Assembly: GCF_900475315.1 (NCBI RefSeq)
Contig: NZ_LS483369.1
Location: forward strand, 1,488,001-1,552,000
Direction of reading: 5' to 3'
Length of the DNA stretch: 64,000 bases
From: Neisseria cinerea
Lineage (GTDB): Bacteria > Pseudomonadota > Gammaproteobacteria > Burkholderiales > Neisseriaceae
Below, piece by piece: positions 1 through 64,000 of this stretch (its first letter is position 1; each line of letters opens with the position of its first letter). The notes beneath the pieces are model-generated. The model made no database searches, was not told the DNA's origin, and saw only the letters and a program-made list of their open reading frames with translations. The position numbers and the translations under genes are program-made.

Positions 1-832
1 CATCGACTTCCTCTTGGGCTATTTGAAACAGCTCCTGCCGCGCCGCCCCGATTTAAAAGTCATCATCACCTCGGCAACCATAGACGCAGAACGCTTCTCC
101 CAACACTTCAACGGCGCGCCCGTACTGGAAGTGAGCGGGCGCACTTATCCCGTCGAAATCCTCTACCGCCCGCTGACCAGCAAAGACGAAGACGATGCAG
201 AAGTCGAGCTGACCGACGCGATTGTCGATGCGGCGGACGAATTGGCGCGACACGGCGAAGGCGATATTTTGGTGTTTCTGCCAGGCGAACGCGAAATCCG
301 CGAAGCCACCGAAGCTCTGCGCAAATCCCCGCTGCGCCGCAACGACGAAATCCTGCCCCTGTTCGCACGCCTGTCGCACGCCGAACAGCACAAAATCTTC
401 CATCCTTCGGGCGCGAAACGCCGCATCGTGTTAGCAACCAACGTCGCCGAAACCTCGCTCACCGTGCCGGGCATCAAATACGTCATCGACACCGGCCTCG
501 CGCGCGTCAAACGCTATTCCGCACGGGCGAAGGTGGAACAGCTCCATGTAGAGAAAATCTCCCAAGCCGCCGCCCGCCAACGTTCCGGCCGCTGCGGCCG
601 CGTCTCCGCAGGCGTGTGTATCCGACTGTTTTCAGAAGAAGATTTCAACAGCCGCACCGAATTCACCGACCCCGAAATCGTCCGCAGCAACCTCGCCGCC
701 GTCATCCTACGCATGGCAGCGTTGAAACTGGGCGACGTGGCGGCATTCCCATTCCTCGAAGCACCAGACCAGCGGTATATCAATGACGGTTTTCAGGTGT
801 TGTTGGAGTTGGGTGCGGTGGAGGCCGTCTGA
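1..832 (+). pseudogene. hrpA: ATP-dependent RNA helicase HrpA, N-terminal part (partial, interrupted)
   Basis: DEAH-box RNA helicase acting on RNA and ribosomes. The frame is open from the window edge (base 2), so the gene begins upstream. Visible are motif III (SAT, in VIITSATID), motif V ([14 protein letters not shown]) and motif VI (QRSGRCGR), followed by the start of the winged-helix/HA2 region. The frame stops at 830-832, and that TGA lies inside a DUS (823-832). The E. coli protein continues from the equivalent ELGA into a YKLT-PLG segment. Here the matching RYRLTKLGEQ appears only after 3.18 kb, in the same frame, beyond an RM cassette. The gene is therefore split. Whether this piece is stable or active alone is unknown. 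Family assignment is secure. Confidence 0.9.
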
Positions 833-845
833 AAGTTAATTACAC

Positions 846-874
846 TTGATATTTCATAATAACCCTAATAAAAT
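846..874 (+). promoter_or_regulatory. Predicted promoter of the cassette methyltransferase
   Basis: TTGATA (846-851), a 17-bp spacer and TAAAAT (869-874) form a good sigma-70 promoter 37 bp before the methyltransferase start. A Shine-Dalgarno AAGGTG lies just before the ATG at 911. Confidence 0.6.
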
Positions 875-899
875 ATCCGGGATTATTACAGGATATTTT
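870..899. promoter_or_regulatory. Perfect inverted repeat over the methyltransferase promoter (candidate operator)
   Basis: AAAATATCC (870-878) and GGATATTTT (891-899) are exact inverted 9-mers separated by 12 bp. The repeat overlaps the -10 hexamer and the expected transcription start. The downstream methyltransferase carries an N-terminal helix-turn-helix. In known HTH-fused C5 methyltransferases (M.SsoII, M.EcoRII, M.MspI) that domain represses its own gene, so autorepression here is an inference from that precedent. Confidence 0.55.
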
Positions 900-910
900 A
901 AGGTGATTTT

Positions 911-2158
911 ATGCTTAAATCGTATGTTGAAGAAAAACGTTTGGAACTTGGATTAACGCAAAAAGAATTTGCTCAGTTATTGGGAATGAAAGAAAACGGT
1001 GAAAGAACAGTTCGTGGATGGGAGAGCGGTTTACATAAGCCAAGCCCTGCACGAATGAGGTTAATTCAAAGTTTAAAAGCAGATCATCCATTTAAACAAT
1101 CAACAAATTCACTGTTTACATTTATTGATTTATTTGCAGGCATAGGTGGTATTCGTCTGCCTTTTCAACAGTTAGGAGGAGAATGTGTTTTTTCAAGCGA
1201 AATAGATAAGCATGCACAAAAAACCTATTTTGCGAATTATGGAGAATATCCAAGCGGAGATATTACGCAAATTTTAGCCGATCAAATCCCAGATCATGAT
1301 ATTTTATTAGCCGGATTTCCATGCCAAGCTTTTTCTCAAGCTGGCCTTAAAAAAGGATTTCAAGATACTCGTGGAACAATGTTTTTTGAAATTCAACGTA
1401 TTTTGGTAGAAAAACGTCCTAAAGTATTTTTATTGGAAAATGTTAAGCGTTTAAAAACAGATCGAAAAGGACAGACCTTTCAAACAATTTATGACATCTT
1501 GACTGGACAATATCAGGGAGAACCTGATAGCGATATTCCAATGTCTACCGAAGCAAGAAAAGCATTTTTTAAAAAACTTAATTACTGGGTAGATTTTAAA
1601 GTCTTGCGAGCCTCTGATTTTGGCGTGCCTCAAAATCGGGAACGTATTTTTATCGTTGGTTTTAATAAAGATTACTTTAATAAAATTAGTGACTTTTCGG
1701 AAATTTTTTCTTTTCCTGAGCCAACTTTTAAAAGAACAAAAGTTGGAGACATATTGGAATATATTTCAGCAGATGATACAACTTACACACTTTCGGACAA
1801 TTTGTGGCAGGGACATCAAAAAAGAAAAGCGGAACATATCGAAAAAGGTAATGGTTTTGGTTATAGTCTATTTAACTCAGAAAGTGAATATACCAATACC
1901 ATTAGTGCACGATATTATAAAGATGGCTCAGAAGCCTTGATTGATCAATCTCATTTTGGGAAAAACCCAAGAATGCTTACTCCGAGAGAGTGTGCTCGTT
2001 TACAAGGATTCCCAGAGAATTATTTGGTTGATGCTGTTTCAAAAGCACAATCCTATAAACAATTTGGTAATTCTGTTTGTGTGAAAGTAATTGAGGCAGT
2101 TGCTAAAAAAATGCTTTCTGCTTTAGAAAAAGCAGAAAGCATACAAAGACAATTCTAA
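911..2158 (+). CDS. DNA cytosine-5 methyltransferase with N-terminal HTH (type II RM system 1)
   Basis: 415 aa. Residues 1-58 are a Cro/C1-type helix-turn-helix (LTQKEFAQLLG, WESG). From residue 70 the C5 methyltransferase motifs follow in order: I (DLFAGIGG), IV (GFPCQAFS, catalytic Cys138), VI (LENV), VIII (QNRERIFI), IX (TPRECARLQGFP) and X (FGNSV). It should methylate cytosine in the host genome and protect it from the endonuclease encoded convergently at 2172-2954. The HTH probably represses its own promoter at the 870-899 repeat. AT-rich codon use contrasts with hrpA on both sides, which points to recent acquisition. The recognition sequence cannot be read from the protein. The start is supported by AAGGTG 6-11 bases upstream. 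Confidence 0.93.
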   Translation: MLKSYVEEKRLELGLTQKEFAQLLGMKENGERTVRGWESGLHKPSPARMRLIQSLKADHPFKQSTNSLFTFIDLFAGIGGIRLPFQQLGGECVFSSEIDKHAQKTYFANYGEYPSGDITQILADQIPDHDILLAGFPCQAFSQAGLKKGFQDTRGTMFFEIQRILVEKRPKVFLLENVKRLKTDRKGQTFQTIYDILTGQYQGEPDSDIPMSTEARKAFFKKLNYWVDFKVLRASDFGVPQNRERIFIVGFNKDYFNKISDFSEIFSFPEPTFKRTKVGDILEYISADDTTYTLSDNLWQGHQKRKAEHIEKGNGFGYSLFNSESEYTNTISARYYKDGSEALIDQSHFGKNPRMLTPRECARLQGFPENYLVDAVSKAQSYKQFGNSVCVKVIEAVAKKMLSALEKAESIQRQF

Positions 2159-2171
2159 AATTTTTAATTAC

Positions 2172-2954
2172 TTAATTTTCTTGAGGAAAGGGAGGGTATT
2201 TACGCACAATCAGTGAATCCCAATAAGTATTATTAGCTCTCCATTGGGAATAGTTGCGTTCATTACCCTCATACATGCCGCTATCAAAGAAGACGACCCC
2301 TGATCGTACCAATTTAAGCCAATTTTCAAAATTCATTGGCTCACCGAAAACAATGGTACGATAGACACCACAGTCATCTTGTAAACACTTAAACCAGCCA
2401 TTTTGTGAGAATTTTTTTGTAAATTTCGGTTGTAACCATTCTTTACTCCAACTAGCTAATGTTAAATTTTCTTGTTGCAACCAAGTAGGTACTATTTTGT
2501 CTTTATTAGGGCGAGGGTCCTGCGAATAATTATAAACAATTTTAATAGTATCATCTTCATCAATCAACATTTTAGAACCATTCCAAGAAGAAGGTCGATG
2601 AATAGTAGGAATAGGCTCACCAGACCAAGAATAACGCCCATTTTTTTGAGCATTGGGTTTACCGAAAATCTTGATAAATTGAGTTCTACTCAAATTTAAT
2701 TGATTGTTTTTGAAAATATAATAATCAGCACTCCAATCTCCAAATGTTGTTTTACCACTTGTCGTATGATTTTTCATTTCATAACCAAATAAATCTGCTT
2801 CATTATGGGCATTATGGCTAATTCCCATTTGTGTTTCCAACCAATGACCTGCACGGCCATCATGATTTTGATTTAATAGACTGGTATCAGGTTTTTTTTC
2901 ATAAACATTTTCTCTAAATCGACGAATAATTTCTAATTCTTGTTCAATAACCAT
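2172..2954 (-). CDS. Type II restriction endonuclease, MvaI/BcnI-like (RM system 1)
   Basis: 260 aa from the ATG at 2954, chosen because GGAG lies six bases upstream; a TTG at 2966 would add four residues. Residues 40-61 hold E40, D54, E59 and K61 (context EADLFGYEMK). From memory the spacing E-14-D-5-E-2-K equals that of the MvaI active site (E36, D50, E55, K57), a MutH-like monomeric nickase-type PD-(D/E)xK enzyme. MvaI itself cuts CCWGG; specificity here is not inferable. It is convergent with the methyltransferase, 13 bp between stop codons, so the two are expressed from separate promoters. AT-rich, like its partner. Family assignment rests on motif geometry only, without an alignment. 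Confidence 0.8.
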   Translation of the reverse strand: MVIEQELEIIRRFRENVYEKKPDTSLLNQNHDGRAGHWLETQMGISHNAHNEADLFGYEMKNHTTSGKTTFGDWSADYYIFKNNQLNLSRTQFIKIFGKPNAQKNGRYSWSGEPIPTIHRPSSWNGSKMLIDEDDTIKIVYNYSQDPRPNKDKIVPTWLQQENLTLASWSKEWLQPKFTKKFSQNGWFKCLQDDCGVYRTIVFGEPMNFENWLKLVRSGVVFFDSGMYEGNERNYSQWRANNTYWDSLIVRKYPPFPQEN

Positions 2955-3085
2955 TATTTTCTCCAAATTTGTAATAAGGGAGTAATAATATTGGGGGAGA
3001 TAAGTACAAAAACAAGATTAATCTGTAAACTCCGAATTATTATGAGAAATATTGATACTAAGATTATCGATCGATCTAGAAAGCT

Positions 3086-6037
3086 ATGCAAAATATGAAA
3101 AACCAAGTACGCGGATCAGGCATGGATGCCCGACCCAACCCAGCCAATGTTTCAGACGGCCTGCAAAACAGTTCGGGCCATATCGGTACCAACACGCGCT
3201 ACCGCCTGACCAAACTCGGCGAACAAATGGCGCGCCTGCCCATCGACCCGAAAATCGCGCGCATTTTGTTGGCGGCGAAGAAGCACGACTGCATAGCGGA
3301 AATATTGGTAATCGCGTCCGCACTGTCGATTCAAGACCCGCGCGAGCGGCCGCTGGAGGCACGCGATGCCGCGGCCAAGGCGCACGAGCGTTTTACCGAT
3401 AAGCAATCCGACTTTCTTGCCTATCTGAATATTTGGGACAGCTTTCAGCGCGAGCGCGACAAAGGTTTGTCCAACAAGCAGCTGGTGCAGTGGTGTCGTC
3501 AATATTTCCTGTCACACCTGCGGATGCGTGAGTGGCGCGAGCTGCACCACCAGCTTGCCCAAACCGCGATTGAAATGGGTTTGACCACCAAGGAAGTCGC
3601 TTTCAGACGACCTCCCGAAGCCAAGCAACTGACGTCGTCTGAAAACCAAGGCGACCAAGACTTATCCGCCAAACTCAAACAAAAACAACTGGATAAAAAG
3701 CAACACCGCGCCCAAATCCGTGCCGCCAAAGAAGCCGGCTACGAACAAATCCACCGCGCCCTACTGACTGGCCTTATTGCCAACGTCGGCATGAAATCGC
3801 CCGATGGCAACGACTACACCGGCGCGCGCGGCAGCCGCTTCCACCTTTTCCCCGCCTCAGCCCTGTTCAAAGCCAAACCCAAATGGGTGATGGCGGCAGA
3901 ATTGGTTGAAACCACACGCCTTTACGCACGCGACGCCGCCGTTATCCAGCCTGAATGGATAGAGCAGGAAGCGCCGCACCTCGTCCGCTATCATTATTTC
4001 GAGCCGCACTGGGAGCAAAAACGCGGCGAAGTCGTCGCCAGCGAACGCGTGACGCTTTACGGCCTGACCGTATTGCCGCGCCGCCCCGTGTCTTACGGCA
4101 AAGTTGCGCCCGAAGAAGCGCGCGAAATCTTTATCCGCGGCGCATTGGTGGCGCAGGAAAGTAATCTTCAAACGGCCTTTTTTGCCCACAATAAAAAGCT
4201 GATTAAAGAAATTACTGAACTTGAACACAAATCGCGCAAGCAAGACGTATTGGTCGATGACGAAGCCCTGTTTGCGTTTTATAACGAACGTCTACCCGAG
4301 CTGGTGTGGAAAGATGCGAAAGGCGGCGTTTGGGGAAGTGAAGAGGGCGGACAAACCCAGTCGGACAAGACGGTCGGACAAAACGGACAAGCAAACCAGC
4401 GCAACGCAGAGAGTGTGGCGCAAGCCACGCACGCGGATTCCAAAGATGCGTCCAACCGCGTGCGTGAACCGAGTTCACATACCCGACAAAATGTTTCAGA
4501 CGATCCCAAACCCAATAAGCAGCCAGCATCTCAAAAAGGCCGTCTGAAACCTTTGCCCCTTGCCGATATCCGCACCTTTGAAGCCTGGCTCAAAACCGCC
4601 GAACGCGACAATCCGCGCTTGCTGTTCCTCAGCCGCAACGATTTGATGCAACACGCCGCCGCGCACATTACCGAAGAACAGTTCCCCAAATTCTGGCAAA
4701 CCGCAGACGGCAAGTTCAAACTTTCCTACCGCTTCGAGCCGCACCATCCGCTCGACGGCGTGACCATGACCGTGCCGCTGACCGTCCTCAACCGCCTGCA
4801 TGCGCCGTCACTCGAATGGCTGGTGCCTGGTATGTTGCGCGAAAAAATCCAATTGCTGATTAAAGCACTGCCGAAGCAAATCCGCCGCATTTGCGTACCT
4901 GTACCCGATTTCATCACCAAATTTCTCGAAAGCAATCCCGACTGCCAAGCGGCCATCATTCCCCAGTTGGCGCACTTTATCGCCAAAAGTGCCGGCGATA
5001 TGCGGATTCTCGAGCAAATCGACCAAGACGCATGGGCGGCGCAAGAATTGCCCGAACACTGCTATCTGAATCTGCGCATTATCGACGACGGCGGACAAGA
5101 GCTTGCAGGCGGCCGCAAACTGCATGAGTTGCAACAACAACTCGGCCAAGCCGCCGCCGTCACCTTCCGCGACAACACCCAAGAATTTGAGCGCGACAAC
5201 GTTACCGCATGGGACATCGGCACCCTGCCCGAATCCATCAAATTTGCCCGCGGCAAACAACAGCTCACCGGCTACCTCGGCCTGCAAAAAGAAAAAGACG
5301 GCCGCATCGCCCTGCGCCTGTTCGACACCACCGAAGCCGCCGAACAGGCACACCGTCAAGGCGTAATCGAATTGATGAAGCTGCAATTAAAAGAGCAGGT
5401 AAAAGATTTAAACAAAGGCATCCAAGGCTTCACCCAAGCCGCCATGCTGCTCAAACACATCAACGCCGACACCTTGCGCGACGACCTCACACAGGCCGTC
5501 TGTGACCGCGCCTTTATCGGCGAAGACGAGCTGCCGCGCAACGAAAAAGCCTTCAAAGAACAAATCAAACGCGCACGCAGCCGCCTGCCCGCCGTCAAAG
5601 AAGCCCTCAGCCGCTACTTGCAGGAAACCGCAGCCGCCTACGCCGAACTCAACGGCAAACTCGGCAAACATCCATTGACCCACCTCCTAAGACTACGCCT
5701 GCAAACCCTGCTTGCCCCCGGCTTTGCCACCCACACCCCGTGGGCACAATGGCCGCGCCTCCCCATCTACCTCAAAGCCATGACCCTGCGCCTCGAAAAA
5801 TACAGCAGCAACCCCGCCCGCGACGCAGCCCGCGAAGCCGATATTCAAGAGCTGGAACAAATGTGGCAGGAAAAAACCGACGGCTTAGTGAAACAAGGAC
5901 AGCCCGTTTCAGACGACCTCGCCGCGTTTAAATGGATGATTGAAGAATTGAGAGTGTCGCTGTTCGCACAGGAATTGAAGACGCCGTATCCGGTGTCGGT
6001 GAAGAGGTTGGGGAAGGAGTGGGAGAAAATTCCTTAG
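3086..6037 (+). pseudogene. hrpA: HrpA, C-terminal part (HA2, OB-fold and DUF3418 regions), separated from its helicase core
   Basis: 983 codons open from an ATG at 3086. About the first 22 residues come from the cassette edge; hrpA homology resumes near RYRLTKLGEQ. Then follow the HA2 region (LPIDPKIARILLAA, SALSIQDPRERP), the OB-fold and the long C-terminal DUF3418 region. The helicase motifs are all on the other side of the RM cassette, so no ATPase can be made from this part. Around residues 405-485 there is a hydrophilic Q/N/S-rich linker containing degenerate DUS copies (TTTCAGACGA). The reading frame is otherwise intact over 2.9 kb, which suggests the split is recent or that the piece is still translated. 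A weak GAAAG before the ATG is the only ribosome-binding signal. Confidence 0.85.
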
Positions 6038-6061
6038 CATCTTATTGACATTGATTAGGAT

Positions 6062-6090
6062 TTGACTAATACTATAAGTAACATTATAAA
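6062..6090 (+). promoter_or_regulatory. Predicted promoter of methyltransferase 2 with an imperfect palindrome in the spacer
   Basis: TTGACT (6062-6067), 17 bp, TATAAA (6085-6090). The 15 bp ACTAATACTATAAGT (6065-6079) is palindromic at 12 of 15 positions and sits between the hexamers. Its ACT...AGT ends and the following AAC resemble the site upstream of the controller gene, so the controller protein may act here as well; that link is inference. Confidence 0.5.
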
Positions 6091-6107
6091 CGTAATTTGG
6101 TTAGAAG

Positions 6108-7181
6108 ATGAAAGCAGTAGATTTATTCTGTGGTTGTGGTGGTTTATCAGAGGGTGCTAGGCAAGCTGGTGTTGATATTTTGGCAGGAATTGATATAGAG
6201 AAAAAATATCTTCAAACGTTTGAATATAATTTCCCTAACGCATTGGCTTTAAATAAAAATATTACAATATTTGAACCAGATGATTTATTGACTAGACTAG
6301 GCTTAAAACAAGGTGAGTTAGACTTTATAATAGGTGGGCCACCTTGCCAAGGATTCTCTAAGAATACACCTATATCAAAAAGAAGTAGAGATAGCGAAAA
6401 TAATATTTTAGTTAATTATTTTCTAAGATATTGTGCAAAAATCTTACCAAGAATCATCATAATGGAAAATGTAGCAGAGATGAAAAATGGATTTGATCAG
6501 CACTATACCAAAAAGATAGAAGAGGAATTAAGTAAATTAGGGTATAAAGTGATTCATGGAGTTTTAAATGCGGCTGATTTTGGTGTACCTCAAAATAGAA
6601 AACGAGCTTTTTTTATTGCAAGGCGAGATGGAAAATCTCCCGTATTTCCACAACCCACCCATGCAAAGTACGGAAATATATCCTTAAATAGTCATATTAC
6701 GGTTTGGGAGGCGATCAGTGATTTAGTTGAAACAGCTAAGGCCACAATTGAACAATATAAAACCCCCCCACAAAATTCTTACCAGCTAAATATGCGAGAA
6801 AAATCAGTAGTAGTGCAAAATCATATTAGTAAGAAACTAACCTCTATACAGCAACAAAGAATTAATTCATTACAACCAGGACAGGGAATAAAAGATTTAC
6901 CCGATAAGCTACGCCCCAAAAGTGGTTATAGTGGAGCTTATGGAAGACTAACAAAGGATATGATCATGCCAACAATTACGCGTTGGGTTTTTCATGCTGG
7001 GTCAGGGCGATGGGGACACCCGACTGAGTATAGACTCATTACAATCCGAGAAGCAGCAAGGCTACATAGCTTCCCTGATAAATTTACATTTATTGGTTCA
7101 TACACTGAGCAAGCAGGGCAGGTTGGGAATTCCGTCCCTCCCTTGCTTGCCAAAGCTATTGTTGAAGCACAATTAAATTGA
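6108..7181 (+). CDS. DNA cytosine-5 methyltransferase (type II RM system 2)
   Basis: 357 aa. Motif I FCGCGGLS, IV GGPPCQGFS with catalytic Cys80, VI MENV, VIII QNRKRAFFIA, IX (TIREAARLHSFP) and X (VGNSVPP) are all present; length is normal. The gene begins 70 bp after the hrpA stop and is AT-rich. Its 3' end overlaps the convergent endonuclease gene by nine bases, so both reading frames end inside each other. The controller gene completes the three-gene M / R / C set. This set and its position behind hrpA remind me of the meningococcal NmeDI system, but I could not verify that. Confidence 0.93.
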   Translation: MKAVDLFCGCGGLSEGARQAGVDILAGIDIEKKYLQTFEYNFPNALALNKNITIFEPDDLLTRLGLKQGELDFIIGGPPCQGFSKNTPISKRSRDSENNILVNYFLRYCAKILPRIIIMENVAEMKNGFDQHYTKKIEEELSKLGYKVIHGVLNAADFGVPQNRKRAFFIARRDGKSPVFPQPTHAKYGNISLNSHITVWEAISDLVETAKATIEQYKTPPQNSYQLNMREKSVVVQNHISKKLTSIQQQRINSLQPGQGIKDLPDKLRPKSGYSGAYGRLTKDMIMPTITRWVFHAGSGRWGHPTEYRLITIREAARLHSFPDKFTFIGSYTEQAGQVGNSVPPLLAKAIVEAQLN

Positions 7182-7919
7182 ATTTAAGCCCTCTAGCAAA
7201 TGGAAAAATTGTTCTTGAGTTAATCTATTACTGGGGAAGGGAAATTGTATTTTATGTGAGGAACAAACTTCATCCCACCATTTCCTTTCCCCATTAAAAT
7301 GAAGTTGATTTTCTCCAAGCCCATGCCACGCAAACCATTTACATTGCGTTGGAATGTGTATTCCATGTAAAGCAGGTAGCTGTTCCTTCCCTGTAGTCTT
7401 TTTTGGAGTAGACCATGCCCACATAAAATCACTTGGGGAAAACAAAATTGGATTGTCTCTAGTACATAATTTCTTCTCAAAATATGTTAACTTAGTTTCT
7501 TCTACAATTAGACGTGAATACCCAACTTCATCTAAATTATATTTATTTATACTCTCTAGAATATGATCATTACAAAATTCAATTAATGTATTGCCTAATA
7601 TTTGAGTCGCCTCTTTAGCAGATGAATCATTTGCATATGAAGCAGAAATTAAAACATCTGAATTAGGAATTTTCGCTCTTTTCCATGTAATAGGTGTATC
7701 AATTTTAGTTGATTTAACTTGCCATCCTACTCTGTTGCTTATGTCTACAACATCCACAAAATCATAGGTTTTTAATACTTTGGCTTTTCTAACATCTCCT
7801 AATATATATTCCATCAGAGAACCTGGTACATTATCGGTAGCAAAAGGCAACTTTAGATAGCCCTCCAGTATTTTCTGTAACCGAGCCATCTGATAGACAT
7901 CAGAATATACTTTACTCAT
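7173..7919 (-). CDS. Probable type II restriction endonuclease (RM system 2)
   Basis: 248 aa from the ATG at 7919, which has TAAGG nine bases upstream and lies ten bases after the controller stop; a TTG at 7940 would overlap the controller gene. Function is inferred mainly from context: it follows a C-protein gene and faces a C5 methyltransferase. The segment with D53, D56, D59 and then GWQVKS (Q67, K69) looks like a PD-(D/E)xK core in which the usual Glu is Gln, a variant known in some restriction enzymes. The C-terminal third has several Trp/His residues (MWAWSTPKK, CKWFAWHG). I do not recognise a named family. AT-rich. Confidence 0.75.
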   Translation of the reverse strand: MSKVYSDVYQMARLQKILEGYLKLPFATDNVPGSLMEYILGDVRKAKVLKTYDFVDVVDISNRVGWQVKSTKIDTPITWKRAKIPNSDVLISASYANDSSAKEATQILGNTLIEFCNDHILESINKYNLDEVGYSRLIVEETKLTYFEKKLCTRDNPILFSPSDFMWAWSTPKKTTGKEQLPALHGIHIPTQCKWFAWHGLGENQLHFNGERKWWDEVCSSHKIQFPFPSNRLTQEQFFHLLEGLNSI

Positions 7920-7929
7920 TAGCGTAACC

Positions 7930-8139
7930 TTAAAAGTCAATTAACTCAGACAACGATATATTTAATGCATTACTAAGTGCACTCAATGTAACAATTGTTG
8001 GATTCCGTTTCCCACGTTCTAATGAACTGATGTAGGTACGATGTAGTCCTGACGTTTCCGCCAATTGTTCTTGAGATAAACCTTTTTCTTGACGAATACT
8101 TGCCAGATGTAAACCAAATTTTTGAAGTAAATTTTCCAT
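7930..8139 (-). CDS. RM controller protein (C protein), Xre-type HTH
   Basis: 69 aa, the typical size of a C protein. The helix-turn-helix covers residues 18-50 (GLSQEQLAETSG, RTYISSLERGKRNP). C proteins bind their own promoter to activate, then repress, the C-R transcript and so delay endonuclease production when the system enters a new host. Here the gene lies directly upstream of the endonuclease on the same strand, the usual C-R operon. Candidate operators are described upstream (8164-8192) and at the methyltransferase promoter. Confidence 0.88.
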   Translation of the reverse strand: MENLLQKFGLHLASIRQEKGLSQEQLAETSGLHRTYISSLERGKRNPTIVTLSALSNALNISLSELIDF

Positions 8140-8392
8140 AGGATGAATGTTACTTTTATGAATCCTATATAGCTACACTCTAAGAGTAACAAAGACAAAT
8201 AAATAATAGTGAATGGTATCTTTCAGGTGTCCGCTCCACCTGCAAACCATGCAAAACTTGGAATCTGTGTATAGGGTGTATGCAGTACACACGCATGCGG
8301 TCTTTGCCAAACAAGAATTCCCACCACCCTCTCCCCAAACGTCGCCAAACCAGTAAAACCCATATATTTCAACAACTTCTTGGAAGCAAACC
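8140..8392. other. Intergenic region between the RM system and a decayed gene
   Basis: The first 50 bp hold the controller promoter. The rest contains a short inverted repeat CAGGTG/CACCTG (8224-8242) and otherwise nothing I can assign. A 62-codon minus-strand frame (8223-8411) has no ribosome-binding site or recognisable product. Confidence 0.5.
8164..8192 (-). promoter_or_regulatory. Predicted promoter and operator of the C-R operon
   Basis: On the minus strand TTGTTA (8192-8187), 17 bp, TATAGG (8169-8164). The 11-bp palindrome ACTCTAAGAGT (8177-8187) lies in the spacer next to the -35, where a C protein could act. A second inverted repeat, ATAGGAT/ATCCTAT (8138-8144 and 8162-8168), brackets the leader and start codon. 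Confidence 0.5.
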
Positions 8393-8641
8393 ATGCCCCG
8401 TATCCACCCACTCCACCTGTTCCCGCCCCATATCGCCGAACGCGACCTGTTGTATTTTGAGCAGGGTAAAGTTCGCGATGTCCAAAAAACTTCCGCCGAG
8501 CGTTATCAGGCGGAGGTGTGCGGTTCGGAAAACTATTGGGTATAGTTGAAGCTGGATAGTGATTTGTATATTAAAGACGAAGGCTGCAATTGTCCTTATG
8601 TCTAAGAGTGCAAACATACCTTAAATTACTATATTACATAG
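8393..8641 (+). pseudogene. SWIM zinc-finger protein remnant
   Basis: An ATG at 8393 opens MPRIHPLHLFPPHIAERDL, then a TAG at 8543-8545 and a TAA at 8603-8605 interrupt the same frame. Read through the stops, the segment ends in C-N-C-P (8585-8596), then C-K-H (8609-8617). This is the SWIM zinc-binding pattern CxCx(n)CxH, preceded by the usual W-V-x-L-K-L strand. SWIM domains of this form stand at the N-terminus of bacterial SNF2-like helicases. Nothing of such a helicase follows; a DUS hairpin and a 5'-nucleotidase gene come next. Two stops plus loss of everything downstream mark it as a decayed remnant. Confidence 0.65.
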
Positions 8642-8672
8642 GCAAAATATAAACCTATAAAGAATTGGAAAT

Positions 8673-8708
8673 ATAATGCCGTCTGAAAACATCTTCAGAC
8701 GGCATTAT
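8673..8708. terminator. Inverted DUS pair, hairpin
   Basis: ATAATGCCGTCTGAA and its reverse complement separated by six bases. It stands behind the SWIM remnant and is the usual neisserial terminator form, although no long T-run follows. Confidence 0.6.
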
Positions 8709-8801
8709 AAAATCTGTTCACCTTTTCAGATGAGTAATGTACACCCCTATACGATTTTTGCTACCATGCTCCATAAATCCACGGCTAAAGATATCCTTAT
8801 T

Positions 8802-9737
8802 ATGTCCTATGATTTATCGAAACGACTTGTAATCGGCTTAGCATCAAGCGCCCTATTCGACTTATCCGAATCGGATAATATATTTAGAACAGAAGGGGCA
8901 GAAACCTATAGGCAATATCAGAGAGAAAAACAAAACCACCCCTTAAAAAAAGGCGTTGCCTTTCCATTTATTAAAAAACTTCTGTCTATCAATGAAATAA
9001 ACCCAAACGACCCACCGATTGAAGTTATTCTTTTATCCAGAAACGATCCGGATACCGGTTTACGGGTCATGAATTCGATAGAAGCCTATGGGCTTGATAT
9101 TACACGAGCCTTATTCCTTCAAGGCGGAGACCCGCACAGATACATTAAAACACTATCGATTGATTTATTCTTATCTGCAAATGAAGTTGATGTGAGACAA
9201 GCTATCACGGCGGGCTATCCTGCCGGACACGTTTTAGCATCTCATTTCGAAGATGGTTGTCTCAGTGATTCGGAATTAAGGATTGCGTTGGATTTTGATG
9301 GTGTTCTTATTGATGATTCGTCAGAAAAAATCTATGCAGATCAAGGAATACGGTCTTTCCAAGAATATGAATTGAAACATAGTAACAAAACACATAATTC
9401 AGGACCATTAACGGGATTCCTAAAAAAATTATCAGAAATCCAAATACAGGAAAAAAACTTCTCCGTAACTAACAGGCAATACAAACCCAAATTACGTATT
9501 GCAATTATTACTGCTAGAAATGCCCCCTCCCACAAGCGTGTGATTAACACAATGCGTAGCTGGGGAATAACCGTAAATGAGGCCTTTTTTCTCGGCGGTA
9601 TTGAAAAAAGAAAAATTCTTGAAGTACTCAAACCCCATATTTTCTTTGATGATCAAAAAATACATCTGGATTCTGCCACAGAAATCCTGCCTTCCGTCCA
9701 TATCCCGTTCGGAATCAGAAACAAACATAATCTATAA
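8802..9737 (+). CDS. 5'-nucleotidase family protein (NT5C1-like)
   Basis: 311 aa from the ATG at 8802 (MSYDLSKRLVIGLASSALFD). Earlier in-frame ATGs at 8730 and 8766 lack a ribosome-binding site, and the frame before 8709 is the DUS hairpin. Hallmarks of the cytosolic 5'-nucleotidase I family are visible: the N-terminal LASSALFDL segment, VILLSRNDPDTGLR, the HAD-type DFDGVL near the middle, NSGPLTGFL, and FLGGIEKRKIL followed by HIFFDDQ. The expected reaction is dephosphorylation of nucleoside monophosphates. It is monocistronic between two hairpins. Base composition is AT-richer than the core genes. Physiological role here is unknown. Confidence 0.8.
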   Translation: MSYDLSKRLVIGLASSALFDLSESDNIFRTEGAETYRQYQREKQNHPLKKGVAFPFIKKLLSINEINPNDPPIEVILLSRNDPDTGLRVMNSIEAYGLDITRALFLQGGDPHRYIKTLSIDLFLSANEVDVRQAITAGYPAGHVLASHFEDGCLSDSELRIALDFDGVLIDDSSEKIYADQGIRSFQEYELKHSNKTHNSGPLTGFLKKLSEIQIQEKNFSVTNRQYKPKLRIAIITARNAPSHKRVINTMRSWGITVNEAFFLGGIEKRKILEVLKPHIFFDDQKIHLDSATEILPSVHIPFGIRNKHNL

Positions 9738-9746
9738 AAATACCGG

Positions 9747-9782
9747 CGTTGTTTACAATATCTCCCATACTTGTAAACAACA
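9747..9782. terminator. Bidirectional terminator between the nucleotidase gene and comP
   Basis: Perfect 12-bp arms CGTTGTTTACAA / TTGTAAACAACG-like (9747-9758 and 9771-9782, last base mismatched) with a 12-base loop between two convergent genes. Confidence 0.55.
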
Positions 9783-9797
9783 CCGATAATTTCAAAC

Positions 9798-10247
9798 CTA
9801 CTTAAATAATGTACAACCCTTATCATTACCCCTAAAATAATCTAATCCATCATCACAAGAACTGGTAGATCCTTTACAAACAAAAGTTACCAAATTCTCA
9901 TTCATCTTAATAATACGAGGCTCTTTATTTTTATCTATGGCAACTGCCTTCAACATAAACTTACTGTCCAACGCACCTCTCGCAACCCCATTCAACCGAA
10001 TACAAAAACCCTCAGCCTCTTGAATCGGTAACTTTGGCCACTTAGTAGATGTTTGTTTAAATGTCCCATTTTGTAGATAAAACTTTTCCATAAAATGTGC
10101 ATTCTCTAATAAAGCCGAGCGTACCGCACTTATTCTAGCCTTTTCAATATAATTACTGTAGATTGGATAAGCAATTAGAGCAAGTACAGACAATATCAAA
10201 ACTACTGATATTAATTCAACCAGCGTAAACCCCCGATTATCAGTCAT
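9798..10247 (-). CDS. comP: Minor type IV pilin ComP, DUS receptor
   Basis: 149 aa. The N-terminus MTDNRGFTLVELISVVLIL carries the prepilin peptidase site (G6/F7) and E5 of the mature pilin, followed by the hydrophobic alpha-1 helix. The body matches ComP as I remember it (ENAHFMEKFYLQNG, EAEGFCIRLNG, GLDYF). ComP is a minor pilin in the type IV pilus that binds the DUS through an electropositive face and gives Neisseria its sequence-specific transformation. The Cys residues near the C-terminus form the pilin disulfide loops. It lies 86 bp after comE on the same strand. The alpha-1/beta regions seem to differ in places from the meningococcal sequence I recall, which may reflect species or strain. 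Confidence 0.93.
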   Translation of the reverse strand: MTDNRGFTLVELISVVLILSVLALIAYPIYSNYIEKARISAVRSALLENAHFMEKFYLQNGTFKQTSTKWPKLPIQEAEGFCIRLNGVARGALDSKFMLKAVAIDKNKEPRIIKMNENLVTFVCKGSTSSCDDGLDYFRGNDKGCTLFK

Positions 10248-10333
10248 TACTTTACTTCCAATAAGAACAGATTATTCAACATATTTCTTTGAACAGACTT
10301 ACTATCCCATTCAGCAGTATGCATGTTCCCGCC

Positions 10334-10633
10334 CTATTTTTTAGCTGCGGGTAAAGCCGGTTTGGCTGGGGCCTTAGCCGCAGGCGCACCGACAGAAGCC
10401 TGGTCCTTCAGCTTCGCCAACACCGCAGGGCCGATACCCTTAACCTTCGTCAACTCGTCCACAGACTTGAACGCACCGTTTTGCGCACGGTATTCCACAA
10501 TGGCCTTTGCCTTCGCCGGACCTATTCCCGGCAGCGCCTCCAATTCCTGCTGGGAAGCGGCATTGACGTTTACCGCAGCAAAAGAGAAGGCGCAGGAGAA
10601 CAGCATACAGAACAATACAAACATTTTTTTCAT
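10334..10633 (-). CDS. comE: DNA-binding competence protein ComE (ComEA family)
   Basis: 99 aa. Signal peptide MKKMFVLFCMLFSCAFSFA, then a helix-hairpin-helix DNA-binding domain (LEALPGIGPAKAKAIV ... VKGIGPAVLAKL) and an Ala/Pro/Lys-rich tail. It binds incoming double-stranded DNA in the periplasm and drives uptake after the pilus. Neisseria carry several identical copies beside their rRNA operons; this is one of them, immediately behind the rrn terminator. The start has AAGGAAAAACT before the ATG, and a strong promoter lies at 10674-10702. Confidence 0.95.
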   Translation of the reverse strand: MKKMFVLFCMLFSCAFSFAAVNVNAASQQELEALPGIGPAKAKAIVEYRAQNGAFKSVDELTKVKGIGPAVLAKLKDQASVGAPAAKAPAKPALPAAKK

Positions 10634-10673
10634 AGTTTTTCCTTCAACGTGTGGTAAATAATAAAATTACGTC

Positions 10674-10702
10674 ATTTTAAAATGAATATCCCAAAATTTC
10701 AA
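10674..10702 (-). promoter_or_regulatory. Predicted comE promoter
   Basis: On the minus strand TTGAAA (10702-10697), 17 bp, TAAAAT (10679-10674), 41 bp before the comE start and downstream of the rrn terminator, so comE (and perhaps comP) has its own sigma-70 promoter. Confidence 0.65.
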
Positions 10703-10778
10703 GTATCCCTCCACAAACCCAACCGGACACCTCACAGATACCGTCCCGCCATCCCCGACATTTTTTCCTGGCAAAGCA

Positions 10779-10804
10779 AAAACCCCCGGATATCCGGGGG
10801 TTTT
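10779..10804 (-). terminator. rRNA operon terminator
   Basis: AACCCCCGGATATCCGGGGGTT forms a 10-bp GC-rich stem followed on the minus strand by a T-run, 10 bp after the 5S gene. Confidence 0.85.
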
Positions 10805-10812
10805 CTGAATGG

Positions 10813-10928
10813 GTGTTTGGCAGTGACCTACTTTCGCATGGAAGAACCACACTATCATCGGCGCTGAGTCGTTTCACGGTCCTGTTCGGGATGGGAAGGC
10901 GTGGGACCAACTCGCTATGGCCGCCAAA
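10813..10928 (-). rRNA. rrf: 5S ribosomal RNA
   Basis: About 116 nt. The ends GGCGGCC and GCCAAAC pair, and the conserved internal CCTTCCCATCCCGAACAGG-type segment is present. Last gene of the operon. Confidence 0.93.
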
Positions 10929-11026
10929 CTTAAACTGTTACAAATCGGTAAAGCCTTAATCAATATATTCGGTGATGACTGAATCAGTCAGTAAGCTTTT
11001 ATCTCTTGAAGTTCTTCAAATGATAG

Positions 11027-13909
<2,883 letters not shown>

Positions 13910-13916
<7 letters not shown>

Positions 13917-13935
13917 CTATCATTTCAAGAACTTC
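13910..13935 (-). other. 23S processing stem (pairs with 11008-11033)
   Basis: The 26 bases here and 11008-11033 are inverted copies with one mismatch (C against G at one position). They bring the two ends of 23S together for RNase III cleavage. Confidence 0.8.
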
Positions 13936-14261
13936 TTTGACTTCGTTTACCTACCCGTTGACTAGGGAAGCAAACTTGAAATTTCTACTTTGATAAAGCT
14001 TACTGCTTTGTTGTGTCTTAATCCTGCCTTTTGTGTTTCAGGATTAAGTCGATACAATCATCACCCAAATACTGTGTTTGTTTTCTTTTCTCTCGCGAGA
14101 GATTTTTACCCTTTGCAAAAGGTAAAAATCAAAACAAACTCATTGTCTTTGTTTGTTGATTTCGGCTTTCCAATTTGTTAAAGATCGATGCGTCGTTATT
14201 CTACTTCGCAAATCAAAATAAGCTGCTAAAAATAGCAAACTTGCTTTCATTTGTAAAGTTT
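13936..14261 (-). other. Internal transcribed spacer between tRNA-Ala and 23S
   Basis: No gene. It contains three clean inverted repeats: TAATCCTG/CAGGATTA (14019-14046), the perfect palindrome TCTCTCGCGAGAGA (14089-14102) and TTTTTACC/GGTAAAAA (14103-14128). It also carries a boxA-like GATCTTTAACA (minus strand, 14186-14176). This fits rRNA antitermination and processing. Confidence 0.75.
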
Positions 14262-14337
14262 TGGTGGAGGCAAACGGGATCGAACCGATGACCCCCTGCT
14301 TGCAAAGCAGGTGCTCTACCAACTGAGCTATGCCCCC
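14262..14337 (-). tRNA. tRNA-Ala (TGC)
   Basis: 76 nt with encoded CCA. GGGGGCA acceptor start, anticodon loop TTTGCAA and TTCGATCC T-loop are visible. Standard rrn spacer tRNA. Confidence 0.97.
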
Positions 14338-14342
14338 GTTAT

Positions 14343-14419
<77 letters not shown>

Positions 14420-14478
14420 GGATTCTCTTCTTAAGCGAACCTTGCCTTCACTCAAGCTTCTTCCGCATCTTTTCAGTT

Positions 14479-14507
14479 TACCGATAAGTGTGAATGCCTA
14501 AAGCCTC
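14479..14507 (-). other. 16S processing stem (pairs with 16150-16178)
   Basis: 29 bases that match the reverse complement of 16150-16178 with three mismatches; the two segments bracket 16S, as expected for an RNase III stem. Confidence 0.8.
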
Positions 14508-14516
14508 TTCTTTCTC

Positions 14517-16061
<1,545 letters not shown>

Positions 16062-16186
16062 ATCTCTAACTTTTTAACTTCTGGTCTGCTTCAAAGAAAC
16101 CGACAGGACAATGTTCAAAACATCATCTTGTCTGTCTTTCAAACAGTGTGAGGCTCAAGGCACTCACACTTATCGGTAATCTGTTT

Positions 16187-16197
16187 TGTTAAAGAGC
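16187..16197 (-). promoter_or_regulatory. rrn leader boxA antitermination site
   Basis: Minus strand GCTCTTTAACA, the classical boxA, about 125 bp before 16S and followed by the 16S processing stem. Recruits NusB/NusE to the rRNA transcript. Confidence 0.75.
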
Positions 16198-16308
16198 GTT
16201 TGAACTATTAAGTACGCAACAGTATCGGAATATCCAATACGGCTTAAACCAAACCGTGCTATACTTCTCCGTTTCATTACCGCCGCTTCGTCAGCAGCGA
16301 AGAACCGA

Positions 16309-16337
16309 ACTATACGCTTGAAGACGTATACGGTCAA
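16309..16337 (-). promoter_or_regulatory. rRNA operon promoter
   Basis: Minus strand TTGACC (16337-16332), exactly 17 bp, TATAGT (16314-16309), about 250 bp before 16S. The A/T-rich block just upstream (about 16350-16370) resembles an UP element. The remaining bases between 16198 and 16493 hold no gene. Confidence 0.8.
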
Positions 16338-16493
16338 TACCTCACCTTGCCTTTTTTTAATTATTTTCTCCATCTCGCTGTCTGATAAGGTTTTTTATTT
16401 CGCCACAAACCACATCTGACTCGAAATTTACCTGCCTCCATCTTAATCTGCTTCTCTCACTCTATTTAATACAGCTTAAATTACCGGTGGTGC

Positions 16494-17300
16494 TTATTTT
16501 TGCAAAATGATTTCTAATACAAATTTACTGCCTATATAAGCAATCATTAGACTGACAAACCCAATGATAGTCCATACAGCAACATTTTTACCCCGCCATG
16601 AGGTCATGCCGTGTTTAAGCAGCAGTCCTCCGTAAATCAACCACGACAATATGCCGAATACGGTTTTATGAGTAAAGGTCATGGGTTTTCCAAATACCGC
16701 TTCTGCAAAAAATGTTCCACTGACAACAGAATAAGTCAACAAGATAAAACCGGCCAGCATAGTTTGAAACATAAGCCGTTCCAAACTCAACAACGGAGGC
16801 AGAAATCCTGTGAATTTTGAAAAACTCCTACGATGTAGGCTTCGGTGCAGCAAAATGGTTAACACTGATAACAATGTAGCAATACCAAACAGTCCGTACG
16901 CAAACAACGATGCCCCTATATGCAGCATAAAAGGAAGGTCGGCAATCTTGTACCCTATAAACTTTCCGGGAAAAACGAGACCCAAAAACAGCATCATTAC
17001 GGCACATGGGTACAACAACAACTGCAATCCGCGCAACGAATAAAAGAAACTGCCGACAAAATAGATAAACAACATCATCCAAACAATCAGGCTGACGGAA
17101 TAACCGAAACCCATAATCAGTATTTTGTCTTGAATAACCGGCATCAACAGCGCCGCCCCATGCGCGGTCAATGCCGCACCCAAGACAGGCAGCTCGGTTC
17201 TCCATGGGTAGTCTTTACTGCGCCCCTGCTGTTGGCAATACCATGCAAACGCGCCCAACCCGGCATAAACTACAAGCAAGCAGATGAAAACTGTCGGCAT
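16494..17300 (-). CDS. CcsA/YpjD-family cytochrome c assembly-like inner membrane protein
   Basis: 268 aa with about eight hydrophobic segments. The MLHIGASLFAYGLFG segment and the His in FTHKTVFGILSW match the CcsA/CcmC/HemX-like cytochrome c assembly domain. E. coli YpjD has the same size and also lies divergently from ffh, so orthology with YpjD is likely. The role of YpjD is not well defined; haem handling is inferred from the domain only. It faces away from ffh across a 217-bp region with the ffh promoter. Confidence 0.8.
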   Translation of the reverse strand: MPTVFICLLVVYAGLGAFAWYCQQQGRSKDYPWRTELPVLGAALTAHGAALLMPVIQDKILIMGFGYSVSLIVWMMLFIYFVGSFFYSLRGLQLLLYPCAVMMLFLGLVFPGKFIGYKIADLPFMLHIGASLFAYGLFGIATLLSVLTILLHRSLHRRSFSKFTGFLPPLLSLERLMFQTMLAGFILLTYSVVSGTFFAEAVFGKPMTFTHKTVFGILSWLIYGGLLLKHGMTSWRGKNVAVWTIIGFVSLMIAYIGSKFVLEIILQK

Positions 17301-17424
17301 AATGAACTTTCTTTAACATATGTTATTGGCCATATGCGGCTGTTCCTGAAATATTGGAACTTTTAGCGTCGAGATTGTAGAATCCGATTTTTGGCAATAT
17401 CTGCCAAATTCACCCAAATACCGT

Positions 17425-17453
17425 TTGACACGATAACCGTATCAAAATAATCT
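17425..17453 (+). promoter_or_regulatory. Predicted ffh promoter
   Basis: TTGACA (17425-17430), 17 bp, TAATCT (17448-17453), 65 bp before the ffh start. Confidence 0.6.
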
Positions 17454-17517
17454 CGATTTCATTTTAACAAAGAATGCCCCGCATTGGGCAAGCTATTATC
17501 CACACCAAGGACAAACA

Positions 17518-18888
17518 ATGTTAGACAATTTAACCAGCCGCTTCAGCAATGTCCTCAAAAACATCCGCGGACAAGCCAAACTGACCGAAGACAATATTAA
17601 AGAAGCCTTGCGCGAGGTTCGTCTTGCCCTGCTGGAAGCCGACGTTGCATTGCCCGTCGTTAAAGAATTCGTCAACACAGTCAAAGAACAAGCCCTTGGC
17701 CAAGAAGTCGTCGGCAGCCTGACGCCTGACCAAGCCTTTATCGGCGTGGTCAACCAAGCTTTAGTCGAACTGATGGGCAAGGAAAACAAAACGCTGGATT
17801 TATCGGTTTCACCGCCCGCCATCGTTTTGATGGCCGGTTTGCAAGGTGCCGGTAAGACAACAACCGTCGGCAAACTCGCCCGCCTGCTGAAAAACGATCA
17901 GAAGAAAAAAGTTTTGGTGGTATCCGCCGACGTTTACCGCCCTGCCGCAATTGAACAGCTGCGTCTGTTGGCAGAACAGGTCGGCGTGGACTTTTTCCCG
18001 TCCGATACCAACCAAAAACCGGTTGAGATTGCAACTGCCGCCGTCGATTACGCCAAAAAACATTTTTACGATGTCTTGATGGTCGATACCGCCGGCCGCC
18101 TGGCAATCGATGAAGAGATGATGAACGAAATCAAAGCGCTGCATACGGCGGTCAACCCGGTTGAAACTTTGTTCGTCATCGATGCCATGCTGGGTCAGGA
18201 TGCGGTGAACACTGCTCAGGCATTTAATGAAGCCCTGCCGCTGACCGGTGTCGTATTGACCAAGATGGATGGCGACTCGCGCGGCGGTGCGGCATTGTCC
18301 GTACGCCATGTAACCGGCAAACCGATTAAATTTATCGGTGTCGGCGAAAAAATCAACGGCCTCGAACCTTTCCACCCCGACCGTCTTGCCAGCCGTATCC
18401 TCGGCATGGGCGACGTATTGACCCTGATTGAAGACGTTCAAAAAGGTATTGATGAAGAAGCCGCCGCCAAAATGGCGAAAAAGCTGCAAAAAGGCAAAGG
18501 CTTCGACCTCAACGACTTTAAAGAACAAATCCAGCAGATGCGCAACATGGGCGGCTTGGAAAACCTGATGTCGAAAATGCCGGGCGAACTGGGTCAAATA
18601 TCGAAACAAATCCCCGAAGGTACGGCTGAAAAAGCGATGGGCAAAGTAGAAGCCATCATCAACTCGATGACCCCTAAAGAACGCGCCAACCCTGCCCTGC
18701 TCAAAGCCAGCCGCAAACGACGTATTGCAATGGGTGCGGGTACGACCGTGCAGGAAGTGAACAAATTGCTCAAACAGTTTGAACAAATGCAACAAATGAT
18801 GAAGATGTTCAGCGGCAACGGTTTGGGCAAACTGATGCGCTTGGCCAAAGGCATGAAGGGAATGAAGGGAATGTTTCCCGGTCTTTAA
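17518..18888 (+). CDS. ffh: Signal recognition particle protein Ffh
   Basis: 456 aa, normal length. The N domain is followed by the GTPase (G1 GLQGAGKTTTVGKLA about residue 105, G3 DTAGR, G4 TKMDGDSRGG). The Met-rich M domain at the C-terminus (QQMMKMFSG, MKGMKGMF) binds 4.5S RNA and signal sequences. It targets nascent inner membrane proteins to FtsY. AAGGA precedes the ATG, and a DUS-type hairpin follows. Single-gene unit. Confidence 0.98.
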   Translation: MLDNLTSRFSNVLKNIRGQAKLTEDNIKEALREVRLALLEADVALPVVKEFVNTVKEQALGQEVVGSLTPDQAFIGVVNQALVELMGKENKTLDLSVSPPAIVLMAGLQGAGKTTTVGKLARLLKNDQKKKVLVVSADVYRPAAIEQLRLLAEQVGVDFFPSDTNQKPVEIATAAVDYAKKHFYDVLMVDTAGRLAIDEEMMNEIKALHTAVNPVETLFVIDAMLGQDAVNTAQAFNEALPLTGVVLTKMDGDSRGGAALSVRHVTGKPIKFIGVGEKINGLEPFHPDRLASRILGMGDVLTLIEDVQKGIDEEAAAKMAKKLQKGKGFDLNDFKEQIQQMRNMGGLENLMSKMPGELGQISKQIPEGTAEKAMGKVEAIINSMTPKERANPALLKASRKRRIAMGAGTTVQEVNKLLKQFEQMQQMMKMFSGNGLGKLMRLAKGMKGMKGMFPGL

Positions 18889-18899
18889 TGTTTGAAAAC

Positions 18900-18934
18900 A
18901 AAAGCCGTCTAAAACGATTTTCAGACGGCTTTTT
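18900..18934 (+). terminator. ffh terminator (imperfect inverted DUS)
   Basis: AAAAGCCGTCT ... AGACGGCTTTT. The left copy has TCTAAAA instead of TCTGAAA, so only the right arm is a full DUS. A T-run follows. Confidence 0.8.
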
Positions 18935-19143
18935 GTCTGTTACCATGTCTGCACATCATTTCAAAACAGATTGATGCACCATTCCTCAAATTTTCGAATA
19001 GCTGAAACATGCCTGCTCGTGCGATAATTTCACATCTGCAAAATCAAACAGTTATTCAGAAAAGCGTACCGATCCGGCCAGGGCAGTATAGTAAGTGCGT
19101 ACCTTATGCCGGACCCGCATGTTGAAACATATAAGGAAACATT

Positions 19144-19599
19144 ATGAACCGTCGTCAATTTTTGGGCAGTGCCGCTGCCGTCTCCCTGGCTTCCGCCGCC
19201 TCTTTCGCGCGTGCGCACAGCCATGCCGACCACCATCATCATCACGATATGCAACCTGCCGCCGCATCCGCCTACACTGCCGTCCGCCAGACTGCAGCAC
19301 ACTGCATAGATGCTGGACAGGTTTGCCTGACACACTGCCTGTCCCTGCTTACCCAGGGCGATACGTCTATGGCCGATTGCGCGGTTACCGTGCGCCAAAT
19401 GCTTGCCCTATGCGGTGCGTTGCACGACCTTGCTGCACAAAATGCCCCTCTGACACGCGACGCGGCAAAAGTGTGCCTCGACGCATGCAAACAATGTTCC
19501 AAAGCCTGTAAAGAACATGCTGCCCACCATGCGGAATGCAAAGCATGTTACGAGTCCTGCCTTGACTGTATCAAAGAATGCGAAAAACTCGTTGCCTGA
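19144..19599 (+). CDS. Tat-exported Cys-rich four-helix-bundle protein, copper-storage (Csp1) type
   Basis: 151 aa. The N-terminus is a twin-arginine signal (NRRQFLGSAAAVSLASAASF), cleaved near ARA. A His cluster (HADHHHHHD) follows, then a Cys-rich helical body with 14 Cys, many spaced C-x3-C (KVCLDACKQCSKAC, CKACYESCLDC). This is the pattern of Csp1 proteins, which bind many Cu(I) ions inside a four-helix bundle. It should act in the periplasm as a copper store or detoxifier. GGAAAC lies before the ATG. TATAGT at about 19088 could be the -10; no good -35 is visible at 17 bp, so activator dependence is possible. Confidence 0.82.
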   Translation: MNRRQFLGSAAAVSLASAASFARAHSHADHHHHHDMQPAAASAYTAVRQTAAHCIDAGQVCLTHCLSLLTQGDTSMADCAVTVRQMLALCGALHDLAAQNAPLTRDAAKVCLDACKQCSKACKEHAAHHAECKACYESCLDCIKECEKLVA

Positions 19600-19606
19600 T
19601 ACTGAA

Positions 19607-19643
19607 AAATGCCGTCTGAATCCTTTTCAGACGGCATTTTTTT
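19607..19643. terminator. Bidirectional DUS terminator
   Basis: AAATGCCGTCTGAA and its inverse with a five-base loop and T-run, between two convergent genes (Csp-type gene and nitroreductase). Confidence 0.85.
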
Positions 19644-19653
19644 GACTGCTAAA

Positions 19654-20259
19654 TTATGTGCCGAACACTTTCAAACGTTCTGCAACAGGTTCAAAGGCCT
19701 TTTCACCTGCCGCCCCTTCAATACCGCCGATAACCATTTGTGCGCGCAACAACCAATTTTCGGGGATATTCCACGCTTTGGCAATCGCCGCATCGGGCAA
19801 GGGGTTGTAATGTTGCAGGTTTGCACCTACGCCGACCGCGGCAAGTGTTGTCCAGACGGCATACTGTACCATAGCGTTCGCCTGGTCCGCCCAAACGGGA
19901 AAGTTGGCGGCATAAGCAGGGAACTGCTCCTGCAAACCTTTGACAACATTTTGATCTTCATAAAACAAAATAGTTGCCGCACCCGCCTTAAACAGGTTCA
20001 ATTTTTGCGCGGTCGGTTCAAAACTGTCGGCAGGCACGACGGCACGCAGCGCGTCTTCGACAAATTGCCACACCTTATCATGCTCTTCGCCAAACAGCAC
20101 GACCACACGGGCAGATTGGGAATTGAACGAAGAAGGTGTGTGCAAAACAGCATGTTCGACGATTTGGACAACTTCATCTTTGCCGACGGGCAGATTTTTA
20201 TTTAACGAATAAATGGAACGGCGGCTTTCCGCAGCCTGTTGCAGAGATTGACGAGTCAT
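19654..20259 (-). CDS. Nitroreductase-family FMN oxidoreductase (Frm2/Hbn1-like)
   Basis: 201 aa. The N-terminal RRSIY (R13-R14-S), HTPSSFNSQSARVVV and the C-terminal MVIGG segment are nitroreductase signatures. The short helical form with VVLFGEEHDKVW and PNAMVQ-like AMVQYAVWTTLAAVG resembles the Frm2/Hbn1 subgroup. Predicted cytosolic NAD(P)H-dependent FMN enzyme; substrate unknown. It follows doxX by 48 bp on the same strand, so the two probably share a transcript, opposite to a LysR regulator. Confidence 0.85.
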   Translation of the reverse strand: MTRQSLQQAAESRRSIYSLNKNLPVGKDEVVQIVEHAVLHTPSSFNSQSARVVVLFGEEHDKVWQFVEDALRAVVPADSFEPTAQKLNLFKAGAATILFYEDQNVVKGLQEQFPAYAANFPVWADQANAMVQYAVWTTLAAVGVGANLQHYNPLPDAAIAKAWNIPENWLLRAQMVIGGIEGAAGEKAFEPVAERLKVFGT

Positions 20260-20307
20260 TTCTTTTCCTCAAAAACATTCAACAAAATACACTTTAGGCA
20301 GTCCGGT

Positions 20308-20706
20308 TCAGGCTTTACGCTTGAAAAACAGCCTGTCCAGCGACCATGCTCCACCGCCCGCTGCCGCAATATAGAAGAATACGAAGCAGAACAGCACTGC
20401 AGACTCGCCGCCGTTGGCAATCGGGAACAAAGCATTTCCGGAAGCGTGCGCCATAAAATAGGCAACCGCCATCTGGCCGGACAAAACAAACGCGGCAGGG
20501 CGCGTAAACAAGCCCAACACCAGCAAAATGCCGCCGACAATTTCTAAAATACCGGCAACCAGCATCAACCCTTCGGGTGAACCGCTGCCCATTTCAATGG
20601 GAAAGGCGAAGAATTTTGACGTACCGTGCAACAAAAACAGGTAGGCGGTTACGATACGCAAAACAGAAAGCAAAACAGGTTGGATACGGTTGCAGCAATT
20701 GGACAT
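20308..20706 (-). CDS. DoxX-family inner membrane protein
   Basis: 132 aa with four transmembrane segments. LLHGTSKFF near residue 27 and GGILLVLGLFTRPAA are typical of DoxX. AAGGAGC stands just before the ATG. Some DoxX proteins work with redox enzymes and thiol or quinone stress. Pairing with a nitroreductase and a divergent LysR gene is consistent with that, but function here is inference. Confidence 0.88.
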   Translation of the reverse strand: MSNCCNRIQPVLLSVLRIVTAYLFLLHGTSKFFAFPIEMGSGSPEGLMLVAGILEIVGGILLVLGLFTRPAAFVLSGQMAVAYFMAHASGNALFPIANGGESAVLFCFVFFYIAAAGGGAWSLDRLFFKRKA

Positions 20707-20734
20707 AAAAGCTCCTTAAATATTCGTCATCTTT

Positions 20735-20800
20735 TGTACCGGTACAGTATAGATAATTCCTCCCCATAGATATATACTGCTTTTATTGAAACAATGTTTC
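20735..20800. promoter_or_regulatory. Divergent doxX/lysR control region with two palindromes
   Basis: TGTACCGGTACA (20735-20746) is a perfect 12-bp palindrome touching a minus-strand TATACT (20751-20746). GAAACAATGTTTC (20788-20800) is a second one with T-N11-A-like symmetry, 14 bp before the LysR start. LysR regulators usually bind such sites between themselves and a divergent target. Confidence 0.5.
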
Positions 20801-20813
20801 CAAAAAAGAAACT

Positions 20814-21725
20814 ATGGACACCCTGTTCAGCCTCAAGGTTTTCCGCCAAGTCGTCCAAAGCGGCGGCTTTACCCGCGCCGCCGACGCGCTCGGCATCTCC
20901 ACCGCAATGGCAAGCAAACACATCAGCCACTTGGAAAACACCGTCCAAGCCAAACTCCTGCACCGCAACAGCCGCAACCTCAGCCTGACCGAAGCCGGGG
21001 AAGAATACTACCGGCAATGCAGTTACGCGCTCGACACGCTCGACGATGCCGCGCAAAAAGCCGCCGGAGGGACGGAAAAACCGCAGGGGCTGCTGCGCGT
21101 GACGATGCCGCTGTGGTTTGCCGGCAGCCTGATATGCAACTGGCTGGCGGAATACCGCGAACGTTATCCCGAGGTAACATTAGAACTGATTTTGGACAAC
21201 CGCCACATCGATTTGATTGCTGAAGGCGTGGATTTGGCGTTGCGCGTTTCCCAAACCCTTTCCCCTTCGCTAATCGTGCGCCCGCTGGCGGAAATCGAAT
21301 TTGCCCTGCTTGCCTCGCCGGACTTCCTGATGTGCAACGGCGTACCGAAAACACCTGAAGAAGTCATGATGCTGCCCGCTGTCCTGCCGACCTACACCAA
21401 CCAGCAGAAACTCGACATCACCCGCAAATCGGACGGCAAGAAATACCGGCTTGAACTGACCCCCGTCATCCGTACCGACAATACGCTGATGATGCGCGAA
21501 ATGATTAAGGCGGGCGCGTGCATCGGGTATCAGCCGTTTTGGGCGGTAGAACACGATTTGCGTTGCGGTACGCTGGTGCGCTTGCTGTCCGAATATACCG
21601 TCCCGACCGACCGCCTGAATGCCGTTTATGCGGACAGGGCATTCTTAAGCGCGAAAGTCCGCAGCTTCATCGATTTTCTGAACGAAAAAATTGAAAACAG
21701 AAAAGACTGCCGAAATGCCGTCTGA
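20814..21725 (+). CDS. LysR-family transcriptional regulator
   Basis: 303 aa. The winged HTH at residues 1-60 is clear (LKVFRQVVQSGGFTRAADAL, SISHLE-type AMASKHISHLENTVQAKLLHR). The substrate-binding domain follows (PQGLLRVTMPLWF ... IGYQPFWAV). It is not CrgA, whose N-terminus I recall differently. Divergent from doxX and the nitroreductase gene, its probable targets. The last codons Asn-Ala-Val-stop lie inside a DUS (21716-21725), and the photolyase gene starts 25 bp further on. Confidence 0.9.
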   Translation: MDTLFSLKVFRQVVQSGGFTRAADALGISTAMASKHISHLENTVQAKLLHRNSRNLSLTEAGEEYYRQCSYALDTLDDAAQKAAGGTEKPQGLLRVTMPLWFAGSLICNWLAEYRERYPEVTLELILDNRHIDLIAEGVDLALRVSQTLSPSLIVRPLAEIEFALLASPDFLMCNGVPKTPEEVMMLPAVLPTYTNQQKLDITRKSDGKKYRLELTPVIRTDNTLMMREMIKAGACIGYQPFWAVEHDLRCGTLVRLLSEYTVPTDRLNAVYADRAFLSAKVRSFIDFLNEKIENRKDCRNAV

Positions 21726-21750
21726 ACACGCCGCCACTGTTGCACACGCT

Positions 21751-23007
21751 ATGTATACGCTCGTCTGGTTCCGACAAAACCTCCGTATCCGCGACAACGC
21801 CGCCTTATGCGCCGCCGTTGCCGAAGGTTCGCCCATTATCGGCATTTGGATTGAAGATACCGAAACAGGCAATCTGCACCGGACTGCATTCTACCGCCAA
21901 TCTGCCGCCGAACTTGCCCAAGTGCTTGCAGGGCACGGCATCCCGCTCTACACGGCTGCATCGTCATCCGAGCTGGTCCGACTTGCCGCCGGCTCCTCCG
22001 TCCGCACCGTCATCGCCGACGCATCCTGTACCTTTGCTGAAAAACTCGCCGACAACGCCCTTTGGCATGAGCTGGACAAACACGGTATCAGGCTGACCTT
22101 CGTCAACGACCGTTCCGTTTTCGACCAAACCGACCTGACACCAGACAACGGTACGGCACACACCGATTTCAACCGCTACCGCAAAGCATGGTGCGACCGC
22201 TTTTCCAAGCACCCCCCCGCCGATTCGGACATATTCGCGACATACCGCCAACCGTTCCCCGAAAACCTTTCCGCCCCGCAAACTGCCGCTCTTTCAGACG
22301 GCATCTTCCCAATACGGCGCGGTGGCAGTTCTGCTGCATGGAAGCAGTGGCAGACCTTCCTCAAACAGGCAGATTTTTATGATGTATTAAAAGATTTTCC
22401 TTCACGCAAACACACATCGCTGATGAGTGCCTATCTGAATGCAGGCTGCCTTTCGCCGAGGCTGTTGGCACGGGAGGGCATCGGGTACCGCTTGGATTCG
22501 TGGACGGACAACCTGATCCGCCGCGACTTCTTCCTTCAACTTGCCTTGCAGCACGCGGACGATGCCCCTTCAGACGGCAATCCGGAAAATACCCGATATC
22601 TGTCACTCTGGCAGCAGGGACAGACCGGCATCCCGATTATCGATGCCTCTATGCGCTGCCTATATAAGACGGGCGGCCTCCATCCCGTACTGCGCCGGCT
22701 GTGCGCCGACTTCCTATGCCATACGCTTCGCGTGCCCCGTCATGAAGGCGAAGCATGGTTTGCCCGACTGCTGACCGATTTCGATGCAGCAATCAACCAA
22801 GGCAACTGGCGGCTTGCCGCCTCACGGCACACCTACCCCGACATTGCCGCCGCCGCACACAAGACCGACCCCGACGGCACCTTTGTCAGACGGCACATCC
22901 CCGAGCTTGCCCACCTGCCGGCGGCAGTCATCCATACCCCGTGGCGCGCCGCCGGCAGCATCGACACCCACGGCTATCCCGCCCATCCTGTCGCCGGTAT
23001 TCCCTAA
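21751..23007 (+). CDS. phrB: DNA photolyase-family protein, diverged
   Basis: 418 aa from the ATG at 21751 (MYTLVWFRQNLRIRDNAAL), the family's usual N-terminus; upstream frame is DUS and the lysR end. The N-terminal photolyase domain and the C-terminal FAD domain are visible (QTGIPIIDASMRCL, NQGNWRLAAS). The Trp in GNW corresponds to E. coli W382 and that in SLWQQG to W306. At the position of W359 (E. coli IDWREGERYF) the sequence is VPRHEGEAWF, so the middle electron-transfer Trp seems to be missing. The usual PYFRIFNP segment is also absent. It may not repair pyrimidine dimers efficiently. Alignment was done by eye. Confidence 0.85.
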   Translation: MYTLVWFRQNLRIRDNAALCAAVAEGSPIIGIWIEDTETGNLHRTAFYRQSAAELAQVLAGHGIPLYTAASSSELVRLAAGSSVRTVIADASCTFAEKLADNALWHELDKHGIRLTFVNDRSVFDQTDLTPDNGTAHTDFNRYRKAWCDRFSKHPPADSDIFATYRQPFPENLSAPQTAALSDGIFPIRRGGSSAAWKQWQTFLKQADFYDVLKDFPSRKHTSLMSAYLNAGCLSPRLLAREGIGYRLDSWTDNLIRRDFFLQLALQHADDAPSDGNPENTRYLSLWQQGQTGIPIIDASMRCLYKTGGLHPVLRRLCADFLCHTLRVPRHEGEAWFARLLTDFDAAINQGNWRLAASRHTYPDIAAAAHKTDPDGTFVRRHIPELAHLPAAVIHTPWRAAGSIDTHGYPAHPVAGIP

Positions 23008-23028
23008 GCGGCATGGCAACCTAAAACA

Positions 23029-23061
23029 AATGCCGTCTGAACTTCCGTTTCAGACGGCATT
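23029..23061. terminator. Bidirectional DUS terminator
   Basis: Inverted AATGCCGTCTGAA copies with a seven-base loop, between the convergent photolyase gene and a small membrane protein gene. Confidence 0.8.
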
Positions 23062-23074
23062 GTATCCGAATGAC

Positions 23075-23311
23075 TCAATATCTTCCGCTTTTCTCACTTT
23101 CAATAATCAGGTATGCCCAAATCACCGCCACCCAAGCCGACACCGTTCCCATCGCCAGCAAAAAATGCTGCCAATCCGTCATCGGCGGTACAGGGCAACG
23201 GCCGCATTCGATTTCCGCGCCGCCCAACAACCGGTACAGCAGCATATCCGCAATCCAAAGCAACAACGGGTATTTCAAACGCTGCAACCAAAAAACCAAC
23301 CACGTCCGCAC
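23075..23311 (-). CDS. Small membrane protein of unknown function
   Basis: 78 aa from a GTG at 23311 with a GAGGTG ribosome-binding site. Two hydrophobic segments (YPLLLWIADMLLYRLL and FLLAMGTVSAWVAVIWAYLI) flank a short loop with CGRCP. A DUS terminator follows at once. I recognise no family. It is divergent from dinG with 89 bp between them. Confidence 0.62.
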   Translation of the reverse strand: MRTWLVFWLQRLKYPLLLWIADMLLYRLLGGAEIECGRCPVPPMTDWQHFLLAMGTVSAWVAVIWAYLIIESEKSGRY

Positions 23312-23400
23312 GATTCACCTCACCCCCATTCCGACAACGATATTGTACCGCTTCCGTGCAATGTTAAAATAACCCCACTTCTACCGCCGTACAAAACGCC

Positions 23401-25551
23401 ATGCTCACCGATTTAGAAAAAAACGCCATCCGCGACCATTACCAAAATATCGGCAAAAACCTGCCCGGTTTCCGTCCGCGCACTTCGCAGCGGGAAATGA
23501 TTGCGGCGGTTGCCAACGCTTTTTCGCGGACATTGACGCGTGAAGAGGGCGGCGAGCCGCCCAAACGCGAAGGCGAGAGCATTGCCGTAATCGAAGGCCC
23601 GACCGGCGTGGGTAAATCGCTTGCCTACCTGCTTGCGGGCGGCATCATGGCGCAAACACGCGGCAAGCGGCTGATTGTGAGCAGCGCGACGGTTGCCTTG
23701 CAGGAGCAGTTGGTAGACCGCGACCTGCCGTTTCTGGTCGAAAAAAGCGGTTTGGAACTGACCTTCGCACTTGCCAAAGGGCGCGGCCGCTATCTCTGCC
23801 CCTACAAACTCTATCAACTGACGCAAAGCAACGCCCAACAAAACCTGCTCGGCTTTGAAGCCCCCGCCGTCTTGTGGGACAGCAAACCCAAGCCCGAAGA
23901 ATTGAAGCTGCTGCGCGACATCGCCGACGAATTTTCCGCCCGACGGTTCAACGGCGACCGCGACACTTGGCCGGAAAAAATCGATGACGCGATTTGGCTC
24001 AAAGTGACCAACGACCGCCACGGCTGCCTGAAAACCGCCTGTCCCAACCGTCCGGAATGCCCTTTTTACCTGGCACGCGATGTCTTGGAAACCGTCGATG
24101 TCGTCGTTGCCAACCATGACCTTCTGCTTGCCGACATCAGCATGGGCGGCGGCGTGATTCTGCCTGAGCCAGAAAACAGTTTCTATTGCATCGACGAAGC
24201 GCACCACCTGCCCAAAAAAGCCCTCAGCCGTTTTGCCGCCGAACATTCATGGAATATTGCCGTTTGGACGCTGGAAAAACTGCCGCAGCTTACCGGCAAA
24301 ATTGCCGCGCTTACCGATAAAGCCGAACTTGCCAACCTGGCCGACGAAGCCGCCGCATCCTTGCTCGACAGCCTGCATGAATGGCAATTCCATTTGGCGG
24401 AAGAGCCATCTTTAAGTCTGGGGGTGTCTGAAAACGACAGACGAACCAACAGCGAACCGACTTGGCTGTGGGAAGACGGCAAAATCCCCGAAGGCCTCGA
24501 AACCACCGTTTCCAATACGGCCATTGCTGCGCGCAGCCTGCTCAAACACGTTATCGGGCTGAACGATGCGCTTTCTGCCGCACGCCGCGAAAAAGAACAG
24601 GACGGCGCGCTCCTCGACCGCCTGACCAGCGAGTTCGGCCTTTTTATCTCCCGTATCGAACAAATCAGCGCAGTTTGGGATTTGCTCTCCACCGTCCCCC
24701 TCGAAGGCGAAGAGCCGCTGGCAAAATGGATAACCCGCCGCGCCGACGACAAAAACGACTACATTTTCAACGCCAGCCCCATCAGCAGCGCGTCCCACCT
24801 CGCCAACAGCCTGTGGCGGCGCGCGGCAGGCGCGGTATTGACCTCCGCCACCCTGCAATCCTTGGGCAACTTTAACCTGATGCTGCGCCAAACCGGGCTG
24901 CAATGGCTGCCCGAGACCACCACCCTCGCCCTCAAAAGCCCCTTTGACTTTGAAAAACAGGGCGAACTCTACATCCCCCCCATATACGCCAGCCCCAAAG
25001 ACCCCGAAGCCCACACCGAAGCCATCATCGAATGGCTGCCCAAGCTTATTTCGCCCACCGAAGCCATCGGCACACTCGTCCTGTTTTCCTCGCGCAAACA
25101 AATGCAGGATGTCGCTCTGCGCCTGCCCGGAGACTACCTGCCGCTCTTGCTCGTACAAGGCGAATTACCCAAAGCCGTCCTCCTGCAAAAACACCACCAG
25201 GCCATAGAAGAAGGCAAAGCCAGCATCATCTTCGGACTCGACAGCTTTGCCGAAGGACTCGACCTGCCCGGCACCGCCTGCGTGCAAGTCATCATCGCCA
25301 AACTCCCCTTCGCCATGCCCGACAACCCCATCGAAAAAACCCAAAACCGCTGGATAGAACAGCGCGGCGGCAACCCCTTCATCGAAATCACCGTCCCCGA
25401 AGCCGGCATCAAACTCATCCAGGCCGTCGGCCGCCTCATTCGCACCGAACAAGACTATGGCCGCGTAACCATCCTCGACAACCGCATCAAAACGCAGCGG
25501 TACGGCCAACAATTATTAGCCGGCCTGCCGCCGTTTAAAAGGATAGGGTAA
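23401..25551 (+). CDS. dinG: ATP-dependent DNA helicase DinG
   Basis: 716 aa, XPD-like superfamily 2 helicase, 5'-3' polarity. The Walker A EGPTGVGKS is at about residue 65, and DEAH (CIDEAHHLP) at about 265. Four cysteines for the iron-sulfur cluster lie between (RYLCPYKLY, HGCLKTACPNRPECPF). The C-terminal part carries SATLQ, SFAEGLDLPG and QAVGRLIRTEQD. DinG removes R-loops and resolves G4 DNA; in Neisseria this may matter for pilin variation. Length matches the E. coli protein. Confidence 0.95.
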   Translation: MLTDLEKNAIRDHYQNIGKNLPGFRPRTSQREMIAAVANAFSRTLTREEGGEPPKREGESIAVIEGPTGVGKSLAYLLAGGIMAQTRGKRLIVSSATVALQEQLVDRDLPFLVEKSGLELTFALAKGRGRYLCPYKLYQLTQSNAQQNLLGFEAPAVLWDSKPKPEELKLLRDIADEFSARRFNGDRDTWPEKIDDAIWLKVTNDRHGCLKTACPNRPECPFYLARDVLETVDVVVANHDLLLADISMGGGVILPEPENSFYCIDEAHHLPKKALSRFAAEHSWNIAVWTLEKLPQLTGKIAALTDKAELANLADEAAASLLDSLHEWQFHLAEEPSLSLGVSENDRRTNSEPTWLWEDGKIPEGLETTVSNTAIAARSLLKHVIGLNDALSAARREKEQDGALLDRLTSEFGLFISRIEQISAVWDLLSTVPLEGEEPLAKWITRRADDKNDYIFNASPISSASHLANSLWRRAAGAVLTSATLQSLGNFNLMLRQTGLQWLPETTTLALKSPFDFEKQGELYIPPIYASPKDPEAHTEAIIEWLPKLISPTEAIGTLVLFSSRKQMQDVALRLPGDYLPLLLVQGELPKAVLLQKHHQAIEEGKASIIFGLDSFAEGLDLPGTACVQVIIAKLPFAMPDNPIEKTQNRWIEQRGGNPFIEITVPEAGIKLIQAVGRLIRTEQDYGRVTILDNRIKTQRYGQQLLAGLPPFKRIG

Positions 25552-25586
25552 ACATACTGCCCTTCCCGCAACAGAAAGGAAAAATC

Positions 25587-26201
25587 ATGAACTTCACCCG
25601 ACTGCTCAACCAAGTCTTAAGCACGGTTCAAAAAAAAGGCAACACATTCTCCGACAGCCCGCTCAATTCATTCGGCGGAGGCGCGCTGGTTGCCGGTGTC
25701 GCCTCCATGCTGCTGAACGGTAAAAACCGCAAAACCATCACCAAAATCGGTTCGACCGCCGCTTTGGGCTACCTCGCCTACCGGGGCTATCAGATGTGGC
25801 AGCAAAACAAAGGGCGGGCAACCGTAACACAAAGCGATTTCCAACCTGCCGGAGAAACTGAAGAAACATACAGCCGCACCGTATTGCGCACCATGATAGC
25901 CGCCGCCGCTTCAGACGGCATGATAGACGAAGCCGAACGCCGGACTATCGAACAGGAAAGCGGCACAGACCCCGAAACTGCCGCATGGCTCGCCGCCGAA
26001 TACCGCCTTCCCGCAAGCATCGAAGACATCGCCGCCTCCGTCGGCAACGATGAGGCGCTGGCGGCGGAGGCCTATCTGGCGGCAAGACTGGTATGTGCCG
26101 ATTTGTCGCGGAAAGAAACCGTCTTCCTCGCCCGCCTGTCGCAAGCTTTGGAACTGGATGACAATCTGGTGGAAAACTTGGAAAGGCAATTGGGGTTTTG
26201 A
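25587..26201 (+). CDS. DUF533 / TerB-like inner membrane protein
   Basis: 204 aa. The N-terminal GGGALVAGVASMLLNGKNRK, a short hydrophobic stretch (STAALGYLAYRGYQMW) and the C-terminal TerB-like helical domain (MIAAAASDGMIDEAERRTIEQ, LARLSQALELDDNLVE) match the YebE/DUF533 family. Function unknown. GAAAGGA lies before the ATG; the gene is 35 bp after dinG and may be cotranscribed. Confidence 0.85.
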   Translation: MNFTRLLNQVLSTVQKKGNTFSDSPLNSFGGGALVAGVASMLLNGKNRKTITKIGSTAALGYLAYRGYQMWQQNKGRATVTQSDFQPAGETEETYSRTVLRTMIAAAASDGMIDEAERRTIEQESGTDPETAAWLAAEYRLPASIEDIAASVGNDEALAAEAYLAARLVCADLSRKETVFLARLSQALELDDNLVENLERQLGF

Positions 26202-26208
26202 TTAAAAA

Positions 26209-26230
26209 TTCCCTCCCGCAGGGGAGGGAA
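26209..26230. terminator. Hairpin terminator
   Basis: TTCCCTCCC-GCAG-GGGAGGGAA, nine-bp arms. A T-run follows only on the minus strand, so it serves the minus-strand remnant at 26362-26748 best. No gene in 26231-26361. Confidence 0.65.
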
Positions 26231-26361
26231 AAGCATTAAGAGAACAGTTATTTCCAACCACTGTCTCTCAAACCGGCAAATGAGAACCGTCCGCCGACCC
26301 GAACGGGAAACGGTATACGGCGGCATACGACGGCACAAACGATATCGGACGGCAAGGCAGG

Positions 26362-26748
26362 TTACTGCAATGCGCCGCCGTGTGAATGCTTGAGCAAGCT
26401 TTCATGTTTGTGGAATTCCCGCCCCATATAATAGGAACCGAATTCCGTCAGGTGATCCTGGTCGCTATAAAGATAATGGCCGTGTATTTCGACCGTGTTT
26501 TTAGGAAGGTATTTCTGTGCATCAACCCAATGCACATTGGGGATATCTTTAACCAAATCAAAGACCACCTGATTGCTCTTTTCAATATTGCCCATAGCTT
26601 GAATAGGTTGGAGATATTGGTTTATAGCAAATCTTTTCAATTTTTCCTCCCTCAAGGGCGAACGGCTGATTGATGCATTATTTGCAAAAACATATACGGG
26701 TTTGACGGCGGCTATCCTTATGTCCCGGTATTTTAAAAATGCCGTCTG
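26362..26748 (-). pseudogene. C-terminal remnant of an SGNH-type acyltransferase
   Basis: The frame is open from 26748 without a proper start; a TTG at 26655 is unlikely. The readable protein includes VKPVYVFANN, SPLREEKLKRFAINQY, KDIPNVHWVDAQKYLP and DQDHLTEFGSYYMG. The last block, D-x-x-H-L-T, is the catalytic Asp-His block of the SGNH domain in membrane acyltransferase-3 O-acetyltransferases (PglI-like or lipooligosaccharide-modifying). The membrane part and most of the SGNH domain, some 500 residues, are missing. Homology begins exactly inside a DUS (26741-26750) shared with the purB hairpin, as if a deletion had ended there. Confidence 0.72.
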
Positions 26749-26768
26749 AACGCGCGTTCAGACGGCAT
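26739..26768 (-). terminator. purB terminator (inverted DUS pair)
   Basis: ATGCCGTCTGAA-CGCGCG-TTCAGACGGCAT. The left copy is also the breakpoint of the acyltransferase remnant. Confidence 0.75.
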
Positions 26769-26784
26769 CGGTTTCAATAAACGC

Positions 26785-28227
<1,443 letters not shown>

Positions 28228-28860
28228 TCATGCCGTCTGAAACCCGTTTTCCGACAGATACGCAACGATTTCTTCTTCATCGTCCGATATGGTGAACAAA
28301 GAGGCTGCTCCTTCGGAAATCAGACCGCGCGCCAAAAGCTGCGTGTTTATCCACTCCGCCAGACCCGACCAAAACGCCTTCCCGACCAAAACGACCGGAC
28401 GCGGCGGCACTTTGCCCGTCTGCACCAAGGTTAGGATTTCAAACAATTCGTCCAGCGTCCCGAAGCCGCCCGGCATCACGACATATGCTTGGGAATAGCT
28501 GAAAAACGCCGCCTTGCGTTCGGCAAAACGGGAAAACCGCAAGGCGATGTCCTGATACGGATTCGGTTTCTGCTCATGCGGCAGGGCAATGTTCAGCCCC
28601 ACCGAAACCGATTTCCCTGCAAACGCGCCCTTGTTTGCCGCCTCCATAATCCCCGGTCCCCCGCCCGAAATGACGGCAATGCCCAAATCCGACAGCCGCC
28701 TTGCCAGACGGCAGGCAAACGCATAATCCGCATGATTCTGCGGCGTGCGCGCGCTGCCGAAGATACTGACTGCCGGAAACACACCCGCCAATGCTTCGTC
28801 TGCCTGCCTGCGTTCGGCATCATAACGTGCCTGCTCCGTCACACGGTTTGTATTCCCCAT
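28228..28860 (-). CDS. LOG-family nucleotide phosphoribohydrolase-like protein
   Basis: 210 aa. Contains GGGPGIMEAANKGAF and PGGFGTLDELFE, the two motifs of the LOG / 'lysine decarboxylase-like' family. Characterised members hydrolyse nucleoside 5'-monophosphates to base and ribose 5-phosphate. Substrate here not known. Its frame ends next to a DUS, and it is divergent from the TruC-like gene. Confidence 0.85.
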   Translation of the reverse strand: MGNTNRVTEQARYDAERRQADEALAGVFPAVSIFGSARTPQNHADYAFACRLARRLSDLGIAVISGGGPGIMEAANKGAFAGKSVSVGLNIALPHEQKPNPYQDIALRFSRFAERKAAFFSYSQAYVVMPGGFGTLDELFEILTLVQTGKVPPRPVVLVGKAFWSGLAEWINTQLLARGLISEGAASLFTISDDEEEIVAYLSENGFQTA

Positions 28861-28926
28861 TCCGTCCTCCGTTTAAAAACAACGATTGTACCTGCAGGAA
28901 CACGATACAATAACCGTTTTTTTGCC

Positions 28927-29631
28927 ATGCTCGACATCATCTACCGCGACGGCCGCACCGTTGCCGTCAACAAGCCCGCCGGAATGCTCGTCCACCGTTC
29001 GTGGTTGGACAGCCGCGAAACCGTCTTCGCCATGCAGACGCTGCGCGACCAAATCGGACAACACGTCTACCCCGTCCACCGCCTCGACCGCCCCACATCC
29101 GGCGTCCTCCTGTTTGCCCTCGACCCTGAAGCCGCCCGCCTGCTGACGCAGCAGTTCGAACAAAAAAACATACGCAAAACCTACTGGGCAATCGTGCGCG
29201 GACACCTGCCTTCAGACGGCATCATCGACTATCCGCTCAAATACTGCCCCGACAAAATTGCCGAAGCGCATACCGAATCCGTCATACAGGACGCGCAAAC
29301 CGCCTGCCGCTGCATCGCCCGAACCGAGCTGCCCTTCCAATCCGCACTGCGCTACCCGACCTCGCGCTACTCGTGGGCGGAGCTGACGCCGCATACAGGG
29401 CGCAAGCACCAGCTCCGCCGCCACATGAAACACATCTTCCACCCCATCGTCGGCGACACCAACTACGGCGACCTGCGCCAAAACCACGCCGTTGCCGCAC
29501 ACCTCGGCACGCAACGCCTCATGCTCCACGCCCGTTCCCTGACCTTCCGAAGCCCCGATGGCGGACAGACCGTAACCGCCCTTGCCGAAACCGACAGCCA
29601 ATGGGCGGTCTGGCTGGAACAGTTCAAATAG
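28927..29631 (+). CDS. truC: RluA-family pseudouridine synthase, probable TruC (tRNA U65)
   Basis: 234 aa from the ATG at 28927 (MLDIIYRDGRTVAVNKPAGML), the family's typical start. Motif II with the catalytic Asp is PVHRLDRPTSGVLLFA. RKTYWAIVRGH and ELTPHTGRKHQLRRHMKH follow. E. coli TruC has this size and lacks an S4 domain, as here, so TruC is the best match among RluA-type enzymes. The frame runs open further upstream but has no homology there. Confidence 0.85.
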   Translation: MLDIIYRDGRTVAVNKPAGMLVHRSWLDSRETVFAMQTLRDQIGQHVYPVHRLDRPTSGVLLFALDPEAARLLTQQFEQKNIRKTYWAIVRGHLPSDGIIDYPLKYCPDKIAEAHTESVIQDAQTACRCIARTELPFQSALRYPTSRYSWAELTPHTGRKHQLRRHMKHIFHPIVGDTNYGDLRQNHAVAAHLGTQRLMLHARSLTFRSPDGGQTVTALAETDSQWAVWLEQFK

Positions 29632-29723
29632 GTGCGCCAACCCTCCCCAAACCTTTTTTCAGACGGCATTTTCGGTAATCTGCTAAAATCGCCCGCTTGA
29701 GTTTCCACAGAAAAATCCGAAAA

Positions 29724-31604
29724 ATGAATATTTTTTACGAAGAGTCCGGCCAATTCAAAGTTGCCGCCATCGTCCAAAAAAACGACGCTACCTACCAAGT
29801 CGATACCCAACACGGCAAACGCACCAAAGTGAAGGCAAACAACGTCTTTGCCGAGTTCGACGGCGACATGGCGGCGTTTTTGGAGAACGCGCAGGCGCAG
29901 GCGGCGGACATCGACACCGATTTATTGTGGGAAGTATGCGGCGAAGAAGAATTTTCCGCTGAGGCGATTGCCGAAGAATATTACGGTCATGCGCCGACCA
30001 AAACCGAGCTGGCGGCGACTTTAATTGCGCTGTACGCCGCGCCGATGTATTTCTACAAAAAAGCCAAAGGCGTGTTCAAAGCCGCGCCTGAAGAAACTTT
30101 GAAACAAGCGCTTGCCGCCATCGAACGCAAAAAACAGCAAGACGCACAAATCGACGCTTGGGCGGAAGCCTTGAAACGCGGCGAGATGCCGTCTGAAATC
30201 GCGGCGGATTTGAAAACCATCTTACACGCGCCCGACAAACAGTCGCTGACCTACAAAGCCTTTACCAAAGCCGCCGACGCGCTGAAAACCTCCGCCTACG
30301 AATTGGCGAAAAAAACGGGCGGCATTACGTCCATTCCCCAATATCTGCAAGACGGTTTTGAAATCAAATACTTCCCCAAAGGAACAGGCTTCTCCGACCT
30401 TGCCCTTCCTGAAATGCCCAACTTGCCCAAAGCCGACGTTACCTCCTTTTCCATTGACGACGAATCGACCACCGAAGTGGACGATGCCTTGAGCCTGACC
30501 GACTTGGGCAATGGCATGAAACGCGTCGGCATCCACATCGCCGCGCCGTCGCTTGCCATTAAACCAGGCGACAAAATGGAAAAAAACATCATGAAACGCT
30601 TGAGCACGGTCTATTTCCCCGGCGGCAAAATCACCATGCTGCCTGAAAACTGGATTGCCGCGTTCAGCCTTGATGCGGGCGCGTACCGTCCTGCCGTCAG
30701 CATTTATTTCGATGTGGACAGCGAGTTCAACGTCGGTGAGCCGACCTGCAAAATCGAAGCCGTCAATATCGCCGAAAACCTGCGCATCCAAGCCATCGAG
30801 CCGCATTTCAACGCCGAAACCGGCTTGGACGAAGCAGGCGAAATGATGTTCGCCCACCATCAAGACCTGATTTGGTTCTATCAATTTGCCATCGCCCTGC
30901 AAAAAGCACGCGGCAAATACGAGCCCGACCGCGCGCCGCAATACGATTACAGCATCGAATTAGATGAGGAAGGCAACGTATCCGTTGTCCGCCGCGAACG
31001 CGGTTCGCCCATCGATACGCTGGTCAGCGAGATGATGATTCTTGCCAACAGCACTTGGGCGCAAATGCTGGACGAAAACGAGCTGCCCGGCCTTTTCCGC
31101 GTCCAACCGGCAGGCAAAGTGCGCATGAGCACCAAATCCGAGCCGCACATCGGCATGGGCGTGCAGCATTACGGCTGGTTCACTTCGCCACTGCGCCGCG
31201 CCGCCGACTACATCAACCAAAAGCAGCTGATCAGCCTAATCGACGACACTGCCGAGCCGCTGTATCAAAACAGCGATGCCGAGCTTTTTGCCGCACTGCG
31301 CGACTTTGATGCCGCCTATACAGCCTACGCCGACTTCCAACGCCAAATGGAAGCCTACTGGAGCCTCGTGTACCTGCAACAGCAAGGCACAAGCGAGCTG
31401 ACGGCCACCATCCTCAAAGAAGACCTCGTCCGCATCGAAGGCCTGCCGCTGGTCACGCGCGCGACCGGTATTCCGTTTGACGCGCTGCCCAAATCACAGG
31501 CATTGTTCAAAATTACTGAATTGAATGCCGAGAAGCAGTTTGTCTCGCTCAACTACATCAAGGCAGTCGCACTCGCGGGCACAACGGCAGGCAATGCCGT
31601 CTGA
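29724..31604 (+). CDS. RNase II-family 3'-5' exoribonuclease
   Basis: 626 aa from the ATG at 29724 (MNIFYEESGQFKVAA). The RNB catalytic block is clear: SIDDESTTEVDDALSL with the metal-binding Asp residues, GIHIAAPS, and HYGWFTSPLRRAADY. It degrades single-stranded RNA to mononucleotides. The N-terminal part is not a standard cold-shock pair, and the C-terminal S1 domain is short, so it is a divergent rnb-like enzyme. It ends in Gly-Asn-Ala-Val-stop, where the stop codon is part of a DUS (31595-31604 region). A non-DUS hairpin follows. Confidence 0.88.
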   Translation: MNIFYEESGQFKVAAIVQKNDATYQVDTQHGKRTKVKANNVFAEFDGDMAAFLENAQAQAADIDTDLLWEVCGEEEFSAEAIAEEYYGHAPTKTELAATLIALYAAPMYFYKKAKGVFKAAPEETLKQALAAIERKKQQDAQIDAWAEALKRGEMPSEIAADLKTILHAPDKQSLTYKAFTKAADALKTSAYELAKKTGGITSIPQYLQDGFEIKYFPKGTGFSDLALPEMPNLPKADVTSFSIDDESTTEVDDALSLTDLGNGMKRVGIHIAAPSLAIKPGDKMEKNIMKRLSTVYFPGGKITMLPENWIAAFSLDAGAYRPAVSIYFDVDSEFNVGEPTCKIEAVNIAENLRIQAIEPHFNAETGLDEAGEMMFAHHQDLIWFYQFAIALQKARGKYEPDRAPQYDYSIELDEEGNVSVVRRERGSPIDTLVSEMMILANSTWAQMLDENELPGLFRVQPAGKVRMSTKSEPHIGMGVQHYGWFTSPLRRAADYINQKQLISLIDDTAEPLYQNSDAELFAALRDFDAAYTAYADFQRQMEAYWSLVYLQQQGTSELTATILKEDLVRIEGLPLVTRATGIPFDALPKSQALFKITELNAEKQFVSLNYIKAVALAGTTAGNAV

Positions 31605-31630
31605 ACCCCGATACGGCAAACTCCGGCAAC

Positions 31631-31663
31631 AAAAAACGGACGGCAAATATGCCGTCCGTTTTT
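31631..31663 (+). terminator. Terminator of the RNase II gene
   Basis: AAAAACGGACGGC-AAATAT-GCCGTCCGTTTTT, 13-bp arms with a T-run. Confidence 0.85.
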
Positions 31664-31901
31664 ACTTTTATCCCCGATTTATGGGGCAAGTTTTCCGACT
31701 GCATCCTGTCAAAAAATTCCATTACTTTCAAATGCTTGAAAGTTAAAAAGGTTAAATTTTTTCTTAGCAATCAAAACCATTGTTTGACGGAACATTAACT
31801 TAAAGAGCAACCGGAAAACTTGTACGCGGATTACATGGCGTTTGTCTATATTTCTCAATATGTTCTGCCGCTTCGTCCGCCTGTCTGCCGCCGCAGTTTG
31901 A
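31664..31901. other. Intergenic region with an AT-rich palindrome
   Basis: No gene. ACTTTCAA-ATGC-TTGAAAGT (31724-31743) has perfect eight-bp arms, followed by an A/T-rich tract to 31770. It lies between two convergent terminators, so neither neighbour needs a promoter here. A small RNA or the remains of an element are possible; nothing more can be read. Confidence 0.45.
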
Positions 31902-31944
31902 AAAAGCCGTGCCGCCCAAAGGTTGTCGGGACGGCACGGCTTTT
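31902..31944 (-). terminator. Terminator of the lptD / isomerase unit
   Basis: AAAAGCCGTGCCG and CGGCACGGCTTTT, 13-bp perfect arms; T-run on the minus strand, 14 bp after the isomerase stop. Confidence 0.85.
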
Positions 31945-31958
31945 CAGTCACGACCGTT

Positions 31959-32954
31959 TCAGCGGATGTCCACGTAGGCACCGGAATGCAGGTCGCGCAA
32001 CAGGTCGGCGGTCGCACGCTCCGCCTTCTGTTGGAAAATATACTGGCGCACGGCGTTGCGGACGCGTTCCTGAGGCGTGCCGGCCTCGCGTACTTCGTTC
32101 AGCTTGATGATGTGCCAGCCGAACTGGGTGCGTACGGGCGCGCTGACTTGGCCGGGTTTGAGACTGCGGACGGTTTCTTCAAAGGCGGGAACCATTACGC
32201 CGTCGGCAAACCAGCCTAAGTCGCCGCCGTTGCCCGCGCTCGCGTCTTGCGAATATTGGCGCGCCAGGCTGGAAAAGTCTGCACCGCTGCGTGCCTCTCC
32301 GTAGATTTTGCGGATGGTGCTTTCTGCGCCGACGGCGGCGTTCTCGCTGTCGGCCTTAATCAGGATGTGTTGGGCGCGGTATTGGCGCATCGGCTCGCCT
32401 TCGGGCAGGGTAACGCCCTGTTTCTGCGCCTGTTCGATAAAGCGGTCGACCTCTGCCTCGCTTACCCGGCTGTTCTGCATCACTGCCTGCTGGCGGACTT
32501 TTTCGGCAATAATGCTGTCGGCAAGTTCGCGGCGTTGTTCGGCAGACAGGTTTTTAAGCGAGGGGTTTTGCGCGGCGACGGCGGCAATTTCTGCCTCACT
32601 TGCCTGAATATTGCGGCGTTTGCCCGCCTGTACGATCAGGGATTGGTTGACCAGCTGCATCAGTACTTGTTCGGTCAATGCCGTATCGCTGATTTGTACG
32701 CCTTTGGGCAGGTTTGCCTTGGTATCGGCAACAGCCTGTGCCAGCCTGCGGCGTGTGATGACTTCGTTGTCGGCAACGGCGGCGATGCCGTCTGAAAAGT
32801 GTATGCCGCCTTCCTGTTGCGCGGTTTCTTGGCGTGCCGTCTCCGCCGGCTTGGCGGCTTTGGCGGCAGATGCAGGTTTTGCCGCACGGGGTGCCGCTTG
32901 GCTGTAGGAGGCGCTCAGCAGTGCGGCGGCTATCATCAGGGTTTTTATCTTCAT
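31959..32954 (-). CDS. Periplasmic peptidyl-prolyl isomerase, SurA/parvulin type
   Basis: 331 aa from the ATG at 32954, preceded by AAGGAAATATCG. Signal peptide MKIKTLMIAAALLSASYSQA, an Ala/Lys-rich linker, a SurA N-terminal chaperone domain (VADNEVITRRRL, MQLVNQSLIVQ) and one parvulin domain (YRAQHILIK, DLGWFADGVMVPAFEE, TQFGWHIIKL). E. coli SurA has two parvulin domains; this has one. It assists outer membrane protein folding. It lies directly behind lptD, the same arrangement as in E. coli, and probably helps LptD biogenesis. Confidence 0.85.
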   Translation of the reverse strand: MKIKTLMIAAALLSASYSQAAPRAAKPASAAKAAKPAETARQETAQQEGGIHFSDGIAAVADNEVITRRRLAQAVADTKANLPKGVQISDTALTEQVLMQLVNQSLIVQAGKRRNIQASEAEIAAVAAQNPSLKNLSAEQRRELADSIIAEKVRQQAVMQNSRVSEAEVDRFIEQAQKQGVTLPEGEPMRQYRAQHILIKADSENAAVGAESTIRKIYGEARSGADFSSLARQYSQDASAGNGGDLGWFADGVMVPAFEETVRSLKPGQVSAPVRTQFGWHIIKLNEVREAGTPQERVRNAVRQYIFQQKAERATADLLRDLHSGAYVDIR

Positions 32955-33055
32955 CGATATTTCCTTATCGGTTGGATTCCGCACTTGGGTTCGGCGGAAT
33001 CGGGGTTGTTCGTCGGACGGCAGGTTCGTTGGAACAGGACGGAGATTCGGTCTGT

Positions 33056-35464
33056 TTACGGCTGCGTTTTGCGCCTGCCTGAAAGGTCCAGATTCGGGAT
33101 ATAGCCGGGTACGGCAATGTCCATCGTGCCTTTGGGAACCCTGCCGATATTGCTCAAGTCTTTTAATTGCAGGGTAAGGAAGACGGCGTTTTTGTAGGTG
33201 TTCTCTCCGGTAACGTAACGTTGCGCATACATGCCGGCGCTCCAGCAGCCGCAACTGCTCCGATATTCGGCACCCGCCAGCATTTCTATCGGTTTTTTGG
33301 CTTCAAAACCGTAGTTGTAGCGGGCGACGGCCGACAGGTTACGCGTCAGCGGCCATTGTGCGGACAGGTCGAGCTGGCTGAGTTTGTCGTAAAAATAGGA
33401 GCCGTCGGCCTGCAGGTAGATTTTTTCATTGCGCCCGTATTTGTAACGGGCGTTCAATACTTTGCCAGGCTCGGGCAGGTAGCTGATACCGACGGTGTAA
33501 TTTTCGGCGCGTTTGTCGTTTTGGTTGTAATGGATGCTGCTGTCGAGGGTAAAACGGCCGCCTATGCCGCTGGATGCGAATGCCACCCAGTCGGAACGGT
33601 TGCGCGGATTCCTGCTGATGCTGCCGTCAAGCATGACTGCGTCGTTCTTGAAATAGAACTTCTGACCGATGCCGGCGCGGAACCGTTCTTCTCCGGTCGC
33701 GTTGTCGAGAATACGGCTCTGCACGGCGGCGGAAAGGCTGTTTGCGGCGTTAATCCTGTCGTTGCCGTAATAGAGGTTTTCACGGAACAGCTGACCGTAG
33801 CCGAAACTGTTCTCGGATGAGTCGAAATTGGGCAGGTCGTTTTGTGATTTGGCCGGGATATAGTTGTAGAACAGGCGCGGTTCGAGGGTTTGCAGGACTT
33901 CTCCGCCGAACAGCCGCGTATTCCGCTCGAAGGTTGCGCCGCTGTCGATATTGACAATGGGCAGCACGCGGCTGACGCGGCGCGGCTCTTTGCCGTCGAA
34001 GCGGTTAAGGCTGTAATAGGTGGCGTGCAGCCCGAGCTTGGGCCGGATATAACCCCAGCTGCTGCCGAACTCCCATTTGACGCCGGGATACACGACCAGG
34101 CGGCTGCCGTCTTGGCGGCTGTTGTGGCTGAATCGTGTGAATTGTGCGGATACGCCGACTTGCGCTCTGCCTGTATTTTTACGCCACTCGGCCGAAAGGC
34201 GCGGCATGAGGGCATACGGTTCGTCTTTATAGCCGTTTTGGTTGGCCAGCGTCTGGAATTTTTGTGCCGACAATCCGACGTTCAAAATGCCGCCAGCCGC
34301 CTTGCCGCTGTAATCCAGCCATACCCGCCGGTTGAGGTTGATGTTGCTGGCTATTTCTTCGCTGCCGTAAAAGTCGCGGTAGTAGCCGCTGTCGGAAACC
34401 CCGTTGAAATCTACGCCGGCTTGGGTTGTTTCGGAAATCTTATGCTTATGCTGCCATTTCGCCTGATAACGGTTGCTCATACCGCTTTTTTTGTCGTGCG
34501 GCATCCAGGTCAGGTCGGACTGTCCGCTGTAATCCGGCCGCAGGTAACGGAACTGCCCGTCGAATACCGCGCCCCGCGCGCCGATTATACCGGCGGACAG
34601 GGTGGCATCGAAATTGGGGGCAAGGTTGAAATAATAGGGGACGGAAAGGGAAATGCCGTCTGAACCGGTGGACAGGGAGGGAACGAGCAGGCCGCTTTTG
34701 CGGTTGCCGTTCAGCGGGAAGTCCGCCCAAGGCGTATAGAAAAGGGGAACGCCTCCGAATACGAACGAGGCATGCTTGGCAACGCCCACACCCTGTTCCT
34801 GATCGGCTTCGACGGAAGCGGCCTTGATATACCAGCCGGCATCGCCTGTGGAACAGGTGTTGAATTGGGTTTCCGTCAGTTTGTAATGCCCCTCGCCCGC
34901 CATTTCGGCCGTGCGGCTGACGCTTTGCAGCCGCCGCCCGTCGCGCTCCTCTTCCATGCGGACATTGTGCGCCTCACCGGTCTGGCGGGCGAGGTTATAG
35001 GTCAGCGTTTCACCCTGAATCAACGTACCGTCCTGCTTGAGGGCGAAACGGTCTCCCGCGGTAACGGTTTCGCCGACCTGGTCGTAATCCGCCCAGTCGG
35101 CATTGAGGGTTGCCCGGTTGCGTTCGACAACGACGCCGCCCTCCGCGCGTACCTTGACCTGCGACTGCCCTTCCACCTTGTCGGCGACAATTCGCGTGTG
35201 GTTTTCGGGCACAGGCCCTTCGCCGCTTCCTTTAACGGCAGATTCGGTTTTTTCGGGTTTGCCGCTTTCGTTACTGCAAAACAGGCAGGTTGAACCGAGG
35301 CTCAGGCCGGCAGGCTGCATGGGTTCGGACACGCTCCGAACGCTTCCTCCGGCGGTCGGATTGTCTGTTTCCTCCGCCGCAACGGCATCGGCGGCGGCGC
35401 AATGCGTGCCGAAGCAGAAGCCCAATGCCAGCACCAGTGGTTTGAGTGAAAATAAACGAGCCAA
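33056..35464 (-). CDS. lptD: LPS-assembly protein LptD (outer membrane)
   Basis: 802 aa. Signal peptide (LVLALGFCFGTHCAAA), an N-terminal beta-jellyroll (RIVADKVEGQSQVKVRAEGG, ADWADYDQVGETVTAGDRF) and a C-terminal beta-barrel (from about residue 270). With LptE it inserts lipooligosaccharide into the outer leaflet. Cysteines at 60, 63 (CLFC), one near 205 (FNTCSTG), and 738, 740 (SCGCW) could form the inter-domain disulfides known in E. coli, though with different spacing. Upstream of the SurA-like gene by 101 bp, divergent from amgK. Confidence 0.95.
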   Translation of the reverse strand: MARLFSLKPLVLALGFCFGTHCAAADAVAAEETDNPTAGGSVRSVSEPMQPAGLSLGSTCLFCSNESGKPEKTESAVKGSGEGPVPENHTRIVADKVEGQSQVKVRAEGGVVVERNRATLNADWADYDQVGETVTAGDRFALKQDGTLIQGETLTYNLARQTGEAHNVRMEEERDGRRLQSVSRTAEMAGEGHYKLTETQFNTCSTGDAGWYIKAASVEADQEQGVGVAKHASFVFGGVPLFYTPWADFPLNGNRKSGLLVPSLSTGSDGISLSVPYYFNLAPNFDATLSAGIIGARGAVFDGQFRYLRPDYSGQSDLTWMPHDKKSGMSNRYQAKWQHKHKISETTQAGVDFNGVSDSGYYRDFYGSEEIASNINLNRRVWLDYSGKAAGGILNVGLSAQKFQTLANQNGYKDEPYALMPRLSAEWRKNTGRAQVGVSAQFTRFSHNSRQDGSRLVVYPGVKWEFGSSWGYIRPKLGLHATYYSLNRFDGKEPRRVSRVLPIVNIDSGATFERNTRLFGGEVLQTLEPRLFYNYIPAKSQNDLPNFDSSENSFGYGQLFRENLYYGNDRINAANSLSAAVQSRILDNATGEERFRAGIGQKFYFKNDAVMLDGSISRNPRNRSDWVAFASSGIGGRFTLDSSIHYNQNDKRAENYTVGISYLPEPGKVLNARYKYGRNEKIYLQADGSYFYDKLSQLDLSAQWPLTRNLSAVARYNYGFEAKKPIEMLAGAEYRSSCGCWSAGMYAQRYVTGENTYKNAVFLTLQLKDLSNIGRVPKGTMDIAVPGYIPNLDLSGRRKTQP

Positions 35465-35533
35465 AATTGCCCCTCAAGTCGGTTTGCCAGTTAGAATAGC
35501 GTTTATTGTAACCTGAAATGCTTTAGTACTGTT

Positions 35534-36538
35534 ATGCAACGACAAATCGAACTGAAAAATTGGCTTCAGACCGTCTATCCCGACCGCAGTTTCGAACTGG
35601 CCTTTGCGGCGGCGGATGCTGATTTCCGCCGCTATTTCCGTGCAACATTTTCAGACGGCAGCAGCAGCGTCTGCATGGATGCGCCGCCCGACAAGATGAG
35701 TGTCGCACCTTATTTGAAAGTGCAGAAACTGTTTAACATGGTCAATGTGCCGCAGATATTGCACGCGGACACGGATTTGGGGTTTGTGGTATTGAACGAC
35801 TTGGGCAATACGACGTTTTTAACCGCGATGCTTCAGGAACAGGGCGAAACGGCGCACAAAGCGCTGCTGCTGGAGGCCATCGGCGAGCTGGTCGAATTGC
35901 AGAAGGCAAGCCGTGAAGGGGTCTTGCCCGAATATGACCGTGAAACGATGCTGCGCGAAATCAACCTGTTCCCGGAATGGTTTGTCGCAAAAGAATTGGG
36001 GCGCGAATTAACATTCAAACAACGCCAACTTTGGCAGCAGACCGTCGATACGCTGCTGCCGCCCCTGTTGGCGCAGCCCAAAGTCTATGTGCACCGCGAC
36101 TTTATCGTCCGCAACCTGATGCTGACGCGCGGCAGGCCGGGCGTTTTAGACTTCCAAGACGCGCTTTACGGCCCGATTTCCTACGATTTGGTGTCGCTGT
36201 TGCGCGATGCCTTTATCGAATGGGAAGAAGAATTTGTCTTGGACTTGGTTATCCGCTACTGGGAAAAGGCGCGGGCTGCCGACTTGCCCGTCCCCGAAGC
36301 GTTTGACGAGTTTTACCGCTGGTTCGAATGGATGGGCGTGCAGCGGCACTTGAAGGTTGCAGGCATCTTCGCACGCCTGTACTACCGCGACGGCAAAGAC
36401 AAATACCGTCCGGAAATCCCGCGTTTCTTAAACTATCTGCGCCGCGTATCACGCCGTTACGCCGAACTCGCCCCGCTCTACGCGCTCTTGGTCGAACTGG
36501 TCGGCGATGAAGAACTGGAAACGGGCTTTACGTTTTAG
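35534..36538 (+). CDS. amgK: N-acetylmuramate/N-acetylglucosamine kinase AmgK
   Basis: 334 aa, aminoglycoside phosphotransferase fold. Catalytic loop VHRDFIVRNLM and metal motif GVLDFQDALYGPISYDLVSLL are visible. AmgK phosphorylates MurNAc and GlcNAc at C1 in the anabolic cell-wall recycling route found in Pseudomonas and Neisseria, and lies beside lptD in both. The partner murU is not in the window immediately downstream. A DUS lies early in the coding sequence (TTTTCAGACGGCAGC, about 35648). Confidence 0.85.
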   Translation: MQRQIELKNWLQTVYPDRSFELAFAAADADFRRYFRATFSDGSSSVCMDAPPDKMSVAPYLKVQKLFNMVNVPQILHADTDLGFVVLNDLGNTTFLTAMLQEQGETAHKALLLEAIGELVELQKASREGVLPEYDRETMLREINLFPEWFVAKELGRELTFKQRQLWQQTVDTLLPPLLAQPKVYVHRDFIVRNLMLTRGRPGVLDFQDALYGPISYDLVSLLRDAFIEWEEEFVLDLVIRYWEKARAADLPVPEAFDEFYRWFEWMGVQRHLKVAGIFARLYYRDGKDKYRPEIPRFLNYLRRVSRRYAELAPLYALLVELVGDEELETGFTF

Positions 36539-36548
36539 ACCCAATCAA

Positions 36549-36585
36549 AATGCCGTCTGAAAACCAAGTTTCAGACGGCATTTTT
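36549..36585. terminator. Bidirectional DUS terminator
   Basis: AATGCCGTCTGAAA and its inverse with T-run between the convergent amgK and dsbA. Confidence 0.85.
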
Positions 36586-36594
36586 CAAACGGGC

Positions 36595-37293
36595 TTACTG
36601 CGCGGCTTTTTGTTCTTCGCGTACTTTGTCCGCCAAAAGGTCGATGGTGTTCATACCGGACTCCCAGTCGGCAAATTCGACTTTATATTTGCCGCCGACG
36701 ATAACCGTGGGCGTACCGTCGATTTGGAAGGTTTCGGTCAGCTCCTGCATTTTGTCGGCGCGCGCCTGGCTTTCGGGAGATTCGTAGGCGGCAAGGACTT
36801 TTTTGCCGTCAAAGGCGGTTTGTTCGCCCAGCCATTTTTTGAGGACTTCCGGCTCTTGCAGCTTAATTTTCTGATTAACCATCGCATCGAAAATATGGCT
36901 GTTCGCCACATCTTTGCTTTCGGCGGCAGCCATATCGACGGCGGCGGCAAGGCGGGCGAGCGGCAGCATCTCTTTTTGCCAGACGACATGCTCGGTACGC
37001 AGGTACATATCGTCTTTAAAAGACTTGGCGTGTTTGCTCAAAACAGGCTCGAGGTGGGCGCAGTGCGGGCAGAAATAGCCGAAAAACTCAAGGACTTCAA
37101 CCTTGCCTGCCTGCTGTTGGGGAATCGGGTTGGAAAGGACGGTATAGTTTTGCCCTTCGACCAGCCCTGCCGGGGCGGCGGCTGCCGAAGCGGCAGGCGC
37201 GCTGTCGGCGGGGACGCTGGTTTGGACTTTACTGTCGCACGCGGCAAGGGCGAACAGGGCGGCAACGCCGAGGGCAAGGTGTCTGGATTTCAT
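36595..37293 (-). CDS. dsbA: Thiol:disulfide interchange lipoprotein DsbA
   Basis: 232 aa. Lipoprotein signal with lipobox LAAC (Cys19), an Ala/Pro linker, then a thioredoxin fold with CPHC (FFGYFCPHCAHLEPV) and cis-Pro GTPTVIVGG. It introduces disulfides into periplasmic proteins, including pilins. Neisseria have membrane-anchored DsbA paralogues; this is one of them. Divergent from murJ, with a large DUS palindrome between. Confidence 0.93.
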   Translation of the reverse strand: MKSRHLALGVAALFALAACDSKVQTSVPADSAPAASAAAAPAGLVEGQNYTVLSNPIPQQQAGKVEVLEFFGYFCPHCAHLEPVLSKHAKSFKDDMYLRTEHVVWQKEMLPLARLAAAVDMAAAESKDVANSHIFDAMVNQKIKLQEPEVLKKWLGEQTAFDGKKVLAAYESPESQARADKMQELTETFQIDGTPTVIVGGKYKVEFADWESGMNTIDLLADKVREEQKAAQ

Positions 37294-37396
37294 ACGGTTC
37301 TCCGTGATGTTGGAAATAAATCGGATATTGGTATTTTATTGTATTTTCGCGTGTTGATACAGTTTGCCTCTGGAAAAGGAAGCTTTCGTATCGGGA

Positions 37397-37440
37397 AACC
37401 GGTTCAGACGGCATGAAACCCTATGCCGTCTGAACCGGTT
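37397..37440. repeat. 18-bp perfect DUS palindrome between divergent genes
   Basis: AACCGGTTCAGACGGCAT (37397-37414) and its exact reverse complement (37423-37440) with an eight-base loop. The DUS copies face opposite to the usual terminator order. dsbA and murJ both start away from it, so it cannot terminate either; no T-run follows. Confidence 0.85.
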
Positions 37441-37496
37441 TCTGTCGTACAATACGCGCCGTTGCCCCAAACGGGTACGACTGTTGAGGAACAATA

Positions 37497-39035
37497 ATGA
37501 ATATGCTGGGAGCTTTGGCAAAAGTCGGCAGCCTGACGATGGTGTCGCGCGTTTTGGGATTTGTGCGCGATACGGTCATTGCGCGCGCATTCGGCGCAGG
37601 CATGGCGACGGATGCGTTTTTTGTCGCGTTCAAACTGCCCAACCTGCTTCGCCGCGTGTTTGCGGAAGGGGCGTTTGCCCAAGCGTTTGTGCCGATTTTG
37701 GCGGAATATAAGGAAACGCGTTCTAAAGAGGCGACGGAAGCTTTTATCCGCCATGTGGCGGGGATGCTGTCGTTTGTACTGGTCATCGTTACCGCGCTGG
37801 GCATACTTGCCGCGCCTTGGGTGATTTATGTTTCCGCACCCGGTTTTGCCAAAGATGCCGACAAATTTCAGCTCTCCATCGATTTGCTGCGGATTACGTT
37901 TCCTTATATCTTATTAATTTCACTTTCCTCTTTTGTCGGCTCGGTACTCAATTCCTATCATAAATTCAGCATTCCGGCGTTTACGCCCACGTTCCTGAAC
38001 GTGTCGTTTATCGTATTCGCGCTGTTTTTCGTGCCGTATTTCGATCCTCCCGTTACCGCGCTGGCTTGGGCGGTCTTTGTCGGCGGTATTTTGCAGCTCG
38101 GCTTTCAGCTCCCTTGGTTGGCGAAACTGGGTTTTTTGAAACTGCCCAAACTGAATTTCAAAGATGCGGCGGTCAACCGCGTCATGAAACAGATGGCGCC
38201 TGCGATTTTGGGCGTGAGCGTGGCGCAGATTTCTTTGGTTATCAACACGATTTTCGCGTCTTATCTGCAATCGGGCAGCGTTTCATGGATGTATTACGCC
38301 GACCGCATGATGGAGCTGCCCAGCGGCGTACTGGGGGCGGCACTCGGTACGATTTTGCTGCCGACTTTGTCCAAACACTCGGCAAACCAAGATACGGAAC
38401 AGTTTTCCGCCCTGCTTGACTGGGGTTTGCGCCTGTGCATGCTGCTGACGCTGCCGGCGGCGGTCGGACTGGCGGTGTTGTCGTTCCCGCTGGTGGCAAC
38501 CTTGTTCATGTACCGCGAATTCACGCTGTTTGACGCGCAGATGACACAACATGCGCTGATTGCCTATTCTTTCGGTTTAATCGGTTTGATCATGATTAAA
38601 GTGTTGGCACCCGGCTTCTATGCGCGGCAAAACATCAAAACGCCCGTCAAAATCGCCATCTTTACGCTCATCTGCACGCAGTTGATGAACCTTGCCTTTA
38701 TCGGCCCACTGAAACACGTCGGACTTTCGCTTGCCATCGGTCTGGGCGCGTGTATCAATGCCGGATTGTTGTTCTTCCTGTTGCGCAAACACGGTATTTA
38801 CCGGCCCGGCAAGGGTTGGGCGGCGTTCTTGGCAAAAATGCTGCTCTCGCTCGCCGTGATGGGAGGCGGCCTGTATGCCGCCCAAATCTGGCTGCCGTTC
38901 GACTGGGCACACGCCGGTGGAATGCAAAAGGCCGCCCGGCTCTTCATCCTGATTGTCATCGGAGGTTGCCTGTATTTCGCATCACTGGCGGCACTGGGCT
39001 TCCGTCCGCGCCATTTCAAACGGGTGGAAAGCTGA
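37497..39035 (+). CDS. murJ: Lipid II flippase MurJ (MviN)
   Basis: 512 aa, about 14 transmembrane helices (MATE-like MOP fold). The N-terminus [52 protein letters not shown] and PEFxxx-type [12 protein letters not shown] are typical. It flips lipid II to the periplasmic face for peptidoglycan synthesis; essential in most bacteria. GAGGAACAATA precedes the ATG. Followed after three bases by the PAP2 gene, so cotranscription is likely. Confidence 0.96.
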
Positions 39036-39038
39036 CCG

Positions 39039-39686
39039 ATGCCGATATCCTTTTTCGGAAAACGCTTTTTCCGCGTATCCTTACTGCCTGCCGCCGTACT
39101 GCTGCCGATTTTTGCGCTCATTGCCCGCGCCGTCGCTTCAGACGGCATGCTCCCGTATGAAGAAACGCTGATGAGGCAGGTTCGTGCCGTTACGCCCGAT
39201 ACGTTTTACCCTGTCGCGCTCGTACTGCATTATTTGGGCAAAACCGCCGTCGCCGTACCGCTGGTTACATTCGCCTGCGCGTGCCTCTGCCGCTTGGGGC
39301 GTTGGCGCGAAGCGGTGTTCTGCGCCCTGTCCGCCCTGCTGCCCACGCTGAATATGCTGCTGCTGAAAGCATGGTTTGCGCGTCCGCGCCCGCAGCTCTG
39401 GACGCACCCTGTCGAAGAGGGCAATTTTTCCTTCCCCAGCGGACACAGCACGTTTTCCGCCGCCGTCGCCGTCATGCTGACCGTATGCTTCCGGCACACG
39501 CCCTACCGCCGCGCCGTACTGTCCGCCGGCATCCTGTTTGCCCTGCTGACAGGGTTCTCGCGCATATATTTGGGCGTACATTATCCCTCGGACGTTTGGG
39601 CTGGTTGGACGAACGGGCTGCTGTGCGCGCTGACCGCCTATTGCGTCATCATGCCGTCTGAAAACAGAAAAACCGATACCTTATGA
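39039..39686 (+). CDS. PAP2-family membrane phosphatase
   Basis: 215 aa, six hydrophobic segments. The phosphatase motifs are KAWFARPRP, PSGHSTFS and SRIYLGVHYPSD. Possible roles are undecaprenyl pyrophosphate recycling or lipid phosphate removal; the position behind murJ fits lipid-carrier recycling, but that is inference. The stop overlaps the next start (ATGA). A DUS lies inside the 3' end (ATGCCGTCTGAAAAC, encoding MPSEN). Confidence 0.88.
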   Translation: MPISFFGKRFFRVSLLPAAVLLPIFALIARAVASDGMLPYEETLMRQVRAVTPDTFYPVALVLHYLGKTAVAVPLVTFACACLCRLGRWREAVFCALSALLPTLNMLLLKAWFARPRPQLWTHPVEEGNFSFPSGHSTFSAAVAVMLTVCFRHTPYRRAVLSAGILFALLTGFSRIYLGVHYPSDVWAGWTNGLLCALTAYCVIMPSENRKTDTL

Positions 39687-40639
39687 TTTTAACACTGCCG
39701 GACACACCGTTTTTCCTCCGCAACGGCAATGCCGACACGATTGCCGCCAAATTCCTGCAACGCCCCGCACCCGCATACCGCCGCGAGCTGCTTCCCGACA
39801 GCACGGGTAAAACCAAAGTCCCCTACGACTTTTCAGACGGCATTTCGCCCGATGCGCCGCTGGTCGTGCTGTTTCACGGTTTGGAGGGTGGCAGTGGCAG
39901 CCATTACGCGGTCGAACTGATGCTCGCGGTACGCAGCCGCGGTTGGAACGGCGCAGTCGTCCATTTCCGCAGCTGCGGCGGCGTAGCGAACACCGCCCCG
40001 GTGTTCTACCACTTGGGCGATACCGCCGAAATCGCCTTTACTTTGGACACGCTCACCGCGCGTTACCGTGAAATATACGCCGTCGGCGTATCGCTGGGCG
40101 GCAACGCGCTGGCAAAATATTTGGGCGAACAGGGCGAAAACGCGCTGCCGCAAGCCGCCGCCGTCATCTCCGCCCCCGTCGATGCAGAGGCGGCAGGCAG
40201 CCGCTTCGACAGCGGCATCACGCGGCTGCTCTACACGCGCTACTTCCTCCGCACACTGATACCCAAAGCACGGTCGCTCCAAGGTTTTCAGACGGCATTT
40301 GCCGCAGAGTGCAAAACACTGGGTGAGTTTGACGACCGTTTCACCGCACCGCTGCACGGCTTTGCCGACCGGCACGACTACTACCGCCAAACTTCCTGCA
40401 AACCGCTGCTCAAACACGTTACCAAACCGCTGCTCCTACTCAATGCCGTCAACGACCCCTTCCTGCCGCCCGAAGCGCTGCCGACACCGGACGAAGTGTC
40501 CGAAGCCGTTACCCTGTTCCAGCCGGCACACGGTGGTCATGTCGGCTTTGTCAGCAGCACCGGCGGCAGGCTGCACCTGCAATGGCTGCCGCAGACCGTC
40601 CTGTCCTATTTCGACAGCTTCCGCACAAACAGTCGTTAA
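39683..40639 (+). CDS. YheT-like alpha/beta hydrolase
   Basis: 318 aa. LVVLFHGLEGGSGSHY, the nucleophile elbow GVSLGGNAL and a C-terminal His (PAHGGHVGFV) match the YheT/ABHD1-3 family; NDPFLPPEALP gives the acid. Substrate unknown, probably an ester. Translationally coupled to the PAP2 gene. A DUS interrupts the coding region as DFSDGISPDAP. Confidence 0.88.
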   Translation: MILTLPDTPFFLRNGNADTIAAKFLQRPAPAYRRELLPDSTGKTKVPYDFSDGISPDAPLVVLFHGLEGGSGSHYAVELMLAVRSRGWNGAVVHFRSCGGVANTAPVFYHLGDTAEIAFTLDTLTARYREIYAVGVSLGGNALAKYLGEQGENALPQAAAVISAPVDAEAAGSRFDSGITRLLYTRYFLRTLIPKARSLQGFQTAFAAECKTLGEFDDRFTAPLHGFADRHDYYRQTSCKPLLKHVTKPLLLLNAVNDPFLPPEALPTPDEVSEAVTLFQPAHGGHVGFVSSTGGRLHLQWLPQTVLSYFDSFRTNSR

Positions 40640-40689
40640 CGGTTTGATGCTAATATTCCCCCTTTCCCCAGACGAATACGGAACCCGAC

Positions 40690-41472
40690 ATGACCGACAT
40701 CCTCAATAAAATCCTTGCCACCAAAGCACAGGAAGTTGCTGCCCAAAAAGCCGCCGTCAACGCCGAACACATCCGCGCACTTGCCGCAGAAGCCGCACCC
40801 GTCCGCAGCTTCATCGATTCGATACGCGGCAAACACCGCCTAAACCTGCCCGCCGTCATTGCCGAAATCAAAAAGGCAAGCCCGAGCAAAGGCCTGATCC
40901 GTCCGGACTTCCGACCGGCCGAGATTGCACGCGCATATGAAAACGCCGGAGCGGCGTGTTTGTCCGTACTGACCGACGAACCCTATTTCCAAGGTTCGCC
41001 CGAATACCTCAAACAGGCGCGCGAAGCCGTATCGCTGCCCGTGCTGCGCAAAGACTTCATCATCGACGAATATCAGGTTTATCAGGCGCGCGCATGGGGG
41101 GCGGATGCCGTCCTGCTGATTGCCGCAGCACTGGAACAGGAACAATTGGAACACTTTGAAGCGGTGGCGCACGAATTGGGCATGACCGTCCTGCTCGAGC
41201 TGCACAATGAAACCGAATTGGAAAAATGCCGCAACCTGACCACGCCGTTGTGGGGCGTAAACAACCGCAACCTGAGGACTTTTGAAGTCTCCCTCGACCA
41301 AACCCTGTCGCTGCTGCCCGCGCTGGAAGGCAAAACCGTCGTTACTGAAAGCGGCATTACGGGTAAGGCGGATGTGGAATTTATGCGGACGCGCGGCGTG
41401 CATACCTTCCTGATCGGCGAAACGTTCATGCGTGCCGACGATATTGAGGCGGAAGTGGGCAAACTCTTCTAA
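40690..41472 (+). CDS. trpC: Indole-3-glycerol phosphate synthase
   Basis: 260 aa TIM barrel. Converts CdRP to indole-3-glycerol phosphate in tryptophan synthesis. Motifs: [41 protein letters not shown]-type region, [13 protein letters not shown] and TESGI. Monofunctional; no trpF fusion. Other trp genes are not adjacent, as usual in Neisseria. Confidence 0.97.
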
Positions 41473-41536
41473 ATCCCGATTTCAGACGGCATATTGCCGC
41501 CGACCGATCAACACCCTTACCGAGCACGGAACCATC

Positions 41537-43837
41537 ATGCACCGACCGACCGCCAAACAGATTTTGCACGAAGTATTCGGTTATCCCGAATTTCGCGGCA
41601 GGCAGGAGGCTATCGTCAATGCTTTGGCCGGCGGCGAGAGTTTGATGGTGCTGATGCCGACGGGCGGGGGCAAGTCTTTGTGTTACCAGATTCCGGCGCT
41701 GATGCGCGAAGGCGTGACGGTTGTCGTATCGCCGCTGATTGCGCTGATGAACGACCAAGTGGCCAGCCTGCATGTGGCCGGGATTGAAGCGGCGGCAGTC
41801 AACAGCAGCACATCGGCAGATGAGGCGCGCGAGATTGCCGACAAGCTTGCCCAAGGCCGTCTGAAACTGCTTTATGTCGCACCGGAACGCTTGGTTACCG
41901 ACCGCTTTTTACGTTTTCTCGACCAACAAACCGTCAGCCTGTTTGCCATTGATGAGGCGCATTGCGTCAGCCAATGGGGACACGATTTCCGCCCCGAATA
42001 CCAACAGCTCGGCATGCTTGCCGAACGCTATCCGAACGTCCCGCGCATCGCCCTGACCGCCACCGCCGATGCGGCCACGCGCGCCGACATCAAGCATTAT
42101 CTGCACTTGGACGATGCGCCCGAATTTGTCTCCAGCTTTGACCGCCAGAATATTTATTATCAGGTTATCGAAAAAAACAACGGCAAAAAACAATTGCTGG
42201 ATTTCATCCGCAAAGAAATGACGGGGCAAAGCGGCATTGTGTATTGCTTAAGCCGCAAAAAGGTGGAAGATGTGGCGCAGTTTTTGCGTGAAAACGGATT
42301 AAACGCGATTCCATATCATGCCGGTTTGAGCATGGACGTGCGCGAGGAAAACCAACGTCGCTTTACACATGAAGACAATATTATCGTGGTGGCGACCGTG
42401 GCGTTCGGCATGGGCATAGACAAACCCGACGTGCGCTTTGTCGCCCATCTCGATATGCCCCAGAGTGTCGAACATTTCTATCAGGAATCGGGGCGTGCCG
42501 GCCGGGACGGGCTGCCAGCCGTGAGCTGGCTGTGTTACGGTTTGAACGATTGGGTGTTGCTGCGCGAACGGATTGCCGAAGGCAACAGCGACGAGGTGCA
42601 AAAGCAAATCGAAATGCAAAAACTCGATGCCATGCTTTCCGTCTGCGAAACCGCCGCCTGCCGCCGCGTACTGCTGCTCAAACATTTCGGCGAAGAATCC
42701 GAACCCTGCGGCCATTGCGACAACTGCCTGCATCCGCCCGTACGGTTTGACGGCACGGTGTTGGTGCAAAAATTACTCAGCTGCGTGTACCGCGCCGGAC
42801 AACGTTTTGCCGCCGGTTACATCACCAACCTTTTGCGAGGTAAAAGCGACGATTGGATACGCGGCAACCGGCACGAGCAACTGTCCACATTCGGCATCGG
42901 TGCGGAGTTGTCCGACAAAGAATGGCGCAGCGTCATCCGCCAGTGCATCAGCCTCGGCTACCTCACCGTCAACATTGCCCGATATCAGGCATTGCAACTG
43001 ACCGAAGCCGCCAAAAAAGTCCTCAAAGGCGAAACCGAAGTGATGCTGCGTCCGCTCAAGCGCGACAAGCCCGCCGTCCGCACCCTCAAAGACAACTGGC
43101 TGCGTACCGAACGCGAAGAACGCCTGTGGCAGGCATTGCGCGTTTGGCGTATGAAACAGGCAGAAGCCGAAGGCATCCCCGCCTATATGATTTTCGGTGA
43201 CAAAACCCTGCGCGACCTTGTCGAAAAAATGCCGCAAAACCTCAACGGGCTGCACGACATCTACGGTTTGGGCGAAGCCAAAATCAACCGTTTCGGACAC
43301 GGCATACTCAAAGTCTGCCAAAACGCCGCCGACTTTAGCCACGATGCCGTCATCCGTCCGCAAACCGAACGCGAACAACAACTGCGTCAAAAACTAGAAG
43401 CCTGGCGGTACGAACAGGCAACGGCGGAAAAATGCGCCCTGTATGCCGTCCTCTCCGACGAAAGCCTTGCCGACATGCTTGCCGACACGCCCGAAACCGA
43501 AACCGACCTCGAAGGCGTGCACGGCTTGGGCAGCGTACGCACCGCCAAATACGGACGGGACATCCTCGCCGTCTGCCGTCCGTTTTCAGACGGCATCGAT
43601 GAAACCGCCAAACGCAAACGCCGCCTGATGCGCGCCCTGATTCAATGGTGCAACGAAACCGCAAAACACGAACAGTCCGAACCCTACCGCATTCTCAGCA
43701 AAGCCGCCCTGCGCGCCATTGCCGCCAAACAGCCGGAAGGTTTGGCGGAGCTTGCCGCCGTATATGGCGTAGGCGAAGAAAAAGCCGCACGTTACGGTGC
43801 GGCGGTGTTGGCGGTGTTGGAGCGGAATGCCGTCTGA
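41537..43837 (+). CDS. recQ: ATP-dependent DNA helicase RecQ with three HRDC domains
   Basis: 766 aa from the ATG at 41537 ([16 protein letters not shown]). Walker A PTGGGKS, DEAH ([12 protein letters not shown]), motif [11 protein letters not shown], zinc-binding Cys cluster ([19 protein letters not shown]) and winged helix. The C-terminus holds three HRDC repeats (about residues 525-595, 610-680, 695-763), each ending in a G-hG-x5-YG-type motif. E. coli RecQ has one HRDC; three is the neisserial form, linked to pilin antigenic variation and repair. The stop codon lies in a DUS (LERNAV-stop). Confidence 0.96.
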
Positions 43838-43864
43838 AAAGGGAAAACAGGCTCAGACGGCATC
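43827..43864. terminator. recQ/bioC bidirectional DUS hairpin
   Basis: ATGCCGTCTGA and its inverse, 11-bp arms, loop about 15 bases. The left arm includes the last codons of recQ. T-run absent. Confidence 0.55.
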
Positions 43865-43887
43865 TGCACATTTTCACCCCGACACGC

Positions 43888-44676
43888 TCATTTCTTCGGA
43901 AAAAACTGCACCACGTTCTCCCCTTGCGGCAGCACCAGTTTTTTCACGGCGTGTCCGTAAACCGTTTCCAGCGTAATGCCCAAACCGCCTTCTCGTTCAA
44001 ATATCGCCCCGACACACGAACGCGCGGCATTTTCATCGTTCCACGCCATCGCCCGCCAGATGCCCAGCGTGTCCATATCCGCCCAAAACGTTTCCGCCTT
44101 TTTGTAATCCAACACCAGCTTCGCCGTATCGGTAACGGGGTCGTAAAACCCGTTTTCAGCAAGCATATCGCCCAAGTCGTGCATATCGGGGAAAAGCGCG
44201 CTGCGGCTCTCAATACCGTTTTCTTTCAGACGGCATTTCAGTTCCGCCAAGGTATCTCGCCCGAAGCAGGTGAAAAACAGCAGCCCGTCCGTCTTCAGCG
44301 CGCGCGCCCAATTTTGCAGCACGGGGACGATGCTTTCCGCCTCAGTCAAACCAAGGTTGGACCACAACATATCGGCACACGCTTCGGGCAGCAGCGCGGT
44401 CGGGGATTGGCAGTGTTGCACCACGCCCTTACCCGTAAACCTTTGCCAAAAACCGCCTTTGCGGGCGGCGGCCGCCGCCGCCAAAAAATCCGCACGGGAA
44501 TCGTATTCTTCAAATACCGCCTGCGGATAGCGTTTCGCCAGCAGGCTGCGGCTGATGTCCGCATCCGCCCCGGCAAGCAGGATATGCTTGGGCGCGTTGC
44601 GGACGAGTGTCAGCCGTTGGTCGGCATGTTCGGCGAGATGGCGGTGAACCTGCCAGCATTTGTCCTGCGGATTCAT
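43888..44676 (-). CDS. bioC: BioC-like malonyl-ACP O-methyltransferase
   Basis: 262 aa from the ATG at 44676, one base after the bioH stop. The C-terminal part resembles class I SAM methyltransferases of the BioC type. Motif I is unusual: ILLAGADADIS instead of the common LDLGCGTG. LPEACADMLWSNLGLTEAE and GLLFFTCFGRDTLAEL (motif 'post II') match BioC. It would methylate malonyl-ACP to start pimelate synthesis for biotin, with BioH removing the methyl ester. The coupling to bioH supports the assignment. Confidence 0.8.
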   Translation of the reverse strand: MNPQDKCWQVHRHLAEHADQRLTLVRNAPKHILLAGADADISRSLLAKRYPQAVFEEYDSRADFLAAAAAARKGGFWQRFTGKGVVQHCQSPTALLPEACADMLWSNLGLTEAESIVPVLQNWARALKTDGLLFFTCFGRDTLAELKCRLKENGIESRSALFPDMHDLGDMLAENGFYDPVTDTAKLVLDYKKAETFWADMDTLGIWRAMAWNDENAARSCVGAIFEREGGLGITLETVYGHAVKKLVLPQGENVVQFFPKK

Positions 44677-44677
44677 G

Positions 44678-45421
44678 TCAAACCCCTTCGACAAAGTCGC
44701 GGTACAGCGCGGCAAACGCTTCCGCATGGCTCAAAAACGGCGCATGCGCCGCCTTTTCCATCACAACCAGCCTGCTGCCCTTCAAACGGCGGTGCAGATA
44801 TTCACCCATGCGCGGCGGCGTAATCGCGTCTTTGCCGCCGAACACCAGCAGTACCGGAACATCTATCTTGTCCAACAAATGCCGCGCATCCACCCTTTCC
44901 GCCGCTTCCAAAGCTTCCTGTAAGGCGGAGGGCGTGCCGCACCGTGCCAAATCGGGCAGGATTCTGCCTATGATTCCGTCCGCATCATGCGTATGCAAAA
45001 GCTGCAATTGTAGAAACTGTTTAATATGTTTGGCATAATCCGAACGGAACGCACCGACCATTTTGCCCAGTGCAGGCGCGGCAAGCCCTTCGGGATAGTC
45101 TTCGTCAGCCGTCAGCCGGGCGAAACTCGCCGTCAGGCAGAGCGAACGGACTTTGTCAGAATGGCGGGCCGCCAGATACAGTGCAACCAATCCGCCGAGC
45201 GACCAGCCGAGAATGTCGGCCGGCGCGTCAATTTGAGCGGCAACAGCGTCGGCGGCTGCCTCAATATCGAAGGGTTGCACAAAGGGCGCGTCCCCGTGTC
45301 CGGGCAAATCGACGGAGGACACCGACCACGTTGCGGGCAGGCGCGGCATCAGGTCGTCGAACACATGGCGGTTCGCCCCCCACCCGTGTATCAGGTAAAC
45401 TTTTTTGGCAGCATCAGGCAT
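44678..45421 (-). CDS. bioH: Pimeloyl-ACP methyl ester esterase BioH
   Basis: 247 aa from the ATG at 45421 ([21 protein letters not shown]), GAGAG upstream. Alpha/beta hydrolase with nucleophile GWSLGG, acid in [11 protein letters not shown] and His in KAAHAPFLS. It frees pimeloyl-ACP for biotin synthesis. Directly coupled to bioC. Its start codon overlaps that of comF on the other strand (shared CATG). Confidence 0.9.
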
Positions 45422-46145
45422 GAATTTTCTCTCTTGTTGGCGGCGCATCGCAGACGCGGCCGCAGTCAGACACTGCGTATTATGCCACGATTCATCAGAC
45501 GTTTCAGACGGCATCTGCGCCGGCTGCAATACCGATTTGGCAAGTTTCCGCACCGACGCGGCAAACAGCTGCCCCCTGTGTTTCAGACACATCCAAGGCG
45601 GATCGGTGTGCGGCATTTGCCAAAAGAAACCGCCCGCATTCGACCGGATGTGGGCCTCGCTGCATTACGAACCACCCGTCAGCAACATGATACGTACGCT
45701 GAAACACTTGGCAGATTTGGGCATGGTTCGCCCGTTGGCAAACCTGATGGTACAAAACCCGCCCGACTGGCTTTCAGACGAATGTTTCGATTTCGTCCTG
45801 CCCGTACCGCTGGGCAAAGAACGGCTGCTTCAACGCGGCTTTAATCAAAGCGAAAGTATCGCCGGGCTGCTGGCGCAACGCTACGGTTGGCGCACACTGC
45901 CGCGGCATACCGTTTTCCGCCGCCACCGGCCTCCTCAAAGCACGCTCAAAGGCAGCGACCGACTGAAAAACATCAAAAATGCCTTTGAAGTCTGCACACC
46001 GATACCGGAAAACTGTAATATTCTGTTAATCGACGATGTCTTTACCACCGGCGCAACGCTGGGCGAGCTGGCGAAGATGCTGAAAAAGTCAGGCGCAAAC
46101 CGCATCTGCTGCTGGACGCTGGCACACACGCCAATGAAAAAATAA
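45420..46145 (+). CDS. comF: ComF-family phosphoribosyltransferase-like protein
   Basis: 241 aa from the ATG at 45420; a TTG at 45405 would add five residues. The N-terminal zinc finger has four Cys pairs (CVLC, CAGC, CPLC, CGIC). The C-terminal PRTase fold includes [16 protein letters not shown] and the PRPP loop [13 protein letters not shown]. ComF homologues are needed for DNA uptake into the cytosol in several naturally competent bacteria. No strong Shine-Dalgarno is visible. Followed by trmL after 64 bp. Confidence 0.87.
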
Positions 46146-46209
46146 CTAAATTTTTTGACACCCATGCCGCCTTATGGCAAGGTTATGCGCCTATAAGTGA
46201 TTGATATTT

Positions 46210-46674
46210 ATGTTTACCATCGTTTTATACCAACCGGAAATCCCACCGAATACAGGCAATATCATCCGCCTGTGCGCCAATACCGGCGCGGATTTGCACC
46301 TGATCAAGCCGCTCGGCTTCCCATTGGATTCCGCCAAAATGAAACGTGCTGGGCTCGACTACCACGAGTTCGCCAACCTGACGGTGCACGAAAACTTCGA
46401 CGACTGCCTCAAGGCATTGGCGGGCCGACGTATTTTCGCACTGACCACTAAAGGCACGGCGCGCCCCGATGAAACGGCGTTTCAAAAAGGCGACGTTTTA
46501 TTGTTCGGGCCGGAAACGCGCGGGCTGCCCGCCGACATTCTCGACAGCCTGCCCGCCACGCAAAAAATCCGCCTACCCATGCAGCCCGGCAGCCGGAGTA
46601 TGAACCTTTCCAATACCGTTGCCGTGATTCTCTTCGAAGCATGGCGGCAACACGGTTACTCAGGCGGCGTTTGA
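46210..46674 (+). CDS. trmL: tRNA (cytidine/uridine-34-2'-O)-methyltransferase TrmL
   Basis: 154 aa from the ATG at 46210 ([22 protein letters not shown]). SPOUT fold: [29 protein letters not shown], and [20 protein letters not shown] at the C-terminus form the knot. Methylates the wobble base of tRNA-Leu isoacceptors. Standard length. Confidence 0.95.
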
Positions 46675-46803
46675 ACGCAAGTTCATGCCATCTGAAAACC
46701 TATCCGGACACATTCCGAACCGCCGTCCGCACTGTGCGGCGGTTCGGAACGTATCCGGCGGGCATGATGCCCATTCGTCTTCAACTCAAGAACGGAACAC
46801 GTT

Positions 46804-47523
46804 TTGACTTTAACCCGAAAAACCCTTTTCCTCCTCACGGCCGCATTCGGCATACATTCCTTTCAGACGGCATCCGCCGACGCAGTGGTCAAAGCAGAAA
46901 AACTGCACGCCTCCGCCAACCGCAGCTACAAAGTAGCCGGCAAACGCTACACGCCGATAAACCAAGTTGCCGCATTTACACAAACCGGCAACGCCTCATG
47001 GTATGGCGGCAGATTTCACGGCCGCAAAACTTCCGGCGGGGAACGATACGACATGAACGCCTTCACCGCCGCACACAAAACACTGCCCATTCCCAGCTAC
47101 GTCCGCGTAACCAATACCCGTAACGGGAAAAGCGTCGTCGTCCGCATCAACGACCGCGGCCCCTTCCACAGCAACCGCATCATCGACGTATCCAAAGCGG
47201 CGGCCCAACAATTGGGCTTTGTCAGCCAAGGTACGGCACATGTCAAAATCGAACAGATTGTCCCGGGCAAATCCTCACCGACTGCCGAAAACAAAGACAT
47301 CTTCATCGACTTGAAATCCTTCGGTACGGAACGCGAAGCACAGGCATATCTGAACCATGCCGCCCAAAACCTGGCTTCATCGGCATCAAACCCGAACCTA
47401 TCGGTTGAAAAACGCCATTACGAATATGTCGTCAAAATGGGGCCGTTTTCCTCGCAGGAACGTGCCGCCGAAGCCGAAACTCAGGCACGCGGTATGATTC
47501 AGACGGCATTGACTGCCGGTTGA
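46804..47523 (+). CDS. rlpA: RlpA-family septal lytic transglycosylase-like protein with SPOR domain
   Basis: 239 aa from a TTG at 46804. Signal peptide (TRKTLFLLTAAFGIHSFQTASA), then the double-psi beta-barrel (ASWYGGRFHGRKTSGGERYD, VVRINDRGPFHSNRIIDVS) and a SPOR domain at the C-terminus (YVVKMGPFSSQERAAEAE). RlpA binds and cleaves denuded glycans at the septum. No lipobox is seen, unlike E. coli RlpA. The start is the only one compatible with the signal peptide; TTG makes expression low. Confidence 0.87.
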   Translation: MTLTRKTLFLLTAAFGIHSFQTASADAVVKAEKLHASANRSYKVAGKRYTPINQVAAFTQTGNASWYGGRFHGRKTSGGERYDMNAFTAAHKTLPIPSYVRVTNTRNGKSVVVRINDRGPFHSNRIIDVSKAAAQQLGFVSQGTAHVKIEQIVPGKSSPTAENKDIFIDLKSFGTEREAQAYLNHAAQNLASSASNPNLSVEKRHYEYVVKMGPFSSQERAAEAETQARGMIQTALTAG

Positions 47524-47588
47524 CACGCCCCCTAATGCAGGGCTAATCTTCAGAGACTATCATGCTTGAAACTTTACAGGAGCAAAAT

Positions 47589-47912
47589 ATGAACTTCAAA
47601 CACCTTCTCTTAAGCGCCGCCGCAACCGCACTGTTGGGCATTTCCTCTCCCGCACTCGCCCACCACGACGGCCATGACGACGATCATCCGCACGCTATGC
47701 ATGAACACAAAGCACAAGCCGGGCTGATCAGCCAGGCACAGGCGAGAAAAGCAGCTTTGGCACGTATCGGCGGCCGCGTTACCGACATCGACCTCGACCA
47801 AGATGACGGCCGTCCGCACTACGATGTCGAAATCGTCAAAAACGGACAGGAATACAAAGTTGTCGTTGATGCCCGTACCGGCCGCGTGATTTCCTCCCGC
47901 CGGGACGACTGA
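47589..47912 (+). CDS. Periplasmic PepSY-domain protein
   Basis: 107 aa from the ATG at 47589, with GGAG eight bases before. Signal peptide MNFKHLLLSAAATALLGI...ALA, a His/Asp-rich stretch (HHDGHDDDHPHAMHEHK) that could bind metal, and one PepSY domain (ISQAQARKAALARIGG, YDVEIVKNGQEYKVVVDA). Function unknown; PepSY proteins may inhibit proteases or sense metal. Confidence 0.87.
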   Translation: MNFKHLLLSAAATALLGISSPALAHHDGHDDDHPHAMHEHKAQAGLISQAQARKAALARIGGRVTDIDLDQDDGRPHYDVEIVKNGQEYKVVVDARTGRVISSRRDD

Positions 47913-47929
47913 ATTTGATACAATCCGTG

Positions 47930-47967
47930 CCGTCTGAAGCCCCAACCGGTTTCAGACGGCATTTTGC
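47930..47967. terminator. Inverted DUS pair
   Basis: GTGCCGTCTGAA and TTCAGACGGCAT around an 11-base loop, T-run after it; 18 bp behind the PepSY gene and 27 bp before ruvA. Confidence 0.75.
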
Positions 47968-47993
47968 ACCCGACACTTCAGGATCCTTCATAC

Positions 47994-48578
47994 ATGATCA
48001 GCAGACTGACCGGCAAACTAGTTGAGAAAACCCCTCCTCAAATCGTCATCGATGTCAACGGCGTAGGATACGAAGCCGACGTATCCATGCAGACCTTCTA
48101 CAACCTGCCGCCATTGGGCGAAACCGTACAGGTTTTCACCCAACTCGTCGTCCGTGAGGACGCACACCTGCTCTTCGGTTTTGCCACTGCGGAAGAGCGC
48201 AAAACATTCCGCCAACTAATCAAGGTCAGCGGCATCGGGGCAAAAACCGCCTTGGGGATTTTATCAGCGATGACTGCCGACGAACTGGCGCAGGCGGTTG
48301 CAGAAGAAGATGTCAAACGCCTCTCCTCCGCCCCGGGAATCGGTAAAAAAACCGCCGAACGCATGGTTTTGGAACTGCGCGGAAAACTGATAACCCATAC
48401 CGTAACGGACGGGCTGTTTGCCGCCCCGTCCGAGAATGACGAAACCAATGACATCGTCAGCACGCTTCTTGCGCTGGGTTACAGCGAACGCGAGGCAAAA
48501 GCTGCAGTTAAAGGCATCCCTAAAGGGACAGATGTGGGCGAAGGTGTGCGCCTCGCCCTGAAAAACCTGCTGAAATAA
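47994..48578 (+). CDS. ruvA: Holliday junction DNA helicase subunit RuvA
   Basis: 194 aa from the ATG at 47994 ([20 protein letters not shown]). Domain I OB-fold, domain II helix-hairpin-helix ([28 protein letters not shown]), domain III ([15 protein letters not shown]). Binds four-way junctions and loads RuvB. Followed by a DUS that holds its stop region and the ABC gene; ruvB and ruvC are not adjacent. Confidence 0.97.
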
Positions 48579-48613
48579 TGCCGTCTGAAACAGGCCTACT
48601 GAAATCGAAAACA

Positions 48614-50470
48614 ATGTTAAACAAAATCTTTTCTTGGTTCGAATCCCGAATCGACCCCTATCCCGAAGCCGCCCCGAAAACGCCTGAAAAAGGACTGTGG
48701 CGGTTTATCTGGAGCAACATCAGGGGCTTGCGCAAATGGATTGCCGTTTTGGCAGCATTTACCGCAGGCATCGGCATCATGGAAGCCCTGCTGTTTCAAT
48801 TTATGGGCAAAGTCGTGGACTGGCTCGGCAAATACACGCCCGCGACCCTGTTTGCTGAAAAAGGCTGGGCGTTGACGGCGATGGCGGGAATGATGGTGTT
48901 TTTCGCCCTCTGGACCTTCCTCGCGTCCAACGTGCGCCTGCAAACCCTGCAAGGCGTGTTCCCCATGCGCCTGCGCTGGAACTTCCACCGCCTGATGCTG
49001 GGACAGAGCCTCGGCTTCTATCAGGACGAATTTGCAGGACGCGTGTCCGCCAAAGTCATGCAAACTGCGCTGGCGCTGCGCGACGTGGTGATGACCGTCG
49101 CTGACATGGTTGTTTATGTACTGGTGTATTTCATTACTTCCGGCGTGATTCTGATTTCGTTCGACGGCTGGCTGCTGCTGCCCTTTATCGGCTGGATAAT
49201 TGGATTCGCCCTGATTATGCGCTTCCTGATTCCCAAGCTCGGCAAAACCGCCGCGCGTCAGGCGGATGCGCGTTCGCTGATGACCGGCCGCATTACCGAC
49301 GCCTATTCCAACATCACCACCGTCAAACTCTTCTCCCACGGCGCGCGCGAAGCGGCCTACGCCAAGCAGTCGATGGAAGAATTTATGGTGACGGTACACG
49401 CCCAAATGCGTTTGGCGACGCTTCTGCACACCTGCAGCTTCATCGTCAACAGCTCGCTGACCGCCGGCACGACCGCGCTGGGCATCTGGCTTTGGTATCA
49501 CGGGCAAGTCGGCGTCGGCGCGGTTGCTACAGCCACCGCCATGGCGTTGCGCGTCAACGGTTTGTCGCAATACATCATGTGGGAATCCGCCCGATTGTTT
49601 GAAAACATCGGCACCGTCGGCGACGGCATGGCAACCCTGTCCAAACCGCACACCATCCTCGACAAGCCGAACGCCCTGCCGCTGAAAGTGTCGCAAGGCG
49701 AAATCAAGTTCGAACACGTCGATTTCTCCTACGAAGCCGGCAAACCGCTGCTCAACGGCTTCAACCTCACCATCCGCCCGGGCGAAAAAGTCGGCTTGAT
49801 CGGACGCAGCGGCGCGGGCAAATCCACCATCGTCAACCTGCTCCTGCGCTTCTACGAACCGCAAAGCGGCACGATTTCGATCGACGGTCAAACCGTGGAC
49901 AGCGTGACCCAAGAAAGCCTGCGCGCCCAAATCGGTTTGGTCACGCAAGACACCTCGCTGCTGCACCGTTCCGTGCGCGACAATATCGTTTACGGCCGCC
50001 CCGATGCGACCGATGCCGAAATGGTTTCCGCCGCCGAACGCGCCGAAGCCGCTGATTTCATCCCCAACCTTTCCGATGCCAAAGGGCGGCGCGGCTATGA
50101 CGCGCACGTCGGCGAACGCGGCGTGAAACTCTCCGGCGGCCAACGCCAGCGCATCGCCATCGCCCGCGTCATGCTCAAAGATGCACCGATTCTGCTGCTC
50201 GACGAAGCCACCAGCGCGCTCGACTCCGAAGTCGAAGCCGCCATCCAAGAAAGCCTCGACAAAATGATGGACGGCAAAACCGTCATCGCCATCGCCCACC
50301 GCCTCTCCACTATCGCCGCGATGGACAGGCTCATCGTCTTGGACAAAGGCCGCATCATCGAAGAAGGCAGCCACACCGAGTTGCTCGAAAAACAAGGTCT
50401 GTACGCCAAACTTTGGGCACACCAAAGCGGCGGTTTCTTGAGTGAGCATGTCGAGTGGCAGCATGACTGA
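48614..50470 (+). CDS. MsbA-like ABC exporter (fused membrane and ATPase domains)
   Basis: 618 aa from the ATG at 48614 (MLNKIFSWFESRIDPYPE). Six-helix membrane domain, then nucleotide-binding domain with Walker A GRSGAGKST, signature LSGGQRQRIAIARV, Walker B ILLLDEATSALD and switch His IAHRLST. The N-terminal WFESRIDPYP start marks a subgroup of ABC exporters with an extra N-terminal segment; substrate unknown. It lies between ruvA and rsgA. A 615-codon antisense frame spans it, which reflects GC-rich codon use only. Confidence 0.92.
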   Translation: MLNKIFSWFESRIDPYPEAAPKTPEKGLWRFIWSNIRGLRKWIAVLAAFTAGIGIMEALLFQFMGKVVDWLGKYTPATLFAEKGWALTAMAGMMVFFALWTFLASNVRLQTLQGVFPMRLRWNFHRLMLGQSLGFYQDEFAGRVSAKVMQTALALRDVVMTVADMVVYVLVYFITSGVILISFDGWLLLPFIGWIIGFALIMRFLIPKLGKTAARQADARSLMTGRITDAYSNITTVKLFSHGAREAAYAKQSMEEFMVTVHAQMRLATLLHTCSFIVNSSLTAGTTALGIWLWYHGQVGVGAVATATAMALRVNGLSQYIMWESARLFENIGTVGDGMATLSKPHTILDKPNALPLKVSQGEIKFEHVDFSYEAGKPLLNGFNLTIRPGEKVGLIGRSGAGKSTIVNLLLRFYEPQSGTISIDGQTVDSVTQESLRAQIGLVTQDTSLLHRSVRDNIVYGRPDATDAEMVSAAERAEAADFIPNLSDAKGRRGYDAHVGERGVKLSGGQRQRIAIARVMLKDAPILLLDEATSALDSEVEAAIQESLDKMMDGKTVIAIAHRLSTIAAMDRLIVLDKGRIIEEGSHTELLEKQGLYAKLWAHQSGGFLSEHVEWQHD

Positions 50471-50533
50471 AACCTTATTGTCTGGAAACCGCCGTTTTCA
50501 GACGGCATTCCCGTTCTCCTACCCGTCAAAACC

Positions 50534-51400
50534 ATGACCGATACCGCCCAAATCATCACCAGCTACGGCCGCCGCTACATCGTGCGCACGCCCGACGGCA
50601 AAACCTACGAAGCCAGCACGCGCAAAAAGCGGGTCGATTTCGCCTGCGGCGACCGCGTGCATATCCAAAACATCAACGCCGAACAGGCCGTCATCGAAGA
50701 CTACCTGCCGCGCGAAAGCCTGCTCTACCGCCAAGACACTTGGAAAACCAAACTTATCGCCGCCAACGTCAGCCAGCTCCTTATCGTTACCGCCGCCGTT
50801 CCCTCGCCCAGCGAAGCCTTGTTGCAACGCGCCCTCCTGTCCGCCGAAGCCGCGGGCATCCAAGCCGTCATCATCCTGAACAAAGCCGACCTGCCCGAAA
50901 CCGCCCTCTGGCGCGAAAAACTCAAGTTCTACGAAACGCTGGGTTATCCCGTCATCGAAACCCGCGCGCTGGAAAACGCCGACATCCTGCGCCCCGTCCT
51001 GCAAGGGCATACCAACATCCTGCTCGGACAAAGCGGCATGGGCAAATCCACCCTGACCAACGCCCTCTTGGGCAACCAAACCGCCCGCACCGGCGACATC
51101 TCCACCGCGCTCGATTCCGGCAAACACACCACCACCCACGCCCAGCTTTACGATTTAAACGAAGAAACCCAATTAATCGACTCCCCCGGTTTGCAAGAAT
51201 TCGGCCTGCACCACCTCCAAGCCGCCGACCTGCTGCAATACTTCCCCGACCTGAGCCATCTCGTCGGGCAATGCCGCTTCCACAACTGCACCCACCGCGC
51301 CGAACCCGGCTGCGCCGTCAAGGCTGCCGCGCAAACCGGTAAAATCCGCACCGAACGGCTGACCTTCCTGCAACGCATTACCGACGATCTGCTCAAATAA
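50534..51400 (+). CDS. rsgA: Ribosome small subunit-dependent GTPase RsgA
   Basis: 288 aa. OB-fold N-terminus, circularly permuted GTPase (G4 ILNKADL before G1 GQSGMGKSTL and G3 DSPGLQEFG) and C-terminal zinc-binding module (CRFHNCTHRAEPGCAV). It matures 30S subunits. The start ATG at 50534 follows a DUS. Length is near the usual 300. Confidence 0.97.
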   Translation: MTDTAQIITSYGRRYIVRTPDGKTYEASTRKKRVDFACGDRVHIQNINAEQAVIEDYLPRESLLYRQDTWKTKLIAANVSQLLIVTAAVPSPSEALLQRALLSAEAAGIQAVIILNKADLPETALWREKLKFYETLGYPVIETRALENADILRPVLQGHTNILLGQSGMGKSTLTNALLGNQTARTGDISTALDSGKHTTTHAQLYDLNEETQLIDSPGLQEFGLHHLQAADLLQYFPDLSHLVGQCRFHNCTHRAEPGCAVKAAAQTGKIRTERLTFLQRITDDLLK

Positions 51401-51511
51401 CCTCTTGCTGTTTGCAGGACAAAAACCATGCCGTCTGAAATCCTGCTGTTTCAGACGGCATCCGGTTTTCAGAAATGCTACAATTCCGTTTTTACAGAAA
51501 CTCCCGACACC

Positions 51512-51736
51512 ATGAAGAAAATTACCCCGAAATCGTTTGAAGAGGCACTGTCGCGCCTTGAATCACTGACCCAGTCCATGCAGGGGGAAATGCCGTTGGA
51601 GGATGCATTGGCGGCATATCAGGAAGGCAACGAACTGGTCAGATACTGCCAAACCAAGTTGGCCCAAGTCGAACAAAAGCTACAGGTTTTAGACACAGAC
51701 GGGCTGAAGGAGTTAAACCTTGAATCCGACGAATGA
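51512..51736 (+). CDS. xseB: Exodeoxyribonuclease VII small subunit
   Basis: 74 aa from the ATG at 51512 ([19 protein letters not shown]). Two-helix coiled-coil family ([21 protein letters not shown]). Partner of XseA in degrading single-stranded DNA; xseA lies elsewhere. The stop is within the ispA gene (17-bp overlap), so translation is probably coupled. Confidence 0.95.
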
Positions 51737-52616
51737 TTTGAAAACGTGGCAACAGAGGGCACAGGCGCAAACAGAGCTGCTGCTTGAACGGTTTTTGCCG
51801 TCTGAGGGGGAAATACCGCACACACTGCACGAAGCCATGCGTTATGCGGCTTTGGACGGGGGCAAACGTCTGCGGCCGATGCTGGTTCTAGCAGCTTCGG
51901 AATTAGGCGAAGCCGTGCATGAAGCAGTAGAACAGGCAATGGCGGCAATCGAAATGATCCATGCCTATTCGTTGGTTCACGACGATATGCCAGCAATGGA
52001 CAACGACAGCCTGCGCCGGGGCAAACCGACCTGCCATGTGAAGTATGGAGAAGCAACCGCACTACTGGTCGGCGATGCTTTACAGACCCAGGCCTTCGAT
52101 GTATTGGCGCGTCCGTCCGGCCTGCCTGCTTCGCAGCAGCTGGCGATGTTGTCGGTTTTGGCAAAAGCAGGCGGAAGCAGGGGCATGGCAGGCGGTCAGG
52201 CTATCGATTTGGCCAATGTCGGCAAGCAGATGGCCCAAACCGATTTAGAACAGATGCACAGCCTGAAAACAGGGGCGTTGATTCGTGCCGCGGTTTTATT
52301 GGGGGCGATGTCTTGCCCGAATCTGTCTGAAAACAGTCTGGCGGTATTGGATGATTATGCGGCAAAACTGGGGCTGGCGTTCCAAGTCATCGACGATGTG
52401 TTGGACTGCGAGGCAGACACGGCGACCTTAGGGAAAACAGCGGGCAAAGACGCAGACAACGACAAGCCGACTTATGTAAAACTGATGGGCTTGGACAGTG
52501 CGCGGGCATACGCGTACCAACTGACCGACGAAGCAGTCTCGCTGCTCGAACCCTTCGGCAATAAGGCATTACGGCTCAGGCAGCTTGCCGAATTTACGAT
52601 TGCGCGCAAATACTGA
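51720..52616 (+). CDS. ispA: Farnesyl diphosphate synthase
   Basis: 298 aa from a TTG at 51720. Both Asp-rich motifs are present: DDMPAMDND (FARM) and VIDDVLDCE (SARM). [10 protein letters not shown] and [11 protein letters not shown] follow. Makes farnesyl diphosphate from DMAPP/GPP and IPP, the precursor of undecaprenyl lipid and quinone tails. A coding DUS-like segment encodes FLPSEGE. TTG is the best start given the overlap; a second TTG lies at 51738. Confidence 0.94.
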
Positions 52617-52628
52617 GCAAACTCGGAT

Positions 52629-52663
52629 ATGCCGTCTGAACAAGGCTTCAGACGGCATTATTG
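52629..52663. terminator. Bidirectional DUS terminator
   Basis: ATGCCGTCTGAA-CAAGGC-TTCAGACGGCAT between convergent ispA and the DUF2818 gene at the end of the nuo cluster. Confidence 0.75.
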
Positions 52664-52668
52664 TTACC

Positions 52669-52968
52669 CTATTCCCTGTTGCGCGTATGCCAGAAATACC
52701 GCCACACAAAACATGGAAACGCAAAAATCAGGTACAGGCAGACGACTGTGGCGTAAAACTCCCAACCCTGATCGTGTACCGATCCTGCACGGGATTCGAG
52801 AATATAAGCAAGAATGGCGGTCAGTGCGAAACCTGCCGCCAGCTCGATCAGGTGATGTCCGAAATGTTTGCGCTTGAGCGGAACAATACCGAACAGCCTG
52901 ACCGTAAGAAACGGAGCATTGGCAAAAATTAAGGCAAGCAGCAAGAGTGTGTACATAGATGCGGTCAT
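52669..52968 (-). CDS. DUF2818 membrane protein (nuo operon tail)
   Basis: 99 aa, three transmembrane segments. N-terminus SMYTLLLLALIFANAPFLT and C-terminus LIFAFPCFVWRYFW match the DUF2818 family that follows nuoN in beta-proteobacteria. It lies 115 bp after nuoN on the same strand. Function unknown; a role in complex I assembly is possible from position only. Confidence 0.85.
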   Translation of the reverse strand: MTASMYTLLLLALIFANAPFLTVRLFGIVPLKRKHFGHHLIELAAGFALTAILAYILESRAGSVHDQGWEFYATVVCLYLIFAFPCFVWRYFWHTRNRE

Positions 52969-53083
52969 AATCTTCTTTCTCCGCTTTCAGACGGCATAGC
53001 CGTTTCCCATACCGTCTAAAATACGGCGGCAACCTTAAATAAAACGGCAACCTCTGATACGGCTGCCGTGATGATACCGAATA

Positions 53084-54526
53084 TTACAGCGTATTTTCCA
53101 GTGCCTTGGCGCACCAATCGATAACGGTTTGCGGCATGATGCCCCAGAGAAGCAGCAGGAAGGCATTGACCGTCAGGACAAATTTGGCGGCATAGTTGCT
53201 GCCGACCGGCTGGTCATGGTCAGGCGCATCGAAGTAGATGACTTTGACCACGCGCAGGTAGTAGAACGCGCCAATCAGAGACATGATAACGGCAAATACA
53301 GACAACCAAACATAGCCTTGTTTCAAGAGCGCCATAATCACGCCGAACTTGGCGTAGAAACCCATCAGTGGCGGAATGCCTGCCATGGAGAACATGGACA
53401 GCAACATCAGGAAGGCAAACCATGCATGGCGTTGGTTAAGACCCGCGAGGTCTTTAATGTTTTCACACTCAATGTCTTTGGTGGACAATACCATCAAAAC
53501 ACCGAAGCTGACTGCCGCCATCAAAGCATAGGTAATAGCGTAATACAAACCTGCGGTAAAGCCGACTGCGCCTGCCATAAACGCCAACAGGATAAAGCCC
53601 ATGTGCGATACGGTGGAATAGGCAAGCATACGTTTGATATTGGTTTGCATGATAGCGGCAAGGTTACCAACCACCAAAGAAGCAACGGCAAGAATGGCCA
53701 ACATCGGCGCCCAGTCTGAATGTATGGTACCCATACCGGTAACAAGGATACGGAACGCAAAGACAACGGCGGCAATTTTCGGAGCCGTACCCACAAAGGC
53801 GGTAACAGAGGTTGGCGCGCCATCGTACACATCGGGGACCCACATATGGAATGGAACCGCACCCAATTTAAATGCAATGGCGACTACAATAAATACCATA
53901 CCCAATTTCAACAACCATTCATTAGCCTGCTCATTGAAAGCGGAAGCCAAGACGGAAGCAAAATCAAGGGAACCGGTGGCGCCGTAAACCATAGAAATGC
54001 CATAGAGCAGCAAACCGGAGGCCAACGCGCCCAATACGAAGTATTTCAGCGCGGCCTCGGCGGAGCGGCCGGAATCGCGGCGCAGGGCAATCATGGCGTA
54101 CAGCGATAAAGACAACAATTCCAAACCGATATACGCGGTCAAGAAATGTGCCGAGCTGACCATGACGCTCATACCCAACAGGGCAAACAGCGACAGGGTG
54201 TAAAACTCACCTTTAAAAATTTGGCGGTCTTGGTTGTACGGTTTACTGTAAATAAACAAACCAAACGTCAGCGCATACAGTACCAGTTTTGCCAAACGGG
54301 ACATGCCGTCTGCAATATACATACCGTGAAAGGCATCGACACTGCCCTGCTCCCATACCGCTAATTGGGTGACGGCCACGACAATGACTGTTCCCAAACT
54401 CATCAGATGGGTTAAATAGCGGTTTTTATCGCAAATCCACAAGTCTGCCAGCAATACGACACCCAATAGCGCAAGCAGCACGATTTCGGGCATGGCGGGC
54501 ATTAAATTCAAATCAGACCAATTCAT
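53084..54526 (-). CDS. nuoN: NADH-quinone oxidoreductase subunit N
   Basis: 480 aa, antiporter-like proton channel of complex I with 14 transmembrane helices. GLELLSLSLYAMIAL and the Lys region FKLGAVPFHMWVPDVYDG are visible, plus KRMLAYSTVSHMG. Last core nuo gene, nine bases after nuoM. Confidence 0.97.
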   Translation of the reverse strand: MNWSDLNLMPAMPEIVLLALLGVVLLADLWICDKNRYLTHLMSLGTVIVVAVTQLAVWEQGSVDAFHGMYIADGMSRLAKLVLYALTFGLFIYSKPYNQDRQIFKGEFYTLSLFALLGMSVMVSSAHFLTAYIGLELLSLSLYAMIALRRDSGRSAEAALKYFVLGALASGLLLYGISMVYGATGSLDFASVLASAFNEQANEWLLKLGMVFIVVAIAFKLGAVPFHMWVPDVYDGAPTSVTAFVGTAPKIAAVVFAFRILVTGMGTIHSDWAPMLAILAVASLVVGNLAAIMQTNIKRMLAYSTVSHMGFILLAFMAGAVGFTAGLYYAITYALMAAVSFGVLMVLSTKDIECENIKDLAGLNQRHAWFAFLMLLSMFSMAGIPPLMGFYAKFGVIMALLKQGYVWLSVFAVIMSLIGAFYYLRVVKVIYFDAPDHDQPVGSNYAAKFVLTVNAFLLLLWGIMPQTVIDWCAKALENTL

Positions 54527-54535
54527 TTACACACC

Positions 54536-56032
54536 TCAAATCTTGCTTTGTGCCACATGGGCAATCAAATCGTTTGCCGCTTGATGCACCACTTCGATAA
54601 CCGCTTGCGGATACAGACCCATGCCCAATACAGCAACCGCCAAAATCGCCAAAATCGCAAATTCGCGGCAATTGATGTCTTTCATTTCGGCAACGTGCGG
54701 ATTGTGGATCGCACCAAAAATAACGCGTTTGTACATCCACAGGGTATAAGACGCACCGTAAATCAAGGTCATGGCAGCCAACGCGCCCACCCAGAAATTC
54801 ACTTTAACCGCGCCCATAATCACCATAAACTCGCCCACGAAGCCGGAAGTCGCAGGCAAACCGGCATTAGCCATACCGAACAACATCATAAACGCCGCAA
54901 ACTTAGGCATCACATTGACCACGCCGCCATAATCGGCAATATTGCGGGTATGCAGGCGGTCGTACATCACACCGATACACATAAACATCGCGGCAGACAC
55001 GAAACCGTGGGAAATCATTTGAATGATTGCGCCTTTCAATGCCCAGTCATTCAATTGGCCGTTCACAAACAGGAACATACCCAAAGTGACAAAACCCATA
55101 TGGCTGATGGAAGAATACGCCACCAGTTTTTTCATATCGGTTTGCACCAAAGCCACCATACCGATATAAATCACGGCAATCAGACTCAATACGATGATTA
55201 CAGGGGCAAAATAGCGAGCCGCGTCCGGCATAATCGGCAGGATAAAGCGCAAGAAACCATACGCACCCAGTTTCAGCGTAATGGCCGCCAACACCATCGA
55301 ACCGCCGGTCGGCGCTTCAACGTGGGCATCCGGCAACCAAGTGTGCACAGGGAACATCGGCACTTTTACGGCAAATGACAGGAAGAACGCTACAAACAAA
55401 AGCTGTTGTACGCCCAACGGAATCTGTTTGATGTTTTGGAAATCGACAATAGAGAAGCTGCCTGTTTGATAGTGCAGGTAAACCATGGCAACCAGCATCA
55501 AAAGCGAACCCATCAGCGTATAGAGGAACAGCTTAACCGACGCATAGACGCGGCGCGGACCGCCCCATACACCGATAATCAGGTACAGCGGAATCAGCAT
55601 ACCCTCGAAGAACACATAAAACAGAATCGCATCCTGCGCGGCAAACGCACCGTTAATCAAACCCGACATCATCAGGAAAGCGGCCATATACTGCGCCGGA
55701 CGTTTCTGAATGACTTCCCAACCGGCCAATACCACCAGCAGCGTAATAAACGCATTCAAGATGATAAAGAGCACTGAAATACCGTCCACGCCCAATGCAT
55801 AGTTGATTTTCAGAAGCGGAATCCACTCGTGGAACTCGGTAAACTGATAGCCGCCGCTCAAACGGTCGAAACCGGTAAACAGGGGCAGCGTTACCAAGAA
55901 ACTGGCAAGCGCACCCATGAAGGCAAGCACACGCGCCAGCGGCGCACGGCTGTCTTTACCGGTCGCCAAAACCAGCACACCTGCGGCGATGGGTATCCAT
56001 ATTGCCAAGCTGAGTAGGTAGTTGGAAAACAT
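54536..56032 (-). CDS. nuoM: NADH-quinone oxidoreductase subunit M
   Basis: 498 aa antiporter-like subunit. EGMLIPLYLIIGVWG has the key Glu; VKVPMFPVHTWLPDAHVEAP and KKLVAYSSISHMGFV hold the Lys/His path. A 95-bp gap with an inverted DUS separates it from nuoL. Confidence 0.97.
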   Translation of the reverse strand: MFSNYLLSLAIWIPIAAGVLVLATGKDSRAPLARVLAFMGALASFLVTLPLFTGFDRLSGGYQFTEFHEWIPLLKINYALGVDGISVLFIILNAFITLLVVLAGWEVIQKRPAQYMAAFLMMSGLINGAFAAQDAILFYVFFEGMLIPLYLIIGVWGGPRRVYASVKLFLYTLMGSLLMLVAMVYLHYQTGSFSIVDFQNIKQIPLGVQQLLFVAFFLSFAVKVPMFPVHTWLPDAHVEAPTGGSMVLAAITLKLGAYGFLRFILPIMPDAARYFAPVIIVLSLIAVIYIGMVALVQTDMKKLVAYSSISHMGFVTLGMFLFVNGQLNDWALKGAIIQMISHGFVSAAMFMCIGVMYDRLHTRNIADYGGVVNVMPKFAAFMMLFGMANAGLPATSGFVGEFMVIMGAVKVNFWVGALAAMTLIYGASYTLWMYKRVIFGAIHNPHVAEMKDINCREFAILAILAVAVLGMGLYPQAVIEVVHQAANDLIAHVAQSKI

Positions 56033-56084
56033 AGTGGTTAACCTGTGGTTAAAATAAAAATGTGTTTATGTGGATATTTCTTCG

Positions 56085-56120
56085 TTTCAGACGGCCTGAA
56101 TGTTTAAGGCCGTCTGAAAC
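56085..56120 (-). repeat. Inverted DUS pair within the nuo operon
   Basis: TTTCAGACGGCC and GGCCGTCTGAAA around a 12-base loop between nuoL and nuoM. No T-run on the minus strand (sequence continues CGAAG), so read-through into nuoM and nuoN is expected; it may stabilise or process the mRNA. Confidence 0.7.
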
Positions 56121-56127
56121 CTTATTC

Positions 56128-58152
56128 TTATCGGAACAATCCCCAGAAGGTCATGCCGAGCAGTACCAATACGCCGAATACCATAGCGGCGGCGTAGGTA
56201 TAGATAAAGCCGGTTTGGGCTTTGCGTACCTGCGCGGCAATCGCGCCAACCAGTTTGGCAGAGCCGTTGACGATGCCGTTATCGATAATGGCGGTATCAC
56301 CGACTGTCCAGAAGAAGGTACCCAATGCGCGTGTGCCTTTGGCGAAAACGTTGAAATACAGGGCGTCGAGGTAGTATTTGTTTTCAAACAAAACGTAAAT
56401 CGGACGGAACGTCTGTGCAATTTTCGCAGGCAGGTGCGGCAGTTTGACGTACAGGAGCCATGCGCTTAAGACACCTGCAATAGCAAGGTAGAGTACAGGC
56501 GAATGCAGGCTGTGCGACACCATTGCCAATGCGCCGTGGAATTCTTCCTTCATGATGTGCATGGTCGGATGCGCGTCGGCATTGACGAAAATCACGTCTT
56601 TGAAGAAATCGCCGTAAAGCATAGGCTCGATGGCAACATAGCCGATGATGACGGACGGAATGGCAAGCAAAATCAAAGGCAGGGTAACAACCAACGGGCT
56701 TTCGTGCGGATTGTCGTTTTTGCCCAAGCCGTGATGTTCTTCGCCATGATGATCATCATGATGCTCAGGCAGGCTACGCCATTTCTCTTCACCGTGGAAC
56801 ACCATAAAGTATTGGCGGAACGCATAGAACGCAGTAACAAACACGCTGGCGAGGACGGCAAAATAGGCAAAGCCGCTGCCCGGCAGGGTGCTGTATTTCG
56901 CCGCTTCGATAATCGAATCTTTGGAATAGAAGCCAGAGAAGAACGGCGTACCAATCAGCGACAAGTTACCGATCAGCATGGTCAGCCAAGTAATCGGCAT
57001 GTATTTTTTCAGATTGCCCATGTGGCGCATATCTTGGTCGTGGTGCATACCGATAATCGCGCTACCTGCGGCTAAGAACAACAAGGCTTTAAAGAAAGCG
57101 TGGGTCATCACATGAAACATCGCCACAGAATAGGCAGACGCGCCCAAAGCCACAGTCATATAGCCCAGTTGCGACAGGGTGGAATACGCAACCACACGTT
57201 TGATGTCGTTTTGAATCACGCCCAAGAAACCCATAAACAGGGCAGTAATCGCACCGATTACCATGATGACAGACAGCGCAGTGCTGCTCATCTCATAAAT
57301 CGGCGACATACGCGATACCATGAACAGACCGGCGGTAACCATGGTTGCGGCGTGAATCAATGCAGAAATCGGAGTCGGGCCTTCCATCGAATCAGGCAGC
57401 CAGACATGCAGTGGGAATTGTGCCGATTTACCCATCGCACCGACAAACAGGAGCAAACAGGTTACGGTAATCAAAGACCATTCCACACCGGGGAACAGTT
57501 GGATAGTGGCCGTCTGAACATTAGGCAGATAAGCGAACACATCTTGATAGCGCAGGCTACCACCGAAATAGGCAAGCACCAAGCCGATACCAAGCAAAAA
57601 GCCGAAGTCGCCGACACGGTTGATCAAAAAGGCTTTCAGGTTGGCAAATGTTGCGCTTGGACGTTTGAAATAGAAACCGATCAAAAGGTACGATACTAAA
57701 CCCACCGCTTCCCAGCCGAAGAAGAGCTGGATGAAGTTGTTGCTCATAATCAGCATCAACATGCTGAAAGTAAACAAAGAAATATAGCTAAAGAAGCGTT
57801 GGTAGCCGACTTTTTCATCATGCATATAGCCGATGGTATAGATATGCACCATCAACGACACGCCAGTGACCACGACCATCATCATCGCCGTCATCGTATC
57901 GACCAAGAAGCCGACGGAGAAATCCAAACCGCCCATTGTCAGCCAGGTATAGACGTTTTCGTCAAACTTGGCACGGCTGCCGTCAATGAAGCCCCACAGT
58001 ACATAAGCCGACAACACGGCAGATACAGCGACACCGAGTATCGTAACCGTATGCGCGCCGGCACGTCCGATTTTGTTGCCGAACAAACCTGCAATCAGCG
58101 AGCCTGCCAACGGAACAAGGGCAATTATCAAATATAAAGTCATATCGTTCAT
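56128..58152 (-). CDS. nuoL: NADH-quinone oxidoreductase subunit L
   Basis: 674 aa, the largest antiporter-like subunit with the lateral helix at its C-terminus. FFGWEAVGLVSYLLIGFYF, GKSAQFPLHVWLPDSMEGPTP and KRVVAYSTLSQLGYM are in place. Around residue 470 a His-rich loop (EHHDDHHGEEHHG) is seen, longer than in E. coli. Start two bases after the nuoK stop. Confidence 0.97.
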   Translation of the reverse strand: MNDMTLYLIIALVPLAGSLIAGLFGNKIGRAGAHTVTILGVAVSAVLSAYVLWGFIDGSRAKFDENVYTWLTMGGLDFSVGFLVDTMTAMMMVVVTGVSLMVHIYTIGYMHDEKVGYQRFFSYISLFTFSMLMLIMSNNFIQLFFGWEAVGLVSYLLIGFYFKRPSATFANLKAFLINRVGDFGFLLGIGLVLAYFGGSLRYQDVFAYLPNVQTATIQLFPGVEWSLITVTCLLLFVGAMGKSAQFPLHVWLPDSMEGPTPISALIHAATMVTAGLFMVSRMSPIYEMSSTALSVIMVIGAITALFMGFLGVIQNDIKRVVAYSTLSQLGYMTVALGASAYSVAMFHVMTHAFFKALLFLAAGSAIIGMHHDQDMRHMGNLKKYMPITWLTMLIGNLSLIGTPFFSGFYSKDSIIEAAKYSTLPGSGFAYFAVLASVFVTAFYAFRQYFMVFHGEEKWRSLPEHHDDHHGEEHHGLGKNDNPHESPLVVTLPLILLAIPSVIIGYVAIEPMLYGDFFKDVIFVNADAHPTMHIMKEEFHGALAMVSHSLHSPVLYLAIAGVLSAWLLYVKLPHLPAKIAQTFRPIYVLFENKYYLDALYFNVFAKGTRALGTFFWTVGDTAIIDNGIVNGSAKLVGAIAAQVRKAQTGFIYTYAAAMVFGVLVLLGMTFWGLFR

Positions 58153-58154
58153 GA

Positions 58155-58460
58155 TTACCCTTTCAACTCATCCAAATCGGCAACGTTGATTGTTTGTCGG
58201 TTGCGGTACACCAGCACCATAATCGCCAAACCGATGGCGGACTCGGCAGCGGCAACGGTCAATACGAAGAATACGAAAATTTGTCCGGCAGTATCGCCCA
58301 AATGTTGCGAGAAGGCGATAAAGTTGAAATTCACCGCCAAGAGCATCAGCTCGATCGACATCAGCAATACCAGCACGTTTTTGCGGTTCATAAAGATACC
58401 CATTGCGCTGATACCGAACAGGAGCGCACCCAATACCAGATAATGCGTCAAAGTAATCAT
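58155..58460 (-). CDS. nuoK: NADH-quinone oxidoreductase subunit K
   Basis: 101 aa, three helices. [17 protein letters not shown] holds the conserved Glu of the proton path (Glu36 in E. coli). Overlaps nuoJ by four bases (ATGA). Confidence 0.97.
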
Positions 58461-59128
58461 GCTTTGCCCTCCCCTTCCGGCTTGAGGCCGTCTGAAACTT
58501 CGCTTTCTTCGTCAGATTCAACTTGCGGTTTGACCGCTTCCATTTTCACCAGACGCATACGGCCTTGGTCGGCGCGTACTTTAACTTGGTCGGCAGGATC
58601 CATGCGTTTCGGATTAACCGTTTTACGGTGAACCAGCGCAATCGCGGCCACCATACCCAACAGTAACAATACCGCCGCCAATTCAAACGGCAACAGGTAG
58701 TCGGTATAAATACGGCTGCCCAAATCGCGGATATTGTTGTAATCGGCCGGAATGTCTTTCATCAGACCAAATGCGGCCAGATCGGTTTTCGGGTTGACCA
58801 GAATCAGGATCAGGGCAACCGCCAACAATGTGCCGACCACACCGGCAACCGGCGCATGACGCCAGAAACCGGCGCGCATTTCTTCAATGTCGATGTTCAA
58901 CATCATCACGACGAACAGGAACAACACCATCACGGCGCCGACGTAAACCACCACCAGCGTCACGCCCAAGAATTCAGCCTGCATCAGCATCCAAAGCATC
59001 GCACTCACGCAGAAGGTCAGCACCAGATGCAAAGCGGCGTGAACGGGGTTTTTAGCAGTGACGGTACGAACCGCACCGTACAAAACGATAGCGGCAAGAA
59101 TATAGAACAGAATCGCGGAAAAAGTCAT
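58457..59128 (-). CDS. nuoJ: NADH-quinone oxidoreductase subunit J
   Basis: 223 aa, five helices: [38 protein letters not shown]. The C-terminal 50 residues are charged ([19 protein letters not shown]), and the tail [13 protein letters not shown] is encoded by a DUS. Confidence 0.95.
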
Positions 59129-59139
59129 TCGTCTGCTCC

Positions 59140-59619
59140 TTAACGATACGGCGCGTCAGCGGCTTTGCGTTTGGCGATTTCAGCTTCGTATTTGTCGCCA
59201 ATGGCCAAAAGAATCGGCTTGGTCATGTGCAAGTCGCCTTTTTTCTCGCCGTGGTATTCAAAAATATGGGTTTCCACAATCGCATCGGTCGGGCAGGCCT
59301 CTTCGCAGAAACCGCAGAAGATGCACTTGGTCAGGTCGATGTCGTAACGCTTGGTGCGGCGGGTGCCGTCTTCGCGTTCTTCCGATTCAATGTTAATCGC
59401 CATTGCCGGACAAACTGCCTCGCACAATTTACACGCAATACAGCGCTCTTCGCCGTTCGGATAACGGCGTTGCGCGTGCAGGCCGCGGAAACGCACGGAT
59501 TGCGGCGTTTTTTCTTCGGGGAAGTAAATCGTGTCTTTGCGGGCGAAGAAGTTTTTGAGCGTTACGCCCATGCCTTTCACCAATTCGCCCAGCAGGAAGG
59601 TTTTTACTAAATTAGCCAT
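59140..59619 (-). CDS. nuoI: NADH-quinone oxidoreductase subunit I
   Basis: 159 aa with two 4Fe-4S motifs, [12 protein letters not shown] and [12 protein letters not shown]. Carries clusters N6a and N6b in the arm to quinone. Eleven bases before nuoJ. Confidence 0.97.
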
Positions 59620-59674
59620 TTTCGGATGCTCTTTTCGGATTGTTCTGTTTACAGGCCGTCTGAAAGCGGTTTTT

Positions 59675-60070
59675 TTAACCTGCCGCGCCCACCATTTCTA
59701 AAAACTCGGCTTCGGTCAGCTTCGGGGTATCGTTGGCCAAGTCATAATACGGAGCTTTGCAATCAATAAAGATTTGTGATGTAGTTTCAAAGCCCGCGTT
59801 GTCGGCAAACAGCCCGGCGTTGATGTAATAATCGTTGCCAACCTGCACAAACAGGTGTGTGCCGCAGTGTTTGCAAAAACAGCGTTGCGCCCATTCGGAC
59901 GACTGATAATGCGCGATGTGCTCGCTGCCTGTGATTTCGGGCGACCGGGCGGCCAAAGTAAAAGACGCGCCGCTGCCCCATGTGCGGCATTTCCCGCAAT
60001 GGCAGGCGTGGAGTTCGCGGTTTTCGGCGGTTTCCAGTGATACTGCGCCGCACAGGCATTGAGCTTTCAT
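59675..60070 (-). CDS. GFA-family zinc protein inserted between nuoH and nuoI
   Basis: 131 aa. [24 protein letters not shown] and [11 protein letters not shown] are the Cys pattern of the glutathione-dependent formaldehyde-activating (GFA) family with structural and catalytic zinc. Most members are of unknown substrate. It stands in the nuo cluster in the same direction with gaps of 75 and 55 bp and DUS copies on both sides (59653-59662, 60129-60138), so it probably arrived by recombination. It has no known role in complex I. Confidence 0.88.
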
Positions 60071-60145
60071 CGGTTTCTCTCGGTTTGAAACGGTTAAAAA
60101 TTTGGGGTTCAGGCTACCTGAAAACTTTCAGACGGCCTCCCTGCC

Positions 60146-61222
60146 CTATTTCCACAAATTCAGCGGTGAAATCATCCACACGCCCAAAATCACGATATAG
60201 GCGAAGCCGATCGGAATCAGCACTTTCCAGCCCAAACGCATGATTTGGTCGTAACGGTAGCGCGGGAAGGTTGCGCGTATCCACAGATACCAGTACAGCA
60301 CAGCCGCCATTTTCACGAACATCCAGAATGCGGAAGGCGTGCCGATAAAGCCCCAGCTTTGTGGGAACGGAGACAACCAGCCACCGAGGAACATCAGCGA
60401 TGTCAGCGCGGCAATCAGAATCATGAAAATGTATTCGGCGAGGAAGAACAGCGCGAATGCGAAGCCGGAATATTCAACGTGGTGACCGGCAACGATTTCA
60501 GATTCACCCTCTGCCACGTCAAACGGCGCGCGGTTGGTTTCGGCAACGGCGGAAATCAGATAGACGATGAAAATGGGGAAGAGCGGCAGCCAGTTCCAAG
60601 AGAATACCGAACCGCCAGCAATACCTTTGGCTTGAGCGGCAACGATATCGGAGAAGTTCATGCTGCCCGATACCATCACGACGCACACCAGCGCGGCACT
60701 CATGGCAATCTCGTAGGAAATGCTTTGCGCGGAAGCACGCATTGCGCCCAAGAACGAATATTTGGAGTTGGAAGCCCAGCCCGCGATGATCACGCCGTAA
60801 ACCGAAAGCGAGGTAATCATCAGGATGTACAAAAGACCAATATTAATGTTGGTCAGCACCCATTCTTCGTTGAACGGAATCACTGCCCATGCCGCGAAAG
60901 ACGGGGCGAGCGACATAATCGGGCCGATGTAAAACAGGGCTTTGTTTGACAGCTTCGGACGGGTTACCTCTTTAAACAAGAGTTTGAACACGTCGGCAAA
61001 CGGCTGGATCAGACCCCACGGGCCGGTTACGTTCGGGCCGACACGAAGCTGCATAAAGCCGATGACTTTACGTTCGAAATATGTCAGATAGGCAACGGTC
61101 AGAATCAGCGGAATCAGGATAATCACGATTTTGACGATGACGGATACCACCAAGCCCACGGTGATGCCCAAATCGCCCAGACCGAGCGTTGCGGCAAAGA
61201 GGTTTTGGAACCATTCTTGCAT
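60146..61222 (-). CDS. nuoH: NADH-quinone oxidoreductase subunit H
   Basis: 358 aa from the ATG at 61222, with GGGAG seven bases upstream and two bases after the nuoG stop. Eight helices; [20 protein letters not shown] and [18 protein letters not shown] form the quinone chamber. Normal length. Confidence 0.97.
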
Positions 61223-61224
61223 GA

Positions 61225-63486
61225 TCAAGCTCCCGCCAGTTCAATAGTGTCCATCAACGCACCCAGCGCGGCATTTTCGGTATGCAGCGGCAGATGCACC
61301 ACGTTTTCAGGCAAACCGGCATCGGCTTTGACAGCAACCGATACGCTTGCGCCGTTTTGTTTGGCGATAGCAGTTTGTCCGTCTTGCAGGCCTAAGCGCG
61401 CCAACGTGTTCGGATTCACACGCGCGGCAGGCACGGCGGCATGGCTGGTTTCTTGCAACGGTGCGGAACGGCGCACGATAGAATCAGTGTGATAAATACC
61501 GACGCCGCCGACACGGACGAGACGATCTGAGGCCGTCTGAACGCCCTCCTCTGTCCATGTGCTGCGGTTGTCCAGTTTAGACGGCAGGCTTTCTGCATCC
61601 AGCGCATCTTTCAGAATCGCAGCGGTATCGTGGTATTCAAAACCTTTCAGGTCAAACAGGTTGCCCAATACGCGCAATACTTTCCACATCGGACGCGAAT
61701 CGCCGAAGCCTTGTACCACGCCGTGGAAGGATTGCAGACGGCCTTCCATATTGATGAAGCTGCCTGAGGTTTCGGTAAACGGTGCAATCGGCAACAACAC
61801 GTCGCACACGTCCAGCAGCGTTTCGCTGACAAACGGCGTAAACGCTATCACGCTTTTCGCCTGTTTCAGCGCGGCTAGGGCTTTTGCGCCGTCCACCGTA
61901 TCGATTTCAGGCTCGACGTTGAGCAGCAAGACTGCCTGTTTCGGCGCGTTTGCCATTTCGGCAACGCTCTCGCCGGAGTTTACATTCAAGACATCCGCAC
62001 CAACGCTGTTGGCGGCTTGCGGCAAAATGCCCAGCACTGCGCCGGTCGCGTCTGCCAGCTCTTGCGCGGCGGCATAAATGGCGGCGTAATCAGGATGGTT
62101 TTGCACTTCCGCGCCCAAAATCACCGCTGCTTTTTCAGCGTTTTTCAGGCTGGCGGTAACGGCGTGTTCCGCATTGGCAGACAGGTTTTTCAGACGGCCT
62201 GCCCACTCGTCGGGATGTACGGCTTCTTGGGACAGAAGCGGCATAAACAATTCTTCTTTGCTGCTGGCCAATACGCTCAAGGCCATACGGTCTTTGGCGG
62301 CGCGGCGCAGACGGGCGGTCAGGAGCGGCTGTTCTTTGCGCAAGTTCGCACCGACTACCAATACGGCATCGTTGTCAGCCAAAGATTCAATGCTTTGTCC
62401 CAACCATTGCGCACCTTTAAGGCCGTCTGAAAGACGTTTGTCTTGTTGGCGCAAACGGGTGGTAAAGTTTTTAACACCCAAGCCGTCGGCAAGTTTCTTA
62501 GCCAGATACAGCTCTTCAACCGTATTCATCGGATTGGCCCAAACGCCGACTTGGTTTTGGTTGCCGTCTTTGGCGATACATTCAATCGCGCTGCGGACAT
62601 ATTCCAGTGCGGTTTTCCAATCCACATTCATCCACTCGCCGCCCTGTTTGATTTTCGGGTTTTTCAGACGGCTTTCGTGATACAGGCCTTCGTAGGAGAA
62701 ACGGTCGCGGTCGGACAGCCAGCATTCGTTTATAGCTTCGTTTTCCAACGGCAACACGCGGCGGACGGTATGGTCTTTGGTTTGTACAATCAGGTTGCTG
62801 CCCAAAGCGTCATGGGCGGAAACGGATTTGCGGCGGTTCAATTCCCAAGTACGCGCGTTGAAGCGGAACGGTTTGCTGGTCAATGCGCCGACAGGACACA
62901 AATCGATGACGTTGCCTGACAATTCGGTTTCCACTGCTTTTCCGATAAAAGGCATGATCTCGGAATGTTCGCCGCGGTTGGCCATAGCGATTTCTTGCAC
63001 GCCGGCGATTTCTTCAGTGAAACGAACGCAACGGGTACAGTGGATACAACGGCTCATTTCCTCGGCGGAAACCAAAGGACCCATGTCTTTGCCGACGACG
63101 GAACGTTTTTCTTCGGTATAACGGCTGGTGGTTTTGCCGTAGCCCACCGCTAAATCCTGCAACTGGCATTCGCCGCCTTGGTCGCAGGTCGGACAATCAA
63201 GCGGATGGTTGATGAGCAGGAACTCCATCACGCCTTCTTGCGCCTCTCGGGCTTTTGCCGAATGCGTGCGCACAATCATGCCGTCTGTAACCGGCGTGGC
63301 ACAGGCAGGCAGAGGTTTGGGGGCTTTTTCCACATCCACCAAACACATACGGCAGTTGGCGGCGATGGAAAGTTTTTTGTGGTAACAGAAATGCGGGATA
63401 TAAGTACCGAGCTTGTGCGCGGCTTCAATCACCGTCGCACCCTGCTCCACAGATACCTGTTTGCCGTCGATTTCGATTTGTAACAT
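61225..63486 (-). CDS. nuoG: NADH-quinone oxidoreductase subunit G
   Basis: 753 aa. N-terminal 2Fe-2S ([20 protein letters not shown]), the His-Cys3 4Fe-4S ([17 protein letters not shown]), [10 protein letters not shown], then a molybdopterin-oxidoreductase-like domain without cofactor. Several DUS-encoded stretches lie in the C-terminal half (such as RLSDGLKG and VQTASD). No N7 cluster is evident by eye. Confidence 0.96.
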
Positions 63487-63544
63487 GGTTCGTTCCTAGT
63501 TACGGGTATTTAATAAATAATTCTTTTAGAGGCCGTCTGAAAAC

Positions 63545-64000
63545 TTAGCACCACTTATTCGGTTTCATCGGTCCGCCGTGTTCGATGTAATGCACAAACT
63601 CATCACGGAAATGCTTGGTAAAGCTGCGGACAGGGAAGACGGCGGCATCGGCGAGGGCGCAGATGGTGCGGCCGGCCATTTGGTTGCCGACGGAATCGAG
63701 CAACTCCAAGTCTTCCATGCGGCCTTTGCCTTCTACGATGCGGTGGACGATACGGTAGAGCCAGCCCGTACCTTCACGACAAGGCGTACATTGACCGCAA
63801 GACTCGTCGTAGTAGAAATAGCTCAGACGCTCAAGGGCTTTGACCATGCACACATCTTCGTCCATCACGATAATCGCGCCGGAACCCAACATTGATCCCG
63901 CTTTGGAAATCGAGTCGTAGTCCATATTGGTCTGCATCATGATGTCGGCAGGCAATACCGGCGCGGACGAACCGCCGGGGATAACGGCTTTGAGTTTTTT
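63545..64000 (-). CDS. nuoF: NADH-quinone oxidoreductase subunit F, C-terminal part (runs off the window)
   Basis: The last 151 residues. KAVIPGGSSAPVLPADIM and the N3 cluster SCGQCTPCREGTGWL are visible, ending in HGGPMKPNKWC. The start lies outside the window. The 58-bp gap to nuoG contains a DUS (63531-63540). Confidence 0.96.
   Translation of the reverse strand, partial: KKLKAVIPGGSSAPVLPADIMMQTNMDYDSISKAGSMLGSGAIIVMDEDVCMVKALERLSYFYYDESCGQCTPCREGTGWLYRIVHRIVEGKGRMEDLELLDSVGNQMAGRTICALADAAVFPVRSFTKHFRDEFVHYIEHGGPMKPNKWC

Follow-up and report, generated by a model that had tools for sequence, protein, structure and literature searches.

A hrpA gene split at a common site in Neisseria encloses variable gene cassettes, among them a LlaMI-type RM pair

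The window analyzed here is a stretch of 64,000 nt from Neisseria cinerea (GCF_900475315.1, contig NZ_LS483369.1, positions 1,488,001-1,552,000, forward strand). At its left end lie two reading frames, hrpA-N and hrpA-C, which are 2,253 bp apart and both match HrpA (Table 1), so that this protein is not encoded as a single polypeptide. The left frame begins upstream of the window; the domain scan covered its part inside the window, which aligns (2-832) to residues 206-475 of the E. coli HrpA chain and ends with a TGA stop codon at 830-832. In hrpA-C, domain search and alignment to E. coli HrpA identified the ratchet (HA2_C), the OB fold and DUF3418, preceded by an N-terminal stretch which we take to be the remainder of the winged-helix domain. 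Taken together, the two halves contain helicase, ratchet, OB and DUF3418 regions and are collinear along one E. coli HrpA chain (PDB 6zww, 9gft, 9ggr and others), the break falling at residues 475-484 in the alignment. In contrast to the E. coli protein, which is one chain, HrpA is encoded here by two genes.

Table 1. Features of the split hrpA locus (positions within the window)
Feature	Position	Strand	Match or basis
hrpA-N, 3' part (DEAH helicase core to ELGAVEAV-stop)	1..832	+	TIGR01967 HrpA 1.9e-145 for 2-832
AG-type DUS, core GCCGTCTGAA at 824-833; its TGA is the hrpA-N stop	822..833	+	
Exchangeable RM cassette	835..3083	.	identity to other split alleles ends at ~834 and restarts at ~3084
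Perfect 10-bp inverted repeat upstream of the methyltransferase	869..900 (869-878 / 891-900)	+	
5mC DNA methyltransferase with N-terminal HTH	911..2158	+	PF00145 2.3e-99, HTH_3 2.9e-07
LlaMI-family restriction endonuclease, convergent with the methyltransferase	2172..2954	-	PF09562 7.6e-67, PADLOC REase_II 8.5e-79
hrpA-C, own ATG (MQNMKNQ...), 983 aa	3086..6037	+	HrpA match
37-codon linker before RYRLTKLGEQ	3086..3196	+	common to split alleles, absent from 18 intact joints
Inverted AG-type DUS within the linker, core inverse at 3151-3160	3151..3162	-	

The original prediction, that an RM cassette ending at 3150 splits hrpA, stands with regard to the identity of the genes: 2-832 and 3086-6037 match HrpA, and the two genes between them are a methyltransferase and an endonuclease, neither of them a transposase, the ORF list of this interval containing no third long gene. 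The coordinates also bear out that both halves share one frame and that 2,322 bp is a multiple of three. As HrpA-C has a start codon of its own, this agreement in frame, to be expected by chance in one case of three, carries little weight. The inverted DUS was found at 3151-3160 as predicted, and the left DUS is present at 824-833 instead of 823-832. The proposed right edge had to be given up, as 3086-3196 corresponds to a stretch (MQNMKNQVRGSG...RYRLT) that is conserved at the start of the right-hand gene in the split alleles of other species; the exchanged cassette therefore spans approximately 835-3083 and not 829-3150. Its GC content is 33.5% (837-3083), compared with 59.6% to the left and 56.0% to the right.

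The presence of a LlaMI-family endonuclease (PF09562) beside a 5mC methyltransferase (PF00145) marks the pair as LlaMI-type, for which we assume CCNGG as the predicted specificity of cleavage and methylation. Within the cassette, CCNGG occurs just once (877-881), overlapping the left arm of the inverted repeat at 869-900. Judged from its sequence, this repeat is a candidate operator for the HTH of the methyltransferase, through which the RM pair is possibly self-regulated. Among 46 Neisseria genomes, the endonuclease was found solely in that of the window, and no near-identical relative of the methyltransferase was detected. A search for the source of the RM pair in 369 genomes of the class yielded one weak match beyond the own genome; closer relatives were found on plasmids. 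LlaMI-type pairs on the Moraxellaceae plasmids pTR3_5 and pP62BP1 show the same convergent layout, with methyltransferases 69% and 74% and endonucleases 52% and 63% identical to those of the window, and the neighbour of the endonuclease on a Psychrobacter plasmid is 74% identical to the methyltransferase. In contrast to these plasmid-borne pairs, the pair described here is chromosomal and located inside split hrpA. CCNGG sites are scarce in the window (116 versus 261 expected), yet this scarcity is genus-wide, the observed/expected ratio at the hrpA locus being 0.32 here and 0.33 (median) in other genomes; an interpretation as avoidance caused by the RM pair was thus dropped.

Comparison between species, with one genome per species and split and long-frame alleles counted from the open-frame lengths of matches, demonstrated that the break is widespread. 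In 34 of 46 genomes of the genus hrpA is split at the same site as in the window, in nine it is intact and in three unresolved; among 83 genomes of the family, 37 show a split and 40 a long frame, three are truncated and three gave no match. The proposal that the cassette of the window caused the break is not supported. In split alleles HrpA-N ends in ELGAVE..-stop, and HrpA-C starts with MQ at 33 of 37 right ends. The stop codon of hrpA-N lies inside a DUS core at 24 of 37 left ends and outside one at the other 13, a statistic that is naive because DUS are common in hrpA loci (1.05 per kb) and split alleles are related. No Shine-Dalgarno-like motif was found upstream of hrpA-C (0 of 33). The same holds for hrpA-N (0 of 55, with the most upstream start codon used, possibly not the true one), so that the lack is not special to the split and we no longer regard it as an oddity of hrpA-C.

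Joints were read in 18 of the 40 long-frame alleles of the family. Seventeen of them have exactly 14 residues from ELGAx to RLPxD (KLPxD in one), and the remaining one (G066) contains a 47-residue in-frame insert unlike the linker. A DUS or any trace of 3086-3196 was absent from all 18. The lack of a DUS (0 of 18) is an outcome that the original prediction had itself named as speaking against it; the presence of most of 3090-3150 in intact alleles, named likewise, was not observed. Joints free of linker and DUS, and a start codon belonging to HrpA-C, speak against a restoration of the original gene by removal of 2,322 bp. The predicted empty allele GCCGTTTCAGACGGC was absent from every joint examined; within hrpA loci it occurs four times (twice in G016, once in G031 and once in G038), always away from the joint.

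Median dN/dS of the left half is 0.123 in split and 0.119 in intact alleles, and that of the right half 0.188 and 0.175, respectively, calculated from pairs with dS of 0.05-1.2, which are non-independent. The left-half analysis was performed without G063; the right-half analysis and tree were performed without G020, due to its frame, and without seven intact genomes (G046, G047, G051, G054, G063, G066, G081), for which the script found no anchor or split point. These values indicate that the split halves are under purifying selection, with a constraint about equal to that of intact hrpA.

Alternatively, the halves might be two proteins with separate functions and not one two-chain helicase, being distinct genes whose matches in the draft assembly of N. 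elongata are far apart (about 34 kb, on one contig, on opposite strands, with long open frames). However, each half was matched in all 34 split genomes of the genus, and the cut falls within what is a single chain in E. coli; we therefore consider separate functions unlikely. Still less probable is that the helicase has been lost and its two halves are decaying, retained only as arms for the recombination of cargo. Lesions, which also count against the two-chain reading, do exist: the hrpA-C of G042 (515-aa frame) and that of G020 are damaged or out of frame, and in the Eikenella MAG G049 (95% complete) hrpA-N is present while hrpA-C was not detected. Against decay stand the similar constraint on split and intact halves and the length of hrpA-C frames, which reach at least 910 aa in 35 of 36 measured cases (that of G020 beginning at an internal ATG).

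The gap between the halves measures 882-10,515 bp (median 2,247 bp; 35 measured cases), and its cargo differs from its surroundings in median GC content (40.8 versus 57.9 in hrpA-N) and in DUS density (0.32 versus 1.28 per kb in the hrpA halves). Cargo ORFs of at least 80 aa form 49 clusters (counted without G012L, G031 and G049), among which four derive from the G012 right flank and two are fragments of hrpA. Based on cluster representatives, 20 of which were run through PADLOC, 15 of 35 cargos contain defence-type genes (RM, Mokosh, AriAB, DarTG, retron-RT, Septu-like, GmrSD or TIR), and the remaining ones carry other or unknown genes. Neither Pfam nor PADLOC gave a match for the representatives of G011 (second gene), G022, G035 and G042. 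One might suppose that the cargos represent a site-specific mobile element which uses the split as its attachment site, given one site with many cargos, a sharp left border and, in 4 of 35 cargos, genes of transposase families (Y1_Tnp in G004, G010 and G082; IS1595 in G048). This is very improbable, though, because no integrase or recombinase family was found in the 40 of 49 representatives covered by the Pfam scan (all except three of G008, four of G012 and the two hrpA fragments), no cargo cluster is present in more than 10 genomes, and hrpA fragments within cargo point to homology-driven events.

These fragments were found in two genomes. In G045, a piece of the hrpA-C 5' end lies at most 5 bp from a piece of the hrpA-N 3' end, between two cargo units, and in G024 an RM block is separated from a sulfatase cassette by a 253-bp piece of hrpA-C. 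In addition, the trees of the two half-genes conflict, for example in the placement of G004 and G012 (the right-half tree being a quick tree whose careful search was unfinished). Fragments and discordant trees fit an exchange of cassettes by homologous recombination. In both trees the intact hrpA of G036 and G002 is nested within clades of split alleles, so that the split is possibly reversible in evolution; of the reversibility originally proposed this much can be retained, though not the route by excision of 2,322 bp. The proposal that in this lineage a recent insertion of an RM cassette at a DUS broke hrpA, and that the gene would be restored if the cassette were exactly removed, could draw on the in-frame halves, the DUS on both sides, the foreign GC content, an endonuclease private to this genome and a methyltransferase with no near-identical relative in the genus, but is already largely refuted and hardly credible in view of the same break in 33 further Neisseria genomes without this endonuclease, the 18 intact joints devoid of DUS and linker, and the conserved start of hrpA-C.

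A split at a common site, variable cargo, purifying selection on the halves and hrpA fragments in cargo lead us to the following reading, to which we assign a probability of about 0.74: in the window's genome and most Neisseria species examined hrpA is stably split, its halves probably act as one helicase, and the gap is an MME-type site at which cassettes are exchanged by homologous recombination. Judging from domain content and conservation, hrpA-N would supply the DEAH motor, its stop codon often placed within a DUS, and hrpA-C, translated from a conserved ATG of its own, the remainder of the winged helix, the ratchet, the OB fold and DUF3418; the two chains probably still form one helicase. 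Neisseria is naturally transformable, and gene cassettes, often anti-phage systems, may come in on transforming DNA and be swapped by homologous recombination in the flanking hrpA halves, the cargo of the window being a LlaMI-type RM pair. Uptake of cassette DNA should be helped by the DUS at the two joints; the predicted exchange via uptake sequences is consistent with the joints and the signs of recombination, with transformation as its presumptive route. More tentatively, and at slightly less than even odds, HrpA might be a helicase of two subunits, and the break might be maintained as a place where defence cassettes can land and which can revert to the intact gene. Since the flanks are selected halves of a core gene and the joint carries DUS that double as the stop codon, a transforming fragment spanning the joint would then bring homology, uptake signal and cargo at once. 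If the main reading is right, a conserved helicase would exist in most species of the genus as a pair of genes, which amounts to a natural split-protein experiment, and the hrpA gap would be an address for finding Neisseria defence systems. The locus would also offer a concrete test of how uptake sequences, homologous flanks and selection together generate a cargo site in which no dedicated mobile element is involved.

MMEs are not known to carry mobility genes of their own. MMEs of Neisseria were reportedly described by Saunders and Snyder in 2002 and by Snyder et al. in 2007. The hrpA locus is MME-like: as in MMEs, different whole-gene cassettes, RM genes among them, occupy one place in different genomes (49 clusters, compared between species). 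The flanks are conserved as measured by dN/dS, and the fragments in G045 and G024 and the discordant trees would fit homologous recombination as the route. The locus differs in that MME flanks are two genes, whereas here they are halves of one split core gene, and in that the occupied state is commoner across the species examined. Presumably, pptA/dca is located in the dcw cluster. A sulfatase gene is found in 10 cargos, which we do not equate with pptA; a G run of at least 6 is present only in G005, outside the sulfatase gene. Published work places NMB0415 (the pptA gene) in an MME and describes a poly-G tract in it. MMEs are depicted as whole-gene cassettes between conserved flanking genes, with homologous recombination as the route, and the pheS/pheT locus of N. 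meningitidis as a type II RM site of strain-variable content between two core genes (PMC3082526); pheS and pheT are separate genes, whereas hrpA is cut within its reading frame. The literature searched contained no description of a split DEAH-box hrpA in Neisseria, and the hrpA named there for Neisseria is another gene, which belongs to the hrpBAS transcripts. In Pseudomonas aeruginosa, core-gene defence hotspots are reportedly likewise fixed chromosomal places rich in defence genes (PMC10250203), the Neisseria site differing by its position inside a split gene. NmeAI is reported to be flanked by a putative DNA helicase locus, NEIS1987 (PMC7973814).

In the window, whose genome is assembled as one contig of 1,832,904 bases, the core gene hrpA is split into a left half (hrpA-N) and a right half (hrpA-C), with a restriction-modification (RM) gene pair between them. 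The GC content is 33.5% in this cassette, 59.6% to its left and 56.0% to its right. This break is not unique to the window's genome. Among 83 genomes of the family (one per species, G000 to G082) searched with the left piece and classed by open-frame length, left-piece frames had 466-597 aa in 37 (split class) and at least 1,290 aa in 40 (long-frame class); they were truncated in three (G033, G052, G057), and no left-piece match was found in three others (G030, G031, G073), of which G031 has a right half with a split-type start. Within the genus, 34 of 46 genomes show the same split, the window's own genome included, nine are intact and three unresolved; outside it, G048 and G049 (both of one genus) and G082 are split.

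Features of the hrpA locus in the window
Feature	Position	Strand	Remark
HrpA motor, part	2-832		encoded left of the cassette
DUS core	824-833		hrpA-N terminates at its TGA
Inverted repeat, perfect, 10 bp	869-878/891-900		ahead of the methyltransferase gene; shares bases with the cassette's only CCNGG
5mC methyltransferase with N-terminal HTH	911-2158	+	between the hrpA halves
LlaMI-family endonuclease	2172-2954	-	between the hrpA halves
Rest of HrpA	3086-6037		encoded right of the cassette
DUS core, inverted	3151-3160		
DUS	4537-4548		in the second variable hrpA-C stretch
Second RM-like block	6108-8139		5mC methyltransferase, protein without Pfam hit, HTH regulator

Split left genes terminate in ELGAVE.. 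(ELGAIAEV in G082) and split right genes pick up at (R)Y(R/Q)LT, which confirms that all splits lie at one and the same place. The joint was read in 18 of the 40 long-frame genes: exactly 14 residues lead from ELGAx to RLPxD (KLPxD in one) in 17, and the intact-type gene of G066 (locus L198) has 47, since some 33 codons, unlike the linker ahead of RYRLT in hrpA-C, are inserted in frame at exactly the joint where other hrpA genes are split. An MQ start was found at none of the 18 joints, nor was a core resembling the DNA uptake sequence (DUS), so the predicted empty allele with a DUS at the joint was not found among them. Of the original prediction of an RM cassette between DUS in hrpA, the gene pair and the DUS stand; the right edge at 3150 does not, since comparison of split and intact joints places the exchanged cassette at about 835-3083.

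The DNA between the halves (cargo) ranges from 882 to 10,515 bp, with a median of 2,247, in the 35 genomes where a single stretch contains both ends; its median GC content is 40.8% (57.9% in hrpA-N), and it has 0.32 DUS per kb (1.28 in the halves). According to Pfam and PADLOC searches of cluster representatives, 15 of the 35 cargos, by plain count at this locus, contain defence-type genes: RM systems (G000, G005 with HindVP, G016 with NgoBV, G024 with a BpuJI-like enzyme and two methyltransferases, G011 with a D12 methyltransferase whose partner had no hit), Mokosh MkoA/MkoB (G040, G041, G045), AriAB (G006), DarT/DarG (G009), a retron-type reverse transcriptase with HTH (G020, locus L094; G025, locus L078), PtuA-like PDC-M01A/B (G044), GmrSD/HEC-06 (G021) and CAP12-TIR PDC-S35 (G001). 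An AAA_14/DUF4143 protein, listed in PADLOC as the candidate PDC-S01, is present as well in six of these 15 (G006, G009, G040, G041, G044, G045). The remaining 20 hold sulfatase-family, PIN7, Fic, cold-shock, hydrolase, SDR, TetR or transposase-family genes, or unknowns. A sulfatase cassette, present in ten genomes including G005 and G024 (also counted under RM), always adjoins hrpA-C, with another ORF to its left in seven. Transposase-family genes occur in four of the 35 cargos, and a scan of 40 out of the 49 cluster representatives showed no integrase. Four cargo proteins without Pfam or PADLOC hit (L076:7268-8083, L084:8576-9778, L083:8703-9824, L069:6962-7678) occupy the place of other species' defence genes and are candidate new defence proteins.

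Two cargos contain pieces of hrpA itself. In G045, a 5' piece of hrpA-C (92.5% to that of G040 over a 335-base alignment) is at most 5 bp away from a 3' piece of hrpA-N (168 bases) between two cargo units, and in G024 a 253-bp hrpA-C piece with 91.7% identity to that of G022 separates the RM block from the sulfatase cassette. Trees of the left and right halves disagree on placement, for example of G004 and G012; the intact genes of G036 and G002 fall among split alleles in both, and well-supported branches require that the state changed at least five times on the left tree and at least four times on the right, the latter a quick version. The pattern fits homologous recombination exchanging both states, split and intact; repeated and independent splitting of hrpA may also account for such changes. 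For exchange by recombination, a DUS at the joint would favour uptake of DNA spanning it. The function and the dialects of DUS are well established. The left gene's stop codon lies inside a DUS in 24 of 37 split left ends (related alleles), and one of four kinds of DUS-like core is present in 28 of 35 linkers.

In its behaviour the hrpA locus resembles a minimal mobile element under the definition given in PMC3082526, but here the conserved flanks are the two halves of a single core gene. No paper on a split-hrpA cargo locus was found in the literature searched, the scope of which did not extend to the Snyder 2007 list of such elements.

The right half is a separate gene with its own start: 33 of the 37 right ends of split alleles (all except G006, G020, G035 and G082) have an in-frame ATG CA(A/G), encoding MQ, 11-41 codons ahead of the anchor; the next residue is N, E, H, D or P. 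A Shine-Dalgarno-like motif was found ahead of none of these 33 starts and of none of 55 hrpA-N genes (most upstream start codon used). Median pairwise dN/dS values, from non-independent pairs, are close in split and intact genes for both the left (0.123, 629 pairs, versus 0.119, 34 pairs) and the right half (0.188, 559 pairs, versus 0.175, 29 pairs). Right halves are damaged or out of frame in G042 and G020, and none was detected in the assembly of G049 (Eikenella MAG, L193), whose hrpA-N ends with a stop codon within a DUS. Poly-C tracts precede YRLT in the linkers of G011 (9, L083) and G020 (8, L094); in the latter the frame from ATGCAA meets a stop codon, which may reflect phase variation of hrpA-C. 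In G012 (N. elongata, L095/L204), the two half matches, in frames of 464 and 1,347 aa, lie about 34 kb apart on opposite strands of one contig and adjoin different genes, a separation that may stem from misassembly.

The endonuclease of the window was not found in other genomes of the genus and has a weak match in one other of 369 genomes of the class. Its closest plasmid relatives, in Psychrobacter and Acinetobacter, share the convergent layout, and the methyltransferases beside them are 74% and 69% identical to that of the window. The inverted repeat is a plausible candidate operator for the methyltransferase's HTH. Directly after hrpA-C follows the second RM-like block (35% GC), whose methyltransferase has only distant matches, and whose other two proteins have none, in the other hrpA loci examined; the 3' side of hrpA may therefore be another variable site. 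Within hrpA-C, a second variable stretch lies ahead of the DUF3418 part (about 4280-4555), where identity to many relatives falls to about 60%.
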